Shown: positions 1 through 64,000 of the stretch, in pieces
Layout: every line of letters begins with the position of its first letter
Position numbering within the stretch: position 1 is the first letter of the stretch
Source of the DNA: Streptomyces sp. OR43
Lineage (GTDB): Bacteria > Actinomycetota > Actinomycetes > Streptomycetales > Streptomycetaceae
DNA: 64,000 bases
Assembly: GCF_008042275.1 (NCBI RefSeq)
Contig: NZ_RDBK01000043.1
Span: forward strand, 4,202,818 to 4,266,817
Reading direction: 5' to 3'
Notes under the pieces: model-generated
What the model saw: the letters and a program-made list of their open reading frames with translations, nothing else
Told to the model about the DNA's origin: nothing
Databases searched by the model: none
Position numbers and translations under genes: made by a program

Positions 1-134
1 GCCGCGACGAACACCGCGGTCCAGGCCCGGCGATGGGACGTCAGCGAGCGGCGGGCCAGAAACGCCGAGGCCCGCCGGCTCCCGGTCCGCACGCTCGGGC
101 GCACCGGCTTCTTCCGTGTTCCGGCGACCGTCAT
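1..134 (-). CDS. ABC transporter permease, N-terminal fragment (cut by window edge)
   Basis: Only about 44 codons are inside the window. The ATG at 134-132 overlaps the stop of the upstream ATPase gene (ATGA), which is typical of coupled ABC genes. The visible residues are basic, then ARRSLTSHRRAWTAVFVAA, which looks like the first cytoplasmic stretch and first membrane helix of an FtsX/MacB-type permease. It presumably pairs with the ATPase at 131-841 in one exporter. The family call is an inference from this short stretch and the neighbour. Confidence 0.6.
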   Translation of the reverse strand, partial: MTVAGTRKKPVRPSVRTGSRRASAFLARRSLTSHRRAWTAVFVA

Positions 135-841
135 CGCAGCCGGCCCCCGTCCATCGTCATGACCGTGTCCGCCCAGCTCGCCGCCACCGGGTCATGGGTG
201 ACCATGACGACCGTGCGGCCGTCGAGCCGAACCGCGTCCCGCAGCAGTCCCAGCACCAGGGCCGCCGACTCCGGGTCCAGGGAGGCCGTCGGCTCGTCCG
301 CGAAGAGCACATCGGGTTCGGTCACCAACGCCCTCGCGACCGCGACCCGTTGCTGCTCGCCGCCCGACAGGGCCGCCGGGCCCCCACCGCCCCGGCCGGA
401 CAGCCCGACCCGCTCCAGCAGCCGACGCCCACGGTCCAGCACATCTGCGGCCCCGGGATCGGCGCCGGCCAGGACCAGCGGCAGCACGACGTTCTCCTCG
501 ATGCTCAGGGACGCCACCAGGTTCAGCGCGTGCGACTGGAAGACGAAGCCGATCCTGTCCCGGCGCAGCCGGGTCAGCGCGGCCTCGGAGAGCGTGCCGA
601 GATCGGTCCCGGCGATCCGTACCGTGCCCGACGACGGACGGTCCAGGCCCGCCGCGCACTGGAGGAACGTGCTCTTGCCCGACCCCGACGGGCCGGCCAC
701 CGCGGTGAAACTCCCCACGGGGATCACACAGCTCACCGCGTCCAGCGCGACGGCCTCCCGGCCGCTGCCGCGCCGCCCGTGGCGTCGGCTCACCGCCTCC
801 AGCTCCAGCGCCGCCGTGCGCACTGCCGTGGTTGTCTCCAC
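131..841 (-). CDS. ABC transporter ATP-binding protein (MacB/LolD type)
   Basis: A 236-residue ATPase. It has a Walker A motif (GPSGSGKST), the Q-loop in FVFQSHALNLV, the signature LSGGEQQRVAVARAL, the Walker B motif VLFADEPTASLD and the H-loop VMVTHD. This pattern is that of the LolD/MacB family, which works with FtsX-like permeases to export peptides, lipids or drugs. I chose the GTG at 841 because GAGGGG lies just before it; the open frame upstream is a GC-rich extension. It is divergent from the histidine kinase gene at 1011, so the two-component system may control it, as is common for such exporters. Confidence 0.88.
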   Translation of the reverse strand: METTTAVRTAALELEAVSRRHGRRGSGREAVALDAVSCVIPVGSFTAVAGPSGSGKSTFLQCAAGLDRPSSGTVRIAGTDLGTLSEAALTRLRRDRIGFVFQSHALNLVASLSIEENVVLPLVLAGADPGAADVLDRGRRLLERVGLSGRGGGGPAALSGGEQQRVAVARALVTEPDVLFADEPTASLDPESAALVLGLLRDAVRLDGRTVVMVTHDPVAASWADTVMTMDGGRLR

Positions 842-1010
842 CGTGGTCCCCTCGCCTCTTTCGTACTTTCTGACCTGCGTAAACGCTATGAGCGCGGGGG
901 TGTGCGGGCGAGGGTGCGCGCTCCCGGACCGGGGGTGTAGCCGGCACCACCACCGCCCGGGGGGACGGCTCCACTCCGGGGGCGGCCGAGCCCCCGTAAC
1001 GTAGTGCGGC

Positions 1011-2240
1011 ATGAGCACCGCCCCCGTCCCGCTGACCGTCGCAGTCCGGCGTTCCTGGCATGCCTCGCGCTACCTCTTCATCGGCATCCCGATCGCCCTG
1101 GTCGCGTACGTCGCCACGTTCCTGGTGGTGGCGGCGCTGCTGTTCGCGGTCGTGGTCATCGGACTGCCGGCGCTGCCCGAGGCGGCCAAGGCGCTGCACC
1201 GGTTCGCGGAGTCCGAGCGGCGCAGGGCGGCGGCCTACCTCGGAGTGCCGTCGCGGCCCACGCCGTACCTCCCGCTCGACGGCGGCGAACTCGCCGCGCG
1301 GGTCAGACATGTGCTCGCCGATCCCGTCGTCCGGCGCGAGGCGGTGTGGCTGCCGTTCCAGGCGCTGGCCGGCAATCTCGTCGGCTACGCCACGATGGTG
1401 CTGTGGCCGGTGGGGCTGCTGGTGGACGGGATCGTGCTCAGTGCCGTGCACCTGCTGGACCGGCGGAGCAGTGACGAGTACGGCACACCGCCGCCCGAGC
1501 GCCCTGGTCTGGTCCTGCGCTGGCACCCCGTGCTCGCGGAACTGTCCGCGAGCTGGACGAGGACCCTGCTGACGCCCCCGCACTCCGCCGAACTCGAGGA
1601 ACGCATCACCCAGTTGACGGAGAGCCGCGCGGGAGCGGTCGAGGCGCACGGCGCCGAACTCCGCCGTATCGAAAGGGACCTCCACGACGGCGCGCAGGCC
1701 CGCATCGTCGCCCTGTCCATGCGCATCGGCCTGGCCAAGCAGATCCTGGACCGGGACCCGGCCGCCGCCCGGCAGCGCCTCGACGAGGCCCAGGACGGCG
1801 TCGACGCGGCGCTCGCCGAGCTGCGGCACGTGGTCCGCGGCATCCACCCCCCGATCCTGACGGACCGAGGACTCGCCGGAGCGGTACGGGCGTTGGCCGC
1901 GGACTCCGCAGTCCCCGTCACGGTGGAGCTCGACGGCGTCGAGGACGGGCGCCGGCTGCCGGCGGCCATCGAGGCCGCCGCCTACTTCGTGATCGCCGAG
2001 GCACTCACCAACATCGGCAAGCACAGCGGCGCCACGACCGCGCGGGTACGCATCGACCGGGCCCGTGACGCCCTGCTCGTGGCCATCGGCGACGATGGGC
2101 ACGGCGGCGCGGACGAACGCGGCGGCAGCGGGCTGGTCGGGATCAGGCGGCGGATCGCCGCCCTGGACGGCACCACCCGCATCAGCAGCCCCACCGGGGG
2201 GCCGACGGACATCGAAGTGGAGCTGCCGTGCGGATCGTGA
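1011..2240 (+). CDS. two-component sensor histidine kinase (NarL/DesK class)
   Basis: A 409-residue membrane sensor kinase. Hydrophobic segments at about 21-57 and 117-148 form an N-terminal membrane sensor region. The phospho-accepting His is His225 in ERDLHDGAQARIVALS, the HisKA_3 signature. The ATPase domain shows an N-box (IAEALTNIGKHSGAT) and a G-box (GDDGHGGADERGGSGLVGI). The response regulator gene overlaps its 3' end by 13 bases, so the two are coupled. Its stimulus is not visible; the divergent ABC exporter at 131 is a likely target, which would suggest a response to envelope stress or an antibiotic. Confidence 0.92.
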   Translation: MSTAPVPLTVAVRRSWHASRYLFIGIPIALVAYVATFLVVAALLFAVVVIGLPALPEAAKALHRFAESERRRAAAYLGVPSRPTPYLPLDGGELAARVRHVLADPVVRREAVWLPFQALAGNLVGYATMVLWPVGLLVDGIVLSAVHLLDRRSSDEYGTPPPERPGLVLRWHPVLAELSASWTRTLLTPPHSAELEERITQLTESRAGAVEAHGAELRRIERDLHDGAQARIVALSMRIGLAKQILDRDPAAARQRLDEAQDGVDAALAELRHVVRGIHPPILTDRGLAGAVRALAADSAVPVTVELDGVEDGRRLPAAIEAAAYFVIAEALTNIGKHSGATTARVRIDRARDALLVAIGDDGHGGADERGGSGLVGIRRRIAALDGTTRISSPTGGPTDIEVELPCGS

Positions 2241-2887
2241 TCGCCGAGGACAACGCCCTGCTGCGGGAGGGACTGATCCTGCTCCTCACCAGCTCGGGCC
2301 ACGAGGTGGTGGCCGACGCCGCGGCCGGCCCCGAGGTACTGCCCGCCCTGCTGGAGCACCGCCCGGACGCCGCCGTGCTCGACGTACGGCTGCCGCCCAC
2401 GTTCCGCGACGAGGGACTGCGCGCCGCCATCGCCGCCCGCGAGGAGATGCCCGACCTGCCGATCCTGGTCCTCTCCCAGTACGTCGAGGAGACGTACGCC
2501 GCCGAGCTGCTCGCCCAGGGAGCCCGGGGCATCGGCTACCTGCTCAAGGACCGGGTGGGCCGCGTCGACCAGTTCCTCCAGGCCCTGGACCGGGTGGCAT
2601 CCGGCGGCACCGCGCTCGACCCCGAGGTGGTCAGCCAGCTGCTGACCCGCAAGGCGTCCGCGAAGCCGCTGCTGAGCCTCACCCCCCGGGAGCGGGAGGT
2701 ACTGGAACTGATGGCCCAGGGCAAGGCGAACGGCACGATCGCCACCGAACTCGTCGTCACGGAACGGGCCGTGAGCAAGCACATCGGTTCCATCTTCGCC
2801 AAGCTCGGCCTCGAACCGGACGACGGATCGGTCCACCGCCGGGTCCTCGCGGTCCTGGCGTACCTGGAGGGCAACGGTTCGCGCTGA
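2228..2887 (+). CDS. LuxR/NarL-family response regulator
   Basis: A 219-residue DNA-binding response regulator. The receiver domain (about 1-120) has the phosphorylated Asp52 in AVLDVRLPP and the conserved Lys in YLLKDRV. The LuxR-type helix-turn-helix spans about 149-195 (LTPREREVLELMAQGKANG, then VSKHIGSIFAKLGL). The GTG start lies inside the kinase gene, so translation is coupled. It should be phosphorylated by the kinase at 1011-2240. No inverted repeat near the pair was clear enough to call its operator. Confidence 0.93.
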   Translation: MRIVIAEDNALLREGLILLLTSSGHEVVADAAAGPEVLPALLEHRPDAAVLDVRLPPTFRDEGLRAAIAAREEMPDLPILVLSQYVEETYAAELLAQGARGIGYLLKDRVGRVDQFLQALDRVASGGTALDPEVVSQLLTRKASAKPLLSLTPREREVLELMAQGKANGTIATELVVTERAVSKHIGSIFAKLGLEPDDGSVHRRVLAVLAYLEGNGSR

Positions 2888-2893
2888 GCGCGC

Positions 2894-3280
2894 TCACGCG
2901 GGCTGGAGCAGATCCCAGCGGTTGCCGTACAGGTCCTCGAAGACCGCGACCGAGCCGTAGGCTTCGTGCCGCGGCTCCTCCAGGAAGCGGACCCCGGCCG
3001 CCCGCATGCGCGCGTGGTCGCCGGCGAAGTCCTCGGTGTGCAGGAAGAAGCCGACCCGCCCGCCGGTCTGCGCCCCGACACTGGCGCTCTGCGCCTCGTC
3101 CTTCGCCCGGGCCAGCAGCAGCCCCGTGCCCTCGGTTCCGCGCGGACGCACCACGATCCAGCGGGAGCCGTCGCCCCGGTCGGTGTCCTCCACCAGCTCG
3201 AAGCCGAGGGCGCCGGTGTAGAAGGCGAGCGCCTCGTCGTAGTCGCGGACGACCAGGGTGACCAGAGCGATGTGGGACAT
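2894..3280 (-). CDS. VOC (glyoxalase/bleomycin-resistance) family protein
   Basis: A 128-residue protein with the vicinal-oxygen-chelate fold. It opens with SHIALVTLVVRDYDEALAFY and ends with VAVFEDLYGNRWDLLQP, where the metal ligands His and Glu of such proteins normally lie. The VRDYDEALAFYTGALGFEL pattern is that of small stand-alone VOC proteins of unknown substrate, often annotated as extradiol dioxygenase-like. It converges on the response regulator gene (6 bases apart) and is divergent from the kinase gene at 3338. The substrate cannot be read from sequence. Confidence 0.87.
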   Translation of the reverse strand: MSHIALVTLVVRDYDEALAFYTGALGFELVEDTDRGDGSRWIVVRPRGTEGTGLLLARAKDEAQSASVGAQTGGRVGFFLHTEDFAGDHARMRAAGVRFLEEPRHEAYGSVAVFEDLYGNRWDLLQPA

Positions 3281-3337
3281 GGGAATCCTTGCGGGACGGA
3301 AGCGGAACGGGAGGCTCTCAGCGGGACAATATCCGCC

Positions 3338-3979
3338 ATGGACACCAGTGACCTCACCGGGCTGACGGCCCGCGCCCGCCGCCTCGCCCTGGCCGCGGAC
3401 CGCCGCATCCTCGGAATCGCCGGGCCGCCCGGTGCCGGGAAGTCCACCCTGGCGGAGCAGCTCGTCGACGCGCTCGGCCCGCTCGCCGTCCTCGTGCCGA
3501 TGGACGGCTTCCACCTGGCCCGGGCCGAACTGGAACGGCTCGGCCGGGCACAGCGCATGGGCGCGCCCGACACCTTCGACGCCGCCGGGTACGTGGCCCT
3601 GCTCCGGCGGCTGCGGGCGCCCGAACCGGGAACCGTCGTGTACGCCCCCGCCTTCGACCGGTCCCTGGAACAGCCGGTCGCGGGATCCGTCCCCGTACCG
3701 CCGGACGTCCCGCTGGTCGTCACCGAGGGCAACTACCTCCTGTACGGGGAAGGGGACTGGGCGCCCGTGCGGGGGCTGCTCGACGAGGCGTGGTTCCTGG
3801 AACTCGACCAGGACGTACGGATCCACAGGCTCGTCGACCGGCATGTGCGATTCGGGAAGCCGCGGCCCCACGCGGAGCGCTGGGTGGCCGGATCCGACGA
3901 GGCCAACGCGCGGCTCGTCGCGGCCGGTCGCGACCGCGCCGACCTCGTCGTACGACTCACCACCGGCACACCGCCCTGA
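3338..3979 (+). CDS. nucleoside/nucleotide kinase family P-loop protein
   Basis: A 213-residue P-loop kinase. The Walker A motif GPPGAGKST is at about 29-37, followed by VLVPMDGFHLA with the substrate-site Asp typical of the uridine kinase/pantothenate kinase superfamily, then VTEGNYLLY and a lid with RLVDRHVRFGK. This set of motifs matches the small kinases annotated as nucleoside/nucleotide kinase family, which are related to fructose and pantothenate kinases. The true substrate is unknown. The ATG at 3338 gives the usual length; the upstream open frame lies over the divergent VOC gene. Confidence 0.85.
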   Translation: MDTSDLTGLTARARRLALAADRRILGIAGPPGAGKSTLAEQLVDALGPLAVLVPMDGFHLARAELERLGRAQRMGAPDTFDAAGYVALLRRLRAPEPGTVVYAPAFDRSLEQPVAGSVPVPPDVPLVVTEGNYLLYGEGDWAPVRGLLDEAWFLELDQDVRIHRLVDRHVRFGKPRPHAERWVAGSDEANARLVAAGRDRADLVVRLTTGTPP

Positions 3980-4047
3980 CCGCTCGCGGCCGGGCCCCCG
4001 GACGGGCAGGATGCAGAGAGCCGTTCCGCGCCGCCAGGAGGTTCCGC

Positions 4048-5178
4048 ATGTCCAGCCCGAACCAGCCCGTACCGTTCACCGCCGACGACTACCGGGCCCG
4101 GATGACGCGGGCCGCCGAGAGCGCCGCGGCCGCCGGACTCGCGGGTGTACTGGTGGCCCCCGGACCGGACATGGTCCATCTCACCGGCTACCGGCCCACC
4201 GCGGTCACCGAGCGGCTGACCCTCCTCGTCCTCACCGCGGGCCAGGATCCGGTCCTGGTCGTGCCGACCCTGGAGGCCGCGGACGCCGCGAAGGCCGTCG
4301 GCGCGCCCGCGCTGACCCTGCGCGACTGGACCGACGGCAAGGACCCCTACGCCGTCACCGCCCCGCTGCTCGACGGCCGGGGCCGGTTCGGCATCAGCGA
4401 CAACGCCTGGGCGATGCATCTGCTCGGCCTCCAGCAGCTGCTGCCCGAGACCTCGTACGCCTCCCTCACCGAAGTGCTGCCGATGCTGCGCGCGGTGAAG
4501 GACGCCCACGAACTGGACCGGCTCGCCGCGGCCGGAGCGGCCGCCGACGCCACGTACGAGGAGATCCTGAAGGTCCGGTTCTCCGGCCGCAGGGAGACCG
4601 ACGTCGCGGCCGACCTGGCCCGGCTGCTCACCGAGTCCGGGCATTCCCAGGTCGACTTCACCGTGGTCGGTTCCGGACCCAACGGCGCCAACCCGCACCA
4701 CGAGGCGGGCGACCGCACCATCGAGCACGGCGACATGGTGGTGCTCGACTTCGGCGGCCTCAAGCACGGGTACGGCTCCGACACCTCCCGTACGGTCCAC
4801 GTCGGCGAACCCACAGCCGAGGAGCAGCGGGTCCACGACATCGTGCGGGAGGCGCAGGCGGCCGGCTGCGACGCGGTACGGCCCGGTGTCGCCTGCCAGG
4901 AGATCGACCGGGCCGCCCGCGCCGTCATCACCGAGTTCGGCTACGGCGAACGCTTCATCCACCGCACCGGCCACGGCATCGGCGTCACCACCCACGAACC
5001 CCCGTACATGATCGAGGGCGAGGAGCAGCCGCTCGTGCCCGGCATGTGCTTCTCCGTGGAGCCCGGCATCTATCTGCCGGGCCGCTTCGGCGTCCGCATC
5101 GAGGACATCGTGACCGTCACCGAGGACGGCGGCCGGCGCCTCAACGCCACCGCCCGCGAACTGGCGATCGTCGAGTAG
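4048..5178 (+). CDS. M24 family Xaa-Pro peptidase
   Basis: A 376-residue cytoplasmic aminopeptidase P/prolidase-type enzyme. The N-terminal creatinase-like domain covers about 1-140. The pita-bread catalytic domain shows all five metal ligands: two Asp in VLDFGGLKHGYGSDTSRTVH, His in HRTGHGIGVTTHEPP, Glu in CFSVEPGIY and Glu in GVRIEDIVTV. Such enzymes cleave the bond before proline using two metal ions, usually Mn or Co. A good ribosome site (CAGGAGG) precedes the ATG at 4048. It converges with treZ and appears to be a single-gene unit. Confidence 0.93.
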   Translation: MSSPNQPVPFTADDYRARMTRAAESAAAAGLAGVLVAPGPDMVHLTGYRPTAVTERLTLLVLTAGQDPVLVVPTLEAADAAKAVGAPALTLRDWTDGKDPYAVTAPLLDGRGRFGISDNAWAMHLLGLQQLLPETSYASLTEVLPMLRAVKDAHELDRLAAAGAAADATYEEILKVRFSGRRETDVAADLARLLTESGHSQVDFTVVGSGPNGANPHHEAGDRTIEHGDMVVLDFGGLKHGYGSDTSRTVHVGEPTAEEQRVHDIVREAQAAGCDAVRPGVACQEIDRAARAVITEFGYGERFIHRTGHGIGVTTHEPPYMIEGEEQPLVPGMCFSVEPGIYLPGRFGVRIEDIVTVTEDGGRRLNATARELAIVE

Positions 5179-5188
5179 GAGCGCGTTC

Positions 5189-6949
5189 TCAGTCGTCGGC
5201 GAGCACCACGCACGACTCCGGCGGCAGATGCAGGGCCCCGTCAGGGCCCGGCGCGTCCACGGGCAGCCAGGCGGCCAGTACCCGGCCTCCGCCACCGCGG
5301 TGCCGGCCGCCGCCCAGCGGGATCGTGGCCGGCTTCTCGTCGAGGTTGACGGCGATCCGCAGATCGCCCCGGCGGAACGCCAGCCAGCGGGCGTCGTCGT
5401 CGTACGCCGTCTTCACCGTCGCCAGATCGGGGTCGCTGAGATCGGGCAGGGAGTGGCGCAGCGCGATCAGTTCGCGGTACCAGGCGTGCAGGCGGGCGTG
5501 CGGCTCGCGCCGCGGCTCGCTCCAGTCCAGACACGACCGGTCCCGGGTGGCGGGGTCCTGCGGGTCCGGGATGTCCTCCTCGGCCCAGCCGTGCGCCCCG
5601 AACTCCCGCCGCCTGCCGGTGCGTACGGCCTCGGCGAGCTCCGGATCGGTGTGGTCCGTGAAGAACTGCCAGGGCGTACGGGCGCCCCACTCCTCGCCCA
5701 TGAACAGCATCGGAGTGAAGGGGCCGGTGAGCACGAGCGCCGCCGCGCAGGCCAGCAGGCCGGGGGAGAGGGAGGCGGCGAGCCGGTCGCCGAGCGCCCG
5801 GTTGCCGATCTGGTCATGGGTCTGGGCGTAGCCGACGAAGCGGTGGGCGGCGCTGCGCGTGACGTCGACGGGGCGGCCGTGCGTACGGCCGCGGAAGGTG
5901 GAGTACGTGCCGTCGTGGAAGAAGGCGCTCGTCACGGTCTTGGCGAGCCCGGCCAGCGGGGCGGCGGCGAAGTCCGCGTAGTAGCCCTGGGCCTCACCGG
6001 TCAGCGCGGTGTGCAGACAGTGGTGGAAGTCGTCGTTCCACTGGGCGTGCAGACCGAGACCGCCGGACTCGCGCGGAGTCGTCGTCCGCGGGTCGCAGAG
6101 GTCGGACTCGGCGATGAGGGAGAGCGGACGGCCCAGTTCCGCCGAGAGCGCGTCGGTGGAGGTGGACAGCTCTTCCAGGAACGTCAGCGCCCGTGTGTCG
6201 GCCAGCGCGTGCACCGCGTCGAGCCGGAGCCCGTCGAGCCGGTAGTCGCGCAGCCAGGCGAGCGCGCTGCCCAGCAGGAAGGCCCGCACCTCGTCGGAGC
6301 CCGGCGCGTCCAGATTGACCGCCGCGCCCCAGGGGGTGTGGTGCGTCTCGGTGAAGTACGGGCCGAAGGCGGGGAGGTAGTTGCCGGACGGGCCCAGATG
6401 GTTGTGGACCACGTCCAGGACGACCGCGAGCCCGAGCCCGTGCGCCGTGTCGACAAAGCGCTTCAGTCCTTGGGGGCCGCCGTACGGCTCGTGCACGGCC
6501 CACAGCGAAACGCCCTCGTACCCCCAGCCGTGGACCCCGGGGAACGGGCAGACCGGCATCAGCGACACATGGGTGATGCCCAGCTCGGCGAGATGTTCCA
6601 GCCGGGCCGCCGCCGCGTCGAACGTGCCCTCGCCGGTGTACGTACCGATGTGCAGCTCGTACAGGACCGCGCCCGGCAGCCCGCGGCCCGCCCAGTCGGT
6701 GCGCCAGGTGTACGCGTCATGGTCGACGACGGCACTCTCGCCGTCGGGTCCGTCCGGCTGGCGGCGCGAGCGGGGATCGGGGCGCACCGGGCCGCCGTCC
6801 AGGGCGAATCCGTAGCGGTCGCCGTCCCTCGCCTCCGCGTCCGCGGTCCACCAGCCGGCCCGGTCCGGATCACGCTCCATGGTCCGCAGCTCACCCGACA
6901 GCCGCAGGGCGGCCACATCCGCGTCCGGTGCCCATACCTCGAACAACAT
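5189..6949 (-). CDS. treZ: malto-oligosyltrehalose trehalohydrolase
   Basis: A 586-residue GH13 enzyme that releases trehalose from maltooligosyl-trehalose, the second step of the TreY-TreZ route from glycogen or maltodextrin. The N-terminal domain begins MLFEVWAPDADVAAL. The catalytic Asp is about D244 in DGLRLDAVHALAD and the acid/base Glu about E281 in SLIAESDLCDP; VVLDVVHNHLGPSGNYL is also typical of TreZ. The ATG at 6949 is preceded by GAGGGAG, so I did not use the upstream in-frame start. treY, its partner, lies 3.3 kb away on the same strand, so the pair is not one tight operon here. Confidence 0.93.
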   Translation of the reverse strand: MLFEVWAPDADVAALRLSGELRTMERDPDRAGWWTADAEARDGDRYGFALDGGPVRPDPRSRRQPDGPDGESAVVDHDAYTWRTDWAGRGLPGAVLYELHIGTYTGEGTFDAAAARLEHLAELGITHVSLMPVCPFPGVHGWGYEGVSLWAVHEPYGGPQGLKRFVDTAHGLGLAVVLDVVHNHLGPSGNYLPAFGPYFTETHHTPWGAAVNLDAPGSDEVRAFLLGSALAWLRDYRLDGLRLDAVHALADTRALTFLEELSTSTDALSAELGRPLSLIAESDLCDPRTTTPRESGGLGLHAQWNDDFHHCLHTALTGEAQGYYADFAAAPLAGLAKTVTSAFFHDGTYSTFRGRTHGRPVDVTRSAAHRFVGYAQTHDQIGNRALGDRLAASLSPGLLACAAALVLTGPFTPMLFMGEEWGARTPWQFFTDHTDPELAEAVRTGRRREFGAHGWAEEDIPDPQDPATRDRSCLDWSEPRREPHARLHAWYRELIALRHSLPDLSDPDLATVKTAYDDDARWLAFRRGDLRIAVNLDEKPATIPLGGGRHRGGGGRVLAAWLPVDAPGPDGALHLPPESCVVLADD

Positions 6950-7174
6950 GCAGCGCTCCCTCGTTTCCGTGTACCGGCCCATGGTCGGCAGAAGGCGCGA
7001 TCTTCGACCCGCGACACCGGATCGAGCCCGATACTGGCGATTAAGGTCTGATTCTGATCATTGCCCTGCCGGCTTCTGACCTACGCACTCCCTCTTACGG
7101 CTGTGGAAGCCGATAGGGCCATGCCGCCGTTCCCTCGGGCGAGAGCTGACATGAGCCGCCCGCCGGGCCCCGTG

Positions 7175-8131
7175 TCAGTGGTCCCACACCATGTCGAAGG
7201 CGCGCTCGAAGTTGACGTAGCCCAGACGTGCGAAGGACTTCGCCATCGGCACGTTGCCCAGGTCCGTCGACGCCCGGATGCGCTCCACACCGTCCTGCCC
7301 GGCGAGCACCCGGGTTCCCTCCGCGAGGAGTTCGTCGATGTAGCCGTGACCCCGTCGCGCCGGCACGACCCCGATGTACGCGATGATCGGGTGGTAGTTG
7401 TTGCGGGCCGGGACCACGAAGCCGACCGGTTCGCCGTCCGGGAGTTCGGCGACGCGCCACCACTCCCGAGGGGTCGAGTAGTGGGCGAGCTCCTCGTCGT
7501 AGTGCTTCTCCGCGGCCTCGCGCGCCGACAGGCCCGACGCCATGTCCTGCTGTCCGTGCGCGTCGAGCGTGCCCTCCATCACCGGCGTCATCAACGCCAG
7601 GAGATCCTCGCGCCCCGACACCGGGCGGAACCGCAGCCGGCCGCTGTCGGCCGGAACGGGCGTGCCCGCACGCCACTCCAGACGCAGCCGCTCCACGAGC
7701 ATCCGGGCACCGCCGCGTTCCATGACCCGGACGCGCGCCTCCACGACGTCACGGGCCGCCGGGTCCTCGCGCCAGTCGGGCGGCACGTAACGTCCGTACT
7801 CGGGACGCGGGGCACCGGCCGGAACGACGGCGGCCGTCGCCGTCTCCAGCAGCCGCGCTCCCGCCTCGCCGCGCTCGGGCTCGGGAAGCGTGTCGTCCAG
7901 GTCGAAGACGTCGAGGAGCAGCGGCTGCCTGCCGTCCTTGCTCCACCAGGCGATCCGCGCCACCACCCGGTCGCCCCGCAGGGCCACCCACATCCACTCC
8001 GGGCGGCGACGCCCCGCCGCCAGGTCGTCCGCGAGTTCGTGATCCAGGACGTAGGACAGCCGGCGGAAGAGACCGAGCTCCTCCGGCCCGCTGATCGGAC
8101 GGACCGTCATGCCGAGTGGCGCGTCGAGCAC
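7175..8131 (-). CDS. GNAT family N-acetyltransferase (two GNAT-like halves)
   Basis: A protein of about 318 residues. The C-terminal half holds a recognisable acetyl-CoA site (AYIGVVPARRGHGYIDELL, with the R/Q-x-x-G-x-G/A pattern) and ends with the GNAT-like DLGNVPMAKSFARLGYVNFE. The N-terminal half (about 1-150) also has GNAT-like spacing but a weak acetyl-CoA loop, so it may be a degenerate partner domain. The acceptor is unknown. The start is uncertain: the GTG at 8131 has GGGGGA a few bases before it, while the ATG at 8110 has no ribosome site. Confidence 0.82.
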   Translation of the reverse strand: MLDAPLGMTVRPISGPEELGLFRRLSYVLDHELADDLAAGRRRPEWMWVALRGDRVVARIAWWSKDGRQPLLLDVFDLDDTLPEPERGEAGARLLETATAAVVPAGAPRPEYGRYVPPDWREDPAARDVVEARVRVMERGGARMLVERLRLEWRAGTPVPADSGRLRFRPVSGREDLLALMTPVMEGTLDAHGQQDMASGLSAREAAEKHYDEELAHYSTPREWWRVAELPDGEPVGFVVPARNNYHPIIAYIGVVPARRGHGYIDELLAEGTRVLAGQDGVERIRASTDLGNVPMAKSFARLGYVNFERAFDMVWDH

Positions 8132-8305
8132 AAATCCCCCACAGGTGTACGGGCTCGCCCGGCGGTCGCCGGAGCGGCACGGCGGCCGACAGTAGCAACG
8201 CCCGGCGCGCGGTGTCCCGGACATTTCCGGGGCCGCGCAGGTCAGGAGGGCGGAAAGCGGAGATGTTCTGGACACTCCGGGGCGGTCGGCCCGACAATTG
8301 GCCCT

Positions 8306-8872
8306 GTGACATCCTCCTTCGAGTCCCACACGTATCCCGCGCGGCTGTCCGACGCCCAGCGCGACCGTGTTCTCGGTGCGCTCAGAGAGGGTGCGGCACA
8401 GGGCAAGCTCTCCCACGACACCTTCATGCGGCGGATGGAACTGGCCCTGACCGCCAGCCGTTCCGAGCAACTGGACGCGCTCACCGCCGACCTGGAACAC
8501 GAGGGCCGGTGGTCGCGGCCGCTGTTCCGGGCCGTGAGCGGGCTCTCCGGCTTCCCCGAACGGATACGCAGGGCATGGCGGGCCGAACGGCTGCCCAAAC
8601 TGCTGCTCCCGGCACCGAGTCCGCACCCGCTGCGCATCGGCCGCGACCCGGGCAACGGACTGCGCCTCAGCCACGAGACGGTGTCCCGGGCGCACGCCGA
8701 ACTCACCGCGGACGGCGGCCTGTGGGTGCTGCGCGACCTCGGCTCGACCAACGGCACCTGCGTCAACGGGCAGCGCGTCACGGGCGCGGTCCCGGTGCGG
8801 GAGGGGGACCAGGTGAGCTTCGGCAGGATGACCTTCCGGCTCTCCGCGCCCGCGCTCCGGCCGCCCGCCTGA
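8306..8872 (+). CDS. DUF1707 and FHA domain protein
   Basis: A 188-residue protein. Residues about 10-65 (LSDAQRDRVLGALREGAA... HDTFMRRMELALTA) match the DUF1707 domain common at the N-terminus of actinobacterial signalling and membrane proteins. Residues about 105-175 form a forkhead-associated domain with the phospho-threonine pocket residues in GRDPGNGL, SRAHAEL and LGSTNGTCVNG. It should bind a phosphothreonine partner made by a Ser/Thr kinase, but no kinase is nearby. The GTG at 8306 has no clear ribosome site and may be nearly leaderless. Confidence 0.87.
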   Translation: MTSSFESHTYPARLSDAQRDRVLGALREGAAQGKLSHDTFMRRMELALTASRSEQLDALTADLEHEGRWSRPLFRAVSGLSGFPERIRRAWRAERLPKLLLPAPSPHPLRIGRDPGNGLRLSHETVSRAHAELTADGGLWVLRDLGSTNGTCVNGQRVTGAVPVREGDQVSFGRMTFRLSAPALRPPA

Positions 8873-9042
8873 CCGGACGCGGTCACGCCTGCCGGTGCCG
8901 TCCGCGGCGCGCCGGCCCCGGATACGGGAGCTCGCGGTCTTCTCCCGCGCCGGGCTGACCGCCGCGGCCTCCGCGTTCACCGAACGGCCGTCCGCCTGCT
9001 GAACTGCCTTCCTCCTGCCGGACTGCCGTTCGCCTGCTTGCC

Positions 9043-9080
9043 GCCCGGACGCCCGGACGCCCGGACGCCCGGACGCCCGG
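9043..9080. repeat. 8-base tandem repeat, about 4.75 copies
   Basis: The unit GCCCGGAC is repeated head to tail without a mismatch from 9043, ending part-way through the fifth copy. It lies between the FHA gene and the P450-like gene. Such perfect short arrays tend to arise by slippage and vary between strains. No function is visible. Confidence 0.85.
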
Positions 9081-9083
9081 CCT

Positions 9084-9139
9084 CGACGGTGACCGCCCCG
9101 CCCCGGGCCGCCGCCCGGGAGCCCCGACGGTGACCGCCC
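9084..9139. repeat. 15-base direct repeat pair
   Basis: CGACGGTGACCGCCC occurs at 9084-9098 and again, identical, at 9125-9139, 41 bases apart start to start. It directly follows the 8-base array, so the whole interval looks locally duplicated. Confidence 0.75.
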
Positions 9140-9243
9140 TTTCACCCGTACGGCCGCACGCCGGCTGCGGCGGGACCGTTCAGGTGATCCCCTGGCAGGG
9201 AGCGCGCCGCGCACCGGCGCACCGGACACCCCGGGGGTACGCC

Positions 9244-10236
9244 ATGCAGGCAGACACGCCCGGAGACATACCCGCCCCGACGCCCTCGCCCGAACGGCGC
9301 GGCAGCACGGGCGCGCCCACACGGCCCCGCCGTGCCGCCCGGGCCGGCGGCGGCCCCAGTCTGCTCGCGCCCGGCGCGGCCCACGACCCGTACCGGCTCT
9401 ACCGGGTGCTCCGTGAGGAGTACCCGCTCTGCTACGACGCGCCGCTCGGCGCCTGGCTGGTCAGCCGGTACGACGACGTGGCCACCGCCCTCACCGACCC
9501 GCGGTTCGCGGGCTTCCCGCACGACGGGGCGCCCCGGGGCGGCCCGGCGCCGCTCGGCCTCTGCCACGGGAACTTCCGCTGTCTGCCCAGCGACCCCTAT
9601 GCGGTCGCGCCCGGCACCGTGCCCGCGCACCTGGCCGCGCGTGTCGAACGGACCGCCTACGTGCTGGCCCGGCGCATCGCCACGCGCCCGCAGGCCGACC
9701 TCGTCGAGGAGTTCTGCCGCTGGCTGCCCACCGGCGCACCCGCCGACGCCCCCTGCACCCGGCGCACCGCGCTGCGCGAGACGGCGCTCGCCTCGTTCCT
9801 CGCCAATCTGCTGGACGACCCGGACCTGATGGCCGTCATGCGGATCGAACCCGCGCTCGCCGGGCGGGCCTGGACCGAGTCGCTGCGCCGCGACCCACCC
9901 GTCCAGATCGTGCTGCGCCGCACCGTCGCCGAGGTCACCCTCAGCGGCGGCACCCTGCCGGCACGGGCCCCCGTCGCCTGTCTGATCGGCTCGGCGGGCC
10001 GGGACCCGGAACGGTTCGCCGCACCGGACGTCTTCGACCCCTTCCGCCGCGACCAGGACCGCTCCACACCCGGTCCCGCGGGCTGCCCCGCCGTGCTGCT
10101 CGGCCGGCTGGAGGCCGAACAGGGCCTGCGCGCCCTGCTCGACGCGATGCCCGCCCTGCGCTGGGCGGAGGGCTTCCGCCCGGCGGCCACCGGCCTCCTC
10201 ACCCGGGGCCCGCGTTCCCTCCTCGTCAGGCCATAG
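9244..10236 (+). CDS. cytochrome P450-like protein lacking the I-helix region
   Basis: A 330-residue protein, about 70 shorter than usual bacterial P450s. The N-terminal part is typical (HDPYRLYRVLREEYPLCYD, WLVSRYDDVATALTDPRFAG). The K-helix ExxR is present at E212-R215 (TESLRR), followed by a normal meander-side stretch (AGRDPERFAAPDVFDPFRRD). The haem loop is degraded: the usual G-x-H-x-C-x-G reads GPAGCPA, keeping Cys281 but not the His or last Gly. The acid-alcohol pair motif of the I-helix (A-G-x-x-T) is absent, as about 70 residues are missing between 190 and 205. It may not be a monooxygenase. It overlaps the end of treY by 11 bases. Confidence 0.72.
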   Translation: MQADTPGDIPAPTPSPERRGSTGAPTRPRRAARAGGGPSLLAPGAAHDPYRLYRVLREEYPLCYDAPLGAWLVSRYDDVATALTDPRFAGFPHDGAPRGGPAPLGLCHGNFRCLPSDPYAVAPGTVPAHLAARVERTAYVLARRIATRPQADLVEEFCRWLPTGAPADAPCTRRTALRETALASFLANLLDDPDLMAVMRIEPALAGRAWTESLRRDPPVQIVLRRTVAEVTLSGGTLPARAPVACLIGSAGRDPERFAAPDVFDPFRRDQDRSTPGPAGCPAVLLGRLEAEQGLRALLDAMPALRWAEGFRPAATGLLTRGPRSLLVRP

Positions 10237-12607
10237 AGCGTCCGGCCCGGCTGAGCAGCGCCACCGGCCGCTCCGCGAACAGCTCCGCGGCCGGCACCGC
10301 GCCGCCGGAGAACTTCCGGCCCGGCGTCAGCAGGTCGTGCCACACCTCCTCGTCGGGCAGCCTCAGTTCCGTCCCGCGCCAGCCGCCCGACTCGGCCAGC
10401 CGCAGTGACAGCCGGGTCACCGCGGTGACCACCTCGCCGGAACGGCAGAAGGCGAGCAGGTGCGCCGAGGCCGGACCGGAGGCGGTCAGCGGGGCATACG
10501 TGCCCGATTCGCCGAACACCCCGGGCCGCTCCCGCCGCAGCCTCAGCGCCACCCCGGTGAGCTCGCTCTTCTCGTCGTCGGGCGCCCCGTCGGGCGGCTG
10601 CCGGAACGGCTGCCGGTTGTCCGGGTCGACCAGCGCCAGATACTCCCGCTCCGTGCCCTGGTAGAGGTCCGGCACCCCCGGCATCGTCAGGTGCACCAGC
10701 GCCGCGCCCAGCGCGTTGGCCCGTACATGCGGGGTCAGCGTTCCCGCGAACCGTTCCAGGAGCGCCCGCACCGGCCCGGTGCCGGCGGCCGGACCGGCGG
10801 CGACGAAGTCCGTCGCCACCCGCTCGTACACCGGATCGGGCTCGGTCCAGCTCGTGAACAGCCCCGACTCGCGGACCGCCTTCAGCAGCGCCGGCTCCAG
10901 CCGCCCTTCCCGCTCGCCCGGCGGGAACCCCACACAGCCGACCGCCGTCTGCCACGCCTGCCAGGCGAGCTGGGGGTCGGGGGCGGCGGGGGCCGTCCGG
11001 GTCAGCTCGGCGACCAGCTCCGTCCAGGGTCCGGGGCACTGCGACAGCACCGCGATCGCCGCCCGGACGTCGGCGCTGCGCTTGGTGTCATGCGTCGTCA
11101 GGGCCGTGCCGGTGGCGGGCCAGTCGCGGGCGAGCCGCGCGCAGAAGTCGTGGAACTCCTCCGGAGCCACCGCCGGCTGCCCCGGGTCGCCGCCCACCTC
11201 GTTGGCCGAGATCAGCGGCACGTACCGGTAGTACGCGGTGTCCTCGACCGCCTTGGCGCGCAGCGCGGACGCGGTCTGGGCGAACCGGGCGCAGAACGCC
11301 GCCCGGTCCCCGCCCCCGCCGAGCCGGCCGAGGGCCAGTTCCCGCACCACGTCGACGGCCGAGGCCTCCTCCCGTACCGCGAACGCGGCCTTGGCGTCGC
11401 TCACCGCGACGGGGTCGAGCGTCGCCTCGGCCGTCTCGGTGCAGGGGCCGCCCGCCGTCACGTACGGGCGGTAGACCGGGAGGCGGACCAGCAGTTCGCG
11501 CACGGCGGTGTGGAGCGCCCAGGGGGCGTGGTCGCGCAGCGCGGGGTCCTCGGCGCAGATGCGGGAAGCGAGCCGGGTCAGCAGCTCCGTCTCGGCGGCC
11601 AGCTCATGGGTGACCACCCGGTACGCGGCCCGGCGCACCGTCGCCGTCCAGTAGCCGCCGCGGTCACCGGCCGGGGCGGCGGACTCGCGGTAGCCGCCGA
11701 GCAGCTCGGCGGCGCCCACCGGGTCGACGAAGAGCCCGTCGATCCGGTGCAGCGCGTCGTACCCGGTCGTCCCGGCGACGGCCCAGCCGGCGGGCAGCGG
11801 CTCGGGGCCGGTGAGGATCTTCTCCACCACCGTCCACACCCCGCCGCTCGCCACGGAGAGCCGCTCCAGATAGCCGGCCGGGTCGGCGAGGCCGTCCGGG
11901 TGGTCGATCCGCAGGCCGTCCACGACCCCGTCCCGGACCAGCTCCAGGATCTTGGCATGGGAGGCGGCGAAGACCTCGGGATCCTCGACCCGCACCCCGA
12001 TCAGGTCCGAGATGGTGAAGAAGCGCCGGTAGTTCAGCTCGGTGCGGGCCAGCCGCCACCAGCCGAGCCGGTAGTGCTGGGCGTCCAGCAGTTCGGGCAG
12101 GTCGAGGTGGGCGGTGCCGTCCCGCAGCGGGAACTCCTGCTCGCCGTAGCGCAGCACGTTCCCGTCGACCCGCAGCCGGCCGGTCTCCTCGCCGATCCGT
12201 CCGGCGAGGACGGGCAGCAGGATCCGCCCGTCGCCCGCCGCCCAGTCGATGTCGAACCAGCGGGCGTACGGCGAGGCGGGCCCCTCGCGCAGGACCTCGC
12301 GCAGCGCGTGGTTGTGGCGGGGGTCGGCGGCCATGTGGTTCGGCACGATGTCCAGGACGAGCCCGAGCCCGTGCTCGCGGGCGGTGCGGGCCAGCCGGCG
12401 CAGCCCCTCCTCGCCGCCCAGCTCGGCGCGTACCCGGCTGTGGTCGACGACGTCGTAGCCGTGCCGTGAGCCGGGCACGGCTTCGAGTACGGGCGACAGG
12501 TGCAGATGGGAGACGCCGAGCGAGGCGAGATACGGCACGGCGTCCTGGGCGGCCGAGAACGGGAACTCCGGCTGCAGCTGGAGCCGGTACGTGGCGGAAG
12601 GCGTCAT
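10226..12607 (-). CDS. treY: malto-oligosyltrehalose synthase
   Basis: A 793-residue GH13 enzyme that isomerises the reducing-end alpha-1,4 bond of maltooligosaccharides to alpha,alpha-1,1, making the substrate of TreZ. It opens with the typical TYRLQLQPEFPFSAAQDAVPYLASLGVSHLHLSP and PGSRHGYDVVDHSRV. The catalytic Asp lies in DGLRIDHPDGLADP and the acid/base Glu in WTVVEKILTGPEPLP; the C-terminal LVHLTMPGVPDLYQGTE is also characteristic. It sits 110 bases downstream of glgX on the same strand, so glgX and treY may be co-transcribed to turn debranched glycogen into trehalose. The length is normal. Confidence 0.94.
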   Translation of the reverse strand: MTPSATYRLQLQPEFPFSAAQDAVPYLASLGVSHLHLSPVLEAVPGSRHGYDVVDHSRVRAELGGEEGLRRLARTAREHGLGLVLDIVPNHMAADPRHNHALREVLREGPASPYARWFDIDWAAGDGRILLPVLAGRIGEETGRLRVDGNVLRYGEQEFPLRDGTAHLDLPELLDAQHYRLGWWRLARTELNYRRFFTISDLIGVRVEDPEVFAASHAKILELVRDGVVDGLRIDHPDGLADPAGYLERLSVASGGVWTVVEKILTGPEPLPAGWAVAGTTGYDALHRIDGLFVDPVGAAELLGGYRESAAPAGDRGGYWTATVRRAAYRVVTHELAAETELLTRLASRICAEDPALRDHAPWALHTAVRELLVRLPVYRPYVTAGGPCTETAEATLDPVAVSDAKAAFAVREEASAVDVVRELALGRLGGGGDRAAFCARFAQTASALRAKAVEDTAYYRYVPLISANEVGGDPGQPAVAPEEFHDFCARLARDWPATGTALTTHDTKRSADVRAAIAVLSQCPGPWTELVAELTRTAPAAPDPQLAWQAWQTAVGCVGFPPGEREGRLEPALLKAVRESGLFTSWTEPDPVYERVATDFVAAGPAAGTGPVRALLERFAGTLTPHVRANALGAALVHLTMPGVPDLYQGTEREYLALVDPDNRQPFRQPPDGAPDDEKSELTGVALRLRRERPGVFGESGTYAPLTASGPASAHLLAFCRSGEVVTAVTRLSLRLAESGGWRGTELRLPDEEVWHDLLTPGRKFSGGAVPAAELFAERPVALLSRAGRSMA

Positions 12608-12717
12608 GGGAACGTTCGTACCCAGATCCGGGCCGCCTCTGTCATCCGGACACGCACGAGTGCCCGGTCGGCGTCCCCCGCGACCGCCGCGCTCCCGCTG
12701 CGGCGCCCGTTCCTGCC

Positions 12718-14895
12718 TTACGCCGGCCGCTGCAGCACCACCATGCTCCGCCCCACCAGCGTCACCCGATCGCCCGCCGCCACCTTCGGACCAGCCCCGG
12801 TCAGCACCCCGTCAGGGCGGGCCGTGTCGACCACCGCGAGCCACTGCCTGCCGTGATTGACCGGAACGGCGAATTCCAGCGTCTCGGCGCTCGCGTTGAA
12901 CATCAGCAGGAACGAGTCGTCGGAGATCCGCTCCCCGCGCGGGCCGGGCTCCGAGATGGCGTGCCCGTTCAGGAAGACGGTGAGCGCCTTGGCGTGCGCC
13001 GCCTGCCAGTCCCGCTGGGTCATCTCCTGGCCCTCGGGCGTGAACCACGCGATGTCCGAGAGCTCGTCGTGCGTCCCTTCCACGGGACGGCCGTGGAAGA
13101 ACCGCCGGCGCCGGAAGACGGGATGGTCGCGGCGCAGCCACACCATCGCCCGGGTGAACTCCAGCAGACTGCTGCCGAGCCCGCCGCCGTCCTGCCCGGC
13201 CCGCTCCTCACCGTCGCCCTCGCCGTCGCCGTCCGCCGTCCGGCCCGGGTCGGGCCAGTGCACCCACGACAGTTCGCTGTCCTGGCAGTAGCCGTTGTTG
13301 TTGCCCCGCTGCGTCCGCCCGAACTCGTCGCCGTGACTCAGCATCGGCACGCCCTGGGAGAGCATCAGGGTGGCGATGAAGTTGCGCATCTGACGCTCAC
13401 GCAGCGCCAGCACCTCGGGCCGGTCGGTCTCGCCCTCCACACCGCAGTTCCAGGACCGGTTGTGGCTCTCGCCGTCCCGGTTGCCCTCGCCGTTGGCCTC
13501 GTTGTGCTTGTCGTTGTACGAGACGAGGTCGTGCAGCGTGAACCCGTCGTGGCAGGTGGCGAAGTTGATCGAGGCCAGGGGCCTTCGCCCGTCGTCCTGG
13601 TACAGGTCCGAGGAGCCCGTCAGCCGGCCGGCGAACTCGGCCAGCGTCCGCGGCTCACCGCGCCACAGGTCCCGTACCGTGTCCCGGTACTTCCCGTTCC
13701 ACTCGGTCCACAACGGCGGGAAGTTCCCCACCTGGTAGCCGCCCTCGCCCACGTCCCACGGCTCGGCGATCAGTTTCACCTGGCTGACCACCGGGTCCTG
13801 CTGCACGAGGTCGAAGAACGACGACAGCCGGTCCACCTCGTGGAACTGACGGGCCAGCGTGGCCGCCAGATCGAAGCGGAAACCGTCCACGTGCATCTCG
13901 GTCACCCAGTAGCGCAGTGAGTCCATGATCAGCTGGAGCACGTGCGGGGAACGCATCAGCAGGGAGTTCCCGGTCCCCGTGGTGTCCATATAGTAGCGCT
14001 GGTCGTCGGCGAGCCGGTAGTACGAGGCGTTGTCCAGCCCCCGGAAGGAGAGCGTCGGCCCCAGGTGGTTGCCTTCCGCCGTGTGGTTGTAGACCACGTC
14101 CAGGATCACCTCGATGCCGGCCTGGTGCAGGGCGCGGACGGCCTGCTTGAACTCCAGGACCTGCTCACCCCGGTCGCCCCAGGAGGCGTAGGCGTTGTGC
14201 GGGGCGAAGAAGCCGATGGTGTTGTAGCCCCAGTAGTTGGCGAGCCCCGCGTCCGCCAGCCGGTGGTCCTGGACGAACTGGTGCACCGGCATCAGTTCGA
14301 TGGCCGTGACACCGAGCTCCGTCAGATGCGCGATGACCTCCGGATGGGCGAGCCCCGCGTATGTACCGCGCAGCTCCTTCGGCAGCCCCGGATGGAGCAT
14401 CGTCAGGCCCTTCACATGGGCCTCGTAGATGACCGTGCGGTGGTAGTCCGTACGCGGCCGCCGGTCGTCGCCCCAGTCGAAGTACGGGTTGACCACCACC
14501 GAGGACATCGTGTGGGGCGCCGAGTCCAGGTCGTTGCGCGCGTCGGGCCGGCCGAACGGATAGCCGTACACCGCCTCGCCCCACTGGATCTGCCCGGCGA
14601 CCGCCCGTGCGTACGGATCGAGGAGCAGCTTGGCGGAGTTGCAGCGGGCGCCGCGCTGGGGTTCGTACGGCCCGTGGACCCTGAACCCGTATCGCTGACC
14701 GGGCATCACCCCGGGCAGATAGGCATGGCGGACGAAGGCATCGGTCTCCCTCAGCTCCACCGCCGTTTCGGAGCCGTCGTCGTGCAGCAGGCACAACTCG
14801 ATTCGGTGGGCGGCCTCCGAGAAGACCGCGAAGTTGGTCCCGGCGCCGTCGTACGTGGCACCGAGGGGGTACGCCTGTCCCGGCCAGACCTGCAT
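12718..14895 (-). CDS. glgX: glycogen debranching enzyme GlgX
   Basis: A 725-residue GH13 debranching enzyme that hydrolyses alpha-1,6 branches of phosphorylase-limit glycogen. It begins MQVWPGQAYPLGATYDGAGTNFAVFSEAA, the CBM48-containing N-terminus of the GlgX/isoamylase group. Catalytic-domain motifs are VVYNHTAEGNHLGP, the nucleophile Asp in VDGFRFDLAATLAR, the Glu in LIAEPWDVGEGGYQ and the Asp in NFATCHDGFTLHDLVSYNDK. Shorter maltodextrins released by it feed TreY and TreZ encoded nearby. The length matches actinobacterial GlgX proteins, and the start is the first methionine of the conserved block. Confidence 0.95.
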   Translation of the reverse strand: MQVWPGQAYPLGATYDGAGTNFAVFSEAAHRIELCLLHDDGSETAVELRETDAFVRHAYLPGVMPGQRYGFRVHGPYEPQRGARCNSAKLLLDPYARAVAGQIQWGEAVYGYPFGRPDARNDLDSAPHTMSSVVVNPYFDWGDDRRPRTDYHRTVIYEAHVKGLTMLHPGLPKELRGTYAGLAHPEVIAHLTELGVTAIELMPVHQFVQDHRLADAGLANYWGYNTIGFFAPHNAYASWGDRGEQVLEFKQAVRALHQAGIEVILDVVYNHTAEGNHLGPTLSFRGLDNASYYRLADDQRYYMDTTGTGNSLLMRSPHVLQLIMDSLRYWVTEMHVDGFRFDLAATLARQFHEVDRLSSFFDLVQQDPVVSQVKLIAEPWDVGEGGYQVGNFPPLWTEWNGKYRDTVRDLWRGEPRTLAEFAGRLTGSSDLYQDDGRRPLASINFATCHDGFTLHDLVSYNDKHNEANGEGNRDGESHNRSWNCGVEGETDRPEVLALRERQMRNFIATLMLSQGVPMLSHGDEFGRTQRGNNNGYCQDSELSWVHWPDPGRTADGDGEGDGEERAGQDGGGLGSSLLEFTRAMVWLRRDHPVFRRRRFFHGRPVEGTHDELSDIAWFTPEGQEMTQRDWQAAHAKALTVFLNGHAISEPGPRGERISDDSFLLMFNASAETLEFAVPVNHGRQWLAVVDTARPDGVLTGAGPKVAAGDRVTLVGRSMVVLQRPA

Positions 14896-15281
14896 AGATT
14901 CGACTCTTCCCCTTCTGATGCGGTTGCCTGGGGATTGCGGGCTCCCTGGGGCAGATCTTCCCCGAAAGAGCGGCCCTTACCTAGGACCGGCCGGTTAACG
15001 GGGGCGGCGTCGTGGACGCCGCGCGGCCCGGTCAACATCGGGCCCCTTCGCGTCGCCCGGAACCGGAATCCGGCACCTCGCCCGGCCGGTTGTCCGGAAT
15101 GCGGCTTGAGGTGGGGTGTTTAATCACTATGAATCCGCTCACTCCGGCAGATCTCGGCGCACGGAACATGCGTGTGCCATAGGGGAGTTGGGAAAGGAGC
15201 CTGTGCATCCGGCTGCACCGGCTCCCGCTCGCGGAGTACCCTTCCTTGATCGTTGGTGGGGGAGTGGAAGGCGGTGCGCGG
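14896..15281. other. 386-base divergent intergenic region
   Basis: It separates glgX (minus) from the HEPN gene (plus) and must hold promoters for both. The only strong structure I see is the hairpin at 15196-15225. An AT-richer patch at about 15118-15131 (TTTAATCACTAT) may be part of the promoter of the HEPN gene, but I could not match a convincing -35 element. No additional gene is supported. Confidence 0.5.
15196..15225 (+). other. hairpin in the 5' leader of the HEPN gene
   Basis: GGAGCC (15196-15201) pairs with GGCTCC (15220-15225), and inside it GTGCA (15203-15207) pairs with TGCAC (15214-15218), with one unpaired base on each side and a six-base loop. This 11-pair stem ends 56 bases before the GTG start. 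There is no T-run, so it is not a plain intrinsic terminator. It could protect the mRNA or be a regulatory element. Confidence 0.55.
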
Positions 15282-16514
15282 GTGAGCTCGGGAGGGTTCG
15301 AGCTGCCCCCAGGTGACACGGGTCACGAGGGGGATCAGGCCGATGTCCCGCCCGGGGCGGTCTCGCTGGCGCAGCCCCTGGAGATCGGTGCGGAACTGGA
15401 CTGGGGCGCGGACGCCTGGAGCGAGGTGCGCACGCGCGCCCAGCGGGCCGGGCGCGCCTACATCTGGCTGAATCTCGTCGAGCAGCGGCTGCGCGCCGTG
15501 GTCGCCGCGGTGCTCCGGCCGATCTACGAACCGGTCCACGGCGAGGACTGGGTGGTGGCCGCGGCGGGACCCGCCGGCCAGGAGTGGGTGCAGCGCGCCG
15601 TCGCCGTACGCGAGGTGTCCCGGCGCAAGGGCTATCTGCTCGACCCGGCCGACGACAACGTCCTGAGCTTCCTCACGCTGCCGCAGCTGCGTGAGCTGAT
15701 GATCCAGCACTGGCCCTGCTTCGAGCCCTACTTCGACGACCGCCGCGATGTCGAGCTGGCGCTGGACGAGCTGGAGGTCGCGCGCAATGTGGTCTCCCGC
15801 AACCGCGCCCTCAACGAGGCGGTGCTGGCGCAGGCCGAGCGGGCCTCCGCCCGGCTGCTGGAGATCCTCGGCAGCGGCGCCGCCGTCCCGTCCGCCGACC
15901 GGCTTCCGGTCGACGCCGTGGAGGAGCTCGTCGGCGACCGCTACGCGGACGTGGTCTCCGTCCACCCGGACCGGGTACGGCTCCAGCGTCAGCTGCCCGC
16001 CGAGGACCTCTTCGGCGGAGCGCGCCGGCTGGACGCGGTCGGGATAGGGCTCAACCTGCTGGTGCAGAACTTCTCCGGGCGCCGGCTGATCCGGCTGGCC
16101 GAGTCGGGCTGCCGGATCCGGCTGCTCTTCATCAACCCGGCCAGCAGCGCGGTCAAGCGCCGGGAGCGGGAGCTCGGGCTCAAGAAGGGCGAGCTGAGCC
16201 GGTCGGTGGAGATGAACATCCTTCACATGCGCCGGGTCCGCTCCAAGCTGCGTGACCCCGGTGCCTTCGAGATCCATGTCTTCGACGAGACACCGCGCTT
16301 CACCGCCTACCTGGTGGACGGCGACGGTGCCGACGCCGTGGGGGTCGTCCAGACGTATCTGCGCCGGGCACGCGGCATGGAGGCGCCGGTGCTGGTGCTG
16401 CGGGGCGGTGGACGGGCGGTGGTCCGGGCCGGCCAGGACAGCGAGCACGGGCTGTTCGAGACGTACCGCGAGGAGTTCGAGTCCGTGTGGACGGACTCCC
16501 GGCCCGTCTCCTGA
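15282..16514 (+). CDS. SAV2148-type HEPN domain protein
   Basis: A 410-residue protein that I recognise as the conserved Streptomyces family annotated as SAV2148 family HEPN domain-containing. The conserved N-terminal block reads GAELDWGADAWSEVRTRAQR and AYIWLNLVEQRLRAVVAAVL. The C-terminal third (about 245-380: LLVQNFSGRRLIRLAESGCRI, LLFINPASSAVKRRE) resembles inactive phospholipase D-like or effector-associated domains; this part is my inference. HEPN domains in other systems are RNases or nucleotide-binding helical domains, but the R-x4-6-H RNase motif is not obvious here. The GTG at 15282 fits the family N-terminus. It appears to be a single-gene unit, and its function is unknown. Confidence 0.82.
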   Translation: MSSGGFELPPGDTGHEGDQADVPPGAVSLAQPLEIGAELDWGADAWSEVRTRAQRAGRAYIWLNLVEQRLRAVVAAVLRPIYEPVHGEDWVVAAAGPAGQEWVQRAVAVREVSRRKGYLLDPADDNVLSFLTLPQLRELMIQHWPCFEPYFDDRRDVELALDELEVARNVVSRNRALNEAVLAQAERASARLLEILGSGAAVPSADRLPVDAVEELVGDRYADVVSVHPDRVRLQRQLPAEDLFGGARRLDAVGIGLNLLVQNFSGRRLIRLAESGCRIRLLFINPASSAVKRRERELGLKKGELSRSVEMNILHMRRVRSKLRDPGAFEIHVFDETPRFTAYLVDGDGADAVGVVQTYLRRARGMEAPVLVLRGGGRAVVRAGQDSEHGLFETYREEFESVWTDSRPVS

Positions 16515-16592
16515 GGGGCCGTCCCTCCTCGTTGTCAGTGCCCCGTGCGAGGGTGGTCGTCATCTGGGGGAGCACCACGAAGGAGGTACGGG

Positions 16593-17339
16593 ATGAGCTG
16601 GCACCGGCATGCGCTGGTCGGCTTCGACCTGGAGACGACGGGTACGGAACCGCTGGAGGCCCGGATCGTGACGGCCGCGGTCATCCGTGTCGACGGTCAG
16701 GACGGTGAGCCGGTGAGCCGGCACACCTGGCTGGCCGATCCGGGGATCAGGATCCCCGCACAGGCCTCGGCGATCCACGGCATCAGCAGCGAGCGGGCGG
16801 CGGCGGAGGGCCGGCCGGTGCGCGAGGTGGCCGACGAGATCGCCGACACCCTGACCGGGTACTGGCGTCGCGGCATCCCGGTCGTCGCGTACAACGCGGC
16901 CTTCGACCTGACGTTGCTGACGGCCGAGCTGCACCGCCACGGGCTGCCCTCGCTCAGCGACCGGCTCGACGGCGCGGGGATCGGGCCGGTGATCGACCCG
17001 TACACGATCGACCGGTCCGTCGACCGCTATCGCAAGGGCAAGCGCAATCTCGAAGCGGTCTGCATCGAATACGGCGTGGTCCACCAGGGAGCGCACGACG
17101 CGGCGGCGGACGCACTGGCGGCGGTGCGCGTGGCGTACGCGATAGCGGCCCGGCACGGCTCGGTGGCGGCGCTGTCGGCACAGGAACTGCACGAGCGCCA
17201 GATCGTCTGGTACGAGGAGTGGGCCGCCGACTTCCAGCGGTTCCTGCGCCGCAAGGGCACGGCGGACGCGGTCATCGACGGCCGCTGGCCGGTCCGGGAG
17301 CCGGCGCTCGAAGCGCGGTCGACCCCCTTCGGCGATTAG
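16593..17339 (+). CDS. DnaQ-like 3'-5' exonuclease (DEDDh)
   Basis: A 248-residue exonuclease. Exo I is GFDLETTGTEPLEA (Asp and Glu ligands), Exo II is VAYNAAFDLTLLTAEL (Asp), and Exo III is HQGAHDAAADALAA, with the catalytic His and the last Asp. That is a full DEDDh set. Such stand-alone proteins act in DNA repair or RNA turnover, and the exact substrate is not evident. AAGGAGG stands 6 bases before the ATG. The gene converges with the kinase gene at 17349 with only 9 bases between. Confidence 0.92.
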   Translation: MSWHRHALVGFDLETTGTEPLEARIVTAAVIRVDGQDGEPVSRHTWLADPGIRIPAQASAIHGISSERAAAEGRPVREVADEIADTLTGYWRRGIPVVAYNAAFDLTLLTAELHRHGLPSLSDRLDGAGIGPVIDPYTIDRSVDRYRKGKRNLEAVCIEYGVVHQGAHDAAADALAAVRVAYAIAARHGSVAALSAQELHERQIVWYEEWAADFQRFLRRKGTADAVIDGRWPVREPALEARSTPFGD

Positions 17340-17348
17340 CGGGCCGGC

Positions 17349-18215
17349 TCAGAACGGATACCACCGCACGGCCGGGTCGCCGTCCCGCAACGACGCCACC
17401 CGGCGGCGGAACTCGGCGAGGGCCTTCGGGTTGGCCGGGGCGTGCTGCGCCACCCATGCGCAGCTGGCCGTCTCCCGCGCCCCGCGCAGCACCGCGCAGC
17501 CGTCCCACTCCCGCACGTCCCATCCGTACGCCGAAGTGAACGCGTCGTAGGCCTCGGCCGCCAGGCCGTACCGGTCGCGGGACAGGGCGAGCACCACCAG
17601 GTCGTGCTCGCGCAGATCCGCGGAGAAGGTCTCCAGGTCCACCAGGACCGGCCCGTCCGGACCGACATGGACGTTGCGTGCGAGCGCGTCGCCGTGGATC
17701 GGGCCCGGAGGCAGCTGAGGGACGAGGCCGGCGGCCGCCGCCGCGAAGCCGTCGCGGCGCTCGCGCAGATACGCGGCGTCGGCCGGATCGATCGCCTCGC
17801 CCGCCAGGCTCAGCCACCGCTCGACGCCGCCCAGCAGCTCCCGCCGGGGCAGAGCGAGGCCCTCCGGGTCCGGCAGGGCGTGCACCGCGCGCAGCAACGG
17901 CGCCAGATCCCGCGGCTCGGCGGGCCGCACCGCGTCCGGCAGCCGGTGCCACAGCGTCACGGGGTGGCCCCCGACCAGCCGGGCCTCCGGCTCGGCCGCC
18001 CGGACGGCGGGGACGCCGGACGCGGCGAGCCACCGCGCCACGGCCACCTCGCGCTCGGCCCGGTCCCGCAGTTCCGGGCTCCGCACGGCGTCCCGGCCGA
18101 TCTTGACGACCAGGTCGCCCACGGCGAACACCGCGTTCTCGCCCAGCGCGATCAGCTCCGCGTCACCGGGCAGTCCGGCGGCGTTCAGCACCTCGCGCGC
18201 TCGCATCTCGTTCAT
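17349..18215 (-). CDS. aminoglycoside phosphotransferase (APH) family protein
   Basis: A 288-residue kinase-like protein. It has a nucleotide-binding N-lobe with the conserved Lys in DLVVKIGRD, the catalytic loop GPIHGDALARNVHV (Brenner HGD-x-x-x-x-N motif) and the metal-binding Asp in VLVDLETFSADLREHDLV. The second motif reads DLE rather than the usual DFE/DWE. Members phosphorylate aminoglycosides, choline or homoserine-like small molecules; nothing here shows that it gives resistance. It is divergent from the sugar ABC transporter genes beginning at 18342. Confidence 0.86.
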   Translation of the reverse strand: MNEMRAREVLNAAGLPGDAELIALGENAVFAVGDLVVKIGRDAVRSPELRDRAEREVAVARWLAASGVPAVRAAEPEARLVGGHPVTLWHRLPDAVRPAEPRDLAPLLRAVHALPDPEGLALPRRELLGGVERWLSLAGEAIDPADAAYLRERRDGFAAAAAGLVPQLPPGPIHGDALARNVHVGPDGPVLVDLETFSADLREHDLVVLALSRDRYGLAAEAYDAFTSAYGWDVREWDGCAVLRGARETASCAWVAQHAPANPKALAEFRRRVASLRDGDPAVRWYPF

Positions 18216-18341
18216 GGATCCGATTTTCGCATCCGTGCAGGTTGTCTTGACGAACCGACGGCCCGTCAGCACGATGGCGGAGGCCACCTGAGCGGCCAGA
18301 ACGGTATAAAGCCGGTCGAATGACGCAAGGGGGTCGTATTC

Positions 18342-19292
18342 ATGACATTGGCTAGTGCAACCGTGCGGTCCGGGCGGCATGGTCCGCCGGGCGGTCCGCG
18401 CGAGAAACGGTCCGGGCCGCTCATCCGGAACGCCGGAACCTGGTTCCTCGTCCTGCCCGCCCTGATCCCCATCCTGATCCTCAGCGTCGGGCCACTCCTC
18501 TACGGCATCGCGCTGGCCTTCACGGACGCCCAGTCCGGTCGCACCCGGTCCACCCAGTGGGTCGGTGTACTGAACTTCCAGGACCTGCTCCACGACGGCC
18601 TGTTCTGGGAGTCGTTCCGGATCGGACTGGTCTGGGCCGTCGGCGTCACCGTCCCGCAGTTCGTGCTGGCCCTCGGCCTCGCCCTGCTGCTCAACGAGAA
18701 CCTCCGGATGCGCTGGCTGGCCCGCGCCCTGGCGATCATCCCGTGGGCGATGCCCGAGGTCGTCGTCGGCATCATGTGGCGCCTCGTCTACAACCCGGAC
18801 GCCGGCATCCTCAACGAGACCATCCGCGACCTGGGGCTCGGCGACGGCCGGGACTGGCTGACCGGTCTGGCCACCGCACTGCCCGCGGTGATCCTCGTCG
18901 GCGTCTGGGCCGGCATGCCGCAGACCACGGTCGCCCTGCTGGCCGGACTGCAGAACACCCCGCACGAACTCCACGAGGCCGCCGCCCTGGACGGTGCGGG
19001 CGCCTGGCGCCGGTTCCGTACCGTCACCTGGCCCGCGCTCAGGCCCGTCGCGCTCTCCATCACCGCGCTCAACTTCATCTGGAACTTCAACGCCTTCGCC
19101 CTGGTCTACGTGCTGACCAACGGCGGCCCCGGCGGCCGCACCCGGCTGCCGATGCTCTTCGCGTACGAAGAGGCCTTCCGCTACGGGCAGTTCGGCTACG
19201 CCGCCGCGATGGGCTGTGTGATGGTCGCGGTGATCTCCGTGATCCTCGCCGTGTACCTCGCCGGACGGCTCAGGGGAGGCGAGGAGCGATGA
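18342..19292 (+). CDS. carbohydrate ABC transporter permease (MalF type)
   Basis: A 316-residue inner-membrane permease with about six hydrophobic segments, the first at about 35-60 (WFLVLPALIPILILSVGPLLYGIALAF). The cytoplasmic EAA loop is present as HEAAALDGAGAWRRFRTVTWPALRP, which contacts the ATPase. The family imports sugars. It overlaps the next permease gene by 4 bases (ATGA). No ATPase gene is in the operon; Streptomyces sugar importers of this class usually share the separately encoded MsiK ATPase, so that is the likely partner (inference). Confidence 0.93.
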   Translation: MTLASATVRSGRHGPPGGPREKRSGPLIRNAGTWFLVLPALIPILILSVGPLLYGIALAFTDAQSGRTRSTQWVGVLNFQDLLHDGLFWESFRIGLVWAVGVTVPQFVLALGLALLLNENLRMRWLARALAIIPWAMPEVVVGIMWRLVYNPDAGILNETIRDLGLGDGRDWLTGLATALPAVILVGVWAGMPQTTVALLAGLQNTPHELHEAAALDGAGAWRRFRTVTWPALRPVALSITALNFIWNFNAFALVYVLTNGGPGGRTRLPMLFAYEEAFRYGQFGYAAAMGCVMVAVISVILAVYLAGRLRGGEER

Positions 19293-20128
19293 GCCCGCGA
19301 ACCAGCCGGCCGGTGCGCGCCGGACAGTACCTCGCACTCCTCTGCTATCTGGTCTTTCTGGCCTTCCCGTTCCTGTGGCTGATCTCCACCGCCTTCAAGC
19401 CGCCGGCCGAACTCGGCTCCCTGCATCCCACCTGGATCCCCGAGAACCCGACGCTGGACAACTTCCGGCAGGCCTTCGACGAGCAGCCGCTGCTGCGGGC
19501 CGCCGCCAACTCGCTGATCGCCGCGCTCTCCGCCGGTGTCATCGCCGTCGTCATCGCGACCCCGATGGCCTATGTGATGGCCCGCCACCGCTCACGGCTC
19601 TCCACGGCCGCCACCGGCTGGGTCGTGGTCAGCCAGGCGTTCCCCTTCGTCCTGCTGATCATTCCGCTCTTCCTGGTCCTCAAGAACCTGCATCTGATCA
19701 ACACCCTGTGGGGGCTGATCATGGTGTACGTCGTCTGGGCCCTGCCGTTCGCGCTGTGGATGCTGGTCGGCTACGTACGGGCCGTACCGCCCGAACTGGA
19801 GGAGGCGGCGGCGGTCGACGGGGCCGGCCGGCTGCGGACCCTGCTCTCGGTCACCGCTCCACTGCTGGCACCCGGGATCGTCGCCACCGCGCTCTTCGCC
19901 TTCATCACCGCGTGGAACGAGTTCTTCTTCGCGCTCGTCCTGCTCAAGACACCGGAGAAGCAGTCCTTGCCGGTCGTACTGACCCACTTCCTCGGCGCTG
20001 AGGGCGCCAGCGACCTCGGACCGCTCGCCGCCGCCGCGTTCCTCGCCACCCTTCCCTCACTCGTCCTCTTCGCCGTCATCCAGCGGCGGATCACGGGCGG
20101 CATGCTCGCAGGGGCGGTGAAGAGCTGA
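19289..20128 (+). CDS. carbohydrate ABC transporter permease (MalG type)
   Basis: A 279-residue permease that pairs with the product of 18342-19292. It has six membrane segments, the start FLAFPFLWLISTAFKPPAEL typical of MalG-type proteins, and the EAA loop LEEAAAVDGAGRLRTLLSVTAPLLAPG. The ATG at 19289 overlaps the previous stop, and its own stop overlaps the ATG of the binding protein (TGATG). The three genes are therefore one tightly coupled operon. Confidence 0.94.
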   Translation: MSPRTSRPVRAGQYLALLCYLVFLAFPFLWLISTAFKPPAELGSLHPTWIPENPTLDNFRQAFDEQPLLRAAANSLIAALSAGVIAVVIATPMAYVMARHRSRLSTAATGWVVVSQAFPFVLLIIPLFLVLKNLHLINTLWGLIMVYVVWALPFALWMLVGYVRAVPPELEEAAAVDGAGRLRTLLSVTAPLLAPGIVATALFAFITAWNEFFFALVLLKTPEKQSLPVVLTHFLGAEGASDLGPLAAAAFLATLPSLVLFAVIQRRITGGMLAGAVKS

Positions 20129-21417
20129 TGCGCGCACTGGCACGTACGGCAGCGGCGGCGGCGACCGCGCTCGCCCTGCTGCTCACCGGCTGCTCCGGTG
20201 AGGACGACGGCGCGGACGGGAAGATCCGGATCCGCTTCCAGTCGCTCGCCTGGCAGAAGGAGTCCGTGGACATCAACAGGCAACTGGTGAAGGAGTGGAA
20301 CGCGAGCCATCCCGGTGTCGAGGTCCAGTACGTCCAGGGCAGCTGGGACAGCGTCCACGACCAGCTCCTCACCTCCTTCGAGGGGGACGAGGCACCCGAC
20401 GTCATCCACGACGCGTCCGACGACCTCGCGGACTTCGCGTACGGCGGCTATCTCGCCGATCTCCGCACGCTCCTGCCGGACCGGCTCCACGACGACATCC
20501 CCGCACAGAGCTGGCAGACCGCCACCTTCGACGGCGGGGTCTACGGCGTCCCGTTCCTCCAGGAGCCGCGGGTCCTGATCGCCAACACCAAGATCCTCAG
20601 GGAGTCCGGGGTCCGCATCCCGACCCCGGAGCGGCCCTGGAGCTGGCCGGAGTTCCGCCGGATCACCAAGGAGCTGACGGGCAAGGGCCGTTACGGGATC
20701 GCCTGGCCGCTGAAGGAGCCGGTCTCCGTCACCCTCAACCTGGGCCTCTCGGCGGGCGGCGAACTGTTCCACCGCGACGCCGACGGAAAGGTGACGATCG
20801 AGTCGGGCGAGGGCGACCAGGTGGTCCCGGGCACCGTCCACGACCAGGTCAACACCGACCACAGCGCCGCCCGTACCGCGCTCGGCATGGGCGGGGGCGA
20901 CACGCTGCCCGGCCTCTTCGGCGGGAAGTACGCCATGGTGCCGCTCGGGTTCTCCTACCGCCAGCAGGTCGCCGAACAGGCCCCCAAGGGCTTCGAGTGG
21001 ACCGTGCTGCCCGCTCCGGCCGGCAGCGGGGGCCTGGCTCAGGGAGTGAGCCCGCAGACCCTGTCCGTCGCCGAGGACAGCCCGCACAAGAAGGAGGCCG
21101 TGGAGTTCATCGACTTCCTGCTGCTGCCGGCGAACATGGTGCGCCTGGCCAAGGGGGACTGGATGCTGCCGACCGGTACGGCCGCGCTGGCCGACCCCTC
21201 GCTGCATACGACGGACCTGGGCTGGGCGACCGGCGCCGCGCTCGCGACCGCGCTGCGCCCGGCGCCGGCGCAGTCCGTGCGCGGATATCCCGAGTGGAAG
21301 GACAAGGTCGCCACGCCCGCCCTCCAGGAGTACTACAGCGGGGCGATCGGGGCGGACGAGCTGAGGAAGCGTCTGGTGGACGACGGCAACCGGGTCCTGG
21401 CGCGCTATCAGCGGTGA
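20128..21417 (+). CDS. sugar ABC transporter substrate-binding lipoprotein
   Basis: A 429-residue extracellular binding protein. Residues 1-22 are a lipoprotein signal with the lipobox LLTGC (Cys22). The mature part is a family-1 type protein (KIRIRFQSLAWQKESVDINRQ, WNASHPGVEVQYVQGSWDS, YGVPFLQEPRVLIANT). It delivers a sugar or oligosaccharide to the two permeases encoded just upstream. The gene order permease-permease-binding protein is less usual than binding protein first. The substrate is not readable from sequence, and a perfect hairpin follows the gene. Confidence 0.92.
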   Translation: MRALARTAAAAATALALLLTGCSGEDDGADGKIRIRFQSLAWQKESVDINRQLVKEWNASHPGVEVQYVQGSWDSVHDQLLTSFEGDEAPDVIHDASDDLADFAYGGYLADLRTLLPDRLHDDIPAQSWQTATFDGGVYGVPFLQEPRVLIANTKILRESGVRIPTPERPWSWPEFRRITKELTGKGRYGIAWPLKEPVSVTLNLGLSAGGELFHRDADGKVTIESGEGDQVVPGTVHDQVNTDHSAARTALGMGGGDTLPGLFGGKYAMVPLGFSYRQQVAEQAPKGFEWTVLPAPAGSGGLAQGVSPQTLSVAEDSPHKKEAVEFIDFLLLPANMVRLAKGDWMLPTGTAALADPSLHTTDLGWATGAALATALRPAPAQSVRGYPEWKDKVATPALQEYYSGAIGADELRKRLVDDGNRVLARYQR

Positions 21418-21434
21418 CACCGCCGGCGCCGCGC

Positions 21435-21466
21435 CGCACACCGCGGCCCCCGGCCCGCGGTGTGCG
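21435..21466 (+). terminator. hairpin terminator after the sugar ABC operon
   Basis: CGCACACCGCGG (21435-21446) pairs perfectly with CCGCGGTGTGCG (21455-21466) around an eight-base loop. It lies 18 bases after the binding-protein stop codon. It has no T-run, as is common in Streptomyces. Confidence 0.75.
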
Positions 21467-21665
21467 TCCGGTAACGGGCAGTGATTGTGACGGACTTGGG
21501 TGCGGGTGGTCGACTTCCTGTGACGAAACCGTGGTCCGGACGGCTCAGGCGCAGAGCAGGTCTTGATCTGCGCGCGTCAATCGGTAAGGGTTTCGAATCA
21601 GCCCCCGGAGATCTTCCGGCCGAGGGCCAATCCCCCCACAAAGAATGACGAGGAGATCCCTCTTC

Positions 21666-22868
<1,203 letters not shown>

Positions 22869-22890
22869 ACACGGGCACCCGCTGACCCGG

Positions 22891-22927
22891 CGGCCGCCGC
22901 GCTCTCCCCCACGGGGCGCGGCGGCCG
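22891..22927 (+). terminator. hairpin terminator after the subtilase gene
   Basis: CGGCCGCCGCG (22891-22901) pairs perfectly with CGCGGCGGCCG (22917-22927) around a GC-rich loop that can pair further. It begins 22 bases after the protease stop codon. Confidence 0.72.
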
Positions 22928-23076
22928 TACGGCTCGGGCAGATCGTCCTATGGTGTGCCCATGATGATGTACGCGGTGCCGTCACCCGGAACGAGCGGGA
23001 GCGGCCACCGGAGGCCCGCCGCGGCCGGGCCCCGCACGCTGCCCACCGGACCGGCCGCCACCCCCGGACGCGGCGC

Positions 23077-23475
23077 ATGAGCGAGCCGACCCCCGGAGTG
23101 GCCGCGGCGGTCGAGGGCGAACTCCGCCTCATGGACCCGATGGTCCGGGCCTCCACCGAACTCCTCGTCCAGGTCCTGCACCCCGACTTCCACGAGGTCG
23201 ACACGACCGGCCGCCACTGGGACCGCGCGATGGTCATCACCTCGCTGATCTCGGACGAGGCCCCACGGCCCGGACAGCTCACCGCCTCACGGATGCGCGG
23301 CGTCCAGCTCGCCGACGAGCTCGTCCACGTCACCTTCGACACCGAGGCCAAGGGAAAACGGGCCCACCGCAGTTCGTTGTGGCGGCTCACCGAGGCGGGC
23401 TGGCTGCTCTACTACCACCAGGCCACCCCCTTCGTCACCCCGGCGGACGCCGACGAGCCGGAGGCCGGCAGGTGA
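23077..23475 (+). CDS. nuclear transport factor 2-like (DUF4440) protein
   Basis: A 132-residue protein with the layout of small SnoaL/NTF2-like domains: an N-terminal helix (VEGELRLMDPMVRASTELLVQVLHPDFHEVD), then strands ending LTEAGWLLYYHQATPF. DUF4440 proteins of this size are enzymes or ligand-binding domains of unknown role. I see no catalytic residue set. The gene stands alone, 12 bases from the convergent ABC ATPase gene. Confidence 0.78.
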   Translation: MSEPTPGVAAAVEGELRLMDPMVRASTELLVQVLHPDFHEVDTTGRHWDRAMVITSLISDEAPRPGQLTASRMRGVQLADELVHVTFDTEAKGKRAHRSSLWRLTEAGWLLYYHQATPFVTPADADEPEAGR

Positions 23476-23487
23476 CCTCGCGGGCCG

Positions 23488-24324
23488 TCAGCCCCGGGCC
23501 GGCCGCTGGGCACGCGCCGTCCACCGGCCGTCCGTGCGGGCGATCCGTACGGGATGACCGAAGCAGTCACTGACCAGGTCCGTGGTCACCACCTCGTCGG
23601 CAGGCCCCGAGGCCGTACAGCGCCCGCCGCGCAGCAGCATCGCATGCGTCGTGGAGGCGGGCAGCTCCTCCAGATGGTGCGTGACCAGCACCGTCGCCAG
23701 TTCCGGATTCTCCTCGCGCAACGCGTCCAGACTGTCCAGCAACTGCTCCCGGGCGGCCAGATCCAGGCCGGTGGCCGGCTCGTCGAGCAGCAGCAGCCGG
23801 GGCTGCGGCATCAGCGCACGGGCGATGAGCGTACGGCCGCGCTCGCCCTGGGAGAGGGCCGGCCAGCGCGCGTGCGTCTTCCCGCCCATCCCCAGCATCC
23901 TCAGCAGCCGCTCGGCCCGCTCCCGCTGCTCCGCCCCTGGCGCCCAGCGCGGCAGCGGCTCGACGGAGTTGGTCAGGCCGGTCAGCACCACCTGGCTCAC
24001 GGTCAGCGGAGAACGCAGCGGATGACGCGGATCGACATGGCCCAGCAGGGTGCGCAGCTCCCGCAGATCCACCCGGCCGAGCCTGCGCCCGAGCACCTCC
24101 ACCGTGCCCCGGGTCGGGTGGGCGACCGCGCCGAGCAGCTTGAGCAGCGTGCTCTTGCCCGCCCCGTTGGCACCGAGCAGGGCCCAGTGCTCCCCGCCGC
24201 GCACGGTCAGCGAGACCGAGTCCAGCAGGACGTTCCCGTCGCGTACGAGCGAGACGCCATCGGCCCGGATCACCGGTACTCCGGCAGCCGGGGCGGGCCG
24301 GTCGTGGGCGGCGGTCATGGTCAC
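23488..24324 (-). CDS. ABC transporter ATP-binding protein (ModF-like)
   Basis: An ATPase of about 278 residues with Walker A (GANGAGKST), signature LSQGERGRTLIARALM, Walker B LLLLDEPATGLD and H-loop VLVTHHLEELP. No permease gene is adjacent, and the domain pattern resembles stand-alone ModF/YlmA-type ATPases that may regulate or act on RNA or unknown transporters. The GTG at 24324 has AAGGAG nine bases before it; the ATG at 24342 overlaps the upstream stop codon and the ATG at 24318 is another option. It is coupled to the aldo/keto reductase gene upstream. Confidence 0.85.
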   Translation of the reverse strand: MTMTAAHDRPAPAAGVPVIRADGVSLVRDGNVLLDSVSLTVRGGEHWALLGANGAGKSTLLKLLGAVAHPTRGTVEVLGRRLGRVDLRELRTLLGHVDPRHPLRSPLTVSQVVLTGLTNSVEPLPRWAPGAEQRERAERLLRMLGMGGKTHARWPALSQGERGRTLIARALMPQPRLLLLDEPATGLDLAAREQLLDSLDALREENPELATVLVTHHLEELPASTTHAMLLRGGRCTASGPADEVVTTDLVSDCFGHPVRIARTDGRWTARAQRPARG

Positions 24325-24338
24325 GTGCGGGTACTCCT

Positions 24339-25208
24339 TCATGCGGGTGCGAGCGCCTCCAGGCGGCTCATGTCCTCGGTCGTCAGCCGGACCTCCCGCG
24401 CCCCCAGGTTCTCCGCAAGATGGACGGGCGAACCGGTGCCCGGTGTCGGGCACAGCACGGGGGAGCGGTGCAGCAGCCAGGCGAGGGCGATCTGCCCGCG
24501 GGTGGCACCGTGGCTCCGCGCGACCGTGTCGAGGGCGGCGGCGGCCTCGCCCGTCAGCGCGCCGTTGGCCAGCGGGAACCAGGGGAGAAACGCCAGGTCA
24601 TGGGATTCGCACACCTTCAGCACCGCGTCCGAGCCGCGGTCGAGGAGGTTGAAGCGGTTCTGCACCGAGGCGATCCCGGTCAGGGAGAGCGCCTGCTCCA
24701 GCTGGTCGGCGGTGAGGGTGTCCAGACCGATGCAGCGGATCTTACCTTCCTGCCGCAGCGCGTCCAGGGCGCCCAGCTGCTCCGCCATCGGCACCCGGGG
24801 GTCCAGCCGGTGCAGCTGGTACAGGTCGATCCGGTCGGTCCGCAGACGGCGCAGGCTGGCCTCGCACATCGCCCGCAGCTGCTCCGGCCGCCCCGCGATG
24901 TGCCAGGCGTCGTCACCGGTCCGTACGACCCCGCCCTTCGTCGCGATCACGAGGTCGTCGCGGTACGGGTGCAGTGCTTCGGCCACCAGCTCCTCGGCCA
25001 CGCCGGGGCCGTAGTTGTCGGCGGTGTCGATCAGCGTGACGCCCTGCTCGACCGCCGACCGGAGCACCGCCAGCGCGTCCCGGCGCTCGCCGCGCGGGCC
25101 CCAGTAGCCGGGGCCGGTCAGCTGGGCGGTGCCGTAGCCGAGACGGCGCACGGGCAGTTCGCCGCCGAGGAGGAACGAGCTGCTGGGGGAGGTGGGCGAT
25201 GCGGGCAT
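24339..25208 (-). CDS. aldo/keto reductase
   Basis: A 289-residue NADPH-dependent oxidoreductase with a TIM barrel. The catalytic tetrad is visible: Asp and Tyr in LIDTADNYGPG, Lys in LVIATKGGVV and His in LYQLHRLDPRVPM. The C-terminal cofactor site is VLCPTPGTGSPVHLAENLGA, slightly unlike the usual I-P-G-x-x. The substrate is unknown. The stop codon overlaps a possible ATG of the ABC ATPase gene, so the two are probably one operon. No ribosome site is seen before the ATG at 25208, so the mRNA may be leaderless. Confidence 0.9.
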   Translation of the reverse strand: MPASPTSPSSSFLLGGELPVRRLGYGTAQLTGPGYWGPRGERRDALAVLRSAVEQGVTLIDTADNYGPGVAEELVAEALHPYRDDLVIATKGGVVRTGDDAWHIAGRPEQLRAMCEASLRRLRTDRIDLYQLHRLDPRVPMAEQLGALDALRQEGKIRCIGLDTLTADQLEQALSLTGIASVQNRFNLLDRGSDAVLKVCESHDLAFLPWFPLANGALTGEAAAALDTVARSHGATRGQIALAWLLHRSPVLCPTPGTGSPVHLAENLGAREVRLTTEDMSRLEALAPA

Positions 25209-25305
25209 GAAGGAACAGTAGTCCGGCGGCCCCGCACCCCCGCCGGCCGGTCGCTGTCGCGTTTTTTCAAGACCGGGCGCGGTGATCCTTCCTAAGCTGA
25301 CGAGC

Positions 25306-25893
25306 ATGAAGACCGAGCACGCCCATATGACCGAATGCGCCGCCGAAGCCGCCCGTGTGGCCCGCGGCATCCGCCCCGAACAGCTCGACGCCCCCGGCAC
25401 TCCCTGCGCCGGCTGGGACGTCCGCGGCCTCGTCAACCACTGGGTGCTCTACACCTCGCACGGCATGGAGCACCGCGCCCTGCGCACGGAGATCCCCGAG
25501 GAACTCACCACCCGGGACTTCACGGCGGACGCCGACTGGGCCGAGCGGTACGCGGCCCAGCTGGACCGCGCCGTCGCCGCCTGGTCGGACCCCGCCGTCT
25601 GGGAGGGCGAGATCGGCAGCGGTGACTCGGCCACCCCGGCCGCGGACACCGCCGCGATGCTCATCGAGGAGACGGCCCTGCACGGCTGGGACGTGGCCCG
25701 GGCCACCGGCCAGGAGTTCCGGCTCTCCGACGAGGCGGCCGCCCACGTCCTGGCGATCGTCGAGAGCACCGCCGCGCTCTACCGCCAGTACGAAGGCTTC
25801 GCCGACGAGCTCACGGTCGGCCCGGGGGCCGACGACTTCACCCGCGCCCTGGCCCTGAGCGGCCGTGATCCGCAGTGGACCGCCGCGCAGTGA
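25306..25893 (+). CDS. TIGR03086-type DinB/mycothiol maleylpyruvate isomerase family protein
   Basis: A 195-residue four-helix protein of the actinobacterial DinB-like superfamily. The features are LDAPGTPCAGWDVRGLVNHWVLYT near the N-terminus (with the metal-site His), then MLIEETALHGWDVARATGQEF, containing the H-x-W-D motif of this family. Relatives use mycothiol and a divalent metal, but the reaction of this subgroup is unknown. The ATG at 25306 fits the family start. It is followed by a perfect hairpin at 25900. Confidence 0.87.
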   Translation: MKTEHAHMTECAAEAARVARGIRPEQLDAPGTPCAGWDVRGLVNHWVLYTSHGMEHRALRTEIPEELTTRDFTADADWAERYAAQLDRAVAAWSDPAVWEGEIGSGDSATPAADTAAMLIEETALHGWDVARATGQEFRLSDEAAAHVLAIVESTAALYRQYEGFADELTVGPGADDFTRALALSGRDPQWTAAQ

Positions 25894-25899
25894 ATGGCC

Positions 25900-25933
25900 C
25901 ATTCCCGCGGGTGCCGAATGGCCCGCGGGAATG
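25900..25933 (+). terminator. hairpin terminator
   Basis: CATTCCCGCGGG (25900-25911) pairs perfectly with CCCGCGGGAATG (25922-25933) around a ten-base loop. It begins 6 bases after the DinB-like gene and ends 26 bases before the next gene. The motif GAATGGCCC also occurs twice within it (25893 and 25917). Confidence 0.72.
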
Positions 25934-25959
25934 AGCCACCGGCTGGCTAGGCTCCTCGC

Positions 25960-26592
25960 ATGACCTCTCACCGCACCCCGGGCACGGGCAGGGCCGTCGT
26001 CGACTTCTACTTCGACCCGGCCTGCCCGTTCGCCTGGATCACCTCCCGCTGGATGCTGGAGGTGGAGCAGCAGCGCGACATCGAGCTCCGCTTCCACGTG
26101 ATGAGCCTCTACCTGCACAACACGGGCAACGAACTCCCCGACTGGTACCGCGCCCTCGTCGACAAGTCGATCGGCCCGGTACGCGTCGCCGCCGCCGCGT
26201 CCGGACTGCGCGGCGAGGCCGTGCTGCGCGACCTGTACACGGCCTACGGAACGCGGATCCACCAGCAGAAGAACGAGGACTTCGACGAGGTCGTCGCCCA
26301 GTCCCTCGCCGAACTGGGCCTGCCCGCCGAACTGGCCGGGGCCGCGCACGATCCGGCCTACGACGAGGCGGTGCGGCGGAGCCACGACGCGGGCAAGGAC
26401 CCGGAGGCGGACGGATACGTGGGCACGCCCACCCTCCATGTCGACGGGACCGTGTGGTTCGGCCCCGTGCTGCGGGCGGTGCCGCGCGGCGAGGAGGCGG
26501 CGCGGCTGTTCGACAGCTTCCGGGTGCTCGCCGGCCACGAGGACTTCTTCGAGCTCAAGCGGACCCGCACGGGCAGCCTGGACATGGGCTGA
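25960..26592 (+). CDS. Rv2466c-like DsbA-fold protein with CPFA active site
   Basis: A 210-residue thioredoxin-fold protein closely resembling the mycobacterial mycothiol-dependent nitroreductase Rv2466c: [60 protein letters not shown] and FFELKRTRT near the end. Rv2466c has a CPWC active site; here it reads CPFA, so the first Cys is kept and the second is Ala. Reaction through a mixed disulfide with mycothiol is still possible (inference). It converges with the cbiX gene and is not part of the sulfur operon. Confidence 0.88.
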
Positions 26593-26626
26593 GCCAACAG
26601 CCTGGACAGGGGTCGAGCGAAAGGGC

Positions 26627-27385
26627 CTACGCGCTGACCCGGGCGGTCCGGGCCACCCGGGCACGGGCCTCGTCGTACCGGTCGAGCAACAGCCGCGCCA
26701 GCTCCGGCGACGGGCCCAGCACACCGGCCAGCACATCGGCCCCGGCCTCGGCCGCCCCCGCCGCGATGCGGTCCGGGAGGCGGCCGGGCGCGATCACGTA
26801 CGGGGCGACCGCCACCCGGCGCACCCCGTCGGCCCGCAGGGCCCGCACCGCGTCCTCGGTGCGGGGTTGAGATGCGGAGGCGAACGCAGGCCGCACGGAA
26901 CACCAACCGGTGTGCCGCAGCTCCCGCGCGATTTCAGCGATCACTGCGATCGCCTCCGGGTCCGTGGAGCCCGCCGAGGCCAGGACGAGCCCGGTCGAGC
27001 CTCTGTCGCCGGGGCGTACCCCGGCTTCGTGCAACCGCCGCTCCAGGGCGGCGTTCAGCAGCGGCGACGGGCCGAGCACCTCGGCCTGCCGCACCCGCAG
27101 CCGCGGCAGCCGGGCGCGCGCCTCCCGCAGGACCGCGGGGATGTCGGACTTGGCGTGGAAGGCCCGGGTGAGCAGCAGCGGAAGCGCCACCACCGCACCC
27201 GCCCCTTCCGCGTCCAGCCGTTCCAGGACCCGTGGCACCGACGGCGCGTTGAAGTCCAGGAACCCGGTCTCCACCCGCAGCCCCGGCCGCAGCGCCCGTA
27301 CCCGCGCGGTGAGCGCGTGCACGGTCGCCGCGTGCCGCGGATCGCGGCTGCCGTGGGCGATGACGAGAAGGACCGGAGAAGGCAT
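26627..27385 (-). CDS. sirohydrochlorin chelatase (CbiX/SirB family)
   Basis: A 252-residue class II chelatase. It begins PVLLVIAHGSRDPRHAATV with the metal-binding His in AHGSRDP, and the second metal His is likely in LLTRAFHAKSDIP. The C-terminal half repeats the fold (STGLVLASAGSTDPEA, VAVAPYVIAPGRLPDRI), a double-length form. It inserts Fe or Co into sirohydrochlorin. As the last gene of the sulfur run, 7 bases after ssuC, it probably supplies siroheme for the sulfite reductase encoded upstream. Confidence 0.9.
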   Translation of the reverse strand: MPSPVLLVIAHGSRDPRHAATVHALTARVRALRPGLRVETGFLDFNAPSVPRVLERLDAEGAGAVVALPLLLTRAFHAKSDIPAVLREARARLPRLRVRQAEVLGPSPLLNAALERRLHEAGVRPGDRGSTGLVLASAGSTDPEAIAVIAEIARELRHTGWCSVRPAFASASQPRTEDAVRALRADGVRRVAVAPYVIAPGRLPDRIAAGAAEAGADVLAGVLGPSPELARLLLDRYDEARARVARTARVSA

Positions 27386-27392
27386 CAGAGGC

Positions 27393-28316
27393 TCAGTTCT
27401 TGACGAGGAGACCGCGGCTGCGCAGCACCCACCGCTCCAGCGGACTGAAGATGAGCAGATCGATCGCGATGCCGACGAACAGGATCAGGAGGATGGCGAG
27501 GAAGATCCCCGGCATGTCCGCGTTGTTGCGGCCGTTCTCCAGCAACTGGCCGAGCCCCAGACCGAGGTCGGGCGACGAGGCGATGATCTCGGCGGCCATC
27601 AGCGAGCGCCAGGAGAAGGCCCAGCCCTGCTTCAGACCGGCCAGATAACCGGGCAGGGCCGCCGGCATGACGATCAGCCAGGTACCGCGCAGACCGGTCG
27701 CGCCGAGGGTCCGGCCCGCCCGGAGGAAGAGCGGTGGCACCTGGTCGACACCGGACACCAGACCGTTGGCGATCGACGGCACGGCGCCCAGCAGGATCAC
27801 CGCGTACATCATCGAGTCGTTGAGACCGAGCCAGATCACGGCCGGCGCCACCCACGCCACGGACGGCAGGGACTGCAGCCCGGACAGGATCGGGCCGATC
27901 GCGGCACGGACGAACTTCACCCGGGCCACCAGCAGTCCCAGCGGCGTTCCGATGGCGACCGAGAGCAGGAAGCCGAGCAGACCGCGCGAGACGCTGGTCC
28001 ACACCACCTCCAGCAGCGTCCCCTGCCGCCACATGTCGCTCAGACTCTCCGCGACCGCGGAGGGCGAGGGCAGCTTGTAGTCCTCGGTCACCTGCGCCCA
28101 GACGAGCAACTGCCAGACGACGACGACCAGGGCGACCGCCAGCAGCGGCGGCAGGACCTTGCGCAGCAGTACCTCGCGCACCGGCGCACGGTGCACCTGC
28201 ACGGCGTCCAGCGCGTCCAGGCCGGCCTCCAGACCGGCCAGGTCGTCCGGCTTCACCGCATCCGGCCCGGCCCCGCCGGACCCCGGTGCGCCCGACGTGA
28301 TATCAGTGCTGGCCAT
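27393..28316 (-). CDS. ssuC: sulfonate ABC transporter permease
   Basis: A 307-residue permease with about six hydrophobic segments. The first is about 65-85 (LLAVALVVVVWQLLVWAQV). The SsuC/TauC/NrtB-type loop is RAGRTLGATGLRGTWLIVMPAALPGYLAGLKQGWAFSWRSLMAAE, split here around the EAA-like region. The ATG at 28316 lies inside the end of the ATPase gene, so the two are coupled. The family imports sulfonates, taurine or nitrate; the sulfur setting favours sulfonates. Confidence 0.92.
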   Translation of the reverse strand: MASTDITSGAPGSGGAGPDAVKPDDLAGLEAGLDALDAVQVHRAPVREVLLRKVLPPLLAVALVVVVWQLLVWAQVTEDYKLPSPSAVAESLSDMWRQGTLLEVVWTSVSRGLLGFLLSVAIGTPLGLLVARVKFVRAAIGPILSGLQSLPSVAWVAPAVIWLGLNDSMMYAVILLGAVPSIANGLVSGVDQVPPLFLRAGRTLGATGLRGTWLIVMPAALPGYLAGLKQGWAFSWRSLMAAEIIASSPDLGLGLGQLLENGRNNADMPGIFLAILLILFVGIAIDLLIFSPLERWVLRSRGLLVKN

Positions 28317-29091
28317 GACGGCGGATCTCCCCACGCAGTTGTTCGGTGATCTCGACGGACAGTTCCGCGACCGCGGTGTCCTCGATGCGGCGCGGCTGCT
28401 CGATGTCGACCGTCCACTCGCGGGCGATCCGGCCGGGGCGGGAGGAGAGCAGCACCACGCGCTCGGCGAGACGTACCGCCTCGCGCACGTTGTGCGTGAC
28501 GAACAGGACCGAGACGTTCGTCTCGCGCCAGATCCGGGTCAGCTCGTCGTGCAGCACATCCCGGGTGATGGCGTCGAGCGCGGCGAACGGCTCGTCCATC
28601 AAGAGCAGCTGACTGTCCTGGGCGAGCGCTCGGGCCATCGCCACCCGCTGCCGCATGCCGCCCGACAGCTCGTGTACCCGCTTGCCGTACGCCCCGCCCA
28701 GCCGCACCAGCTCCAGCAGCCGCTCCGCCTCCGTACGGCGTTCCGACTTCGGCACGCCGCGCAGACGCAGGGCCAGCTCGATGTTCTTGCCCGCGGTCAG
28801 CCACGGGAACAGGGCGTGCTCCTGGAACATCAGGGCCGGCCGCCCGCCGGGGGTCTCGATGGTCCCCCCGGTCGGGCGGTCGAGTCCGGCCACCAGATTG
28901 AGCAGCGTCGACTTACCGCACCCGGAGGCTCCCAGGAGGGTGACGAACTCGCCCGGAGCGACATCGAGCGTGATGTCGTCCAGGACCAGCTGCGCTCCCG
29001 TGGGTCCGGCGAAGGACTTCGAGACATGTGCGATGCGGGCGGCGTGCCCGGCCTCGACACGGTCCTCGGCCTTGGTGAGGGTGTTCGCCAT
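28303..29091 (-). CDS. ssuB: sulfonate ABC transporter ATP-binding protein
   Basis: A 262-residue ATPase of the NrtD/SsuB class. Walker A is GASGCGKST at about 54-62, the Q-loop is ALMFQEHALFPWL, the signature LSGGMRQRVAMARAL, Walker B LLLMDEPFAALD and the H-loop VLFVTHNVREAV. AGGAGG stands 8 bases before the ATG at 29091. It energises the SsuC permease and lies between ssuA and ssuC in the sulfur operon. Confidence 0.94.
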   Translation of the reverse strand: MANTLTKAEDRVEAGHAARIAHVSKSFAGPTGAQLVLDDITLDVAPGEFVTLLGASGCGKSTLLNLVAGLDRPTGGTIETPGGRPALMFQEHALFPWLTAGKNIELALRLRGVPKSERRTEAERLLELVRLGGAYGKRVHELSGGMRQRVAMARALAQDSQLLLMDEPFAALDAITRDVLHDELTRIWRETNVSVLFVTHNVREAVRLAERVVLLSSRPGRIAREWTVDIEQPRRIEDTAVAELSVEITEQLRGEIRRHGQH

Positions 29092-29124
29092 GGTCGTCAC
29101 CTCCTGGGGTCTTCGAGCGGCTGG

Positions 29125-30240
29125 TTACTTGACGCCGAGACCGGCGTCGGCGACCTCGGGCTTGCCCGCGGCCTTGAGGATCTTGTTCAGCGGCTTCAGG
29201 TCGTAGATGCCCTTGAGGTCGGGCTCCTCCAGCAGACCGGCCTTCACCGCGTGCTCGGCCTGCGCGTCGAGCGTGGCGGCCAGCGGGTCGTCGGTGATCT
29301 GGATCGACTTCCAGGCCGGGTCGATGATCTCGGCCGGCAGCGCCTTGCCGGTGAGCTTCTTCAGCGCGGCGTTCGCGGAGGCCTTCGCCTTGTCGGGATT
29401 GGCGTTGATCCAGGCGTTCGTGTTCACCGAGCCGCGCAGCACGGCCTCGACGACGTCCGGGTGCTCCTTGAGGAACTTCTGCGACACGATGATGTTCGTG
29501 ATCACGAACTTGTCGTCGGGCCACAGCGTCGACTCGTTCAGCAGTTCCTTGGCGCCCTCGGCGACCAGCTTGGAGGCGGTCGGCTCGGGGACCCAGGCGC
29601 CGTCGATGGAACCGGACTTGTAGGCGTCCGGGGTCACCTTGTTGTCCGTACGGACGACGGAGACGTCACCCTTGCCGCTCTGGGCGTCGACCTTCCAGCC
29701 CTTCTCGGAGATCCAGTTGAGGAAGGCCACGTCCTGGGTGTTGCCGAGCTGCGGGGTGGCGATCTTCTTGCCCTTGAGGTCGTCCAGGGTCTTGATCTTG
29801 TCCGGGTTGACGACCAGCTTCACGCCGCCGGAGGCGGCACCACCGATGATCCGCAGGTTCTTGCCCTGGGACTTGGTGTAGCCGTTGATGGACGGCGAGG
29901 GGCCGATGAAGCCGATGTCGATCGAGTCGGCGTTCAGGGCCTCGATCTCGGAAGGACCGGCGTTGAACGTCGAGGTCTTGAGCTGGGTGCCGCCGAGCTC
30001 CTTCTGGAACAGACCCTCCTGGTCGCCCACGAGCGCGGTGGCGTGGGTGAGGTTCGGGAAGTACCCGATCCGCACGGTGTCGGCGGAGAGCTTCTTTCCG
30101 TCGGCGGCGACGTTCGCCTTCTTGGCGTCGTCGTCCTTCGCGTCGGAGCCGTAGCCGCAGGCGGTGAGCGCCACGGCGAGCAGCGGCAGTGCGGCGGCAG
30201 CGGCGAGGCTGCGGCGAAGCGTGGTACGGGGGGCAGACAC
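29125..30240 (-). CDS. ssuA: aliphatic sulfonate ABC transporter substrate-binding lipoprotein
   Basis: A 371-residue binding protein with a lipoprotein signal (LLAVALTAC, Cys28). The mature part shows VRIGYFPNLTHATALVGDQEGLFQ and FNAGPSEIEALNADSIDIGFIGP, typical of SsuA/TauA/NrtA-type proteins. It captures sulfonates outside the membrane for SsuBC. The GTG at 30240 is preceded by GAGAGGA; the longer open frame upstream has no such site. It stands 243 bases after cysN, the only large gap in the run, and a small Cys-containing ORF (30270-30395) fills part of that gap. Confidence 0.92.
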   Translation of the reverse strand: MSAPRTTLRRSLAAAAALPLLAVALTACGYGSDAKDDDAKKANVAADGKKLSADTVRIGYFPNLTHATALVGDQEGLFQKELGGTQLKTSTFNAGPSEIEALNADSIDIGFIGPSPSINGYTKSQGKNLRIIGGAASGGVKLVVNPDKIKTLDDLKGKKIATPQLGNTQDVAFLNWISEKGWKVDAQSGKGDVSVVRTDNKVTPDAYKSGSIDGAWVPEPTASKLVAEGAKELLNESTLWPDDKFVITNIIVSQKFLKEHPDVVEAVLRGSVNTNAWINANPDKAKASANAALKKLTGKALPAEIIDPAWKSIQITDDPLAATLDAQAEHAVKAGLLEEPDLKGIYDLKPLNKILKAAGKPEVADAGLGVK

Positions 30241-30269
30241 GGGAGGTCTTCCTCTCGGAGGCCCGGTGC

Positions 30270-30395
30270 TCACGTCCCTCGGAAGTCCGGGGACGCGGCC
30301 GGGAGGTCGGCAGGTCTTCGTCTGAACTGGCGGTACAGGCGGTGCGGTTGGTGCTGCCGGGCGCGCAGGCAGTGCGCGTACGTCAACGCGCACAT
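30270..30395 (-). CDS. possible 41-residue leader ORF upstream of ssuA
   Basis: An ORF from ATG at 30395 to TGA at 30270 encodes 41 residues beginning MCALTYAHCLRARQHQ. It has two Cys in the first nine codons and the rare arginine codons AGA-CGA-AGA near codons 25-27. It ends 30 bases before the ssuA GTG. Position and composition suggest a sulfur-responsive leader peptide, but I cannot confirm homology, and the strong codon bias of true Streptomyces genes is hard to judge at this size. Confidence 0.35.
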   Translation of the reverse strand: MCALTYAHCLRARQHQPHRLYRQFRRRPADLPAASPDFRGT

Positions 30396-30483
30396 CGCGC
30401 AACCCCGCCCTGGCCGCTGCCGAGGGCGCCGCTGCCGACGCGGCCGCCCTCCTTCGCGAAGGTCGAAAAGACGTCGCGACTCA

Positions 30484-31827
30484 TCAGAAGTCCCACTCGG
30501 CGTCGTCGTCCACCGGGGTCCCGGTCTCCGGGACGGCGGCGAACGAGGCGCCCGCCATGCCGGCCGAGAGCGTGGTGCCGTCGGCCGGGTCGATCAAAAG
30601 GAAGGACCCGGTGCGGCGCGAGTCGGCGTACGCGTCGAGCGCGAGCGGCTCGGCGGTACGGATCACGACGCGGCCTATGTCGTTGGCGACGAGCCGGCCG
30701 GGTGCCGGGTGCTGCGAGAGGTCGTCCAGCGTCAGCCGGGACGGGATGTCCTTGACGATCGCCTTGACCGTGCGGGTGGTGTGCTTGAGCAGCACCCGCT
30801 GGCCCACGGTGAGCGGCTGGTCGGCGACGTGGCAGACGGTCGCCTCGACGTCCTGGGTGACGGCGGGCGAGTCGTCCGCCGGGGCGATCAGGTCGCCGCG
30901 CGAGACGTCGATGTCGTCGGCCAGGCGCAGGGTGACCGACTGGGGGGCCCAGGCGATGTCCACGCTGTCGCCGAGCAGATCGATGCCGGCGACCGTCGAC
31001 GTACGGCCGGAGGGCAGCACGGTGACGGGTTCGCCGACGCGGAACACACCGGCGGCGATCTGGCCCGCGTAGCCCCGGTAGTCGGGGAGCTCGGCGGTCT
31101 GCGGACGGATCACGTACTGGACGGGGAACCGGGCGTGGCAGGCGGTGAGGTCGTGGCTGACCGGGACCGTCTCCAGGTGTTCCAGGACGGTCGGGCCGCC
31201 GTACCAGTCCATGTGCGCCGACGGCTCCACGACGTTGTCGCCGGCCAGCGCGGAGATCGGGATGGCGGTGATCTCCGGGACACCCAGGGAGGCCGCGTAC
31301 GCGGTGAACTCCTCGGCGATGGCGGCGAACACCGGCTCCGCGTACGCGACCAGGTCCATCTTGTTCACGGCCAGCACCACGTGCGGGACGCGGAGCAGCG
31401 CCGCGACGGCGGCGTGCCGGCGGGTCTGCTCGACGACGCCGTTGCGGGCGTCGACCAGGACCACGGCCAGCTCGGCCGTGGAGGCGCCCGTCACCATGTT
31501 GCGGGTGTACTGCACATGGCCCGGGGTGTCGGCGAGGATGAACCGGCGGCGGGTGGTGGCGAAGTAGCGGTAGGCGACATCGATGGTGATGCCCTGCTCG
31601 CGCTCGGCCCGCAGCCCGTCGGTCAGCAGCGCCAGGTCCGGCGCCTCCTGGCCGCGCTTGCGGGACGCGTCCTCGACGGCCTCCAGCTGGTCGGTGAGGA
31701 CCGACTTGGAGTCGTGCAGCAGCCGTCCGACGAGGGTGGACTTGCCATCGTCGACGGACCCCGCGGTGGCGAACCGCAGCAGGGTGGTGGTCGACAACTG
31801 CTCGGCCAACTGGGTGGGTGTGGTCAT
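30484..31827 (-). CDS. cysN: sulfate adenylyltransferase subunit 1 (GTPase)
   Basis: A 447-residue GTPase subunit of ATP sulfurylase, related to EF-Tu. The G1 motif GSVDDGKST is at about 23-31, G3 is LADTPGHVQYTRNM (DxxGH) and G4 is LAVNKMDLVAY. GTP hydrolysis drives formation of APS from sulfate and ATP with CysD. It ends near residue 447, so it is not fused to APS kinase, unlike CysNC proteins of mycobacteria. It follows cysD by one base. Confidence 0.95.
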   Translation of the reverse strand: MTTPTQLAEQLSTTTLLRFATAGSVDDGKSTLVGRLLHDSKSVLTDQLEAVEDASRKRGQEAPDLALLTDGLRAEREQGITIDVAYRYFATTRRRFILADTPGHVQYTRNMVTGASTAELAVVLVDARNGVVEQTRRHAAVAALLRVPHVVLAVNKMDLVAYAEPVFAAIAEEFTAYAASLGVPEITAIPISALAGDNVVEPSAHMDWYGGPTVLEHLETVPVSHDLTACHARFPVQYVIRPQTAELPDYRGYAGQIAAGVFRVGEPVTVLPSGRTSTVAGIDLLGDSVDIAWAPQSVTLRLADDIDVSRGDLIAPADDSPAVTQDVEATVCHVADQPLTVGQRVLLKHTTRTVKAIVKDIPSRLTLDDLSQHPAPGRLVANDIGRVVIRTAEPLALDAYADSRRTGSFLLIDPADGTTLSAGMAGASFAAVPETGTPVDDDAEWDF

Positions 31828-31828
31828 T

Positions 31829-32764
31829 TTAGAAGTACCCCTCGCGCTTACGGTCTTCCATCGCGGCCTCGGACATCTTGTCGTCGGCGCGGGTCGCGCC
31901 CCGCTCGGTGAGCCGGGAGGCGGCGATCTCGGTGATCACGGCGTCCAGCGTGGTGGCGTCGGAGTCGACGGCGCCGGTGCAGGACATGTCGCCGACGGTG
32001 CGGTAGCGCACCTGACGGGTCTCGACCGTCTCGTGTTCCTTGGGGCCGCCCCAGTCGCCCGCGGTCAGCCACATGCCGGAGCGGTTGAAGACCTCGCGCT
32101 CATGGGCGAAGTAGATCTGGGGGAGCTCGATGCCCTCGCGCTCGATGTACTGCCACACGTCGAGCTCGGTCCAGTTGGAGATCGGGAAGACCCGCACGTG
32201 CTCACCGGCGGCGTGCCGGCCGTTGTAGAGCTGCCACAGTTCCGGGCGCTGACGGCGCGGGTCCCACTGGGAGAACTCGTCGCGCAGCGAGAAGACCCGC
32301 TCCTTGGCGCGCGCCTTCTCCTCGTCGCGGCGGCCGCCGCCGAACACGGCGTCGAAGCGGTGCTGCTGGATCGCCTCGGTCAGCGGCACGGTCTGGAGCG
32401 GGTTGCGGGTGCCGTCGGGCCGCTCGCGGAGCTTGCCGGCGTCGATGTACTCCTGGACGGAGGCGACGTGCAGGCGCAGCCCGTGCTCGGCGACCGTGCG
32501 GTCGCGGTACTCCAGGACCTCGGGGAAGTTGTGCCCGGTGTCCACGTGCAGCAGCGTGAACGGCACCGGCGCGGGCGCGAACGCCTTGAGCGCCAGGTGC
32601 AGCATCAGGATGGAGTCCTTGCCGCCGGAGAAGAGGATCACCGGCCGCTCGAACTCTCCCGCCACCTCACGGAAGATGTGCACGGCCTCGGACTCCAGGG
32701 AGTCCAGGTGGCTGAGTGCGTACGGATTGTCGGTGCCTTCCGACACAGTCGCGACGGTCGTCAC
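31829..32764 (-). CDS. cysD: sulfate adenylyltransferase subunit 2
   Basis: A 311-residue catalytic subunit of ATP sulfurylase. The PP-loop is VILFSGGKDSILMLHLAL, and other conserved parts are LLHVDTGHNFPEV, VFGGGRRDEEKARAKERVFS and the C-terminal EDRKREGYF. With CysN it adenylylates sulfate to APS. The GTG at 32764 overlaps the stop of cysC (GTGA), with GAGAGGGG before it. All genes from the sulfite reductase to cysN are tightly spaced on the same strand. Confidence 0.95.
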   Translation of the reverse strand: MTTVATVSEGTDNPYALSHLDSLESEAVHIFREVAGEFERPVILFSGGKDSILMLHLALKAFAPAPVPFTLLHVDTGHNFPEVLEYRDRTVAEHGLRLHVASVQEYIDAGKLRERPDGTRNPLQTVPLTEAIQQHRFDAVFGGGRRDEEKARAKERVFSLRDEFSQWDPRRQRPELWQLYNGRHAAGEHVRVFPISNWTELDVWQYIEREGIELPQIYFAHEREVFNRSGMWLTAGDWGGPKEHETVETRQVRYRTVGDMSCTGAVDSDATTLDAVITEIAASRLTERGATRADDKMSEAAMEDRKREGYF

Positions 32765-33306
32765 GCTGCACCCCTCTCGCTCAGCAGCGCGTACAGCTCC
32801 GCCGCGGACTCCTGCACGGTCTGCTGGTGCGACTCGATCCGCAGATCGGGCGACTCGGGCGCCTCGTAGGGGTCGTCCACCCCGGTCAGCCCGCTGATCT
32901 CGCCCGCCGCCTGCTTGGCGTAGAGCCCCTTCACATCGCGCACCGAGCACACCTCGACCGGAGTGGCGACATGCACCTCCAGGTAGGCGGTGCCCTCGGC
33001 CTGGTGCCGCTTGCGGACCGCGTCGCGGCTGTCCGCGTACGGGGCGATGACCGGGACCAGCACCTTCACGCCGTTGGCCGCCAGCAGTTCGGCGACGAAG
33101 CCGATCCGCTGGACGTTGGTGTGGCGGTCCTCGCGGGTGAAGCCGAGGCCCGCGGAGAGGAACTCGCGGATCTCGTCACCGTCGAGCACCTCCACCCGGT
33201 GGCCCTCGCCGCGCAGCCGCCCGGCGAGTTCGTACGCGATGGTGGTCTTGCCCGCGCTCGGCAGACCGGTCAGCCAGACGGTGGCTCCCGTCTCCGTCAC
33301 GCTCAT
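32761..33306 (-). CDS. cysC: adenylyl-sulfate kinase
   Basis: A 181-residue APS kinase making PAPS. Walker A is WLTGLPSAGKTT (about 11-22), followed by VLDGDEIREFLSAGLGFTREDRHTN, the APS-binding signature, then VIAPYADSRDAVR and DVKGLYAKQAAGEI. The ATG at 33306 has AGGAG 8 bases before it; an in-frame ATG at 33330 overlapping the cysH stop has none. Its presence next to a CysH of the iron-sulfur type is notable, because that type usually uses APS directly. Confidence 0.93.
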   Translation of the reverse strand: MSVTETGATVWLTGLPSAGKTTIAYELAGRLRGEGHRVEVLDGDEIREFLSAGLGFTREDRHTNVQRIGFVAELLAANGVKVLVPVIAPYADSRDAVRKRHQAEGTAYLEVHVATPVEVCSVRDVKGLYAKQAAGEISGLTGVDDPYEAPESPDLRIESHQQTVQESAAELYALLSERGAA

Positions 33307-33329
33307 CGAAGTCTCCTGATCAGTCGTCA

Positions 33330-34046
33330 TCAGTCGTGCAGCCCGCATTCGGTCTTGCCGCGCCCGGCCCAGCGTCCGGCCCGTGCGTCCTCGCCCTCCA
33401 GCACCCGCCGGGTGCAGGGGGCGCAGCCCACGGAGGCGTAACCGTCCATCAGCAGCGGGTTGGTGAGCACCCCGTGCTCGGCGACGTACGCGTCGACGTC
33501 GTCCTGGGTCCAGCGGGCGATCGGCGAGACCTTGACCTTCTGCCGCTTCTCGTCCCAGCCGACCACCGGGGTGTTCGCCCGGGTGGGGGACTCGTCGCGG
33601 CGCAGCCCGGTGGCCCAGGCCGTGTACGAGGTCAGGCCCTTTTCCAGGGGCCCGACCTTGCGCAGCTTGCAGCAGAGGTCGGGGTCGCGGTCGTGCAGTT
33701 TCGGGCCGTACGCGGCGTCCTGCTCGGCCACGGTCTGCCGCGGGGTGAGTGTGATGACGTTGACGTCCATCACCGCGTCCACCGCGTCACGGGTGCCGAT
33801 CGTCTCGGGGAAGTGGTAGCCCGTGTCGAGGAAGACGACGTCCACCCCGGGCAGCGCCCGGGAGGCGAGGTGCGCGACGACCGCGTCCTCCATCGACGAC
33901 GTCACACAGAACCGCTTGCCGAAGGTGCGGGTGGCCCACTGGAGGATCTCCAGGGCGGAGGCGTTCTCCAGCTCGCGGCCCGCGCGCTCGGCCAGCTCCC
34001 TGAGCTCGGCCGCCGAGAGCTTGTCGGCCTGCAGAGTGTCCGTCAT
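33330..34046 (-). CDS. cysH: APS/PAPS reductase with iron-sulfur cysteine set
   Basis: A 238-residue reductase that turns activated sulfate to sulfite. The P-loop-like part is CVTSSMEDAVVAHL and VVFLDTGYHFPET. Cys125 and Cys126 (DLCCKLRK) plus Cys208 and Cys211 (GCAPCTRR) form the CC...CxxC set that binds a [4Fe-4S] cluster in APS-using reductases. The catalytic Cys234 lies in the C-terminal KTECGLHD. Electrons would come from thioredoxin. The ATG overlaps the stop of the 59-residue zinc-ribbon gene. The substrate (APS or PAPS) is uncertain because cysC is next to it. Confidence 0.93.
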   Translation of the reverse strand: MTDTLQADKLSAAELRELAERAGRELENASALEILQWATRTFGKRFCVTSSMEDAVVAHLASRALPGVDVVFLDTGYHFPETIGTRDAVDAVMDVNVITLTPRQTVAEQDAAYGPKLHDRDPDLCCKLRKVGPLEKGLTSYTAWATGLRRDESPTRANTPVVGWDEKRQKVKVSPIARWTQDDVDAYVAEHGVLTNPLLMDGYASVGCAPCTRRVLEGEDARAGRWAGRGKTECGLHD

Positions 34047-34222
34047 ATCCCGTCCCCTTCACCGTTGTTGCGCTCCAGCCCCCGGGCCAGCAGGCCCAGG
34101 AACTTCAGCTGGAACGCCCGGTTGCAGGAGGCGCATTCCCAGGCTCCGTGACCGGCCTCGTGCGGGAGCAGGTCCTCGTCGCCGCAGTACGGGCAGTGGA
34201 ACGGTGCGGCGCGCTCGCTCAT
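34043..34222 (-). CDS. 59-residue zinc-ribbon protein of the sulfur operon
   Basis: A small ORF, ATG at 34222 to TGA at 34043, starting MSERAAPFHCPYCGDEDLLP. It has two CxxC knuckles, CPYC (10-13) and CASC (30-33), spaced like a zinc ribbon or rubredoxin-like fold. Its start overlaps the sulfite reductase stop (ATGA) and its stop overlaps the cysH ATG, so it is translated as part of the operon. I recall a small conserved protein at this place in other Streptomyces. It could carry Zn or Fe and might help CysH or the sulfite reductase, but no function is shown. Confidence 0.88.
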   Translation of the reverse strand: MSERAAPFHCPYCGDEDLLPHEAGHGAWECASCNRAFQLKFLGLLARGLERNNGEGDGI

Positions 34223-35916
34223 GACAGCGACTCCGCACTGGCCCGGGCCGCCCAGGTCGCGAAGCGCTCGTCGTCCTCGCGCTCCTTCTGGAAGTTCCCG
34301 AGCACCCGCTCGACGTAGTCGGGCAGTTCGGCCGACGTGACCTTCAGGCCGCGGACCTTGCGGCCGAAGCCGGCCTCCAGGCCGAGCGCGCCGCCCAGGT
34401 GGACCTGGTAGCCCTCCACCTGGTTGCCCTCGTCGTCCAGCATGAGCTGGCCCTTGAGGCCGATGTCAGCGGTCTGGATACGGGCGCAGGCGTTGGGGCA
34501 GCCGTTGATGTTGATGGTGAGCGGCTCGTCGAACTCCGGGAGGCGGCGCTCCAGTTCGTCGATGAGCGAGGCGCCGCGCGCCTTGGTCTCGACGATCGCC
34601 AGCTTGCAGTACTCGATGCCCGTGCAGGCCATCGTGCCGCGGCGGAAGGGTGACGGCTTCACCTGGAAGCCGAGCTCCTCGAGGCCGGCCACCAGGGAGT
34701 CGACCTGATCCGGCTCCACGTCGAGGATCAGCATCTTCTGCTCGACCGTGGTGCGCAGCCGGTCCGATCCGTGCGCGGCCGCCAGATCGGCGATCTTGGT
34801 GAGGGTGGGACCGTCGACCCGGCCGACACGGGGCGCGAAGCCGACGTAGCGGCGGCCGTCCTGCTGCTCGTGGACGCCCACGTGGTCGCGCCAGCGGCTG
34901 CTGGGCTGCTCGGGCGCGGGGCCGTCGAGCAGGGGACGCTTCAGGTACTCGTCCTCCAGTACCTGACGGAACTTGACGGGGCCCCAGTCGGCCATCAGGA
35001 ACTTCAGCCGGGCACGGGTGCGCAGCCGCCGGTAGCCGTAGTCCCGGAAGATCCCGACCACGCCGGCCCAGACGTCGGAGACCTCGTGCAACGGCACCCA
35101 GGCGCCGAGGCGTTCGGCGAGCCGCGGGTTGGTCGAGAGGCCGCCGCCGACCCAGAGGTCGAAGCCGGGGCCGTGTTCGGGGTGGACGACGCCGACGAAG
35201 GCGATGTCGTTGATCTCGTGGACCACGTCCTGCACGGGCGAGCCGGAGATCGCGGTCTTGAACTTGCGCGGCAGGTTGGAGAACTCCTTGCTGCCGATGT
35301 AGCGGTCGTGGATCTCGTCGACCGCCGGGGTCCCGTCGATGATCTCGTCGGCGGCGATCCCCGCCACCGGGGAGCCGATGATCACTCGGGGGCAGTCGCC
35401 GCAGGCCTCCGTCGTGGACAGGCCGACGGCCTCCAGCTTCTCCCAGATGGCCGGAACGTCCTCGATGCGGATCCAGTGCAGCTGGATGTTCTGCCGGTCG
35501 GTGACATCGGCGGTGCCCCGCGCGTACTTCTCGGAGACCTCGCCGATCGCCCGCAGCTGGGCCACGGTCAGCCGGCCGCCGTCGATCCGGACCCGCAGCA
35601 TGAAGTAGCGGTCGTCCAGCTCCTCCGGCTCCAGCACGGCGGTCTTGCCGCCGTCGATGCCGGGCTTGCGCTGGGTGTACAGCCCCCACCAGCGCATGCG
35701 TCCGCGAAGGTCGTTGGGGTCGATGGAGTCGAACCCGCGCTTGGAGTAGATCGTCTCAATGCGTGTCCGCACGTTGAGACTGTCGTCGTCCTTCTTGAAC
35801 TGCTCATTGCCGTTCAGCGGGGTGTAGTGCCCCAGGGCCCACTGACCTTCGCCACGGTGGCGGCCCGCTTTACGGCGGGGCGCGGCGGGCGCGGGCTGTT
35901 CCGGGGTAGCGGCCAT
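34219..35916 (-). CDS. ferredoxin-dependent sulfite reductase (NirA/SirA type)
   Basis: A 565-residue siroheme enzyme that reduces sulfite to sulfide with six electrons from ferredoxin. The cluster/siroheme ligands are Cys431 and Cys437 (MACTGIEYCKLA) and Cys473 and Cys477 (NGCPNACAR), giving C-x5-C and C-x3-C. The two repeated ferredoxin-like halves are clear (DVTDRQNIQLHWIRIEDVP; YVGFAPRVGRVDGPTLTKIA). It resembles mycobacterial NirA/SirA; nitrite reductases share this form, and the sulfur operon decides the call. It is the first structural gene of the operon and follows the leader peptide. Confidence 0.94.
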   Translation of the reverse strand: MAATPEQPAPAAPRRKAGRHRGEGQWALGHYTPLNGNEQFKKDDDSLNVRTRIETIYSKRGFDSIDPNDLRGRMRWWGLYTQRKPGIDGGKTAVLEPEELDDRYFMLRVRIDGGRLTVAQLRAIGEVSEKYARGTADVTDRQNIQLHWIRIEDVPAIWEKLEAVGLSTTEACGDCPRVIIGSPVAGIAADEIIDGTPAVDEIHDRYIGSKEFSNLPRKFKTAISGSPVQDVVHEINDIAFVGVVHPEHGPGFDLWVGGGLSTNPRLAERLGAWVPLHEVSDVWAGVVGIFRDYGYRRLRTRARLKFLMADWGPVKFRQVLEDEYLKRPLLDGPAPEQPSSRWRDHVGVHEQQDGRRYVGFAPRVGRVDGPTLTKIADLAAAHGSDRLRTTVEQKMLILDVEPDQVDSLVAGLEELGFQVKPSPFRRGTMACTGIEYCKLAIVETKARGASLIDELERRLPEFDEPLTININGCPNACARIQTADIGLKGQLMLDDEGNQVEGYQVHLGGALGLEAGFGRKVRGLKVTSAELPDYVERVLGNFQKEREDDERFATWAARASAESLS

Positions 35917-36030
35917 GACAGTACGTCCTTCGGGACTGCAGGAGGGCGGCTCTGAACTGCACACTCGCGTCTGGGCGCGGCGGTGCGCAGGGTTTGCAGA
36001 GAAAGGGTGATCGCGGCGGTGCTGGAACTC

Positions 36031-36114
36031 TCAGCTCGCCGGACAGATGGCGCTGGACATGCGGCCGAGGTCGACGTGGCGTCGACTCACCAAGGCAATT
36101 CCAGTTCCAGACAT
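36031..36114 (-). CDS. 27-residue sulfur leader peptide
   Basis: ATG at 36114 to TGA at 36031 gives 27 residues, and a GTG at 36090 gives 19. The C-terminal part reads RRHVDLGRMSSAICPAS. This R-R-H-V-D-L-x-R-x-x-S-A-x-C pattern is the one I know from the putative leader peptides annotated before sulfur and cysteine genes in Streptomyces. The single Cys codon four codons before the stop fits a ribosome-stalling sensor of Cys-tRNA. It ends 114 bases before the sulfite reductase gene, the first gene of the operon. Confidence 0.8.
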   Translation of the reverse strand: MSGTGIALVSRRHVDLGRMSSAICPAS

Positions 36115-36198
36115 GACGGAAGCGTGTCACGCGGGTCTCCGGGCAGTCCACCACTATCCATGATGTGGACGAGACTGTCCCGACACGTGAGATGATGT

Positions 36199-36226
36199 GG
36201 CGCCCGTCACGTGGATGACGGGCGCC
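36199..36226 (-). terminator. hairpin terminator between the acetyltransferase gene and the sulfur operon
   Basis: GGCGCCCGTCA (36199-36209) pairs perfectly with TGACGGGCGCC (36216-36226) around a six-base loop. It lies about 95 bases after the stop of the minus-strand acetyltransferase gene and upstream of the sulfur leader, so it should separate the two transcripts. Confidence 0.65.
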
Positions 36227-36320
36227 TGGTGGCCGGAATACCGGACAACCATGTGCATTTCTTACATGTCTTACAAGCGCTTCTTCCGGGCGCTCCGATG
36301 AAGGGTTCCTGCGAGAGGTC

Positions 36321-36929
36321 CTACAGAAGCGGCGCCCGGCCGGACTCGGGCCACGGACCCGGGGTGGCGACGTCGGGCTCCAGCTCCGTCCTGGTGTCGA
36401 ACAGCCGGAAACCGCGGCGCAGGTAGTTGCCCATCGCGTGCGGCCCGTCCTTGGAACAGGTGTGGACCCACACCCGCTTCGTCGCGGGCCGCTCCGGCCA
36501 CCGCTCCGCCAGGTCCCAGGCGCGGGCGACCCCGTACGAGAGCAGATGCCCGCCGATCCGGCGGCCCCGGAAGGCCGGGAGGAGACCGAAGTACATGATC
36601 TCGACCGCGCCGTCGTCCTGCGGGTCCAGCTCCACGTACCCGGCCGGCGTCCCGTCCACGTACGCCACCCAGGTCTCCACGCCCGGCCGGTCCAGCACCT
36701 CCTGCCACTGCGCGTACGTCATCGACAGCCGGTCCGTCCACTGGATGTCGCCGCCGACGGCCGTATAGAGGAAGCGGCTGAACTCGGGCAGCGGCACCTC
36801 CGACCTGACGATCCGCACCTGCGGGCCGGGCACGGCCGAGGGCTGCAGATCGTCGGGGGAGGTCTGCTCCAGGGACCAGACGGTCACCTCGGCGAGGGCG
36901 GGGTCGGAGGGACGCTCGGGGTTGCTCAT
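36321..36929 (-). CDS. GNAT family N-acetyltransferase
   Basis: A 202-residue acetyltransferase. The conserved core is VAYVDGTPAGYVELD, VEIMYFGLLPAFRGRRIGGHLLSYGVARAW (acetyl-CoA loop R-x-x-R-R-I-G-G) and VWVHTCSKDGPHAMGNYLRRGFRLFDT. It transfers an acetyl group to an unknown amine. It is a single gene between the GAF regulator and the sulfur control region. Confidence 0.88.
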   Translation of the reverse strand: MSNPERPSDPALAEVTVWSLEQTSPDDLQPSAVPGPQVRIVRSEVPLPEFSRFLYTAVGGDIQWTDRLSMTYAQWQEVLDRPGVETWVAYVDGTPAGYVELDPQDDGAVEIMYFGLLPAFRGRRIGGHLLSYGVARAWDLAERWPERPATKRVWVHTCSKDGPHAMGNYLRRGFRLFDTRTELEPDVATPGPWPESGRAPLL

Positions 36930-37010
36930 GACGGCCAGAAAACCATGCCCCGCCTGCCCGGCCCAAGCCGGTACCGGCCCCAGGCGCCCCGGGCCTGCGG
37001 GGACACGGGT

Positions 37011-38288
37011 TCATGAGGCGCTGCGGGCCGCCACCACCACCGGCGCCTTCGACCGGGGGAGCAGATCGCCCGGATGCTCCGGACCGATCACCTCGACCTC
37101 GACGCCCTCCCCGAAACGGTACGGGCGGTGGGCCAGCACCTCCGCGAGATGGCGGCGCAGCCGGGAGATCTCGGCCCGGACCGTCACCGTCCTGGTCGGA
37201 TCGCCGAAGATGTCCTCGGCCAGCTCGGACGCCGTACGCCCCTCGGGGCACCGGGCCAGCGCGTACAGCAGCTCGGCGTGGCGCGGGGACAGCCGCTGCG
37301 TCCACGTGCCCACCGGGCTCACCACGTTCACCGTCAGGCGGCCCGGCATGCTCAGATCCAGCACGACCCGGCGCGGCGGGGTGTCCATCGCACCGTCGGC
37401 CACCTGCACCAGCCACCCGCCCGGCAGCGGTTCCACCCGGCACATCCCGAGCGAGGGCAGCCACACACGGCCAGGCTGCACGGACTTGGGCAGTGGCAGC
37501 CGGTCCACCGGCGGCATCCCGGTCACCGCGGCCAGCCAGCCGTTCGCGTCCACTGCCAGCGCCCGGCCCCCCAGCCGGCACAGCATCGGCGCCGCCACCG
37601 AACGCAGCCGGTCGATGGCCTGGAGGTGCCGGGTCCTGATCTCGCTCTCGGCCAGCCGGGCCACCGACCCGACCAGGGCGAGCGTCGTGGGATGGAAGGT
37701 GTTCGCCGGACCGCTGATGTCGACGATCCCCATCAGGCGGCCGTCGCGCGGATCGCGCACCGGGGCCGCCGCGCACGTCCACCCGTGCAGACTGCGGACG
37801 AAGTGCTCCGCGGAGTGGACCTGCACCGGGGCGCGCGAGGCGAGCGCGGTACCGATCGCGTTGGTTCCGGTGATCTCCTCCGACCAGGCGGCGCCCTCGG
37901 CCAGACAGATGTCGTCCGCCCGGCGCAGGATGCCCGTGTTGCCCTGGCGCCACAGCACCCGGCCCTCCACATCGGTGACCACCATGATCTGCTGCGAGGC
38001 GTCGGCGATGCTCACCAGGCCGTCACTGAGCAGCGGCATGACCTCGCCCAGCGCGGAACTCCGGCGCCGGTGCTCGATCTCCTCCAGCTCCAGCAGCACG
38101 CTCTGCGTGGTCTGCTCCGGATCGATTCCGCTGCGCAGCACCCGGTCCCACGAGGCCCCGATCTCCGCCCGCGGCTGGACCGGCATCCTCTGGCCGGCCA
38201 TCCGCGCCTCCCGGGCGCGGTGGAGCAGGCGCGTGGCCCGCTCCTCCCGCCCGGCAGGGCGCCTCACATCGACAGGACTTGTCTCCAC
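37011..38288 (-). CDS. GAF domain regulator with C-terminal winged helix
   Basis: A 425-residue protein. Residues about 75-215 form a GAF sensor domain (ISIADASQQIMVVTDVEGRV region, AAWSEEITGTNAIGTALA, GWTCAAAPVRDPRDGRLMGIVDISG) as in AcoR-like activators. There is no AAA+ domain. The C-terminal part about 350-410 (LSPRHAELLYALARCPEGRT, ASELAEDIFGD, TVTVRAEISRLRRHLAEVL) looks like an OmpR-type winged helix. Streptomyces proteins of this layout often sit beside aldehyde or alcohol dehydrogenase genes, but here the neighbour is an acyl-CoA dehydrogenase. The ligand is unknown. Confidence 0.85.
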   Translation of the reverse strand: METSPVDVRRPAGREERATRLLHRAREARMAGQRMPVQPRAEIGASWDRVLRSGIDPEQTTQSVLLELEEIEHRRRSSALGEVMPLLSDGLVSIADASQQIMVVTDVEGRVLWRQGNTGILRRADDICLAEGAAWSEEITGTNAIGTALASRAPVQVHSAEHFVRSLHGWTCAAAPVRDPRDGRLMGIVDISGPANTFHPTTLALVGSVARLAESEIRTRHLQAIDRLRSVAAPMLCRLGGRALAVDANGWLAAVTGMPPVDRLPLPKSVQPGRVWLPSLGMCRVEPLPGGWLVQVADGAMDTPPRRVVLDLSMPGRLTVNVVSPVGTWTQRLSPRHAELLYALARCPEGRTASELAEDIFGDPTRTVTVRAEISRLRRHLAEVLAHRPYRFGEGVEVEVIGPEHPGDLLPRSKAPVVVAARSAS

Positions 38289-38396
38289 GTCCGGATCCCC
38301 CTAGGTGCCAGTGCCAGCGTCAGAACCAGGACCGTGCCAAGGGCCACGGGGTCATCCTGCCGCGTCGCGGTTCCCGGTGTCGCAACTCCACACAAT

Positions 38397-38406
38397 GGTT
38401 GCAACC
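38397..38406. promoter_or_regulatory. GGTTGCAACC palindrome upstream of the GAF regulator
   Basis: A perfect ten-base palindrome 109 bases upstream of the regulator start, flanked by two further GCAACTC copies (38382 and 38411). It could be an operator, perhaps autoregulatory. The evidence is positional only. Confidence 0.35.
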
Positions 38407-38500
38407 CTCTGCAACTCTGGCGACGGTCCCCCGGCCGTACGAGAGTGGCGGTACACCGCACGGTGGGGTTTCGGCCCCGAAGTCCGGTGTGTACAGCATG

Positions 38501-38534
38501 GGGGGTGGTGCCGTGTCGGCGCAGCACCACCCCC
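38501..38534 (-). terminator. hairpin terminator after the acyl-CoA dehydrogenase gene
   Basis: GGGGGTGGTG (38501-38510) pairs with CACCACCCCC (38525-38534), and the closing C-G pair extends it to 11. It begins about 20 bases after the stop of the minus-strand gene at 38554. Confidence 0.7.
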
Positions 38535-38553
38535 TGTTGCTGCCCCGCCCGGA

Positions 38554-40191
38554 TCAGCGCTCCACGGGCCGGGCCCGTTCCACGACCGAGGCCAGGTCCA
38601 GCGTGTGCGGCAACGTTCCGAACGCCGCACCCCACTCCCCGCCCAGACGTGACGCGCAGAACGCGTCGGCGACCTCCGGCGGGGCCCAGCGCACCAGCAG
38701 CGAACCCTGCAGCACCAGCGCCATCCGCTCCACGAGCCGGCGGGCCCGCGCCTCGATGCCCTGCAGATCGGCGAGCTCGGTGAGCAGGTCCCTGATCGCC
38801 CGGTCGAGCCGGTGGTCGGCGCCCCGAGCCCGCCCGACCTCCTGGAGGAACGCGTTCAGCGCCAGCGGCTCACGCTGCAGCGCACGCAGCACATCCAGCG
38901 CCTGTACGTTCCCCGAGCCCTCCCAGATCGAGTTCAGCGGCGCCTCGCGCAGCAGCCGGGGCATCCCCGACTCCTCCACATAGCCGTTGCCGCCCAGGCA
39001 CTCCAGCGCCTCGGCCACCAGCGGGGCGCACCGCTTCGTCACCCAGTACTTCGCCGCCGGCACCGCGATCCGCAGGAACGCCGACTCGTCCTCGGTCCCG
39101 GCGTCGTACGCCGCGGCGAGACGCATCGCCAGCACCGTCGCCGCCTCCGACTCCAGCGCCAGATCGGCCAGCACGTTACGCATCAGCGGCTTGTCGGCCA
39201 GCGGCCCGCCGAACACCCTGCGGTACGTGGAGTGGTGGACCGCCTGCGCCACCGCCTGCCGCATCAGCGCCGCCGAACCGGTCACACAGTCCAGCCGGGT
39301 CGCCGCCACCATGTCGATGATGGTGCGCACCCCGCGCCCCTCCTCACCGACCCTGCGCACCCACGTACCGTCGAACTCGACCTCGGCCGAGGCGTTGGAC
39401 CGGTTGCCCAGCTTGTCCTTGAGCCGCTGGATCGCGAACACGTTGCGGGTGCCGTCGGGCAGCACCCGGGGCAGCAGGAAACACGTCAGCCCGCCGGGGG
39501 CCTGCGCCAGCACCAGGAACCCGTCGGACATCGGAGCCGAGCAGAACCACTTGTGCCCGGTGAGCAGATACTCGCCCTCACCGGACAGCGGCTCGGCGCG
39601 CGTCGTGTTGGACCGCACGTCCGTGCCGCCCTGCTTCTCCGTCATGCCCATCCCGAGGAGCGCCCCGGCCTTCTGCCCGGCCGGCCGCAGCTCCTCCTCG
39701 TACACCCGGGAGGTCAGCAGCGGCTCCCACTCCTGCGCCACCGCCGGATCGGTCCGCAGCGCGGGTACCGCCGCGTGCGTCATGGAGAGCGGGCAGCCGT
39801 GGCCCGCCTCGGCCTGCGTCCACACCAGGAAGCCGGCGGTCCGGCGTACATGCCCGCCCGGCCGGTCCCAGGCGTCGGTGAGACCGGCGGTGACGGCGTG
39901 GCCGAGCAGCCGGTGCCAGGCCGGATGGAACTCGACCTCGTCGACGCGGTTGCCGTAGCGGTCATGGGTGCGCAGCCGCGGCGGATTGTCGTTGGCCTGC
40001 GTCCCCCACTCCGCGGCCTGGGCGGATCCGGCGGACCTGCCGAGCTCGGCGAGACCGCCGCGCGCATCGTCGAGCAGGTCGGCCGGGAGGTGCCGTTCCA
40101 CGGCTTCGGTGAGGACCCGGTCCGCGCCGAAGACGTCGTAGCCGAGGAGGGGAGGGGCCTGGTTGGACACTGTGTGGGTGGTGGCTGCCAT
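38554..40191 (-). CDS. acyl-CoA dehydrogenase family protein, AidB-like
   Basis: A 545-residue flavoprotein, about the length of E. coli AidB. Conserved parts are GMGMTEKQGGTDVRSNTTRAEP (FAD-binding side), LTGHKWFCSAPMSDGFLVLAQ, and the AidB-like ECLGGNGYVEESGMPRLLRE with LNSIWEGSGNVQALDVLRAL. AidB proteins act in the adaptive response to DNA alkylation or bind DNA; true acyl-CoA dehydrogenase activity is weak in that group. The ATG at 40191 has no ribosome site and stands 17 bases from the divergent GTG at 40209, so a leaderless mRNA is likely. Confidence 0.9.
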   Translation of the reverse strand: MAATTHTVSNQAPPLLGYDVFGADRVLTEAVERHLPADLLDDARGGLAELGRSAGSAQAAEWGTQANDNPPRLRTHDRYGNRVDEVEFHPAWHRLLGHAVTAGLTDAWDRPGGHVRRTAGFLVWTQAEAGHGCPLSMTHAAVPALRTDPAVAQEWEPLLTSRVYEEELRPAGQKAGALLGMGMTEKQGGTDVRSNTTRAEPLSGEGEYLLTGHKWFCSAPMSDGFLVLAQAPGGLTCFLLPRVLPDGTRNVFAIQRLKDKLGNRSNASAEVEFDGTWVRRVGEEGRGVRTIIDMVAATRLDCVTGSAALMRQAVAQAVHHSTYRRVFGGPLADKPLMRNVLADLALESEAATVLAMRLAAAYDAGTEDESAFLRIAVPAAKYWVTKRCAPLVAEALECLGGNGYVEESGMPRLLREAPLNSIWEGSGNVQALDVLRALQREPLALNAFLQEVGRARGADHRLDRAIRDLLTELADLQGIEARARRLVERMALVLQGSLLVRWAPPEVADAFCASRLGGEWGAAFGTLPHTLDLASVVERARPVER

Positions 40192-40208
40192 GCCGATACG
40201 GTAAGGAC

Positions 40209-41375
40209 GTGCAGGCAGCAAATGAAACACCCGAGCGGCCACCGGGCCGGCTCCACCGGGCCAGAGTGCTCTACCGCAACGTGTCCAAGCGGCAACTGGC
40301 CTGGCAGTTGCTGAAGGACACCGTGAACTCGTGCATGGAGTACCGCATTCTGGGACTCGCCGCCGAGGCGGCGTTCTTCACCCTGCTGTCCCTGCCCCCG
40401 CTGCTCCTCGGACTCATCGGCCTGCTCGGGTACGTCGACGAGTGGACCAGCACCGCGACGGTGGCCTCCATCGAGCGCAACATCCTGAGCGCCGCCCACA
40501 CGGTGCTCTCCGAGCGCGGCGTCAACGACTTCGCCAAACCGCTCCTGGCGGACGTCACCACCGGGGCCCGGCCCGATGTCATCTCGATCGGCTTCGCGAT
40601 CGCGCTCTGGTCCGGCTCCCGCGCGGTCAACGTCTTCATCGACACGATCACCGTCATGTACGGGCTCGACGGCCAGCGCGGCATCGTCAAGACCCGGATG
40701 CTCGCCTTCCTGCTGTACGTGGTGGCGCTGCTGCTGGGTGCGGTCGTACTGCCGCTGCTGGTCGTCGGTCCCGACCGGGTCGTGGAGTTCATCCCCTGGG
40801 GCACCGAGCTCATAAGCGTCCTGTACTGGCCCCTGGTGATATTGCTGTCCATCGCCTTCCTGACGACGCTCTACCACGTCTCCGTCCCCGTCCGCTCGCC
40901 GTGGATCGAGGACATGCCGGGCGCCCTGATGGCGCTGGCGATGTGGGTGCTCGGCAGCTTCCTGCTGCGGATCTACCTCACCAGCACCGTCGAGGGGCCC
41001 ACGATCTACGGATCCCTGGCCGCTCCCATCGCGGTCCTGCTGTGGATCGGCATCTCCGCGTTCGCGGTGCTGGTGGGCGCCGCGGTCAACGCGGCCATCG
41101 ACCGGGTGTGGCCCTCGGTGGCGACAGCGGCGGCCCGCGCGGCCAACGACCGGGTGCGCGCGGCCCAGGCCGCCGAGTTCGTGGCCCGTACCCAGGCGGA
41201 GAGCCGGTACGGCGACTGGGACGACGAAGGGGACGGGGACGAAGGCGACAGCCCGTACATGCCGTCCGAGTTCCCCGAGCGCTGGTCCCGGTTCCTGCCG
41301 CCGGACGACGTGAAGTCCCGGCTGCAGCCGAGCCGCGAGAAGGAAGCGGACAAGCCGCAGCCGCACGGCGACTGA
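40209..41375 (+). CDS. YihY/virulence factor BrkB family membrane protein
   Basis: A 388-residue inner-membrane protein with about six membrane segments between residues 45 and 300. It shows the family features LGLAAEAAFFTLLSLPPLLLG near the first helix, WSGSRAVNVFIDTITVMYG and LWIGISAFAVLVGAAVNA. The C-terminal tail (about 330-388) is charged and cytoplasmic. The family was once called RNase BN and is now seen as a putative transporter. The start GTG lies 17 bases from the divergent AidB-like gene, so both promoters must overlap. Confidence 0.9.
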   Translation: MQAANETPERPPGRLHRARVLYRNVSKRQLAWQLLKDTVNSCMEYRILGLAAEAAFFTLLSLPPLLLGLIGLLGYVDEWTSTATVASIERNILSAAHTVLSERGVNDFAKPLLADVTTGARPDVISIGFAIALWSGSRAVNVFIDTITVMYGLDGQRGIVKTRMLAFLLYVVALLLGAVVLPLLVVGPDRVVEFIPWGTELISVLYWPLVILLSIAFLTTLYHVSVPVRSPWIEDMPGALMALAMWVLGSFLLRIYLTSTVEGPTIYGSLAAPIAVLLWIGISAFAVLVGAAVNAAIDRVWPSVATAAARAANDRVRAAQAAEFVARTQAESRYGDWDDEGDGDEGDSPYMPSEFPERWSRFLPPDDVKSRLQPSREKEADKPQPHGD

Positions 41376-41528
41376 GCCCCGCCCCGTCCGGCCGCGCAAC
41401 CGGAGCATCCCGGCCGGCCCCGGCTGTCACCGTCGCGGCGCTGCGGGCGGTGAACTCCATCGGCGCCGCCATGACCGCCCCGGGATGACCGTTGCGCCCG
41501 CTCCCCGCCGGTCGGCGACACTGGTGCC

Positions 41529-42278
41529 ATGGGCGATCGTTACGAAGAGCGCGGGTCACGGGTGGACGGTGCCAAGGTCTGGACCCTGACCGTGCCGCGG
41601 GGAACGTTCCACCCGGTGCTCCCCGATGGCTGCATGGACCTGCTCTGGATCGGCGGCAGGCTCCTCGTCGCGGGCCCGGACACCCGCGCGGAAGCCCCCT
41701 CCGGAGCGGACGGCGGCAGCTACGCGGGCATCCGCTTCGCCCCCGGCACGGCGCCCGCCCTGCTGGGCGTGGCGGCGCACGAGCTACGGGACCGCCGCGT
41801 CGCCCTGGCCGATCTGTGGCCGTCGGCCCTGGTCCGGGAGCTCACCGAGCGGGTCGCCTGCGCCGCCGATCCGGCCGCCGCGCTGGAGGACATCGCCGTG
41901 CGCCGGGCCGCGCACACCCGGCCGCCGGACCCGGCGATGCGGTCCGTCGCCGCGCAACTGGACGGCGGCCGCACCGTCGCACAGACCGCGCAGACGGTCG
42001 GCCTCGGCGCCCGTCAGCTCCACCGCCGCTCACTGGCCGCCTTCGGCTACGGCCCCAAGACGCTCGCCCGGGTCCTGCGGCTGCAGCGGGCACTGGCCCT
42101 CGTCCGGGCGGGGAAGCCGTACGCCGAGGCCGCTCTCCTGGCAGGCTGCGCCGACCAGGCACATCTCGCCCGGGAGATGCGCGAGCTTGGCGGTACCACC
42201 CTGACCGCGTACTTCGCGGATGCTCCCCAGGTTCTGGATCAGGCCGGACCGCCCGAGCCCGGCGTGATCCGAACGTAA
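41529..42278 (+). CDS. AraC family transcriptional regulator
   Basis: A 249-residue regulator. The N-terminal half ([40 protein letters not shown]) matches the DUF6597-type ligand or regulatory domain found in front of AraC domains. The C-terminal half about 140-235 carries two helix-turn-helix motifs ([20 protein letters not shown] and [20 protein letters not shown]). The likely target is the convergent VOC gene at 42283, or itself; the effector is unknown. Confidence 0.9.
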
Positions 42279-42282
42279 GGCC

Positions 42283-42684
42283 TCAAGGGGTCCCGTCGGC
42301 GGCGGCGAACAGCGACACCGCGCAGCCGTCCGGGTCCAGGACCACCGCGTACCGCTGTCCCCACTCCGCGTCCCACGGCTCCAGATGGCCCCGGTACCCG
42401 GCGCCGGTCAACTCGGCGTAGACGGCGTCGACCTCCGCCGGGCTGTCGCAGAGGAAGGCGAGACCCAGCCGCTCCCCGCCGTCTGCCGCCGCCCACCGAG
42501 GATCGAAGGAGCGGACGACGTCCTCGGTGTCCCACAGCAGCCGTTGCCCGCCCGGAAGCGTCACTTCGACATGGGGTGCGGACTCCGCGCCGAGCGGAAT
42601 ACCGAGGCCCAGCCGGCGGTAGAAGGCGAGTGACGCGGCCAGATCCGCAGTCGTGAGGGAGAAGGCGTCGAGTCGTGGTGTCAT
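42283..42684 (-). CDS. VOC family protein
   Basis: A 133-residue vicinal-oxygen-chelate protein. It begins RLDAFSLTTADLAASLAFYRRLGL and ends RYAVVLDPDGCAVSLFAA. At the last metal position the usual Glu/His is replaced by Ala or Ser, so metal binding is doubtful. It converges on the AraC gene with 4 bases between them. The function is unknown. Confidence 0.85.
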   Translation of the reverse strand: MTPRLDAFSLTTADLAASLAFYRRLGLGIPLGAESAPHVEVTLPGGQRLLWDTEDVVRSFDPRWAAADGGERLGLAFLCDSPAEVDAVYAELTGAGYRGHLEPWDAEWGQRYAVVLDPDGCAVSLFAAADGTP

Positions 42685-42800
42685 GGGACGACCGTAGGCC
42701 GGGGTCCGGCCCACGGTCTTGAACGAATCGGACGCCTCACCCGGCCCCCAGTCCTCACACTGCGGGGCCCCGCTCCCCGATCCGGTCGAAACGGCACGCC

Positions 42801-44357
42801 TCAAGCCTCCAGGCAGTCCGCCGGCGAGGTGCCCGGGTCCGTCAGCGCCAGCCCCAGCGCCGCGCGTTCGGTGACCCAGCGGGTCGGGCGGTGGCGCGGG
42901 TCGCCCGTCGTGGCGTGCAGCGCCCGGTGCAGCTCCAGCATCCGGGCAGCGCCGATGCGGTCGCCCCAGGCCAGCGGGCCCACCGGATAGCCGAGACCGG
43001 TCGTCACCGCCAGATCGATGTCGCCCGGCGTCGCCAGCGCGCGTTCCGCGATCGACGCCGAGACCGACACGATCGACGCGAGCAGCCGCTGCGCGACCGA
43101 GCCCGCGGTGTCCCGGACCACCGACACCGCGAACGGCTCGCCGCCGTCCGAGGCCCGCGCCAGCACCGCGCGGGCGTCCCGTGCCGCCGCGGCCTCCACG
43201 GCCGGAGTCACGGCCAGCACCCGGCGGCGCCCGGCCGGCGGCAGCGGGTCCACCCCGAAGGTGCGCCCCGCGGGCAGCCCGTGCGCGGCCACGGCCGAGG
43301 CGACCGTGGTGCCCCAGACCGGAACCAGGACCAGCGCCCCGGCAGGCACGTCGGCGCCGGTCACCACCGTGGCGCCCGCCGCCGACAGAGCCTCCCGGAG
43401 GGCCACCGCGTCGTCCGTGGCCGGGGACGCGGCGACGATGTGCACCGGCCGGTCCCGGTCACCGGTGACCGGGGCCTCCGATGCGGGCGCGGCGGCCTCG
43501 GGTCCGTACGGGAACCAGCCGCGTCCCGTCTTGCGCCCGTGCAGCCCGGCCGCCACCCGGTTCGGGGTCAGATACGAGGGCCGGAGCCGGTCCTCGTGCC
43601 GGAAGCCGTCCCAGATCGAGTCGATGACGGCGGCGGTCACATCGAGTCCGGTCAGGTCCATCAGCTCGAACGGACCCATGCGCAGACCCAGCACGTCCCG
43701 CGCGACGCGGTCGATGTCCGCCGGGTCGGCGACCGTCTCCTCCAGCAGCGCCAGCGCCTCCGTCACCAGCCCGCGCCCGGCATGGTTGACGAGGAAGCCG
43801 GGCGTGTCGGCGACCGTGACGGCACGGTGCCCGCAGCTCTCCACGAGCGCGGTCAGCAGCGGCGGGATCCCGGGCCGCGTCGCGGCACCGGGCACGACCT
43901 CGACGATCCGCATCAGCGGGACCGGATTGAAGAAGTGCAGCCCGGCCAGACGCGTCGGGTCCTTCAGCGCGGCGGCGATCCGGGTCACGGAGAGCGAGGA
44001 CGTGTTGGTGGCGAAGACGGCCGACGCGGGCAGCACCGCCTCCAGCCTGCCGAAGACCTCCGTCTTGGTGGCCAGGTCCTCCCGTACGGCCTCGATGACC
44101 AGCTCGACGTCCGGGCCTGCGGCCCACGGGTCGTCCAGCGCGACCAGCCGCTCCAGGGCGCCGGCCGCCTCCTCGGCCGTCATCCGGCCCTTCCGCACGG
44201 CCCGTTCCAGCATGGACCGTACGAAAGCGGCCGCCTCCGCCACCGCCTCCGCCCGCACGTCGCACAGCTCCACGGTGTGTCCGGCGACGGCCGCCCACTG
44301 GGCGATGCCGCGGCCCATGGCTCCGGCGCCGACGATCCTGATACGCATGGTGGTCAT
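42801..44357 (-). CDS. 3-hydroxyacyl-CoA dehydrogenase, double C-terminal domain (PaaH-like)
   Basis: A 518-residue dehydrogenase. The Rossmann NAD site is RIVGAGAMGRGIAQWAAVAG (about 7-26), and the catalytic region is LAGLHFFNPVPLMRIVEVV followed by VTVADTPGFLVNHAGRGLVTEAL. It has one C-terminal domain at about 185-285 and a second at about 405-500 after a linker, as in PaaH. PaaH oxidises 3-hydroxyadipyl-CoA to 3-oxoadipyl-CoA. It follows the CoA-transferase genes with a gap of 41 bases. Two ATGs 9 bases apart (44357, 44348) are both possible starts. Confidence 0.91.
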   Translation of the reverse strand: MTTMRIRIVGAGAMGRGIAQWAAVAGHTVELCDVRAEAVAEAAAFVRSMLERAVRKGRMTAEEAAGALERLVALDDPWAAGPDVELVIEAVREDLATKTEVFGRLEAVLPASAVFATNTSSLSVTRIAAALKDPTRLAGLHFFNPVPLMRIVEVVPGAATRPGIPPLLTALVESCGHRAVTVADTPGFLVNHAGRGLVTEALALLEETVADPADIDRVARDVLGLRMGPFELMDLTGLDVTAAVIDSIWDGFRHEDRLRPSYLTPNRVAAGLHGRKTGRGWFPYGPEAAAPASEAPVTGDRDRPVHIVAASPATDDAVALREALSAAGATVVTGADVPAGALVLVPVWGTTVASAVAAHGLPAGRTFGVDPLPPAGRRRVLAVTPAVEAAAARDARAVLARASDGGEPFAVSVVRDTAGSVAQRLLASIVSVSASIAERALATPGDIDLAVTTGLGYPVGPLAWGDRIGAARMLELHRALHATTGDPRHRPTRWVTERAALGLALTDPGTSPADCLEA

Positions 44358-44398
44358 GGTCCTCTCGATGGGGCGGGTGACGGACGGGCGACTGCGGA

Positions 44399-45175
44399 TC
44401 AGCGCAGGTACACGCGGTCCGGGTCGACATCCTCGCGCAGCAGCCGCAACTCCGCCGCGGTCGGGGGTGGCACCTCGTCGACCGTGTCGGCGGCCCGCAG
44501 CTCCCAGCCGGTCGCGGCCCGCACCTGCTCCACGGTGACCCCCGGCTGGACGGCGACCAGCCGCAGTTCCTCTCCGACGCCCTCGCGGGCCAGGATGCCG
44601 AGTTCGGTGATGACCCGGGTGACGCCGGAGCCCAGTGGGCGGATGCCGTCGGCGAGCGCGCGGTCGGGCCCCGGAGTGGTGCAGAAGTCGAGCTCCGCGG
44701 GGAAGGAGCGCGGATGGTGACGGCGCATCACCACGAAGACCTCGCGGGAGTTCGCCATCACCTCGACACCGCCGCCCGACCCGGGCAGCCGGACGGCCGG
44801 GGCGGCCCAGTCGCCGATCACCGACGTGTTGAGGCTGCCCCAGCGGTCGATCTGCGCGGCGCCGAGGAAGCCCACGTCGATGTGACCGCCCTGCAGGACA
44901 CAGCCGAAGAGCATCGGCATCGAGATCACCGCCTCCGCCCCCGTGATCAGGACGGCGTCGGCGATGGTCTCCGGCAGTCGCGCGGGGTGGGCGCCGCAGA
45001 CCCCGGACTCGTACACCACCTCGATGTCCGGGGCGACCGTCAGATGGGCCAGTTCGGTGGCCAGGGTCGGCAGTCCGATTCCGGCGAACACGGTCCGGCG
45101 CGCGGCCAGTTCGCGGGAGGCGACGACGGCGAGCAGCTCGGACGAGGTGACGGCGTCCGGTGCGGTGACGGTCAC
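44399..45175 (-). CDS. CoA-transferase subunit B (3-oxoadipate/glutaconate type)
   Basis: A 258-residue subunit. The catalytic Glu is probably E56 in EVVYESGVCG, the E-S-G motif of glutaconate-type CoA-transferases. Conserved parts around it are FAGIGLPTLATELAHLT and GGHIDVGFLGAAQIDRWGSLNTS. Relatives such as CatJ transfer CoA from succinyl-CoA to 3-oxoadipate. The GTG at 45175 has GGGAAGGGA before it; a GTG at 45226 overlapping the subunit A stop is the alternative. Confidence 0.89.
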   Translation of the reverse strand: MTVTAPDAVTSSELLAVVASRELAARRTVFAGIGLPTLATELAHLTVAPDIEVVYESGVCGAHPARLPETIADAVLITGAEAVISMPMLFGCVLQGGHIDVGFLGAAQIDRWGSLNTSVIGDWAAPAVRLPGSGGGVEVMANSREVFVVMRRHHPRSFPAELDFCTTPGPDRALADGIRPLGSGVTRVITELGILAREGVGEELRLVAVQPGVTVEQVRAATGWELRAADTVDEVPPPTAAELRLLREDVDPDRVYLR

Positions 45176-45222
45176 GGCCGGTCCCTTCCCGTGCTCTGCG
45201 GCGGCAGTTCCTCCGGAGCCGC

Positions 45223-46170
45223 TCACAGCCGGCGCCCGTAGTCGACCGGCTCGCTGAGCGCCTCGCCCACCGCGAGCCCCGCCCAGAACTCCTCGCCCAG
45301 CCGGTCGACGTACTCCGCGTGGTCCGCCGTGCCGCGCACCCACTCGTCCAGCCAGTCCTGGAGCCGCCGCGGGTCCTTGCTGATGTGCGACCAGGCCCGG
45401 TAGAAGGCGTTGTCCCGGTCGTAGTACCCCTGGGCGAAGGAGGGATGCGCCCCGCGCGGGCAGCAGACCACCGCGTCGACGGCGTGCGCGGGGACGAGCG
45501 TGCGGTTGGGGTCCGAGCGGATCACCTCGTCGGCCACGATCTCCTCCACGACGACGACCGCCTTGTCCGCCGCGTACACCGCCTCGGCCTGGACGCCCGT
45601 CAGTCCCCATATCTGGGTGTTGCCCCGGCGGTCGGCGCGCTGGGCGTGGATGATCGTCACATCCGGGTTGACGGGCGGTACGACGTAGATCTGCTCGGGC
45701 TCGCCGTCCGGGCCGGGATAGGGCGAAGTGACCTTGCGGATATCGCTGTTGACGGAGGGAAGATCGCTGCCGCCGTAGGAGCGCAGCGGGTGGAACGGCA
45801 GCCGCTGCGCGCCGGCGAGATAGCGGCAGATCATGCCGTAGTGGCTGTACTCCTCGAACGCGAGGGGCGCCGGGTCCGCGCTCTCCACCCGTCGGCGGAG
45901 CTCACCGAGCGATCCCGCCGAGGAGTTGCCGACGAACGAGGAGACCAGCCGCGTCACACAGCCCGCTGCGATCATCTGGTCCACGACGATGTCCGCGGTC
46001 ATCCGTACGACGGTGAGGTCGCGGCGGCCCTGGCGGATGATCTCGTGACCCGCGGCGGTCGGGATGAGATGCGTGAAGCCTTCGAGGCAGACGGTGGCGC
46101 CGTCCTGGACGAAGGCGGCGATCGCCTCCTTCATCGACATCGACTTGTCGGTCCGGTCCGTCAGGGCCAC
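45223..46170 (-). CDS. CoA-transferase subunit A (3-oxoadipate/glutaconate type)
   Basis: A 315-residue subunit that pairs with the product of 44399-45175. Typical parts are MSMKEAIAAFVQDGATVCLEG, VNSDIRKVTSPYP and TIIHAQRADRRGNTQIWG. This subunit completes the heterodimer, and the catalytic Glu is in subunit B. GAGGAG stands just before the GTG at 46170. It is divergent from the LysR gene at 46325, which probably controls it. Confidence 0.9.
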   Translation of the reverse strand: MALTDRTDKSMSMKEAIAAFVQDGATVCLEGFTHLIPTAAGHEIIRQGRRDLTVVRMTADIVVDQMIAAGCVTRLVSSFVGNSSAGSLGELRRRVESADPAPLAFEEYSHYGMICRYLAGAQRLPFHPLRSYGGSDLPSVNSDIRKVTSPYPGPDGEPEQIYVVPPVNPDVTIIHAQRADRRGNTQIWGLTGVQAEAVYAADKAVVVVEEIVADEVIRSDPNRTLVPAHAVDAVVCCPRGAHPSFAQGYYDRDNAFYRAWSHISKDPRRLQDWLDEWVRGTADHAEYVDRLGEEFWAGLAVGEALSEPVDYGRRL

Positions 46171-46226
46171 GGTGCTCCTCTGCGTGTGCGGGCGCGCGCG
46201 TCGCCCCACGGTGCCAGCGCTCATTG

Positions 46227-46245
46227 TTCGGCGTCCAATACCGAA
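46227..46245. promoter_or_regulatory. candidate LysR binding palindrome
   Basis: TTCGG (46227-46231) and CCGAA (46241-46245) form an inverted repeat with nine bases between. It lies in the 154-base space between the CoA-transferase and LysR genes, where LysR regulators usually bind. The classical T-N11-A box is not exact, so the call rests on symmetry and position. Confidence 0.45.
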
Positions 46246-46324
46246 TTAAGCTCGGATCAAGACGAACGAGCTATCAATGGGTGCCAAGCTGCCAAGCTGC
46301 CAAGGTGTCGAGGGAGGTACGGGC

Positions 46325-47227
46325 ATGGAACTGCGCCATCTGTTCGCGTTCGTCGCCGTGGCCGAGGAACTGCACTTCGGCCGGGCAGCCAAGCGGTTGC
46401 AGATGGCCCAGCCGCCACTGAGCCAGCAGATCCGTCAGCTGGAGAAGGAACTGGGCGTCCAGCTCTTCGAGCGCAATACCCGCTCGGTGCGGCTGACCAG
46501 TGCGGGGGAGTCCTTCCTCCAGCCGGTGCGGACCGTGATCGAGGACCTCGACACCGCCGTACGGGCCGCGAAGGCGGCCGGCCGCGGCGAGTACGGGCGG
46601 GTCAGCATCGGCTTCGCGGGAGCCTCCAGCCACGAGACGCTGCCCCGGCTGACCCGGGCGGTGCGCGCGGCCCACCCCGGGATCGAGCTCGTGATGACCG
46701 GCCAGACGTACGCCAACGTCGCGCTCGCCCGGGTCGCGGACGGCTCGCTGGACCTGGGGTTCGTGCGGCTGCCGGTGACGCAGCCGGGTGTGACCTTCCG
46801 GGTGATCGACGAGGAGGAGCTGGTGTGCGCACTGCCCTCCGACCATCCGCTCGCCGCCCGGGACAGCGTTCCGCTGGAGGTGCTGGCCGGGGAGCCGTTC
46901 GTCTCGTTCCCCGCCAACACCGGCTCCACCGTCCGCGACGCCATGGTCGGGGCCTGCGAGGCCGCCGGGTTCAACCCGCGGGTGGTGCAGGAGGCCCCCG
47001 ACTCGTACACGATTTTGGCCCTGGTCGCCGCGGGCGTCGGGGTGACCCTCACCGTCACGTCCGTCCAGCACATCCAGCAGAGCGGTCTCGTCTACCGGCC
47101 TCTCGCCGGACCGCCGATCAGACGGCAGGCGGCTCTGGCCTGGCGGGCCGACAACCCCTCGGCCGCCCTGCGCGCGGTGCTCGCCGTGGCGGAGGACGCG
47201 CTGCCCACCCCTCGCCCGGCCGATTGA
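46325..47227 (+). CDS. LysR family transcriptional regulator
   Basis: A 300-residue regulator. The winged helix is at the N-terminus: MELRHLFAFVAVAEELHFGR, AAKRLQMAQPPLSQQIRQLE, VQLFERNTRSVRLT. The effector domain spans about 90-295. The pattern resembles BenM/CatR-like aromatic-degradation regulators. GAGGGAGG lies before the ATG at 46325. It sits between the CoA-transferase operon (divergent) and the thiolase gene (same strand, 150 bases later) and may control both in response to a pathway intermediate. Confidence 0.93.
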   Translation: MELRHLFAFVAVAEELHFGRAAKRLQMAQPPLSQQIRQLEKELGVQLFERNTRSVRLTSAGESFLQPVRTVIEDLDTAVRAAKAAGRGEYGRVSIGFAGASSHETLPRLTRAVRAAHPGIELVMTGQTYANVALARVADGSLDLGFVRLPVTQPGVTFRVIDEEELVCALPSDHPLAARDSVPLEVLAGEPFVSFPANTGSTVRDAMVGACEAAGFNPRVVQEAPDSYTILALVAAGVGVTLTVTSVQHIQQSGLVYRPLAGPPIRRQAALAWRADNPSAALRAVLAVAEDALPTPRPAD

Positions 47228-47315
47228 GACGCGCAGCGTCTTGAATCAGGGGGAACTGGATATTGGACCGACTCAGTCGCGGGTGCGAGGGTCGTGTCAG
47301 ACCTCTGTCTTCTTC

Positions 47316-47369
47316 TGTCCCGCTCCCGGACTCTGTCCTGCTTCCGGACTCCGTCCCGCTCCCGGAAAG
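47316..47369. repeat. 18-base tandem repeat, three copies
   Basis: Copy 1 is TGTCCCGCTCCCGGACTC (47316-47333), copy 2 TGTCCTGCTTCCGGACTC (47334-47351), and copy 3 CGTCCCGCTCCCGGAAAG (47352-47369). They lie directly before the thiolase start, and the last copy contains the ribosome site GGAAAGG. Confidence 0.85.
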
Positions 47370-47377
47370 GCCCCGCT

Positions 47378-48604
47378 GTGCCCGACCCGAACGATGTCGT
47401 GATCTGCGAACCGCTGCGTACCCCCATCGGCCGCTTCGGCGGGGCGTTCGCCGGGCAGAAGCCCGCCGCCCTCGCCGCCCGCGTCATCGCCGAGGTCGTC
47501 GCCCGCACGGGGATCGATCCCGACCGGGTCGACGAGGTGATCCTCGGACACGCCTACCCGTCCTCGGACGCCCCTGCCATCGGCCGGGTCGCCGCTCTGG
47601 ACGCCGGGCTCCCGCAGACGGTCACCGGCCTCCAGACCGACCGCCGCTGCGGCTCCGGTCTCCAGGCCGTCCTCGACGCGGCGATGCAGATCAGGGCCGG
47701 GTTCAGCGAGGTGGTGATCGCCGGCGGCGTCGACGTGATGAGCGCGGCCCCGTACTACACGCACGACGGCCGCTGGGGCATCAAGGGCCCCGGCCTCCAG
47801 CTCCACGACTCCCTGGCGCGGGGCCGGGTCACCGCGGGCGGCGTCCACCACCCGGTGCCCGGCGGCATGATCGAGACGGCGGAGAACCTCCGCCGTGAGT
47901 ACGGCATCAGCCGCGCCGACCAGGACGCCCTGGCCCTGCGCTCGCAGCAGCGCGCCGGCCGCGCCATGGCCGAGGGCCGGTACGAGGCGGAGACCGTCCC
48001 CGTCACCGTGAAGACCCCCAAGGCCGAAACCGTCGTCACCGCCGACGAACACCCCCGCCCCGACACCACCGCCGAACAGCTCGCCGGGCTCCGCCCCATC
48101 CTGGCCAAGTCCGACCCGGAGGCCACGGTCACCGCGGGCAACGCCAGCGGCCAGAACGACGCGGCGGCGGCCTGCCTGGTGACGAGCGCGGCCACCGCGG
48201 AGCGCCTCGGCCTCACCCCGCTGGTCAGGCTGGTCTCGTTCGCACGCGCGGGCGTGCCCGCCGCCACCATGGGCATCGGCCCCGTCCCGGCCACCCGCAC
48301 CGCGCTCGCCCGCGCCGGACTCACGCTGGCCGACCTCGACCTGATCGAGCTCAACGAGGCCTTCGCCGCCCAGGTGCTGGCCTGCACCCGCGAACTGGGC
48401 CTCGGCGAGAAGGACCACGAGGAGCGGATCAACGTGAACGGCTCCGGGGTCTCGCTCGGCCATCCCGTCGGCGCCACCGGCGCCCGCATCCTCGCCACCC
48501 TCACCAGGGAACTGCACCGCCGCGAGGCCCGCTACGGCCTGGAGACCATGTGCATCGGCGGCGGCCAGGGCCTCGCCGCGGTCTTCGAGCGCCTCGCGGT
48601 CTGA
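47378..48604 (+). CDS. thiolase family protein (acetyl-CoA/3-oxoadipyl-CoA thiolase)
   Basis: A 408-residue thiolase. The nucleophile is C91 in DRRCGSGLQAV, His about 362 is in GHPVGATGARI, and Cys about 392 is in CIGGGQG; the E-A-F motif is ELNEAFAAQV. It cleaves 3-oxoacyl-CoA to acetyl-CoA and a shortened acyl-CoA. Next to the CoA-transferase and 3-hydroxyacyl-CoA dehydrogenase genes it fits 3-oxoadipyl-CoA thiolase (PcaF/PaaJ), but an acetoacetyl-CoA role cannot be excluded. The GTG at 47378 gives the usual thiolase N-terminus. Confidence 0.93.
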   Translation: MPDPNDVVICEPLRTPIGRFGGAFAGQKPAALAARVIAEVVARTGIDPDRVDEVILGHAYPSSDAPAIGRVAALDAGLPQTVTGLQTDRRCGSGLQAVLDAAMQIRAGFSEVVIAGGVDVMSAAPYYTHDGRWGIKGPGLQLHDSLARGRVTAGGVHHPVPGGMIETAENLRREYGISRADQDALALRSQQRAGRAMAEGRYEAETVPVTVKTPKAETVVTADEHPRPDTTAEQLAGLRPILAKSDPEATVTAGNASGQNDAAAACLVTSAATAERLGLTPLVRLVSFARAGVPAATMGIGPVPATRTALARAGLTLADLDLIELNEAFAAQVLACTRELGLGEKDHEERINVNGSGVSLGHPVGATGARILATLTRELHRREARYGLETMCIGGGQGLAAVFERLAV

Positions 48605-48614
48605 GACCTGCCGA

Positions 48615-48643
48615 GCCCGGCGGCGGACCCGTCCGCCCCGGGC
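48615..48643. terminator. hairpin between convergent thiolase and nanT genes
   Basis: GGCGGAC (48622-48628) pairs with GTCCGCC (48631-48637), and GCCCGG (48615-48620) pairs with CCGGGC (48638-48643), with one bulged base. The position between two converging genes suggests a two-way terminator. Confidence 0.65.
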
Positions 48644-48665
48644 CCGGACTCCTCGGGCTTGCGGA

Positions 48666-50132
48666 TCAGCGCTTCGCCGGCACGCGCGCGCCGGCCGCCG
48701 GCGCCGGTGCCACGTCCGCCAGGTGGTCCCGTTCCGCGTCCGGGTCCGTCAGCCGGTTCAGCCGCGCCGGTACGTCGAAGCCCACCAGCAGCACCACGAT
48801 CAACGTGCCCGCGAACGTCAGCACCGCCAGCGCCTGCCCCAGGTCCATCCCGGAGGCGAGATGCGCCCCGAGGACCGGGGCGACCGCCCCGCCGAGGGCG
48901 CCCACGTTGTACGTGAAGCCGAGTGCCGCGCCCCGGCTCGCGGTCGGGAAGTGGCCGCCGATGTAGCGGGGGAGCAGCCCGGAGATGCCGAAGCTCGTCG
49001 CCTGGAGCAGGAAGAGCAGGATGCCGAGCAGCATCAGGTTGTCCCGTACCGCGAAGACCGGATAGACGAAGGCGAGTGAGGCCAGCAGCGTCAGCGCGTA
49101 CGCCTTCTTCGTGCCGATCCAGTCGCCCAGGAAGCCCGCGACCCAGCAGCCGGCCATCGTGCCGAAGCCGGCGAAGTACAGGACGTCGGTGACCTGCTCC
49201 GTGGTGTAGCCCAGCTCGGTCTTCAGATACGTGGGCAGCAGGGCCTGGATGGGCCACGAGTACAGGAACGCGAAGAACAGCGTCACGATCATCGACAGGT
49301 ACAGCACCCAGCCGCGCTTCCCGCCCAGCTGCACCGCGAAGGCGGCGAGCGAGAGTCCGGCGATCACGGAGAGCACCGGCACCATCCCGGCCCCGCCCGG
49401 GGTGAAGACGAGGAACAGCGAGACCGTGGCGAGGACGACCAGGACCGTGTTGGCGGTGGCCCGGGCCCGGGTGAGAAACAGCGGCCGGAACGGATGGGGC
49501 TTCGCGCCCTTGTCCGCGACGGACTCCGTCCACTCCTCGGCTTCCGGCAGCGCGCGCCGCATCCACAGCGCGATGGCGATCGGGATGAGGCCCAGGTAGA
49601 ACATCCAGCGCCAGCCGAGTGAGGGGACCACCCAGTCGTAGACCTGGGCGGCGAGCACCGAGCCGACCGAGAAGCCGGAGATCAGGAAGCCGCTGGCCCG
49701 GTTGCGCAGGGCGGCGGGCCAGCTCTCCATGACGTACGTGGAACTGGCGCTGTACTCACCGGCCATGCCCATGCCGATGGCCAGCCGGGCGGCGAACAGA
49801 CTGGTGTAGTTCCAGGCGAACCCGCAGGCGAAGGTACCCACCGAGTACAGCAGGATGCTGAGCACCATGGAGAGCTTGCGGCCGTAGCGGTCGCCGATGG
49901 CGCCGAGCACGGCGCCGCCCAGCCAGCGGGTGATGAACGCACCGGAGATCAGGCTGGCCGCCTGCACCGTGCTCAGGCCGAACTCGTCACTGATCTCGGT
50001 CAGGACGAGGGTGATCAGCACGAAGTCGAAGCCGTCGAGGACATAGCCGATCCAGGCGGCGAAGAACGACTTCCACTGGGTGCGGCTGACCTGGCGGTAC
50101 CAGGGGAGCGTGGGGGGTGACGAGGTCTGCAC
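48666..50132 (-). CDS. nanT: MFS transporter, sialic acid transporter (NanT) type
   Basis: A 488-residue membrane carrier with about twelve hydrophobic segments. Motifs of the sugar/sialate-type MFS are DGFDFVLITLVLTEISDEFG in helix 1, GAIGDRYGRKLSMV between helices 2 and 3, and RLAIGMGMAGEYSASSTYVMESWPAALRNRASG. This last stretch is close to NanT/ShiA-like proton symporters. The last gene of the nan operon lies downstream of nanE and is separated from it by 64 bases. The substrate is inferred from the operon: N-acetylneuraminate. The GTG at 50132 is preceded by GGAG. Confidence 0.85.
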   Translation of the reverse strand: MQTSSPPTLPWYRQVSRTQWKSFFAAWIGYVLDGFDFVLITLVLTEISDEFGLSTVQAASLISGAFITRWLGGAVLGAIGDRYGRKLSMVLSILLYSVGTFACGFAWNYTSLFAARLAIGMGMAGEYSASSTYVMESWPAALRNRASGFLISGFSVGSVLAAQVYDWVVPSLGWRWMFYLGLIPIAIALWMRRALPEAEEWTESVADKGAKPHPFRPLFLTRARATANTVLVVLATVSLFLVFTPGGAGMVPVLSVIAGLSLAAFAVQLGGKRGWVLYLSMIVTLFFAFLYSWPIQALLPTYLKTELGYTTEQVTDVLYFAGFGTMAGCWVAGFLGDWIGTKKAYALTLLASLAFVYPVFAVRDNLMLLGILLFLLQATSFGISGLLPRYIGGHFPTASRGAALGFTYNVGALGGAVAPVLGAHLASGMDLGQALAVLTFAGTLIVVLLVGFDVPARLNRLTDPDAERDHLADVAPAPAAGARVPAKR

Positions 50133-50196
50133 GGTGACTCCAGGGTGCGGGACGGTGCCCGGTCATTTGAACAGCCGTCCCGCGGGTGGGGACAGG

Positions 50197-50877
50197 TCAG
50201 GGCCGGGTGATGCCTGCCACGAAGCGGGCGGTCAGAGCCGTGGGAGCGGTGATGGCGGTGCCGACGACGACGCTGTGGGCGCCGCGTGCCAGGGCCTCGG
50301 CCGCTTCCTCGGGGGTGTTGATACGGCCTTCGGCGACCACCGGTACGTCGATGGCGGCGGAGAGCGCCGCGACCAGTTCGAGGTCCGGGCCGGTCTGCTT
50401 CGGCGTTCCGGGGACGTAGCCGGACAGGGTGGTGGAGACGAAGTCCGCACCGAGCGAGGCCGCCGTAACGCCCTCGGCGAGGGTCGAGACGTCGGCCATG
50501 ACCAGAGCGCCGGCCGCGTGGACCGCCTCGACGAGCTCGGCGAACGTCGAGCCGTCGGGGCGCGGCCGGTCGGTGGCGTCGGCGGCCACCACGGCCGCGC
50601 CCGCCTCGGCGACGGCCAGGGCGTGCCGGACGGTCGGGGTGATGAAGACGCCGACGTCGCCGTCCTTCCACAGACCGATGACCGGCAGGTCGACGACGGC
50701 GGTGATCGCGGCCACGACCTCCGGATCGTTCGCCCGGATCGCGGAGCCGCCACCGGCGACGGCCGACAGCGCCATCCGCACCAGCGTGGACGTCTCCCGC
50801 ATCGGGTCCCCGGGGGGTGCCTGGCAGGACACGATCAGCTTGCCCCGGAGGGTGGTGGCCAGTTCCTGCGCGGTCAT
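50197..50877 (-). CDS. nanE: N-acetylmannosamine-6-phosphate 2-epimerase
   Basis: A 226-residue TIM-barrel epimerase that turns ManNAc-6-P into GlcNAc-6-P. It shows LRGKLIVSCQAPPGDPM, the catalytic Lys71 in VIGLWKDGDVGVFITPT, VAADATDRPRPDG and the Glu in PVVAEGRINTPEEAAEAL, followed by GAHSVVVGTAITAP. These are strong NanE markers. The ATG overlaps the nanK stop (ATGA). Confidence 0.95.
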   Translation of the reverse strand: MTAQELATTLRGKLIVSCQAPPGDPMRETSTLVRMALSAVAGGGSAIRANDPEVVAAITAVVDLPVIGLWKDGDVGVFITPTVRHALAVAEAGAAVVAADATDRPRPDGSTFAELVEAVHAAGALVMADVSTLAEGVTAASLGADFVSTTLSGYVPGTPKQTGPDLELVAALSAAIDVPVVAEGRINTPEEAAEALARGAHSVVVGTAITAPTALTARFVAGITRP

Positions 50878-51839
50878 CGGAGAGCTCCCGGGTGGTGGAG
50901 GGGAAGGGTGGTGGTGAGGGAGGCCGCGCCGAGCACGGCCGCGTCGTGGCCGAGCAGCGGGGCCTGCGGGACGAGCCTGCGCAGCGGCCCCATCAGCTCC
51001 GCTGCGAACGCGGCGCGCAGGGCGTCCTCGTAGAGCGCGCCGATCCGTGGGACCCCGCCGCCGATCACGACCCGGTCGGGGCCGAACGCGTTGGCGAGCC
51101 CGCCGAGGACATGGCCGGCGGCGGCCGCACCGGTGGTGATGGCGGTGACGGCGTGGGCGTCGCCCCGCGCGGCGCGCGCGGCGACGGTTTCCAGACGGTC
51201 CACGGGGGCGCCGTTCAGCCGTGCGTAGTGGGCGGCGATCCCGGGCCCGGAGGCGATGACCTCCAGATGGCCGGTGGCACCGCAGGTGCAGGGCAGCCCG
51301 GCCGCCTCGGGGCTGGGCAGGTGGCCGACGTGCCCGGCGATGCCGGCCGCGCCGTGCAGCATCCGGCCGTCCACGGCGATGGCGCCGCCGACCCCGGTGC
51401 CGATGGCGGCGAAGAGCAGCGAGCCGTGGCCCTCCGTCTCCGCGTTCAGCGCGGCGAGTTCCGGCCCGGCGGTGGCGCGCACGTCGTTGTCGCAGGCCAC
51501 CGCGTAGCCGGTGCGGTTGGCGAGCCCGACGCCCAGCGGGGTGCCCGCCCAGCCGCGCAGCGAGTCGGTGGCGCTGGTGACCATGCCGGTACGGGGGTCG
51601 ATGACGCCGGCCGCCGCGATGCCGAGCATCGCGGCGCTGTGGCCGGGGTCGACTTCGGCGGCGGCCGCGGCGAGCGCGTCGAGCACCGCCGCGGCGCCTT
51701 CCCGTGCCGGGGTGGGCCTGCTGTGCCGGGCCAGGACCGTGCCGTCCGCCCCGAGGAGCGCGGCGGCGATCTTCGTACCGCCGAGGTCGAGGCCGACGAC
51801 GGGCCCCGCGGCCGGTGCCGGCCGTGCCGAGGCGGTCAT
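50874..51839 (-). CDS. nanK: ROK family N-acetylmannosamine kinase
   Basis: A 321-residue sugar kinase phosphorylating ManNAc. The ATP loop is VVGLDLGGTKIAAALLG, the sugar site is GVGLANRTGYAVACDNDVRA, and the ROK zinc site begins GHVGHLPSPEAA. The zinc motif C-x-C-G-x-x-G-C-x-E reads CTCGATGHLE here, so the third Cys is His. The ATG at 51839 overlaps the nanA stop; the open frame upstream belongs to other frames. The gene order nanA-nanK-nanE follows the pathway. Confidence 0.92.
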   Translation of the reverse strand: MTASARPAPAAGPVVGLDLGGTKIAAALLGADGTVLARHSRPTPAREGAAAVLDALAAAAAEVDPGHSAAMLGIAAAGVIDPRTGMVTSATDSLRGWAGTPLGVGLANRTGYAVACDNDVRATAGPELAALNAETEGHGSLLFAAIGTGVGGAIAVDGRMLHGAAGIAGHVGHLPSPEAAGLPCTCGATGHLEVIASGPGIAAHYARLNGAPVDRLETVAARAARGDAHAVTAITTGAAAAGHVLGGLANAFGPDRVVIGGGVPRIGALYEDALRAAFAAELMGPLRRLVPQAPLLGHDAAVLGAASLTTTLPLHHPGALR

Positions 51840-52795
51840 CGGACCGGCGGCAGACCGGCGTCGCGCAGCCGTCCGGAGACGAGCGCGACGGATTCGGCGG
51901 ACAGCTGGATCTGCGGGAACGCGGTGTCGCCGCACTCGATGATGCCGAGCAGCTGGAGCGCCGACTTGAACGAGCCGAGCGCCGAGGAGCTGCGGCCCAT
52001 GTCCGCCTCGGGGCCGACGTCGACCATGGCGAACAGTTCGATCAGCCGCTCCTGCTCCTTGGCGGCCAGCGTCCAGTCGCCCGCCCGCGCGGCCTCGTAG
52101 AGCCGTACGTAACCGGCCGGGTCCACGTTGCCGATGCCGGGGACGACACCGTCGGCGCCGGCGAGCAGGGCCGCGTCGACGGTCAGTTCGGAGCCGGTGA
52201 GGATGCTGAAGTCCGGGACCGGGCCGTCTCCCCGGCCCTCGCGGCCGCCGAGCTCGACGATGAGACGGCGCAGTCCGCCCTCGTCACCGCTGCTGTCCTT
52301 GAGCCCGGCCAGGGTGCCGTCCTCGGCGAGTTCGCGGACCAGGGCGGCGGACAGCTTGCTGTGCACGGCGACCGGGATGTCGTACGCGAACAGCGGCAGG
52401 TCCACTTCGGCGCGCAGCCGGCGGAAGTGCCCGGCGATCTCCTTGGCGTGGGTGCGGGTGTAGAACGGTGCGGTCGCGACCAGCGCGTCGGCGCCCAGGG
52501 CGGCGGCGGACTTGGCATGCTCGACGACCCGGGCCGTGGTGGTGTCGATGACTCCGGCGAGGACGGGGACGCGGCCGTCGGTCGCGTTGACGACGGTCTC
52601 CAGGACCGTGGCGCGCTGTTCGTCGGTGAGGTAGGCGACCTCGCTGGTGGACCCGAGTGCGAAGAGTCCGTGCACGCCCCCGCCGATGAGGTGCTCGACG
52701 AGGCGGACGAGCGACGTGGTGTCGATCTCCCCGCGGGAGTCGAGCGGAGTGCAGACCGGGGGGACGACGCCGCGCAACGGTGCGGTCAGAGACAT
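51836..52795 (-). CDS. nanA: N-acetylneuraminate lyase (DapA/NanA family)
   Basis: A 319-residue class I aldolase of the dihydrodipicolinate synthase/sialic acid lyase superfamily. The Schiff-base Lys is K166 in LAGLKDSSGD, the Tyr is Y138 in FAYDIPVAV, and the carboxylate-binding motif is GSTSE (48-52), near the G-S-T-G-E of sialate lyases. It should split Neu5Ac to ManNAc and pyruvate. By sequence alone a 2-keto-3-deoxy sugar acid aldolase is possible, but nanE and nanK decide the call. It is the first gene of the operon, with promoter and operator just upstream. Confidence 0.88.
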   Translation of the reverse strand: MSLTAPLRGVVPPVCTPLDSRGEIDTTSLVRLVEHLIGGGVHGLFALGSTSEVAYLTDEQRATVLETVVNATDGRVPVLAGVIDTTTARVVEHAKSAAALGADALVATAPFYTRTHAKEIAGHFRRLRAEVDLPLFAYDIPVAVHSKLSAALVRELAEDGTLAGLKDSSGDEGGLRRLIVELGGREGRGDGPVPDFSILTGSELTVDAALLAGADGVVPGIGNVDPAGYVRLYEAARAGDWTLAAKEQERLIELFAMVDVGPEADMGRSSSALGSFKSALQLLGIIECGDTAFPQIQLSAESVALVSGRLRDAGLPPVR

Positions 52796-52859
52796 GGTGA
52801 GGCTCCAGCTGATGGGGACACCGATCCGCGGCCTGAGTGGCTACCCGGATCGAGACGTG

Positions 52860-52881
52860 AGACGTAAGATGTCCTATGTCT
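52860..52881. promoter_or_regulatory. operator A of the sialic-acid regulon (nanA side)
   Basis: AGACGTAAGATGTCCT (52860-52875) plus ATGTCT forms a 22-base imperfect palindrome with 8 of 11 pairs matching. The 16-base block is matched at 15 of 16 places by the site at 61528. It starts 8 bases after the nanA -10 element on the transcribed side, covering the likely transcription start, so bound repressor would block the promoter. Confidence 0.78.
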
Positions 52882-52888
52882 GACTCAC

Positions 52889-52917
52889 CTTAAACAGATG
52901 CTCCTGGGAACGGTCAA
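52889..52917 (-). promoter_or_regulatory. nanA operon promoter
   Basis: On the minus strand TTGACC (52917-52912), a 17-base spacer and TTTAAG (52894-52889) form a sigma-70-like promoter. It points at nanA, with operator A directly downstream. Confidence 0.65.
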
Positions 52918-52944
52918 GGGGCAACGGCACCTCAGGAGGACGTT

Positions 52945-53640
52945 GTGGCGCGGCCCACCATGGCTCAGGACATCGAGCGCCGGATCAAGGAACTGATCCT
53001 GGAAAGACGGCTCGCGCCGGGCGACGCACTGCCCACGGAGTCCGAACTGATGGACCTCTTCGAGGCCGGCCGGGTGTCGGTGCGCGAGGCCCTCAAGTCG
53101 CTCCAGGCGGTCAACGTCGTGGAGATCCGCCGGGGTTACGGCACCTTCGTCGGCTCGCTCTCCCTGTCACCGTTCGCCGAGGCGCTCGCCTTCCGCGCGG
53201 CCGTCCGCCACCGCCAGGGCGAGCCGGGGCTCGCCGAGCTGATGAAGGTGCGCGAGGCGCTGGAGGCCGGGCTCGTCGGCACCGTCGCGGCCGGCGTCCC
53301 GGACGATGACCTCGACGTCCTGCGCGCCCTGGTCGCGAAGATGGAGGAGGAGGCGGGCGCGGGCCGGGTGGCGCGCTCCACCGACCGGGCGTTCCATCTC
53401 GCGCTCTACGCCTCGCTGGACAACCACCTGCTCAGCGAGGTGCTCGACGCGTTCTGGGCGGCCATGGACCGGGTTCGCGAGGACTTCGACGACGGTCACC
53501 AGGACCCGTCGGTCACCTGCACCCAGCACCGCGAGATCGTCGAGGCGGTCGCCGCGGCGGACGGTCTGCGGGCGGTACGGGCGATGCGTACGCACTTCGA
53601 CGGCATCCGCGACCGCCTGGAACCGGCCCCGGTCCGCTGA
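52945..53640 (+). CDS. FadR/GntR family regulator of the nan operon
   Basis: A 231-residue regulator. The winged helix spans about 8-72 (IKELILERRLAPGDALPTES, GRVSVREALKSLQAVNVVEI, RRGYGTFVGSLS). The C-terminal FCD domain has the usual metal ligands: Asp and His in TDRAFHLAL, His in QHREIVEAV and His in MRTHFDGI. It is divergent from nanA with operator A between them, so it is a likely NanR-type repressor whose ligand would be a sialic acid or ManNAc-6-P. CAGGAGG stands before the GTG start. Confidence 0.92.
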   Translation: MARPTMAQDIERRIKELILERRLAPGDALPTESELMDLFEAGRVSVREALKSLQAVNVVEIRRGYGTFVGSLSLSPFAEALAFRAAVRHRQGEPGLAELMKVREALEAGLVGTVAAGVPDDDLDVLRALVAKMEEEAGAGRVARSTDRAFHLALYASLDNHLLSEVLDAFWAAMDRVREDFDDGHQDPSVTCTQHREIVEAVAAADGLRAVRAMRTHFDGIRDRLEPAPVR

Positions 53641-53652
53641 GCCCCCGGCCGC

Positions 53653-53849
53653 TCAGCGCTCCGGCGTCGTTCCGGTGGGCCTGCCCGGGCATCACGGCTT
53701 CGGGGTCGTCCCGGTGGGCCTTCAGCGCTCCGGCATTGCGCGGGCATCACGGCTCCGGCATCGTCCCGGTGGGCCCGAGCGCGCATCACGGCTCCGGCAT
53801 CGTCCCGGTGGGCCTGCGGGGCCTTCAGCGCTCCGGCATCGTCCCGGTG
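53653..53849. repeat. six-copy degenerate repeat derived from the tetR gene end
   Basis: Copies start at about 53653, 53690, 53722, 53745, 53784 and 53825. The best conserved core is CTCCGGCATCGTCCCGGTG preceded by TCAGCG or TCACGG. The last copy is the 3' end of the tetR gene itself, including its stop codon (TCA on this strand). The others are spaced 23 to 41 bases apart and are outside any gene. They look like duplications of the last seven codons (TGTMPER and stop). Confidence 0.8.
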
Positions 53850-54415
53850 ATCGCGGTGACGGCCATGCGTACGGCCCGAGCCGTCACCGCGGCCGCGTCG
53901 TCGCCGTTCTCGATCGCCGTCGTGGCCGCGTTGACGATTCCCTGGAGGAGCACCGCCGTGCGCCGCGGATCCTCCTCGCCCAGCTCCGTCAGCGCGCCGG
54001 TCAGCGGTGTCAGCAGCTCCCGGTGGACCCGCACCGCGCTCTCCCGCACCACCGCCGCGTCCCGCACCCCCGCCAGCGCCTGGGCGATCCGGTGCTCCCC
54101 GCCGCGCACCAGATCCAGCTGCGACGACACGTAGGCGGCGATCTTCTCCTCGGGCGTACCCGCCGCCGACATGCCGGCCCGGATGGCGTCCGTCCAGCGC
54201 GGCATCACGTCCTCGACGACCGCGGCGAGCAGCTCCGGGCGGCCCGGGAAGTACTTGTACACGCTGTTACGGGCGAGGCCCGTGGCCTTGGCGATCGCGG
54301 TGAAGGTCACGGCATCCGCGTCGCCGCCCTCCAGGAGTTCGCGCGCCGCCCGCACCAGCGCCCGTCGCTGCTGGGCGTGGTGCTCGGCAACCGTGGCGGC
54401 TCGGATCCTGGGCAC
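53825..54415 (-). CDS. TetR family transcriptional regulator
   Basis: A 196-residue repressor. The helix-turn-helix is at about 28-55 (VTFTAIAKATGLARNSVYKYFPGRPEL). The ligand-binding domain follows with no recognisable effector. It is divergent from the ABC exporter genes at 54532-56336, with a 19-base palindrome between, so it probably represses them. Its 3' end is copied in the repeats at 53653. The start is GTG at 54415. Confidence 0.92.
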   Translation of the reverse strand: MPRIRAATVAEHHAQQRRALVRAARELLEGGDADAVTFTAIAKATGLARNSVYKYFPGRPELLAAVVEDVMPRWTDAIRAGMSAAGTPEEKIAAYVSSQLDLVRGGEHRIAQALAGVRDAAVVRESAVRVHRELLTPLTGALTELGEEDPRRTAVLLQGIVNAATTAIENGDDAAAVTARAVRMAVTAITGTMPER

Positions 54416-54457
54416 CGCCCCAGTCTAGAAGCCCGGATCTCCGGACCGGACCCCACT

Positions 54458-54476
54458 TGGGGACGGCGCGTCCCCA
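54458..54476. promoter_or_regulatory. TetR operator palindrome
   Basis: TGGGGAC (54458-54464) and GTCCCCA (54470-54476) form perfect seven-base arms around GGCGC. It lies between the divergent tetR and exporter genes. TTGGGG at its left edge and TATGTT at 54482-54487 may be the exporter promoter (19-base spacer), which the bound repressor would cover. Confidence 0.65.
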
Positions 54477-54531
54477 TCATCTATGTTGGCGACACACCGT
54501 CCCTAACCTCGATCCTCCGAAGGGAACCGCC

Positions 54532-55656
54532 GTGTTCCTCGCTCTGCTGGAGCTGCGCGCCGCCCGAGGGCGCTTCCTGCTCATGGGATCCGTCGTGGTG
54601 CTCGTCGCCGCACTCGTCGGCATCGTCTCCGGCTTCACCACCGGCCTGGGTGACGACACCATCTCCGCGCTGCGCCGTCTGCCCGCCTCGCAGCTCGTCT
54701 TCTCCTCGGACGCCCGCTCCGACCAGTTCGCCCGCAGCCTCCTCGACGAGAAGACCGCGGCCGCGTGGAGCAAGGACGCCGGCACCGAGACGACCCCGCT
54801 GGGCGTCTCCATCACCCGCGGCACGACGGACCGCGGCGCCGAGGTCGACCTCGCCGCCTTCGGCGTCGAACCCGGCTCCTTCCTCGCACCCTCCGTCACC
54901 GAGGGCGACGGACTCGCCGGCGCGCCCGCCAACAGCATGGTGATGTCCGCCAAACTCGCCGACGAGGGCGTGCGCGTGGGCGACACCCTCGTCATCGACC
55001 GGCTCGGCATCGAACTGCGTGTCGTCGGCAGCACCGAGCGCTCCAGTTACGGCCATGTGCCCGTCGCCTACGTCCCGTTGAAGACCTGGCAGCAAATCCG
55101 CTTCAGCACCCCGGGCGCCCCGGCGTCCGCGACCGCCGAGATCCCCGGCCAGTTCAGCGCCCTCGCCCTGCGCACCGGGCCGGACGGGACCTCCGCCGCC
55201 GCCCTCGACGCGCGGTACTCCACCACCACCCTCACCAAGGAGAAGGCGTACGAGGCAGCCCCCGGATACACCGGGGAACGCCTCACCATGAACTCGATCC
55301 AGGTCTTTCTCTACCTGATCGCCCCGCTCGTGGTCGGCGCCTTCTTCTCCGTGTGGACCGTGCAGCGGCAGCCCGAACTCGCCCTGCTGCGCGCCATGGG
55401 CGCCTCCCGCCGGCGGCTCCTCACCCACACCGTCCTCCAGGCGGCCCTGGTGGTCGTCCTCGGCACCGCGGCCGGCGCCGGGCTCGCCGGGGCGGTCGGG
55501 CTGCTGGTCGGCGAACAGGTCCCGTTCAGCCTGCCCGCCGCCACCCTCACCCTCACCATGTGCACCGTCGCGGCCGTGGGCCTCGCGGGCACCGCCCTGA
55601 CCCTGCGCCGGGTCACCCGAGCCGACCCGCTGACCATGCTGGGAGCCAACCGATGA
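54532..55656 (+). CDS. ABC transporter permease, FtsX/MacB type
   Basis: A 374-residue permease with one N-terminal membrane segment (about 18-40, LLMGSVVVLVAALVGIVSGF), a large extracellular domain (about 41-250) and three C-terminal segments. The FtsX-type end is FLYLIAPLVVGAFFSVWTVQRQ, ELALLRAMGASRRRLLTHTV and VTRADPLTMLGANR. Such exporters move peptides, lipids or drugs. AAGGGA stands before the GTG at 54532; its stop overlaps the ATPase ATG. It is controlled by the divergent TetR. Confidence 0.92.
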   Translation: MFLALLELRAARGRFLLMGSVVVLVAALVGIVSGFTTGLGDDTISALRRLPASQLVFSSDARSDQFARSLLDEKTAAAWSKDAGTETTPLGVSITRGTTDRGAEVDLAAFGVEPGSFLAPSVTEGDGLAGAPANSMVMSAKLADEGVRVGDTLVIDRLGIELRVVGSTERSSYGHVPVAYVPLKTWQQIRFSTPGAPASATAEIPGQFSALALRTGPDGTSAAALDARYSTTTLTKEKAYEAAPGYTGERLTMNSIQVFLYLIAPLVVGAFFSVWTVQRQPELALLRAMGASRRRLLTHTVLQAALVVVLGTAAGAGLAGAVGLLVGEQVPFSLPAATLTLTMCTVAAVGLAGTALTLRRVTRADPLTMLGANR

Positions 55657-56336
55657 GCCTCGAACTGTCCGGCGTCACCGTCACGTTCGGCCGCACCGAC
55701 GACCCTGCCCCCGTCCTCGACGGCCTCGACGTCACCTTCGAACCGGGCCGCATGACCGCTCTCGTCGGCCCGTCCGGCTCCGGCAAGTCCACCCTGCTCG
55801 CCGTCGCGGGCGCCCTGCTGCGGCCCACCGCGGGGCAGGTCCTGCTGGACGGCGAGGACCTCGCCGCGCTCACCGACTCCCAGCGCGCCAAGGCCCGCCG
55901 GGAACGCATCGGCTACATGTTCCAGAGCGGCAACCTGCTCTCCGGCCTCACCGCCACCGACCAACTGCTCGCCGCCGTCTACATCAGCGGCGCACGCCCG
56001 CGCGCGCACCGCTCCCGCGCCGAGGAGGCCCTGACCCGGGTCGGGCTCGGCCACCGGCTGCGCCACCGCCCCGAACAGCTCTCCGGCGGAGAACGCCAGC
56101 GGGTGGCCCTCGCCCGTGCGCTCTTCCTCTCGCCGAAACTGCTGCTGATCGACGAACCGACCGCGGCCGTCGACCGTTCCCAGGCCGGTGACCTGGCCGC
56201 GCTCCTCGCCGAACGGGCCCACCAGGACCACTGCGTCACGGTCGTGGCGACGCACGACCCGGTCGTGGCGGAGGCCGCCGACCGGGTCGTGGACATGGCC
56301 ACCCTGGCCACGGACGCGGTACCGGCCGCCCGCTGA
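55653..56336 (+). CDS. ABC transporter ATP-binding protein, LolD/MacB type
   Basis: A 227-residue ATPase: Walker A GPSGSGKST, Q-loop IGYMFQSGNLLSGL, signature LSGGERQRVALARALF, Walker B LLLIDEPTAAVD and H-loop VVATHDPVVAEAAD. It pairs with the permease encoded just upstream (ATGA overlap). The substrate is unknown. Confidence 0.94.
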   Translation: MSLELSGVTVTFGRTDDPAPVLDGLDVTFEPGRMTALVGPSGSGKSTLLAVAGALLRPTAGQVLLDGEDLAALTDSQRAKARRERIGYMFQSGNLLSGLTATDQLLAAVYISGARPRAHRSRAEEALTRVGLGHRLRHRPEQLSGGERQRVALARALFLSPKLLLIDEPTAAVDRSQAGDLAALLAERAHQDHCVTVVATHDPVVAEAADRVVDMATLATDAVPAAR

Positions 56337-56351
56337 ATTACCCCCGCGACG

Positions 56352-57533
56352 TCACCCTCGCTGGACGCTGCCGTACAGATAGCTGCCGGCGCCGTCCAGC
56401 GTGGCACGGCTCCACTCCGCGACCTCCGTCGGGCCCATCCCGGCCCAGTCCGGCGTCCGTTCGACCATCGCGTGGCCCAGCCTCCGGCCCAGGGCGACCA
56501 GGCGGGCGCCCTCGTCCGACCGCTCGTCGGCGTACCGTGCAAGCGCCTCGGCGGCCGACGACGAGGCGCGCAGGACCCGCTCCAGGCAGAGCGCGTCCTG
56601 CAGCGCCTTGGTCGCGCCGCTCGCGGTGTGCGGCCGGGTGATGCTCGCCGCGTCGCCCGCCAGCAGGAACGGCGGCTCAGCGACCCGGGGCACATGGAAG
56701 TCGGCCACGTCGTGGCAGGCCAGGGAGGTGTGCGCGCCGACGCCGACGATCTCGGCCCAGCCCGCCGGGAAGTGCTCCTCGGCGACGCGCCGCACGTATT
56801 CTTCGCGCCCGGCGGTCCACGACGGCGGGGGAGGAGGGCCGTAGATGGCGTAGGCCAGCAGCCGGGAACCGACCACGGTCCCCGGGATCAGGTAGAACAC
56901 GCCGTGCCCGCCACGGAATCCCAGGGTGATCCAGGCAGTCCGCACCAGTCGGAGCTGGTCCGGATGTCCGGCGAGCGCGTCGAGCGGCAGGGTGCCGCGC
57001 CACACCACGTACCCCGCCGGAGCCGGCCGAACGCCCGGCGCGAGGGCCGCCCGGGTGACGGACCGCGGCCCGTCCGCCCCGACGACGACGTCGTACCGCT
57101 CCGCCGACTCCGCCGTACGGATCACCGCGCCGCCGTCCGGATGGCGCAGCACCTCCGTGACCGGGCGGCCCCGGTGATACGTCACCCCCTCGGCGTTGGC
57201 CCGCAGCGCGCGCCACAGCAGGCCCCAGTGACAGGGCGTCACCGCCGCCTCCTGGCGCGCCAGTTCACGCGCGGACCGCTGCCCGGGTTCCCGGGCGAGC
57301 CAGACGCGCGAAGGCACCGGAGCCGTCGGCATCGCCGAGTCCAGATAGCCGGCCGCGACCAGCTCCGCGTGGAGCGGCGGCGGGACGACGATGCCGAAAC
57401 CCCGGTCCTCCAGCGCCCCGCCGCTGCGCTCGTACACCGTGACCTCGGCCCCGGCCCTGGCACCGGCGATCGCCATCGCGCAGCCGGCGACACTCCCGCC
57501 GACCACTCCGATGCGTAATCCGGCTCCCGCCAT
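56352..57533 (-). CDS. FAD-dependent monooxygenase (group A hydroxylase)
   Basis: A 393-residue flavoprotein. The N-terminal FAD site is RIGVVGGSVAGCAMAIAGARAG, the DG motif is YDVVVGADGPRSVTRAAL and the GD motif is PFLLAGDAASITRPHTASGATKALQDAL. The overall form resembles hydroxylases of 2,6-dihydroxypyridine or salicylate type. Its substrate is unknown, and it has no pathway partner nearby. The ATG at 57533 gives the usual distance to the FAD motif; a GTG at 57542 is possible. It interrupts the two sialic-acid operons. Confidence 0.9.
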   Translation of the reverse strand: MAGAGLRIGVVGGSVAGCAMAIAGARAGAEVTVYERSGGALEDRGFGIVVPPPLHAELVAAGYLDSAMPTAPVPSRVWLAREPGQRSARELARQEAAVTPCHWGLLWRALRANAEGVTYHRGRPVTEVLRHPDGGAVIRTAESAERYDVVVGADGPRSVTRAALAPGVRPAPAGYVVWRGTLPLDALAGHPDQLRLVRTAWITLGFRGGHGVFYLIPGTVVGSRLLAYAIYGPPPPPSWTAGREEYVRRVAEEHFPAGWAEIVGVGAHTSLACHDVADFHVPRVAEPPFLLAGDAASITRPHTASGATKALQDALCLERVLRASSSAAEALARYADERSDEGARLVALGRRLGHAMVERTPDWAGMGPTEVAEWSRATLDGAGSYLYGSVQRG

Positions 57534-57592
57534 GTCCGCCACCGTCCTTCCCCGTCACTGTGCGTGGCGCCCATTGAACGGGGTGGCGGCAA

Positions 57593-57628
57593 CCTGCGTC
57601 CAACCGCCCCGTGGCGACTGGACGCAGG
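57593..57628 (-). terminator. hairpin terminator after the sialidase gene
   Basis: CCTGCGTCCA (57593-57602) pairs perfectly with TGGACGCAGG (57619-57628). It starts 14 bases after the stop of the minus-strand sialidase gene, the last of its operon. Confidence 0.7.
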
Positions 57629-57641
57629 GCCATCCTTCGGG

Positions 57642-59078
57642 CTACGGAGTGACCGTCACCGTCGTGCTGCCGGATGCCTGCTTGCCGTCCGCCCGGTACG
57701 TGGCGGTCAGTGTGGCGTTCCCCGAAGCGCCCGCCGGCACGGTGACCGGGACCTTGACGTTGGCGCCCTCACCCGGACGCGTCGCCGGGATCGCGGTCCG
57801 TGTGGCCGTCCAGCCGCTCGGCACGGTCAGATCGACGGTGCCCGCGCTGCGGGTCACGTCCATCCGGTTGACGACCCGGACCGTCACCTCGGTGCTCGTC
57901 CCGGCCTTGAGCGCCGCCGGCGGGGTGATCGTGATGTCGGCGCAGGTGCCGCCGAGCCACTTCAGGTCGAAGGAGGAGTACGTGATGTGCTCGTAGTTGC
58001 CCCGTTCGTACAGCAGTCCGAGCCGCCCGTCGGGCAGCCGGGTCAGCGTCGAGTAGGCCGCGGCCCCCGCGTCGACGACCTTCTTGATCGGCCAGGACTT
58101 CCCGTTGTCGCAGGACATCTTGACCGTGAGGTTCTTGCGCGACGTGGCCTCGGTGTTGCTGAACAACAGCCAGGACGACTGCGGGTTCGAGGCCGGGGCG
58201 TCGGGGGCGTACCGCATGATCGAGCCGTTGTTCGCCGGGTCGGGGAGCTCGGTGTCCTGGACGAACGGGGTGTAGGTGACCCCGCCGTCCTTGGAGTACG
58301 CGATCGTCCGGTAGGGCGCCGAGCGGTTGTTGAGCATGATCGTGCCGTCGTTGAGCTCGACGGTCTTGTTCTCGTCGCCGCCGGGCCCGACGGGCGTGCC
58401 CATCTTCCAGGTCGCGCCGTGGTCGTCGCTGTACGCGCTGACCGCGTAGTTGGCCCCGTTGTTGCGAATGGCGTACTGCTGGACCAGTCGGCCCTTGTGG
58501 GCCCCGTTGCGCAGCTGGATGCCCTCGCCGGACGAGGCGAACATGCCGCCCCACGCCGGGTTCTTGATCTGCTGGGTGATGCGGCGGTGGGTCCAGGTCA
58601 GACCGTCGTCGTCCGAGTAGCTGTAGTCGGCCTGCAGGACGTTCGGGTCGCTCTCGTCGTTGCCGGTGGCCGAGCCGAAGAAGCCCTGGTTCACCCCGGC
58701 CGCGTAGAACATGAAGATCCGGCCGGTGGTCCGGTCGACGAGCAGGCTCGGGTCCCCGTATCCCTGGGGCGCGGCGTCCTTGCGGACCACCTGCTGCGCC
58801 TGCCAGGTCGTACCGCCGTCGGTGCTGCGCCGCAGTACGACGCCGATGTTGGACGGCAGGTCGCCGAGGGTCGGGCGGGCGTCGTACGCCGCCAGCACGG
58901 TGCCCTTGACCGAGGTGGTCAAGGCCGGGATCCGGTAGTAGGGGGAGCCCACGCCGTTGACGGTCAGGTCCTGGGAGGTGAGCGTGCCGGGGGCGGGTGA
59001 CGCGGCCTGGGCGGTACCGGTCGTGGTGGCCACCAGGAGGGCGGCACCGAGCAGGGCGACAGGAACGGTTCTCTTCAT
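57642..59078 (-). CDS. secreted exo-alpha-sialidase
   Basis: A 478-residue secreted enzyme. Residues 1-26 are a signal peptide (MKRTVPVALLGAALLVATTT, ending TAQA). The beta-propeller carries the F/Y-R-I-P motif (YYRIP, Arg49 as a carboxylate-binding Arg) and five Asp-box-like repeats: STDGGTTW, SDDDGLTW, SDDHGATW, SKDGGVTY and SCDNGKSW. The end of the propeller, LGLLYERGNYEHITYSSFDL, fits the nucleophile Tyr region. Residues about 385-478 form an Ig-like NPCBM-associated domain. It releases terminal sialic acid from glycoconjugates. It is the last gene of the operon that begins with the CE7 esterase. Confidence 0.94.
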   Translation of the reverse strand: MKRTVPVALLGAALLVATTTGTAQAASPAPGTLTSQDLTVNGVGSPYYRIPALTTSVKGTVLAAYDARPTLGDLPSNIGVVLRRSTDGGTTWQAQQVVRKDAAPQGYGDPSLLVDRTTGRIFMFYAAGVNQGFFGSATGNDESDPNVLQADYSYSDDDGLTWTHRRITQQIKNPAWGGMFASSGEGIQLRNGAHKGRLVQQYAIRNNGANYAVSAYSDDHGATWKMGTPVGPGGDENKTVELNDGTIMLNNRSAPYRTIAYSKDGGVTYTPFVQDTELPDPANNGSIMRYAPDAPASNPQSSWLLFSNTEATSRKNLTVKMSCDNGKSWPIKKVVDAGAAAYSTLTRLPDGRLGLLYERGNYEHITYSSFDLKWLGGTCADITITPPAALKAGTSTEVTVRVVNRMDVTRSAGTVDLTVPSGWTATRTAIPATRPGEGANVKVPVTVPAGASGNATLTATYRADGKQASGSTTVTVTP

Positions 59079-59143
59079 GGACGATCTCTCTTCTCGGAAG
59101 GGGTGGGGCTTCTCGAAGGGCGGAGACGGACGAAGGCGCCGGG

Positions 59144-60442
59144 CTACGGGACGTTCAGGGAGCAGACCGCGCTGCTCGCGTCGAAGATCCGCAGATCCTT
59201 GATCATCTTGAGCGCGATGCGGTGGTGGCCCCGTTCGTTGGGGTGGAGCCCGTCGCTGAGCAGGGACAGGGGGACCTGGCCGCCGTTGCCGCTCAGCCAG
59301 TCGTTGTAGTGGTCGACGAAGGCGGCCTTCTCCTGCGCCGCGACCTCGCCCATGACCCGCGCGTACTGCGAGAGGTTCACCCGGCCCGGCCACTTCGCCG
59401 GATCCACCGGGTTGGGCGACTGGAGCACCGGCACGGGGGAGCCGGGCAGAGCGCGTACGGAGCGAACGAGCGAGACGAGGTTGGCCCGGTAGGCGTCGAG
59501 GCCCAGTCCGGACGTCGCGATGTCGTTCGTGCCGATCATGATCGAGACGACGTGCGGCGAGAAGGTGGTGACCCGCTCCCCGAACTGCGCCACGAGTTCG
59601 GCGCTGGTCGCGCCGCTCACCCCGGAATCGACCATGAAATCGCGGTTCTTCGGCTTGCCCAGCTCCCAGCGCACCCGCTCCATCCAGTGCTCCGGGTAGC
59701 TGCGCCAGCCATGGGTGTGCAGCGCCCCGTGGGTGATGCTGTCGCCGGTGACGACCCAGGTGGCCGGGGTGTTGCCGTTGAGGATCGTGGAGATCCGGCC
59801 CAGGTCGGCGAGATCGGGGCGGGGGCTCTGCGCGACCAGTTCGGACTCGCTCAGCACCCGGTCCCAGACGGCGGCCCGCTCGATGGTGCCGGTACAGAAC
59901 CACTCGCCGCCGGGGTGGTCGCTGTCGGTGTTGCGCCCCAGCGCGAGGGCGCTCAACCGGGAGACGTTCCCGAAGAAGGAGTGCTGCGCCGTCTCGAACA
60001 CGGTGCGCCCGCCCGCGGACAGCCTGGTGCCCGACCCGTCGACGGTGACGGCGACGGTGTGGCGCAGCCCGTCGTCGTACCGTGTCCTGGTCATGACATT
60101 AATAAGGACCGCGCCCTTCTCGCGCACGGAGAACTGAAGGGCGCCGCCGCTCAGGTTCAGCGTGATGTTCGAGGAGGGAGCGGTGGGATCCGAGGCGCTG
60201 AGCAGCGTCATCGCCTGGTTGTGGCTGGTGGTGCGGAAGGTGACGACGATGGTTCCCGTGGTGAGCGGGGTGAGTGCGCCGACCTGGTTCGACAGATCGA
60301 CGTACCCGCTGCCGTCCAGGTCCACCGGGGTGTCGTGGTCCAGGACCGGGCCGCTGCCCGGGGTGGCGGCGAAGGCGCGGCCACCGAGCTGGGTGCTCAG
60401 GACTGCCGCGCCTGCGGCGAAAAGCATGGATCGTCTGCGCAC
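59144..60442 (-). CDS. CBM40-like domain fused to SGNH esterase
   Basis: A 432-residue secreted protein. The N-terminus MRRRSMLFAAGAAVLSTQLG, ending AFA at about 25, is Tat-like. Residues about 33-205 resemble the sialidase lectin-like domain (CBM40): VGALTPLTTGTIVVTFRTTS, LRHTVAVTVDG and TGTIERAAVWDRVLSESEL. Residues 225-432 form an SGNH hydrolase: S235 in TGDSITHG, Gly in DSGVSGAT, N306 in IGTNDIA, and D397 with H400 in SDGLHPNERGH. It lies between a CE7 esterase gene and the sialidase gene, so it is probably a sialate O-acetylesterase that binds sialoglycans (inference). The gap to the sialidase gene is 65 bases. Confidence 0.85.
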   Translation of the reverse strand: MRRRSMLFAAGAAVLSTQLGGRAFAATPGSGPVLDHDTPVDLDGSGYVDLSNQVGALTPLTTGTIVVTFRTTSHNQAMTLLSASDPTAPSSNITLNLSGGALQFSVREKGAVLINVMTRTRYDDGLRHTVAVTVDGSGTRLSAGGRTVFETAQHSFFGNVSRLSALALGRNTDSDHPGGEWFCTGTIERAAVWDRVLSESELVAQSPRPDLADLGRISTILNGNTPATWVVTGDSITHGALHTHGWRSYPEHWMERVRWELGKPKNRDFMVDSGVSGATSAELVAQFGERVTTFSPHVVSIMIGTNDIATSGLGLDAYRANLVSLVRSVRALPGSPVPVLQSPNPVDPAKWPGRVNLSQYARVMGEVAAQEKAAFVDHYNDWLSGNGGQVPLSLLSDGLHPNERGHHRIALKMIKDLRIFDASSAVCSLNVP

Positions 60443-60457
60443 GGAAGGTGCCTCCGG

Positions 60458-61459
60458 TCAGGAGTGGCCGGCCTGCCCCGACGGCAGGCCTGCGAACAGT
60501 GAGGCCACCCAGGCCAGTTGCTCCCGCTGCTGGTACTCGGCGCCGCCTTCGTGCCCGTTGAACGCGTAGACCGTCACGTCCTTGGGTCCGGCGTAGCCGT
60601 TGTAGGCGGTGAAGCAGGTGGAAGGCGGGCAGATGTCGTCCATCATCGCGATGGAGAACAGTGCGGGGGCCGTGGCCCGGGTGGCGAGCAGTGCGGCGTC
60701 GAAGTACGACAGGGTGGCGAAGACCGACTCGGTCCGGTCGCGGTGGAGCTTGAGGTATTCGGCGATCTCGGTGAACGGCGGCCGCCCGGAGACCTCGGCC
60801 CCACGGCGGAAGTTGCAGAGGAACGGCACGTCCGGCATCACCCCCGCCAGCCCGGGCACGAGCCCCGAGACGGCCAGCGCGATCCCGCCGCCCTGGCTGA
60901 CTCCGGTCACCACGATCCGCTCCGGATCGATCTCCGGCCGGTCGCGCACCGCGTCGACGCAGCGCACCGCGTCGGTGAACAGCCGCCGGTAGTAGTACGT
61001 TTCGGGGCTCTCGATGCCCCGGGTGAGGAAGCCGGGTACGACTCCGGCCGCGCCGCCGTCCGGATCGGCGGTGTCGCCGCCCGCGGCCGACCAGCCCTGG
61101 CCGCGGGTGTCCATCAGCAGATGCGCGTAACCGGCCGACGCCCAGAGCAGGTTCTCGTGTGCCAGGCCCCGTCCGCGGCCGTACCCCAGGAACTCCACGA
61201 CGCAGCCGAGCGGTTCGCTCGCCCCGGCCGGCACCCGCAGCCAGCCGCGCACCGGCTGCCCGGCGAAGCCGGGGACCGTCACGTCGTATGTACGGACCTG
61301 GGTGAGCCCGGTGTCCACCGCCGTGAACGAGGGCTTGTCCGCCGCACAGGACCGGGCCTCGTCCAGGGTCCGCGACCAGAAGGCGTCGAAGTCCGCCGGA
61401 ACGGGAAGCGTGGGCCGGTAGTCGCGGCAGTCCGCGAGCGAGAGGTCCGTGAACGGCAT
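60458..61459 (-). CDS. acetylxylan esterase/cephalosporin-C deacetylase family (CE7) esterase
   Basis: A 333-residue alpha/beta hydrolase of the CE7 type. The nucleophile is S188 in VVTGVSQGGGIAL, the Asp is D274 or D275 in AMMDDICPPS, and His303 is in FNGHEGGAEYQ; the R-G-Q-G-W motif is MDTRGQGWS. CE7 enzymes remove acetyl groups from short sugars and antibiotics, usually in the cytoplasm; no signal peptide is seen. Here it leads the sialidase operon and may deacetylate imported O-acetyl sugars. AGGAGGG stands 8 bases before the ATG at 61459; the ATG at 61519 lacks one. Confidence 0.91.
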   Translation of the reverse strand: MPFTDLSLADCRDYRPTLPVPADFDAFWSRTLDEARSCAADKPSFTAVDTGLTQVRTYDVTVPGFAGQPVRGWLRVPAGASEPLGCVVEFLGYGRGRGLAHENLLWASAGYAHLLMDTRGQGWSAAGGDTADPDGGAAGVVPGFLTRGIESPETYYYRRLFTDAVRCVDAVRDRPEIDPERIVVTGVSQGGGIALAVSGLVPGLAGVMPDVPFLCNFRRGAEVSGRPPFTEIAEYLKLHRDRTESVFATLSYFDAALLATRATAPALFSIAMMDDICPPSTCFTAYNGYAGPKDVTVYAFNGHEGGAEYQQREQLAWVASLFAGLPSGQAGHS

Positions 61460-61521
61460 GGAGGTGCCCTCCTGGGGGCGCAGCGGGAAGTGCCGGGTGC
61501 GAGGGGGTGCACCGGCCATCA

Positions 61522-61546
61522 GACAGAAGACGTCAGATGTCCTGTC
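61522..61546. promoter_or_regulatory. operator B of the sialic-acid regulon (esterase-sialidase side)
   Basis: AGACGTCAGATGTCCT (61528-61543) differs from operator A at one of 16 bases. Outer GACAG (61522-61526) and CTGTC (61542-61546) add symmetry. It lies just downstream of the -10 element of the esterase operon promoter and 63 bases before the start codon. Confidence 0.78.
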
Positions 61547-61555
61547 GGCACACGG

Positions 61556-61585
61556 ACCCTAGGCACCCACCCAGGTGGGCGTCAA
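61556..61585 (-). promoter_or_regulatory. promoter of the esterase-sialidase operon
   Basis: On the minus strand TTGACG (61585-61580), an 18-base spacer and TAGGGT (61561-61556) give a good Streptomyces housekeeping-type promoter. Operator B follows it by 10 bases. Confidence 0.68.
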
Positions 61586-61610
61586 GGGTCCGTTCCGCCG
61601 GTCCTGCCGA

Positions 61611-61656
61611 CTCCGGATCGTCCGGGCGGGCGGCTCCGGATGGTCCGGGCGGGCGG
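61611..61656. repeat. 23-base tandem duplication
   Basis: The 23 bases at 61611-61633 are repeated at 61634-61656 with one change (CTCCGGATCG against CTCCGGATGG, then TCCGGGCGGGCGG in both). The second copy ends one base before the stop codon of the FadR-type gene. Confidence 0.8.
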
Positions 61657-61657
61657 C

Positions 61658-62377
61658 TCAGCCCCGGGCGCGGGCCTCGGAGATCCGGCGCCTGACCGGG
61701 GCGTAGTGCTCGCCGAGCGCCTTGATGAACCCGTCGATGTCGCCGGCCCGGGCGGCGTCCACGATGGCCTGGTGGGCGGCGATCGTCTCCGTCTCGTCGC
61801 TGTGCGTGAAGCCGTCCAGGTGCGGTGCGACGATCGCGTACACGTCCCAGAAGGCCATCGACAGCTGGCCGATCAGATCGTTGTCGAGCGGCGCCACGAG
61901 CAGGGCGTGGAAGGCGCGGTCGGCGGCGACGAAGCCGTGCCCGTCCTGGGCCCCGGTCGCCCGCATCGTGGCCACCAGGCCGTCCAGGGCGTCCAGCTGT
62001 TCCGCGGTGAGCAGCGAGACGATCCGGTCGGCCCGCCCGCGCTCGAAGAGCTCGCGCACGTCGACCAGGTCGGACATCACCTGGAAGTCGTCGTCGGGCG
62101 AGAGCAGCCCGCGGAAGGTGAGGCTCTCCACCAGGGCGGACAGGCTCAGCCGGCCGACGTAGGTGCCGTGTCCGTGCCTGACCTCCACGATGTCCAGCGC
62201 GTTGAGGATCTTGACGGCCTCGCGGACGCTGGAGCGGCTGGCGCCGAGCGCCTCGCAGAGGGCGGGCTCCGTGGGCAGCGGGTCTCCGGGACGAAGTCTC
62301 TTCTCGAGGATGTACCGCTTGATGCCGTCGACGACTTCCTGCCGGAGCAGCTGTCGCCCGGGCCTCGTTCCGGACAT
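61658..62377 (-). CDS. FadR/GntR family regulator, second of the sialic-acid locus
   Basis: A 239-residue regulator. The winged helix is about 12-75 (VDGIKRYILEKRLRPGDPLP, ALGASRSSVREAVKILNALD, VRHGHGTYVGRLS). The FCD domain has Asp and His in ADRAFHALL, His in AHQAIVDAA and His in LGEHYAPV. It resembles the regulator at 52945 in layout and in the GTYVGRLSLS/GTFVGSLSLS hinge. It is divergent from the binding-protein gene at 62548 with operator C between. GGGGAG stands before the ATG at 62377. Confidence 0.91.
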   Translation of the reverse strand: MSGTRPGRQLLRQEVVDGIKRYILEKRLRPGDPLPTEPALCEALGASRSSVREAVKILNALDIVEVRHGHGTYVGRLSLSALVESLTFRGLLSPDDDFQVMSDLVDVRELFERGRADRIVSLLTAEQLDALDGLVATMRATGAQDGHGFVAADRAFHALLVAPLDNDLIGQLSMAFWDVYAIVAPHLDGFTHSDETETIAAHQAIVDAARAGDIDGFIKALGEHYAPVRRRISEARARG

Positions 62378-62409
62378 ATGTGAACTCCCCACCTCTTGAC
62401 CCCCATCGA

Positions 62410-62437
62410 TTGTCAAGCTACGTTCCCACGCTATCAA
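62410..62437 (+). promoter_or_regulatory. promoter of the solute-binding protein operon
   Basis: TTGTCA (62410-62415), a 16-base spacer and TATCAA (62432-62437) form a sigma-70-like promoter. Operator C starts two bases after the -10 element and covers the likely transcription start. Confidence 0.66.
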
Positions 62438-62438
62438 G

Positions 62439-62463
62439 GCATCAGACATCTGACGTCTGATGC
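62439..62463. promoter_or_regulatory. operator C of the sialic-acid regulon
   Basis: A 25-base palindrome in which 11 of 12 pairs match: arms GCATCAGACATC (62439-62450) and GACGTCTGATGC (62452-62463) around a central T. Its reverse strand contains AGACGTCAGATGTCT, the same core as operators A and B. It lies between the second FadR-type gene and the binding-protein gene. Confidence 0.8.
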
Positions 62464-62547
62464 GTAAGGATCCACGGTCTCCCGTGGGCCTGTGCCGGAC
62501 CCACCGTTCTTACCCCTGACGCCCCACCTCAAGTCCCTGGAGGACCC

Positions 62548-64000
62548 GTGCCCGAGCTGAGATCAGCCGGTGTCGAGCGCCGCACCTTCCTGCGTTACAC
62601 CAGTGCCGTCGGTGCCGCGGCCGCCCTCACGGCGGGCCTTTCCGCGTGCGGAGGCCCGTCCTCGACCTCCGACGGCTCGACGGGCGGGGGCGGCGACACC
62701 GGTCTCATCGAGGCCGGTATGTCCTACCCGCTGTCGACGGGCTTCGACCCGATGATCACGTCGGGTGCGACGCCGTACGCCGCCAATATGCACATCTTCG
62801 AGGGTCTGGTGGATCTCGATCCGGCAACACTCGTGGCACGGCCCGCGCTCGCCACCGAGATGCCGAAGAAGATCAACGCGACCACCTACCGCGCCACGCT
62901 GCGCAAGGGCGCGACCTTCCACGACGGCTCGGCCGTCACCGCCGACGACGTCGTGTTCAGCTTCGAACGCATCCTGGACCCGAAGAACGCCTCGCTGATG
63001 GCACAGTTCGTGCCCTTCATCGACACCGTCAAGGCCGTCGACGCCGGCACGGTCGAGTTCAAGCTCAAGTACCCCTTCGCGCTCTTCCCGTCCCGCATCG
63101 CCGTGGCCCGGATCGTGCCGAAGAAGATCGTCGAGGCGGACGTCAAGGCGTTCGACGCCAAGCCCGTCGGCTCGGGGCCGTACAAGTTCATCTCGGCGAC
63201 CCGCGAGGACAAGATCGTCTTCGAGAAGTACGAGAAGTACAACGGCGCCCACCCCGCCAAGGCCAAGAAGATGATCTGGCGCCTCATATCCGACCAGTCG
63301 GCCCGGGTCAGCGCCATGCAGTCCGGCCGCGTCCAGGCCATCGAGGACGTCCCCTACATCGACGTGAAGGGGCTCTCCGGCTCGGCGAAGACCGAGTCCG
63401 TGCAGTCCTTCGGCCTGCTCTTCCTGATGTTCAACACCGCCGACAAGCGGTTCGCCGACAAGCGGGTCCGTCAGGCCCTGCACTACGCGCTCGACACCGA
63501 GAAGATCATCAAGACCGCCATGGTCGGCAACGCCGCGGCCGCCACGGGCTACGTCCCCACGACGCACCCGGACTACCACAAGGCCGCCACCGTCTACACG
63601 CACGACGTGGCCAAGGCGAAGAAGCTGCTCGCCGAGGCCGGGGTGAAGGACCTCAAGTTCACCGTCCTGACCACCGACACCGGCTGGGTCAAGGACATCG
63701 CCCCGCTGATCAAGGAGAGCTGGGCCGCGGCCGGCATCGAGGCCACCCTCGGCATCGCCCAGTCCGCCGCCCAGTACGCCAAGGTCGACAGCGGTGACTT
63801 CGAGGTACTCGTCGCCCCCGGCGACCCCTCCGTCTTCGGCAACGACGTGGACCTGCTGATGCGCTGGTTCTACTACGGCTTCTGGCCGGAGAACCGCTAC
63901 GGCTGGTCCAAGACCGCCGAGTACAAGAAGGTCAAGCAGCTCCTCGACAAGGCCGCCCAGTCCGGCGACGAGGCGACCCGCAAGCAGCTGTGGGGCCAGA
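62548..64000 (+). CDS. family-5 ABC substrate-binding lipoprotein, SatA-like (3' end outside window)
   Basis: The visible 484 residues start at GTG 62548 after GGAGG. The signal combines a twin-Arg-like [20 protein letters not shown] with the lipobox LSAC (Cys34). The mature part is an SBP_bac_5 protein (DdpA/OppA class): [36 protein letters not shown] and [21 protein letters not shown]. Such proteins bind peptides, but sialic-acid ABC transporters of the SatABCD/SiaEFGI type use the same family. The regulon operator before it points to sialic acid. The permease and ATPase genes should follow to the right of the window. Confidence 0.9.

Follow-up and report, generated by a model that had tools for sequence, protein, structure and literature searches.

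Organization of the esterase locus

The window, that is, the whole stretch of 64,000 nucleotides of Streptomyces DNA analysed here, contains on the minus strand, at 59144-60442, an ORF of 432 amino acids with a GTG start codon and GGAGG upstream of it. The product starts with a Tat-like signal (RRRSMLFAAGA...AFA) and joins an N-terminal CBM40-fold domain to an SGNH esterase domain, a combination that an earlier note on this sequence had recognized and that turned out to be conserved: orthologues of 55-94% identity are present in 18 Streptomyces loci. The copy in a 19th locus (L022, 8001-9086, Streptomyces sp. Ncost-T10-10d) is frameshifted past residue 319, which reflects either decay or a sequencing error. 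AlphaFold2 modelled the full-length protein with a mean pLDDT of 85 and the N-terminal domain alone with a pLDDT of 89.

The genes of the minus strand follow in the order GntR, AXE1, fusion, GH33, other genes, nanA, nanK, nanE and nanT, and a gene for a family-5 solute-binding protein diverges from the GntR gene. The features are:

62548..63999, plus strand: ABC solute-binding protein, family 5; runs off the window end
62440..62462, no strand assigned: operator-like palindrome CATCAGACATCTGACGTCTGATG, at the GntR start, between the GntR and solute-binding-protein genes
61658..62449, minus strand: GntR/FCD regulator, NanR-like; the true start is probably downstream of the palindrome
61556..61585, minus strand: promoter-like TTGACG-18-TAGGGT ahead of AXE1; a consensus match only, conserved in orthologous loci
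61517..61539, no strand assigned: operator-like palindrome CATCAGACAGAAGACGTCAGATG, just downstream of the AXE1 promoter-like sequence; conserved in orthologues
60458..61459, minus strand: AXE1 (CE7-type) acetylesterase; no evident signal peptide
59144..60442, minus strand: whole gene of the secreted CBM40-fold and SGNH esterase, 432 amino acids, Tat-like signal VRRRSMLFAAGA...AFA
59819..60346, minus strand: CBM40-fold domain, residues 33-208 (phmmer, family profile, residue alignment, predicted structure)
59189..59767, minus strand: SGNH hydrolase domain, residues 226-418 (Pfam, residue alignment, fold comparison)
57642..59078, minus strand: GH33 sialidase; its N-terminus is signal-like and it includes a NEW3 Ig-like domain; RIP, YDARP, SGEGIQL and YSTLT motifs
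52945..53640, plus strand: second NanR-like GntR/FCD regulator
51836..52795, minus strand: NanA-like lyase (DHDPS family)
50874..51935, minus strand: NanK-like ROK kinase
50197..50877, minus strand: NanE epimerase, over the curated cut-off
48666..50132, minus strand: NanT-type sialate:H+ symporter (MFS), over the curated cut-off

The AXE1 stop lies 15 bp from the fusion start, and 65 bp separate the fusion from the GH33 gene; AXE1, the esterase and GH33 apparently constitute one operon. The earlier note had taken the next gene for a sialidase, and this was borne out, as the GH33 protein encoded 65 bp downstream matched the Micromonospora sialidase 1eut at 1.7e-122 with the RIP, Asp, Glu and Tyr nucleophile motifs aligned. 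The GH33 protein at 57642-59078 has no CBM40 of its own. The AXE1 product may act intracellularly, removing acetyl groups from sialates or other sugars, and the family-5 solute-binding protein is perhaps part of a sialate importer.

A shared operator-like palindrome

The palindrome CATCAGACGTCAGATGTCTGATG at 62440-62462 recurs with 2-3 mismatches at 61517-61539, a recurrence that was found in 0 of 100 shuffles. The orthologous clusters retain its core, GGACATCTGACGTC, ahead of AXE1, and a weaker related sequence is present in the gap between nanR and nanA (52786-52960). Judging from these sequence repeats, the two palindromes are likely operators of a sialic-acid/esterase regulon, and their arrangement fits a single regulon under the NanR-like GntR protein.

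In L025 (2652-7989) the gene order is different: GH33, a hexosaminidase-like gene and the esterase, with the operator-like core located about 65 bp ahead of GH33, an arrangement that suggests a stepwise removal of mucin-type sugars. In L013 an extra operator-like core (7844-7857) precedes the esterase gene by about 145 bp and adjoins an apparent fragment of a duplicated AXE1 start.

The N-terminal domain belongs to the CBM40 family by profile and fold

When the single N-terminal domain was compared with the PDB by phmmer, the R. gnavus CBM40 was the top match (8e-7), followed by CpNanJ (3e-4) and the LamG domain of pikachurin (2e-3). A family profile (A3) built from twelve relatives and searched against the PDB placed eight CBM40 sequences in the lead (1e-12 to 2e-6, RgNanH at 1e-12), with laminin next at 5e-6. 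In Pfam the CBM40 model PF02973 stayed below its curated cut-off (13.8 bits vs 26; 14.4 bits in the genome search), whereas Laminin_G_3 passed its own (35.7 vs 27.6). The HMM searches proposed in the earlier note therefore gave a split answer: the SGNH model PF13472 matched at E 8.8e-30, but PF02973 did not reach significance by its cut-off. With Laminin_G_3 also passing, the preference for CBM40 over other LamG domains at the sequence level has a modest margin.

In the comparison of the predicted structure, sialidase CBM40 entries ranked top both in Foldseek and in VIA-align 2, the latter being a re-scoring of Foldseek's list and not an independent search. Entries 1-21 of the VIA-align ranking were all sialidase CBM40s (Z 24.0-21.2, rmsd 2.0-2.4 over about 172 residues), and the best folds outside this family were domain 4 of the arabinanase AbnA (Z 19.2) and PTX3 (18.4). 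The resemblance of the N-terminal domain to CBM40 is thus well beyond chance. A generic LamG/ConA module was considered as the best description of the domain and was rejected, because profile and structure both rank CBM40 top, although Pfam by itself would give Laminin_G_3. The likeness to the lectin domain of sialidases that had been pointed out for residues ~33-205 consequently held, in sequence profile as well as in fold, and the structural comparison with LamG proposed along with it came out in favour of CBM40.

The canonical sialic-acid site is altered

In the CBM40 of RgNanH, replacement by Ala of any one of R128, R204, E126, Y116 or Y210 abolishes binding (Owen et al., PMC5736709). The RgCBM40 numbering was verified on the PDB sequence, where an offset of 47 gives I95, D110, Y116, E126, R128, K135, R204 and Y210 exactly, and eleven esterase copies plus two sialidase-borne copies of the module (13 in all) were aligned with four CBM40s. 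R128 corresponds to R107 of the window protein and is Arg in all 13 copies. R204 corresponds to D173, which is Asp in 13/13 with no gap nearby; a misalignment at this point was ruled out, since the G-x-x-x-R and G-x-x-x-D segments align without a gap. The arginine dyad that holds the carboxylate (R128/R204) is therefore incomplete. E126 corresponds to S105, a Ser that ten of the eleven esterase copies share and that L023 alone replaces by Val, and Y210 to W181, Trp in 12 of the 13 copies, as in SpNanA. For Y116, which falls in an alignment gap, no counterpart could be placed; neither E126 nor the Y116/Y210 platform of canonical CBM40s was accordingly found. Both sialidase-borne copies (L027 and L072) have Glu at the E126 position and so retain the E-x-R pair of CBM40. 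Asp at the 204 position is also found in L081, an ordinary LamG_3 domain.

By its fold and family, then, the domain is a CBM40, yet on the residues aligned the canonical binding site is absent, and a sialic-acid-binding domain that works in the known way is not supported, given Asp for R204 in all 13 copies, Ser or, once, Val for E126 in the esterase copies and no placement of Y116. That the domain nevertheless binds terminal Neu5Ac as a canonical CBM40 would, thereby targeting the esterase to sialoglycans, agrees with its fold and sequence family, with the retained R128, with a Trp at 210 that SpNanA shares and with the E-x-R pair of the two sialidase-borne relatives. We regard it as improbable, however, as the carboxylate-binding Arg is replaced in every copy and E126 in all eleven esterase copies, and these are positions where single Ala mutations abolish binding by RgCBM40. 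Since the site is altered at R204 and E126, plain alpha-Neu5Ac, held in the manner of the R. gnavus or C. perfringens CBM40, is probably not the ligand; an O-acetylated or a neighbouring sugar is possible.

As the essential CBM40 residues are changed or unplaced in three cases out of five, the domain might also have lost ligand binding altogether and persist as a folding or spacing module, in an enzyme that may still be a sialate esterase. This too appears quite unlikely, because R107, N171 and D173 (and, nearly so, E180 and W181) are retained even by copies with as little as about 40% identity, and this conserved set lies partly in a loop, where disuse would predict drift. A tentative alternative, to which we give somewhat more weight although still with low confidence, is that the esterase modules and those of some GH33 sialidases represent a Streptomyces CBM40 subfamily in which the carboxylate Arg became Asp and which would recognize a different determinant, e.g. 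an O-acetylated or otherwise modified sialoside. If so, the esterase would be aimed at exactly the sugars that the sialidase cannot cut.

The same module occurs on GH33 sialidases

In S. hydrogenans (L027, 6489-8501) a GH33 sialidase gene located directly upstream of the esterase orthologue encodes a C-terminal copy of the module, 39% identical to that of the window (1e-26). A second GH33 with a C-terminal module was identified in another Streptomyces genome (G197; L072, 1-1986, minus strand), with a profile score of 187 bits. When 296 Streptomyces genomes were scanned with the module profile, eight matches exceeded 180 bits, namely seven esterases and the L072 GH33; the next match scored 46. 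At high score the module is confined to this esterase and to GH33 sialidases, so we place it in sialoglycan breakdown, and its presence on sialidases is the strongest evidence for such a role.

Distribution of the esterase and its neighbours

GH33 directly follows the esterase in 12 of the 19 Streptomyces loci; within the fetched stretches, GH33 is present in 14/19 and nan genes in 15/19. Three of the five loci without GH33 belong to genomes that carry this gene elsewhere and two do not, no close GH33 having been found anywhere in the genomes of L020 and L026. No nan gene was seen in the loci L023 and L026. Among the 296 Streptomyces genomes sampled, the esterase was present in 7, GH33 in 32 and both in 6 (hypergeometric P 7e-6, a value that ignores the kinship of the genomes).

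Outside Streptomyces the fusion was found in none of the 396 genomes of the phylum sampled, nor in the 208 sampled with the module profile, and no full-length fusion was found on plasmids. Three SGNH-only relatives, about 40% identical, occur in other phyla. A Bacteroidia MAG (L030, 62-3981) contains two SGNH genes with BNR_2 sialidase-like genes on both sides, and its second SGNH protein, about 40% identical to the window domain, is devoid of CBM40. The BNR neighbours in L030 and L032 are called only sialidase-like, because no Tyr nucleophile was seen by eye in the former proteins and no PDB match was obtained for the latter gene.

The SGNH domain and its probable substrate

The PF13472 match covers residues 233-407, and both Lipase_GDSL_2 and Lipase_GDSL were matched in Pfam. 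All the SGNH blocks announced in the earlier note are in place: GDS (S235), G277, GTND (N306) and DGLH (D397, H400) do not vary among the 22 sequences aligned, three of which come from non-Streptomyces relatives. The block following the nucleophile, GDSITHGA..T.G.R...E...ER..WE, is likewise invariant down to the relatives from Bacteroidia, Lentisphaeria and Zixiibacteriota, and its Arg247 could meet a carboxylate. An esterase of the NanS/SASA type was ruled out, as that family is defined by HQGE in block III, with no Asn there (PMC9487903), and block III is here GTND with the invariant N306.

By sequence, the PDB entries nearest to the domain were Axe2-like acetylesterases and Bacteroides GDSL proteins (~2e-9), vs ~0.05 for the solved sialate O-acetylesterases; by fold, the domain reached Z 24.0 to 3rjt and many SGNH esterases tied. 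Homology thus leaves the substrate unsettled, and these matches, which include Axe2-type acetylxylan esterases, could be read as pointing to a general acetyl-glycan esterase, active on xylan or the cell wall, that has a LamG-like structural or glycan-binding domain and came to lie in a sialidase operon by chance. The Asp shared at position 204 with an ordinary LamG_3 domain would agree with this reading. We consider it unlikely, however, since the operon with GH33 and nan genes is conserved, the palindrome is common to the esterase operon and the GntR/solute-binding-protein promoter, and the same domain is present on GH33 sialidases.

The most likely interpretation is therefore that the fusion is a secreted sialate O-acetylesterase that aids the sialidase and bears a variant CBM40. 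We assign a probability of about 0.6 to a secreted sialoglycan O-acetylesterase acting before or with the co-encoded GH33, the substrate being read from the context; this value and the chances given above to canonical Neu5Ac binding and to another determinant concern overlapping readings, and their sum is not one. The sialoglycan role is proposed because of the AXE1-esterase-GH33 operon, the nan genes nearby and the palindrome common to this operon and the GntR/transporter promoter. Further points in its favour are the co-occurrence with GH33 and the SGNH relative among sialidase-like genes in L030. Counting against a sialate esterase are the greater sequence proximity to Axe2-like enzymes, the broken canonical CBM site, the two genomes without a close GH33 and the two loci without a nan gene; furthermore, the adjoining AXE1 could do the deacetylation instead.

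In the mechanism that we propose for the sialate esterase, the SGNH domain would remove O-acetyl groups (at C9, C7 or C4) from extracellular sialic acids by the usual Ser-His-Asp acyl-enzyme route, which would render these sugars cleavable for GH33. The Neu5Ac freed by the sialidase would be taken up by NanT or the ABC importer and used by NanA, NanK and NanE. With lower confidence, the CBM40-fold domain might hold the enzyme on sialoglycans through its altered site.

CBM40 modules have so far been known almost exclusively from sialidases, and here one with the CBM40 fold is found on an esterase that adjoins a sialidase, while other sialidases bear the same module; the arrangement would mean that in bacteria a single type of module directs both the enzyme that unblocks the sugars and the one that cuts them. 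Its changed site offers a direct test of CBM40 ligands beyond Neu5Ac, and a soil bacterium as host suggests that sialoglycans are also exploited in habitats other than the gut.

Comparison with known systems

The CBM40s of RgNanH (6er2-6er4), CpNanJ (2v73), CpNanI (5fra) and SpNanA (4c1w) resemble the window domain in fold (Z 23-24) and overall sequence, and share with it R128 and an aromatic residue at 210; they differ in that the window domain has Asp for R204, Ser for E126 and no placed Y116. These canonical modules sit on sialidases, whereas the window domain sits on an esterase; in the canonical CBM40 set, 92% carry a sialidase domain (PMC5736709). We found no published description of a CBM40-SGNH fusion in the open-access literature. 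Streptomyces nan clusters have been described, and the parts available of that report mention a 'nanS' acetyl-transferase/hydrolase accessory gene (PMC8754123), which may be this esterase gene or another; the accessible portion of PMC8749437 gives no details on the Streptomyces 'nanS'.

As for the esterase, NanS (SASA) and PvSAE (SGNH, 7pzg) share the presumed reaction and the SGNH fold, but NanS has HQGE in block III instead of GTND and PvSAE matches by sequence at only E 0.06. The haemagglutinin-esterases of viruses are SGNH sialate esterases that owe their specificity to a beta-sandwich lectin domain (PMC9487903); the likeness is one of working, no sequence relation being claimed, and their lectin is inserted in the esterase, whereas the window domain precedes it.

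A physical link between an O-acetylesterase and the release of sialic acid is exemplified by B. bifidum SiaBb1, cited in PMC10017367 as an O-acetylesterase/GH33 fusion. On that description SiaBb1 is a single chain, whereas here the esterase is encoded by a separate gene and has a CBM40-fold module in common with some sialidases. The pneumococcal Axe and EstA, Gly-X-Ser-X-Gly serine esterases that are intracellular and for which no CBM was described, release acetate from mucin and increase the output of NanA (PMC5352144). They are alike in being acetylesterases that boost a sialidase, and Axe, an acetyl-xylan esterase, recalls the adjoining AXE1; the window enzyme, unlike them, is of the SGNH type and secreted. 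The aid that deacetylation lends to a sialidase is hence already established, and the novelty of this locus lies in an esterase that bears a CBM40-fold module, and in the altered site of that module.

Follow-up and report, generated by a model that had tools for sequence, protein, structure and literature searches.

A predicted SatA-type sialic acid binding lipoprotein encoded beside a nan cluster and a NanT-like symporter gene in Streptomyces sp. OR43

The stretch of DNA analysed here, hereafter the window, comprises 64,000 nucleotides of the genome of Streptomyces sp. OR43 (G000:C79:4202818-4266817), and its contig extends further to the right. At the right edge lies satA, a reading frame that opens with a GTG codon at 62548 and meets no stop before the window ends; its stop falls at the equivalent of window position 64143 on the genome contig (L006 566-2161), giving a full product of 531 amino acids. 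To its left lie genes for two regulators, two esterases, a sialidase, a lyase, a kinase, an epimerase and an MFS transporter (Table 1). The true start of GntR2 is probably at 62377 because its longest open reading frame overlaps an operator, and the sialidase likely begins at MKRTVPVALLG. The names given to the lyase, the kinase and GntR2 lean on their neighbourhood because NCBIfam cut-offs are unmet and the lyase is nearer to DapA: NanA scored 133.7 bits against the DapA model (cut-off 206.15) and 104.5 and 95.8 bits against two N-acetylneuraminate lyase models (cut-offs 281 and 382), while GntR2 scored 95.5 bits against the NanR model (cut-off 260). The AXE1-family protein is, from its place, a candidate sialate O-acetylesterase. 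The nearest named locus is that of S. poriferorum, in which SatA is 97% identical and the NanA and GntR2 matches are 100% identical.

Table 1. Genes and operator sites in the window, to its right and elsewhere in related loci (positions are those of the window unless a locus is named)
Feature	Position	Strand	Remarks
nanT, MFS sialate:H+ symporter	48666..50132	-	NF003024 667 bits, cut-off 604
nanE, N-acetylmannosamine-6-phosphate epimerase	50197..50877	-	269.8 bits, cut-off 189
nanK, ROK-family kinase	50874..51935	-	no NCBIfam cut-off reached; listed ORF start overlaps nanA
nanA, DHDPS-family N-acetylneuraminate lyase candidate	51836..52795	-	no NCBIfam equivalog cut-off reached
Operator AGACGTAAGATGTCC, between nanA and GntR1	52860..52874	+	
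GntR1, second FCD-type GntR regulator	52945..53640	+	39% identical to GntR2
BNR-repeat sialidase with NEW3 domain	57642..59078	-	listed ORF from 59903
GDSL esterase with laminin-G-like domain	59144..60442	-	Pfam
AXE1-family acetyl esterase	60458..61519	-	Pfam 345.7 bits
Operator AGACGTCAGATGTCC, upstream of AXE1 esterase gene	61528..61542	+	
GntR2, FCD-type GntR regulator	61658..62449	-	divergent from satA
Operator AGACATCTGACGTCT, between satA and GntR2	62444..62458	.	palindromic
satA, family-5 solute-binding lipoprotein	62548..64000	+	484/531 residues inside window
satB, permease	L006 2368-3318		right of satA
satC, 657-aa permease-ATPase fusion	L006 3320-5293		permease + ABC ATPase domains (Pfam)
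satD, ATPase	L006 from 5290		GTG start; overlaps end of fusion gene
DUF4862 gene	L110:5084-6031 (G000:C53:17086-18030)		exact operator 23 bases before start codon
Other DUF4862 loci	L114; L115; L190; L192:8937-9836		

SatA had been described in an earlier note on this DNA as a family-5 binding protein, and its sequence bears this out, with 277 bits against Pfam SBP_bac_5 (cut-off 32.4). By eye, the N-terminus resembles a twin-arginine lipoprotein signal, for which the Pfam TAT_signal model gave 19.7 bits, below its cut-off of 22.7. Compared with all chains in the PDB, SatA matched best to 5za4, 5z99 and 5yyb (618-619 bits), and its next solved relative, the agropinic acid binder AgaA, scored 157 bits. 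The titles of the three entries, as returned by Foldseek, are those of the Haemophilus ducreyi sialic acid binding protein, in one entry with Neu5Ac and in one with Neu5Gc. SatA is identical to H. ducreyi SatA at 285 of 477 aligned residues (60%). A Foldseek search with an AlphaFold model of SatA also placed the three H. ducreyi entries on top, but adds little to the sequence result because the model is poor (pLDDT 61.9, pTM 0.57). We conclude with high confidence that the satA product is the predicted lipid-anchored binding component of a SatABCD (ST3) importer of Neu5Ac.

Permeases and ATPases were to be expected to the right of satA if this assignment is right, and a permease, a permease-ATPase fusion and an ATPase do follow it on the contig. 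The last of these, SatD, shows 43% identity to the ATPase domain of the fusion and 90-96% to the SatD of relatives. By homology, satA and the three following genes are a full importer set, a SatABCD (ST3) operon. Among the 80 named loci fetched around SatA, kept from 252 relatives and including none from Corynebacterium, SatB, SatC and SatD matches were found in 80, 80 and 78, respectively. The end of satD is less regular. Similarity to relatives (G178) stops within the last ~16 codons (L006 about 6090-6250), satD contains one N, and the gene that follows encodes a PP2C protein. Most GntR1-containing relatives have another nanA-like gene after satD; in the OR43 genome this gene lies on contig C52 (L202, G000:C52:21097-22026; 93% to that of G178), where similarity starts at the point at which the satD similarity ends. 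The break is either a real rearrangement or an assembly error. About 3-8 kb past satD (L006:9584-14756) there is, by eye, a putative hydroxyproline catabolic cluster with FAD oxidases, a DapA-family protein and a 4-hydroxyproline epimerase.

The same note held that satA is preceded by a regulon operator. A palindrome does lie before the gene, with longer arms (GCATCAGAC and GTCTGATGC) that extend over 62439-62463, and it is conserved in relatives. The three window sites define a 15-bp pattern, AGACRTMWGAYGTCY, which at up to two mismatches matched 11 times in the window against a mean of 1.79 in shuffled sequence, with 0 of 100 shuffles reaching as high a count. Conservation in relatives serves as the independent test. 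Allowing one mismatch, 28 of the 30 relatives fetched have a site in the 220 bases upstream of satA; of the other two, G021 has a site in a 290-base gap and G197 (81% complete) has none. Of the 59 named loci in the Streptomyces group (58 with Streptomyces titles and one [Kitasatospora] papulosa, a set overlapping with the 30 relatives), 58 have a site within 350 bases upstream. The other 21 named loci yielded one-mismatch sites in Planomonospora and Streptomyces sp. SID3343 and, at this level, none in 19. All 25 loci with an AXE1 match have the operator upstream of that gene (up to one mismatch). For nanA, 16 of 25 loci have a site no more than 300 bases away, and the nine that lack one are those without a GntR1 match. 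Over 539,344 bases of these loci, a reversed-pattern control matched nowhere. We infer that GntR1 or GntR2 binds this motif.

Exact matches to the pattern number four in the OR43 genome, namely the three window sites and one before a gene of the DUF4862 family. A one-mismatch site at C79:2426895, also present in G178, G154 and G165, was rejected as an operator; by eye it stands just before a ribosomal protein L5-like gene, which would explain its conservation. Two further places carry two overlapping one-mismatch sites each. One (C1:92197-92218) precedes a pair of Gfo/Idh/MocA oxidoreductase genes (L111:6222-8358), a possible NanOx/NanY that, among solved structures, matches 1,5-anhydrofructose reductase and inositol dehydrogenase best. 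The other (L112:6083-6104) lies ~24 bases upstream of a gene on the minus strand (L112:4067-6058) whose product appears by eye to be a secreted beta-helix protein with a ricin-type lectin domain; G178 has a double site like it (C1:1016519-1016540).

The distribution of these genes was assessed in 295 genomes of the genus, sampled evenly from a larger group. SatA was detected at an identity of at least 78% in 31 genomes, after which there is a gap down to 45%. NanE (at least 75%) was present in 30 of these 31 genomes versus 5 of the 264 others, an association whose Fisher P of 1e-34 is overstated because the genomes are related. Synteny is conserved in two types of gene order: one comprises satABC(D), GntR2, esterase, sialidase, nanA, nanK and nanE without NanT, while the other has the extra GntR1 and mostly also NanT. 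NanT (at least 76%) occurs in 19 of the 31 SatA genomes, in 15 of which the start positions of the two genes are 6.4-13.9 kb apart on one contig. As NanT lies within 14 kb of satA and scores above its family cut-off (667 bits versus 604 for NF003024), the locus with its SatABCD operon holds two import routes at the gene level, as had been proposed.

Only one of the two may be a working route for Neu5Ac, with NanT carrying another substrate, such as 2,7-anhydro-Neu5Ac, or serving other conditions. 2,7-anhydro-Neu5Ac is the substrate of E. coli NanX. SatABCD alone suffices in relatives, as 11 of the 31 SatA genomes have NanE and lack NanT at 76% or above. NanT-like MFS proteins of 52-72% identity were found in 30 genomes, only two of which have NanE (at least 75%), and three more genomes (G085, G258 and G262) have NanT at 76-80% with no SatA and with NanE at only 59-61%. 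The rarity of a close NanE in those genomes indicates that the NanT family at large does not always go with this pathway, and the 52-72% group may have another role. NanT is, moreover, below the cut-off of TIGR00891 (428 of 552.9 bits), a model with the same description as NF003024. However, it exceeds the cut-off of NF003024 itself for sialate:H+ symport, nanT comes after nanA, nanK and nanE in the window, and four genomes (G023, G052, G148 and G160) have NanT and NanE without SatA. On balance, a single working Neu5Ac route seems to us unlikely, though it deserves serious consideration, and two routes for Neu5Ac is the reading that we prefer. S. olivaceus (L172; 21.6 kb) and S. albidoflavus (L165) have orthologous SatABCD-nan clusters, and the loci fetched from them contain no NanT. 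Free-living S. olivaceus strains are described, in the available portion of PMC8749437, as using sialic acid as sole carbon source; the L172 strain may be a different one.

A phylogeny against SatA and OppA had been suggested as a check on the binding protein. In a maximum-likelihood tree of 49 rows, a branch with support of 100/99 united 23 SatA rows, namely those of the window, H. ducreyi and 21 named loci (Streptomyces, Planomonospora, Micrococcaceae, Sporosarcina and Pasteurellaceae). Outside this branch fell E. coli DppA, OppA, NikA and GsiB together with 18 paralogs from the OR43 genome. SatA is thus joined with its H. ducreyi counterpart, apart from the peptide and nickel binders. The program warned of many long outgroup branches, among which joins may be false; the SatA branch is unaffected. 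The paralogs derive from 27 family matches in the genome, one being satA itself: 19 frames were taken and own_L066, a 981-aa frame, was dropped, while L064 and L068-L073, mostly partial matches, were left out.

The pocket of H. ducreyi SatA is characterised by a His-Ser pair and a single Arg, and the protein has an affinity for Neu5Ac of 133 nM, according to the accessible text of PMC10017367. In the portion of PMC11364026 available, His333 is given as the only residue able to neutralise the carboxylate of the ligand. Five histidines are common to the window SatA and H. ducreyi SatA, of which only that of a THPDY motif gives a plausible numbering offset; from this offset, His340 of the window SatA would correspond to His333. 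The THPDY histidine is present in 22 of the 23 SatA rows, being missing in Sporosarcina, and is replaced by Asn in all four rows of a sister clade. This clade, from the same genus, is 38-45% identical to SatA and has changed motifs in the pocket region (STGF and a second motif are altered). At E 1e-60, 84 genomes of the genus have a sister-clade protein as their sole match, and two more have one as a second copy. The four loci fetched (L104, L105, L106 and L109) all contain matches to SatB, SatC and a GntR1-like regulator, and three of them contain SatD and a NanA-like lyase (58-65% to NanA), the fourth stretch being short. No site for the sialic acid operator was found in the four fetched loci. 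The sister clade may import a related sugar acid. In L105 a gene beyond the regulator resembles, by eye, a GH42 beta-galactosidase.

These observations bear on whether SatA could be part of a SatA-like importer for another form of sialic acid or another nonulosonic acid. The changed motifs of the sister clade, which has a NanA-like gene next to it in three of the four loci fetched, imply that the wider SatA family may switch ligands, and the esterase genes of the window hint at O-acetylated forms of sialic acid. The window SatA, however, belongs to the H. ducreyi clade and not to the sister clade, H. ducreyi SatA complexes with both Neu5Ac and Neu5Gc have been solved, and the two proteins agree at 47 compared positions, which were picked for that agreement and are informative only on differences of other rows. 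An importer for such a different ligand is very improbable. That SatA is instead a binder of peptides, nickel or opines and an accidental neighbour of the nan genes can practically be dismissed, for although it has the general family-5 fold and GsiB, NikA and DppA models are among its NCBIfam matches, its scores are far below their cut-offs (150 of 594, 130 of 393 and 119 of 1005 bits, respectively), the tree and the PDB scores clearly set it apart from such proteins, and it is linked to nan genes throughout the genus.

Our preferred reading, SatA as the binding component of a Neu5Ac importer, suggests the following sequence of events. A secreted sialidase would release sialic acid, from which the esterases may remove O-acetyl groups. 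The free sugar would be picked up outside the membrane by SatA and passed to the permease components (SatB and one half of SatC), with transport powered by the ATPase components (SatD and the other half of SatC), while NanT would provide a parallel, proton-driven route. NanA, NanK and NanE would then break down the sialic acid. The GntR-FCD regulators would act on one shared operator and presumably leave it in response to sialic acid or to a product of its early breakdown. Sequence shows the protein family, the operon, the conservation of the operator motif and the linkage, whereas the ligand of SatA, transport, the substrate of the esterases and a division of labour between a high-affinity Sat system and a lower-affinity NanT are our inference.

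The fourth exact operator raises the possibility of a further member of the regulon. The DUF4862 gene that it precedes is on a contig other than that of the nan cluster. At E 1e-40, DUF4862 was detected in 3 of the 295 genomes of the genus (the OR43 genome, G154 and G178), all with SatA and NanT, and in all three the operator is situated 23 bases before the start codon and away from nan. Two of the 80 named loci, those of Arthrobacter sp. AK04 and Pseudarthrobacter oxydans, have a match of 39% identity upstream of satA in the opposite orientation. A reading of the P. oxydans ORFs showed the gene as the divergent neighbour of satA, adjoining a sialidase. It is possible that the linkage in these two arose in one event because the organisms are related. 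A fold search with a modest model (pLDDT 68.8, pTM 0.75) identified L-rhamnose isomerase and other xylose-isomerase-like barrels, at E values from about 1e-7. Among 396 genomes of a phylum sample, only that of OR43 has DUF4862 above the Pfam cut-off; the E. coli control genome also has the family, and DUF4862 is consequently no universal marker of sialic acid use. The family is not named in the open-access literature searched. We tentatively suggest, at somewhat below even odds, that DUF4862 is an unrecognised step in sialic acid metabolism, for example an isomerase or epimerase acting on a form of sialic acid or in the ManNAc branch, in an organism that would take up the sugar through two importers with different energy sources.

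The importer system is already known, and the window satA is a new member of it. Actinobacterial nan clusters were surveyed by Li and Huang (2022, PMC8754123), and what follows refers to the part of that survey available to us. ST3 transporters are found in most of its actinobacterial nan clusters and ST1 in 18 species, and four Actinomycetales have ST3 together with an MFS transporter of undetermined family. Of 255 cases, 88.24% (225) have an ABC transporter, 22 an MFS transporter, 9 an SSS transporter and 3 none. These counts sum to 259, which equals 255 plus those four and leaves no ST1-plus-ST3 cluster; NanT of the ST1 type and ST3 in one locus are not described in that part of the survey. 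The survey assigned sialic acid transport to whichever transporter genes were nearest, and a double importer would be missed because only the nearest transporter was recorded. Several sialic acid transporters in one species are, however, already known, as in S. pneumoniae with SAT 2/3 and a symporter (PMC2693436, Table 1 as available). In C. glutamicum, SiaEFGI, an alternative satABCD, is essential for growth on Neu5Ac according to the part of PMC13188862 available. Neither the frequency of the double importer in this lineage nor the DUF4862 link was found described in the open-access literature.

Our results suggest that double import through an ABC transporter (SatABCD) and an MFS transporter (NanT) encoded in one locus is common in one lineage of Streptomyces. 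If both routes work, soil bacteria would have high-affinity uptake of a sugar that is mostly considered in the context of pathogens and gut microbes, and the lineage would be a system in which to test why two importers are retained by one cell. More members of the regulon are suggested by the shared operator, among them DUF4862 as a testable candidate new enzyme.

The closest known system is SatABCD (ST3) of H. ducreyi, an organism whose lipooligosaccharide is sialylated (PMC11364026, available portion). Its binding protein (5z99, 5yyb and 5za4) is 60% identical to the window SatA and belongs to the same clade, and the Pasteurellaceae loci have homologous SatB, SatC and SatD matches beside SatA, as here. 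By contrast with the H. ducreyi SatABCD, the importer here belongs to a complete catabolic cluster that includes a sialidase, esterases, a pair of GntR regulators and a further importer; among the 80 named loci, the five from Pasteurellaceae gave no match to any nan gene. The window also resembles the actinobacterial ST3 nan clusters of PMC8754123, which, in the part of that source available, combine an SBP_bac_5 transporter with nanA, nanK and nanE and in nearly all Actinomycetia include a COG2186 (FadR/GntR) regulator. The window MFS protein, which passes the sialate:H+ symport cut-off, is comparable to E. coli NanT (ST1) but differs in that its gene shares a locus with an ABC importer presumably for the same sugar.
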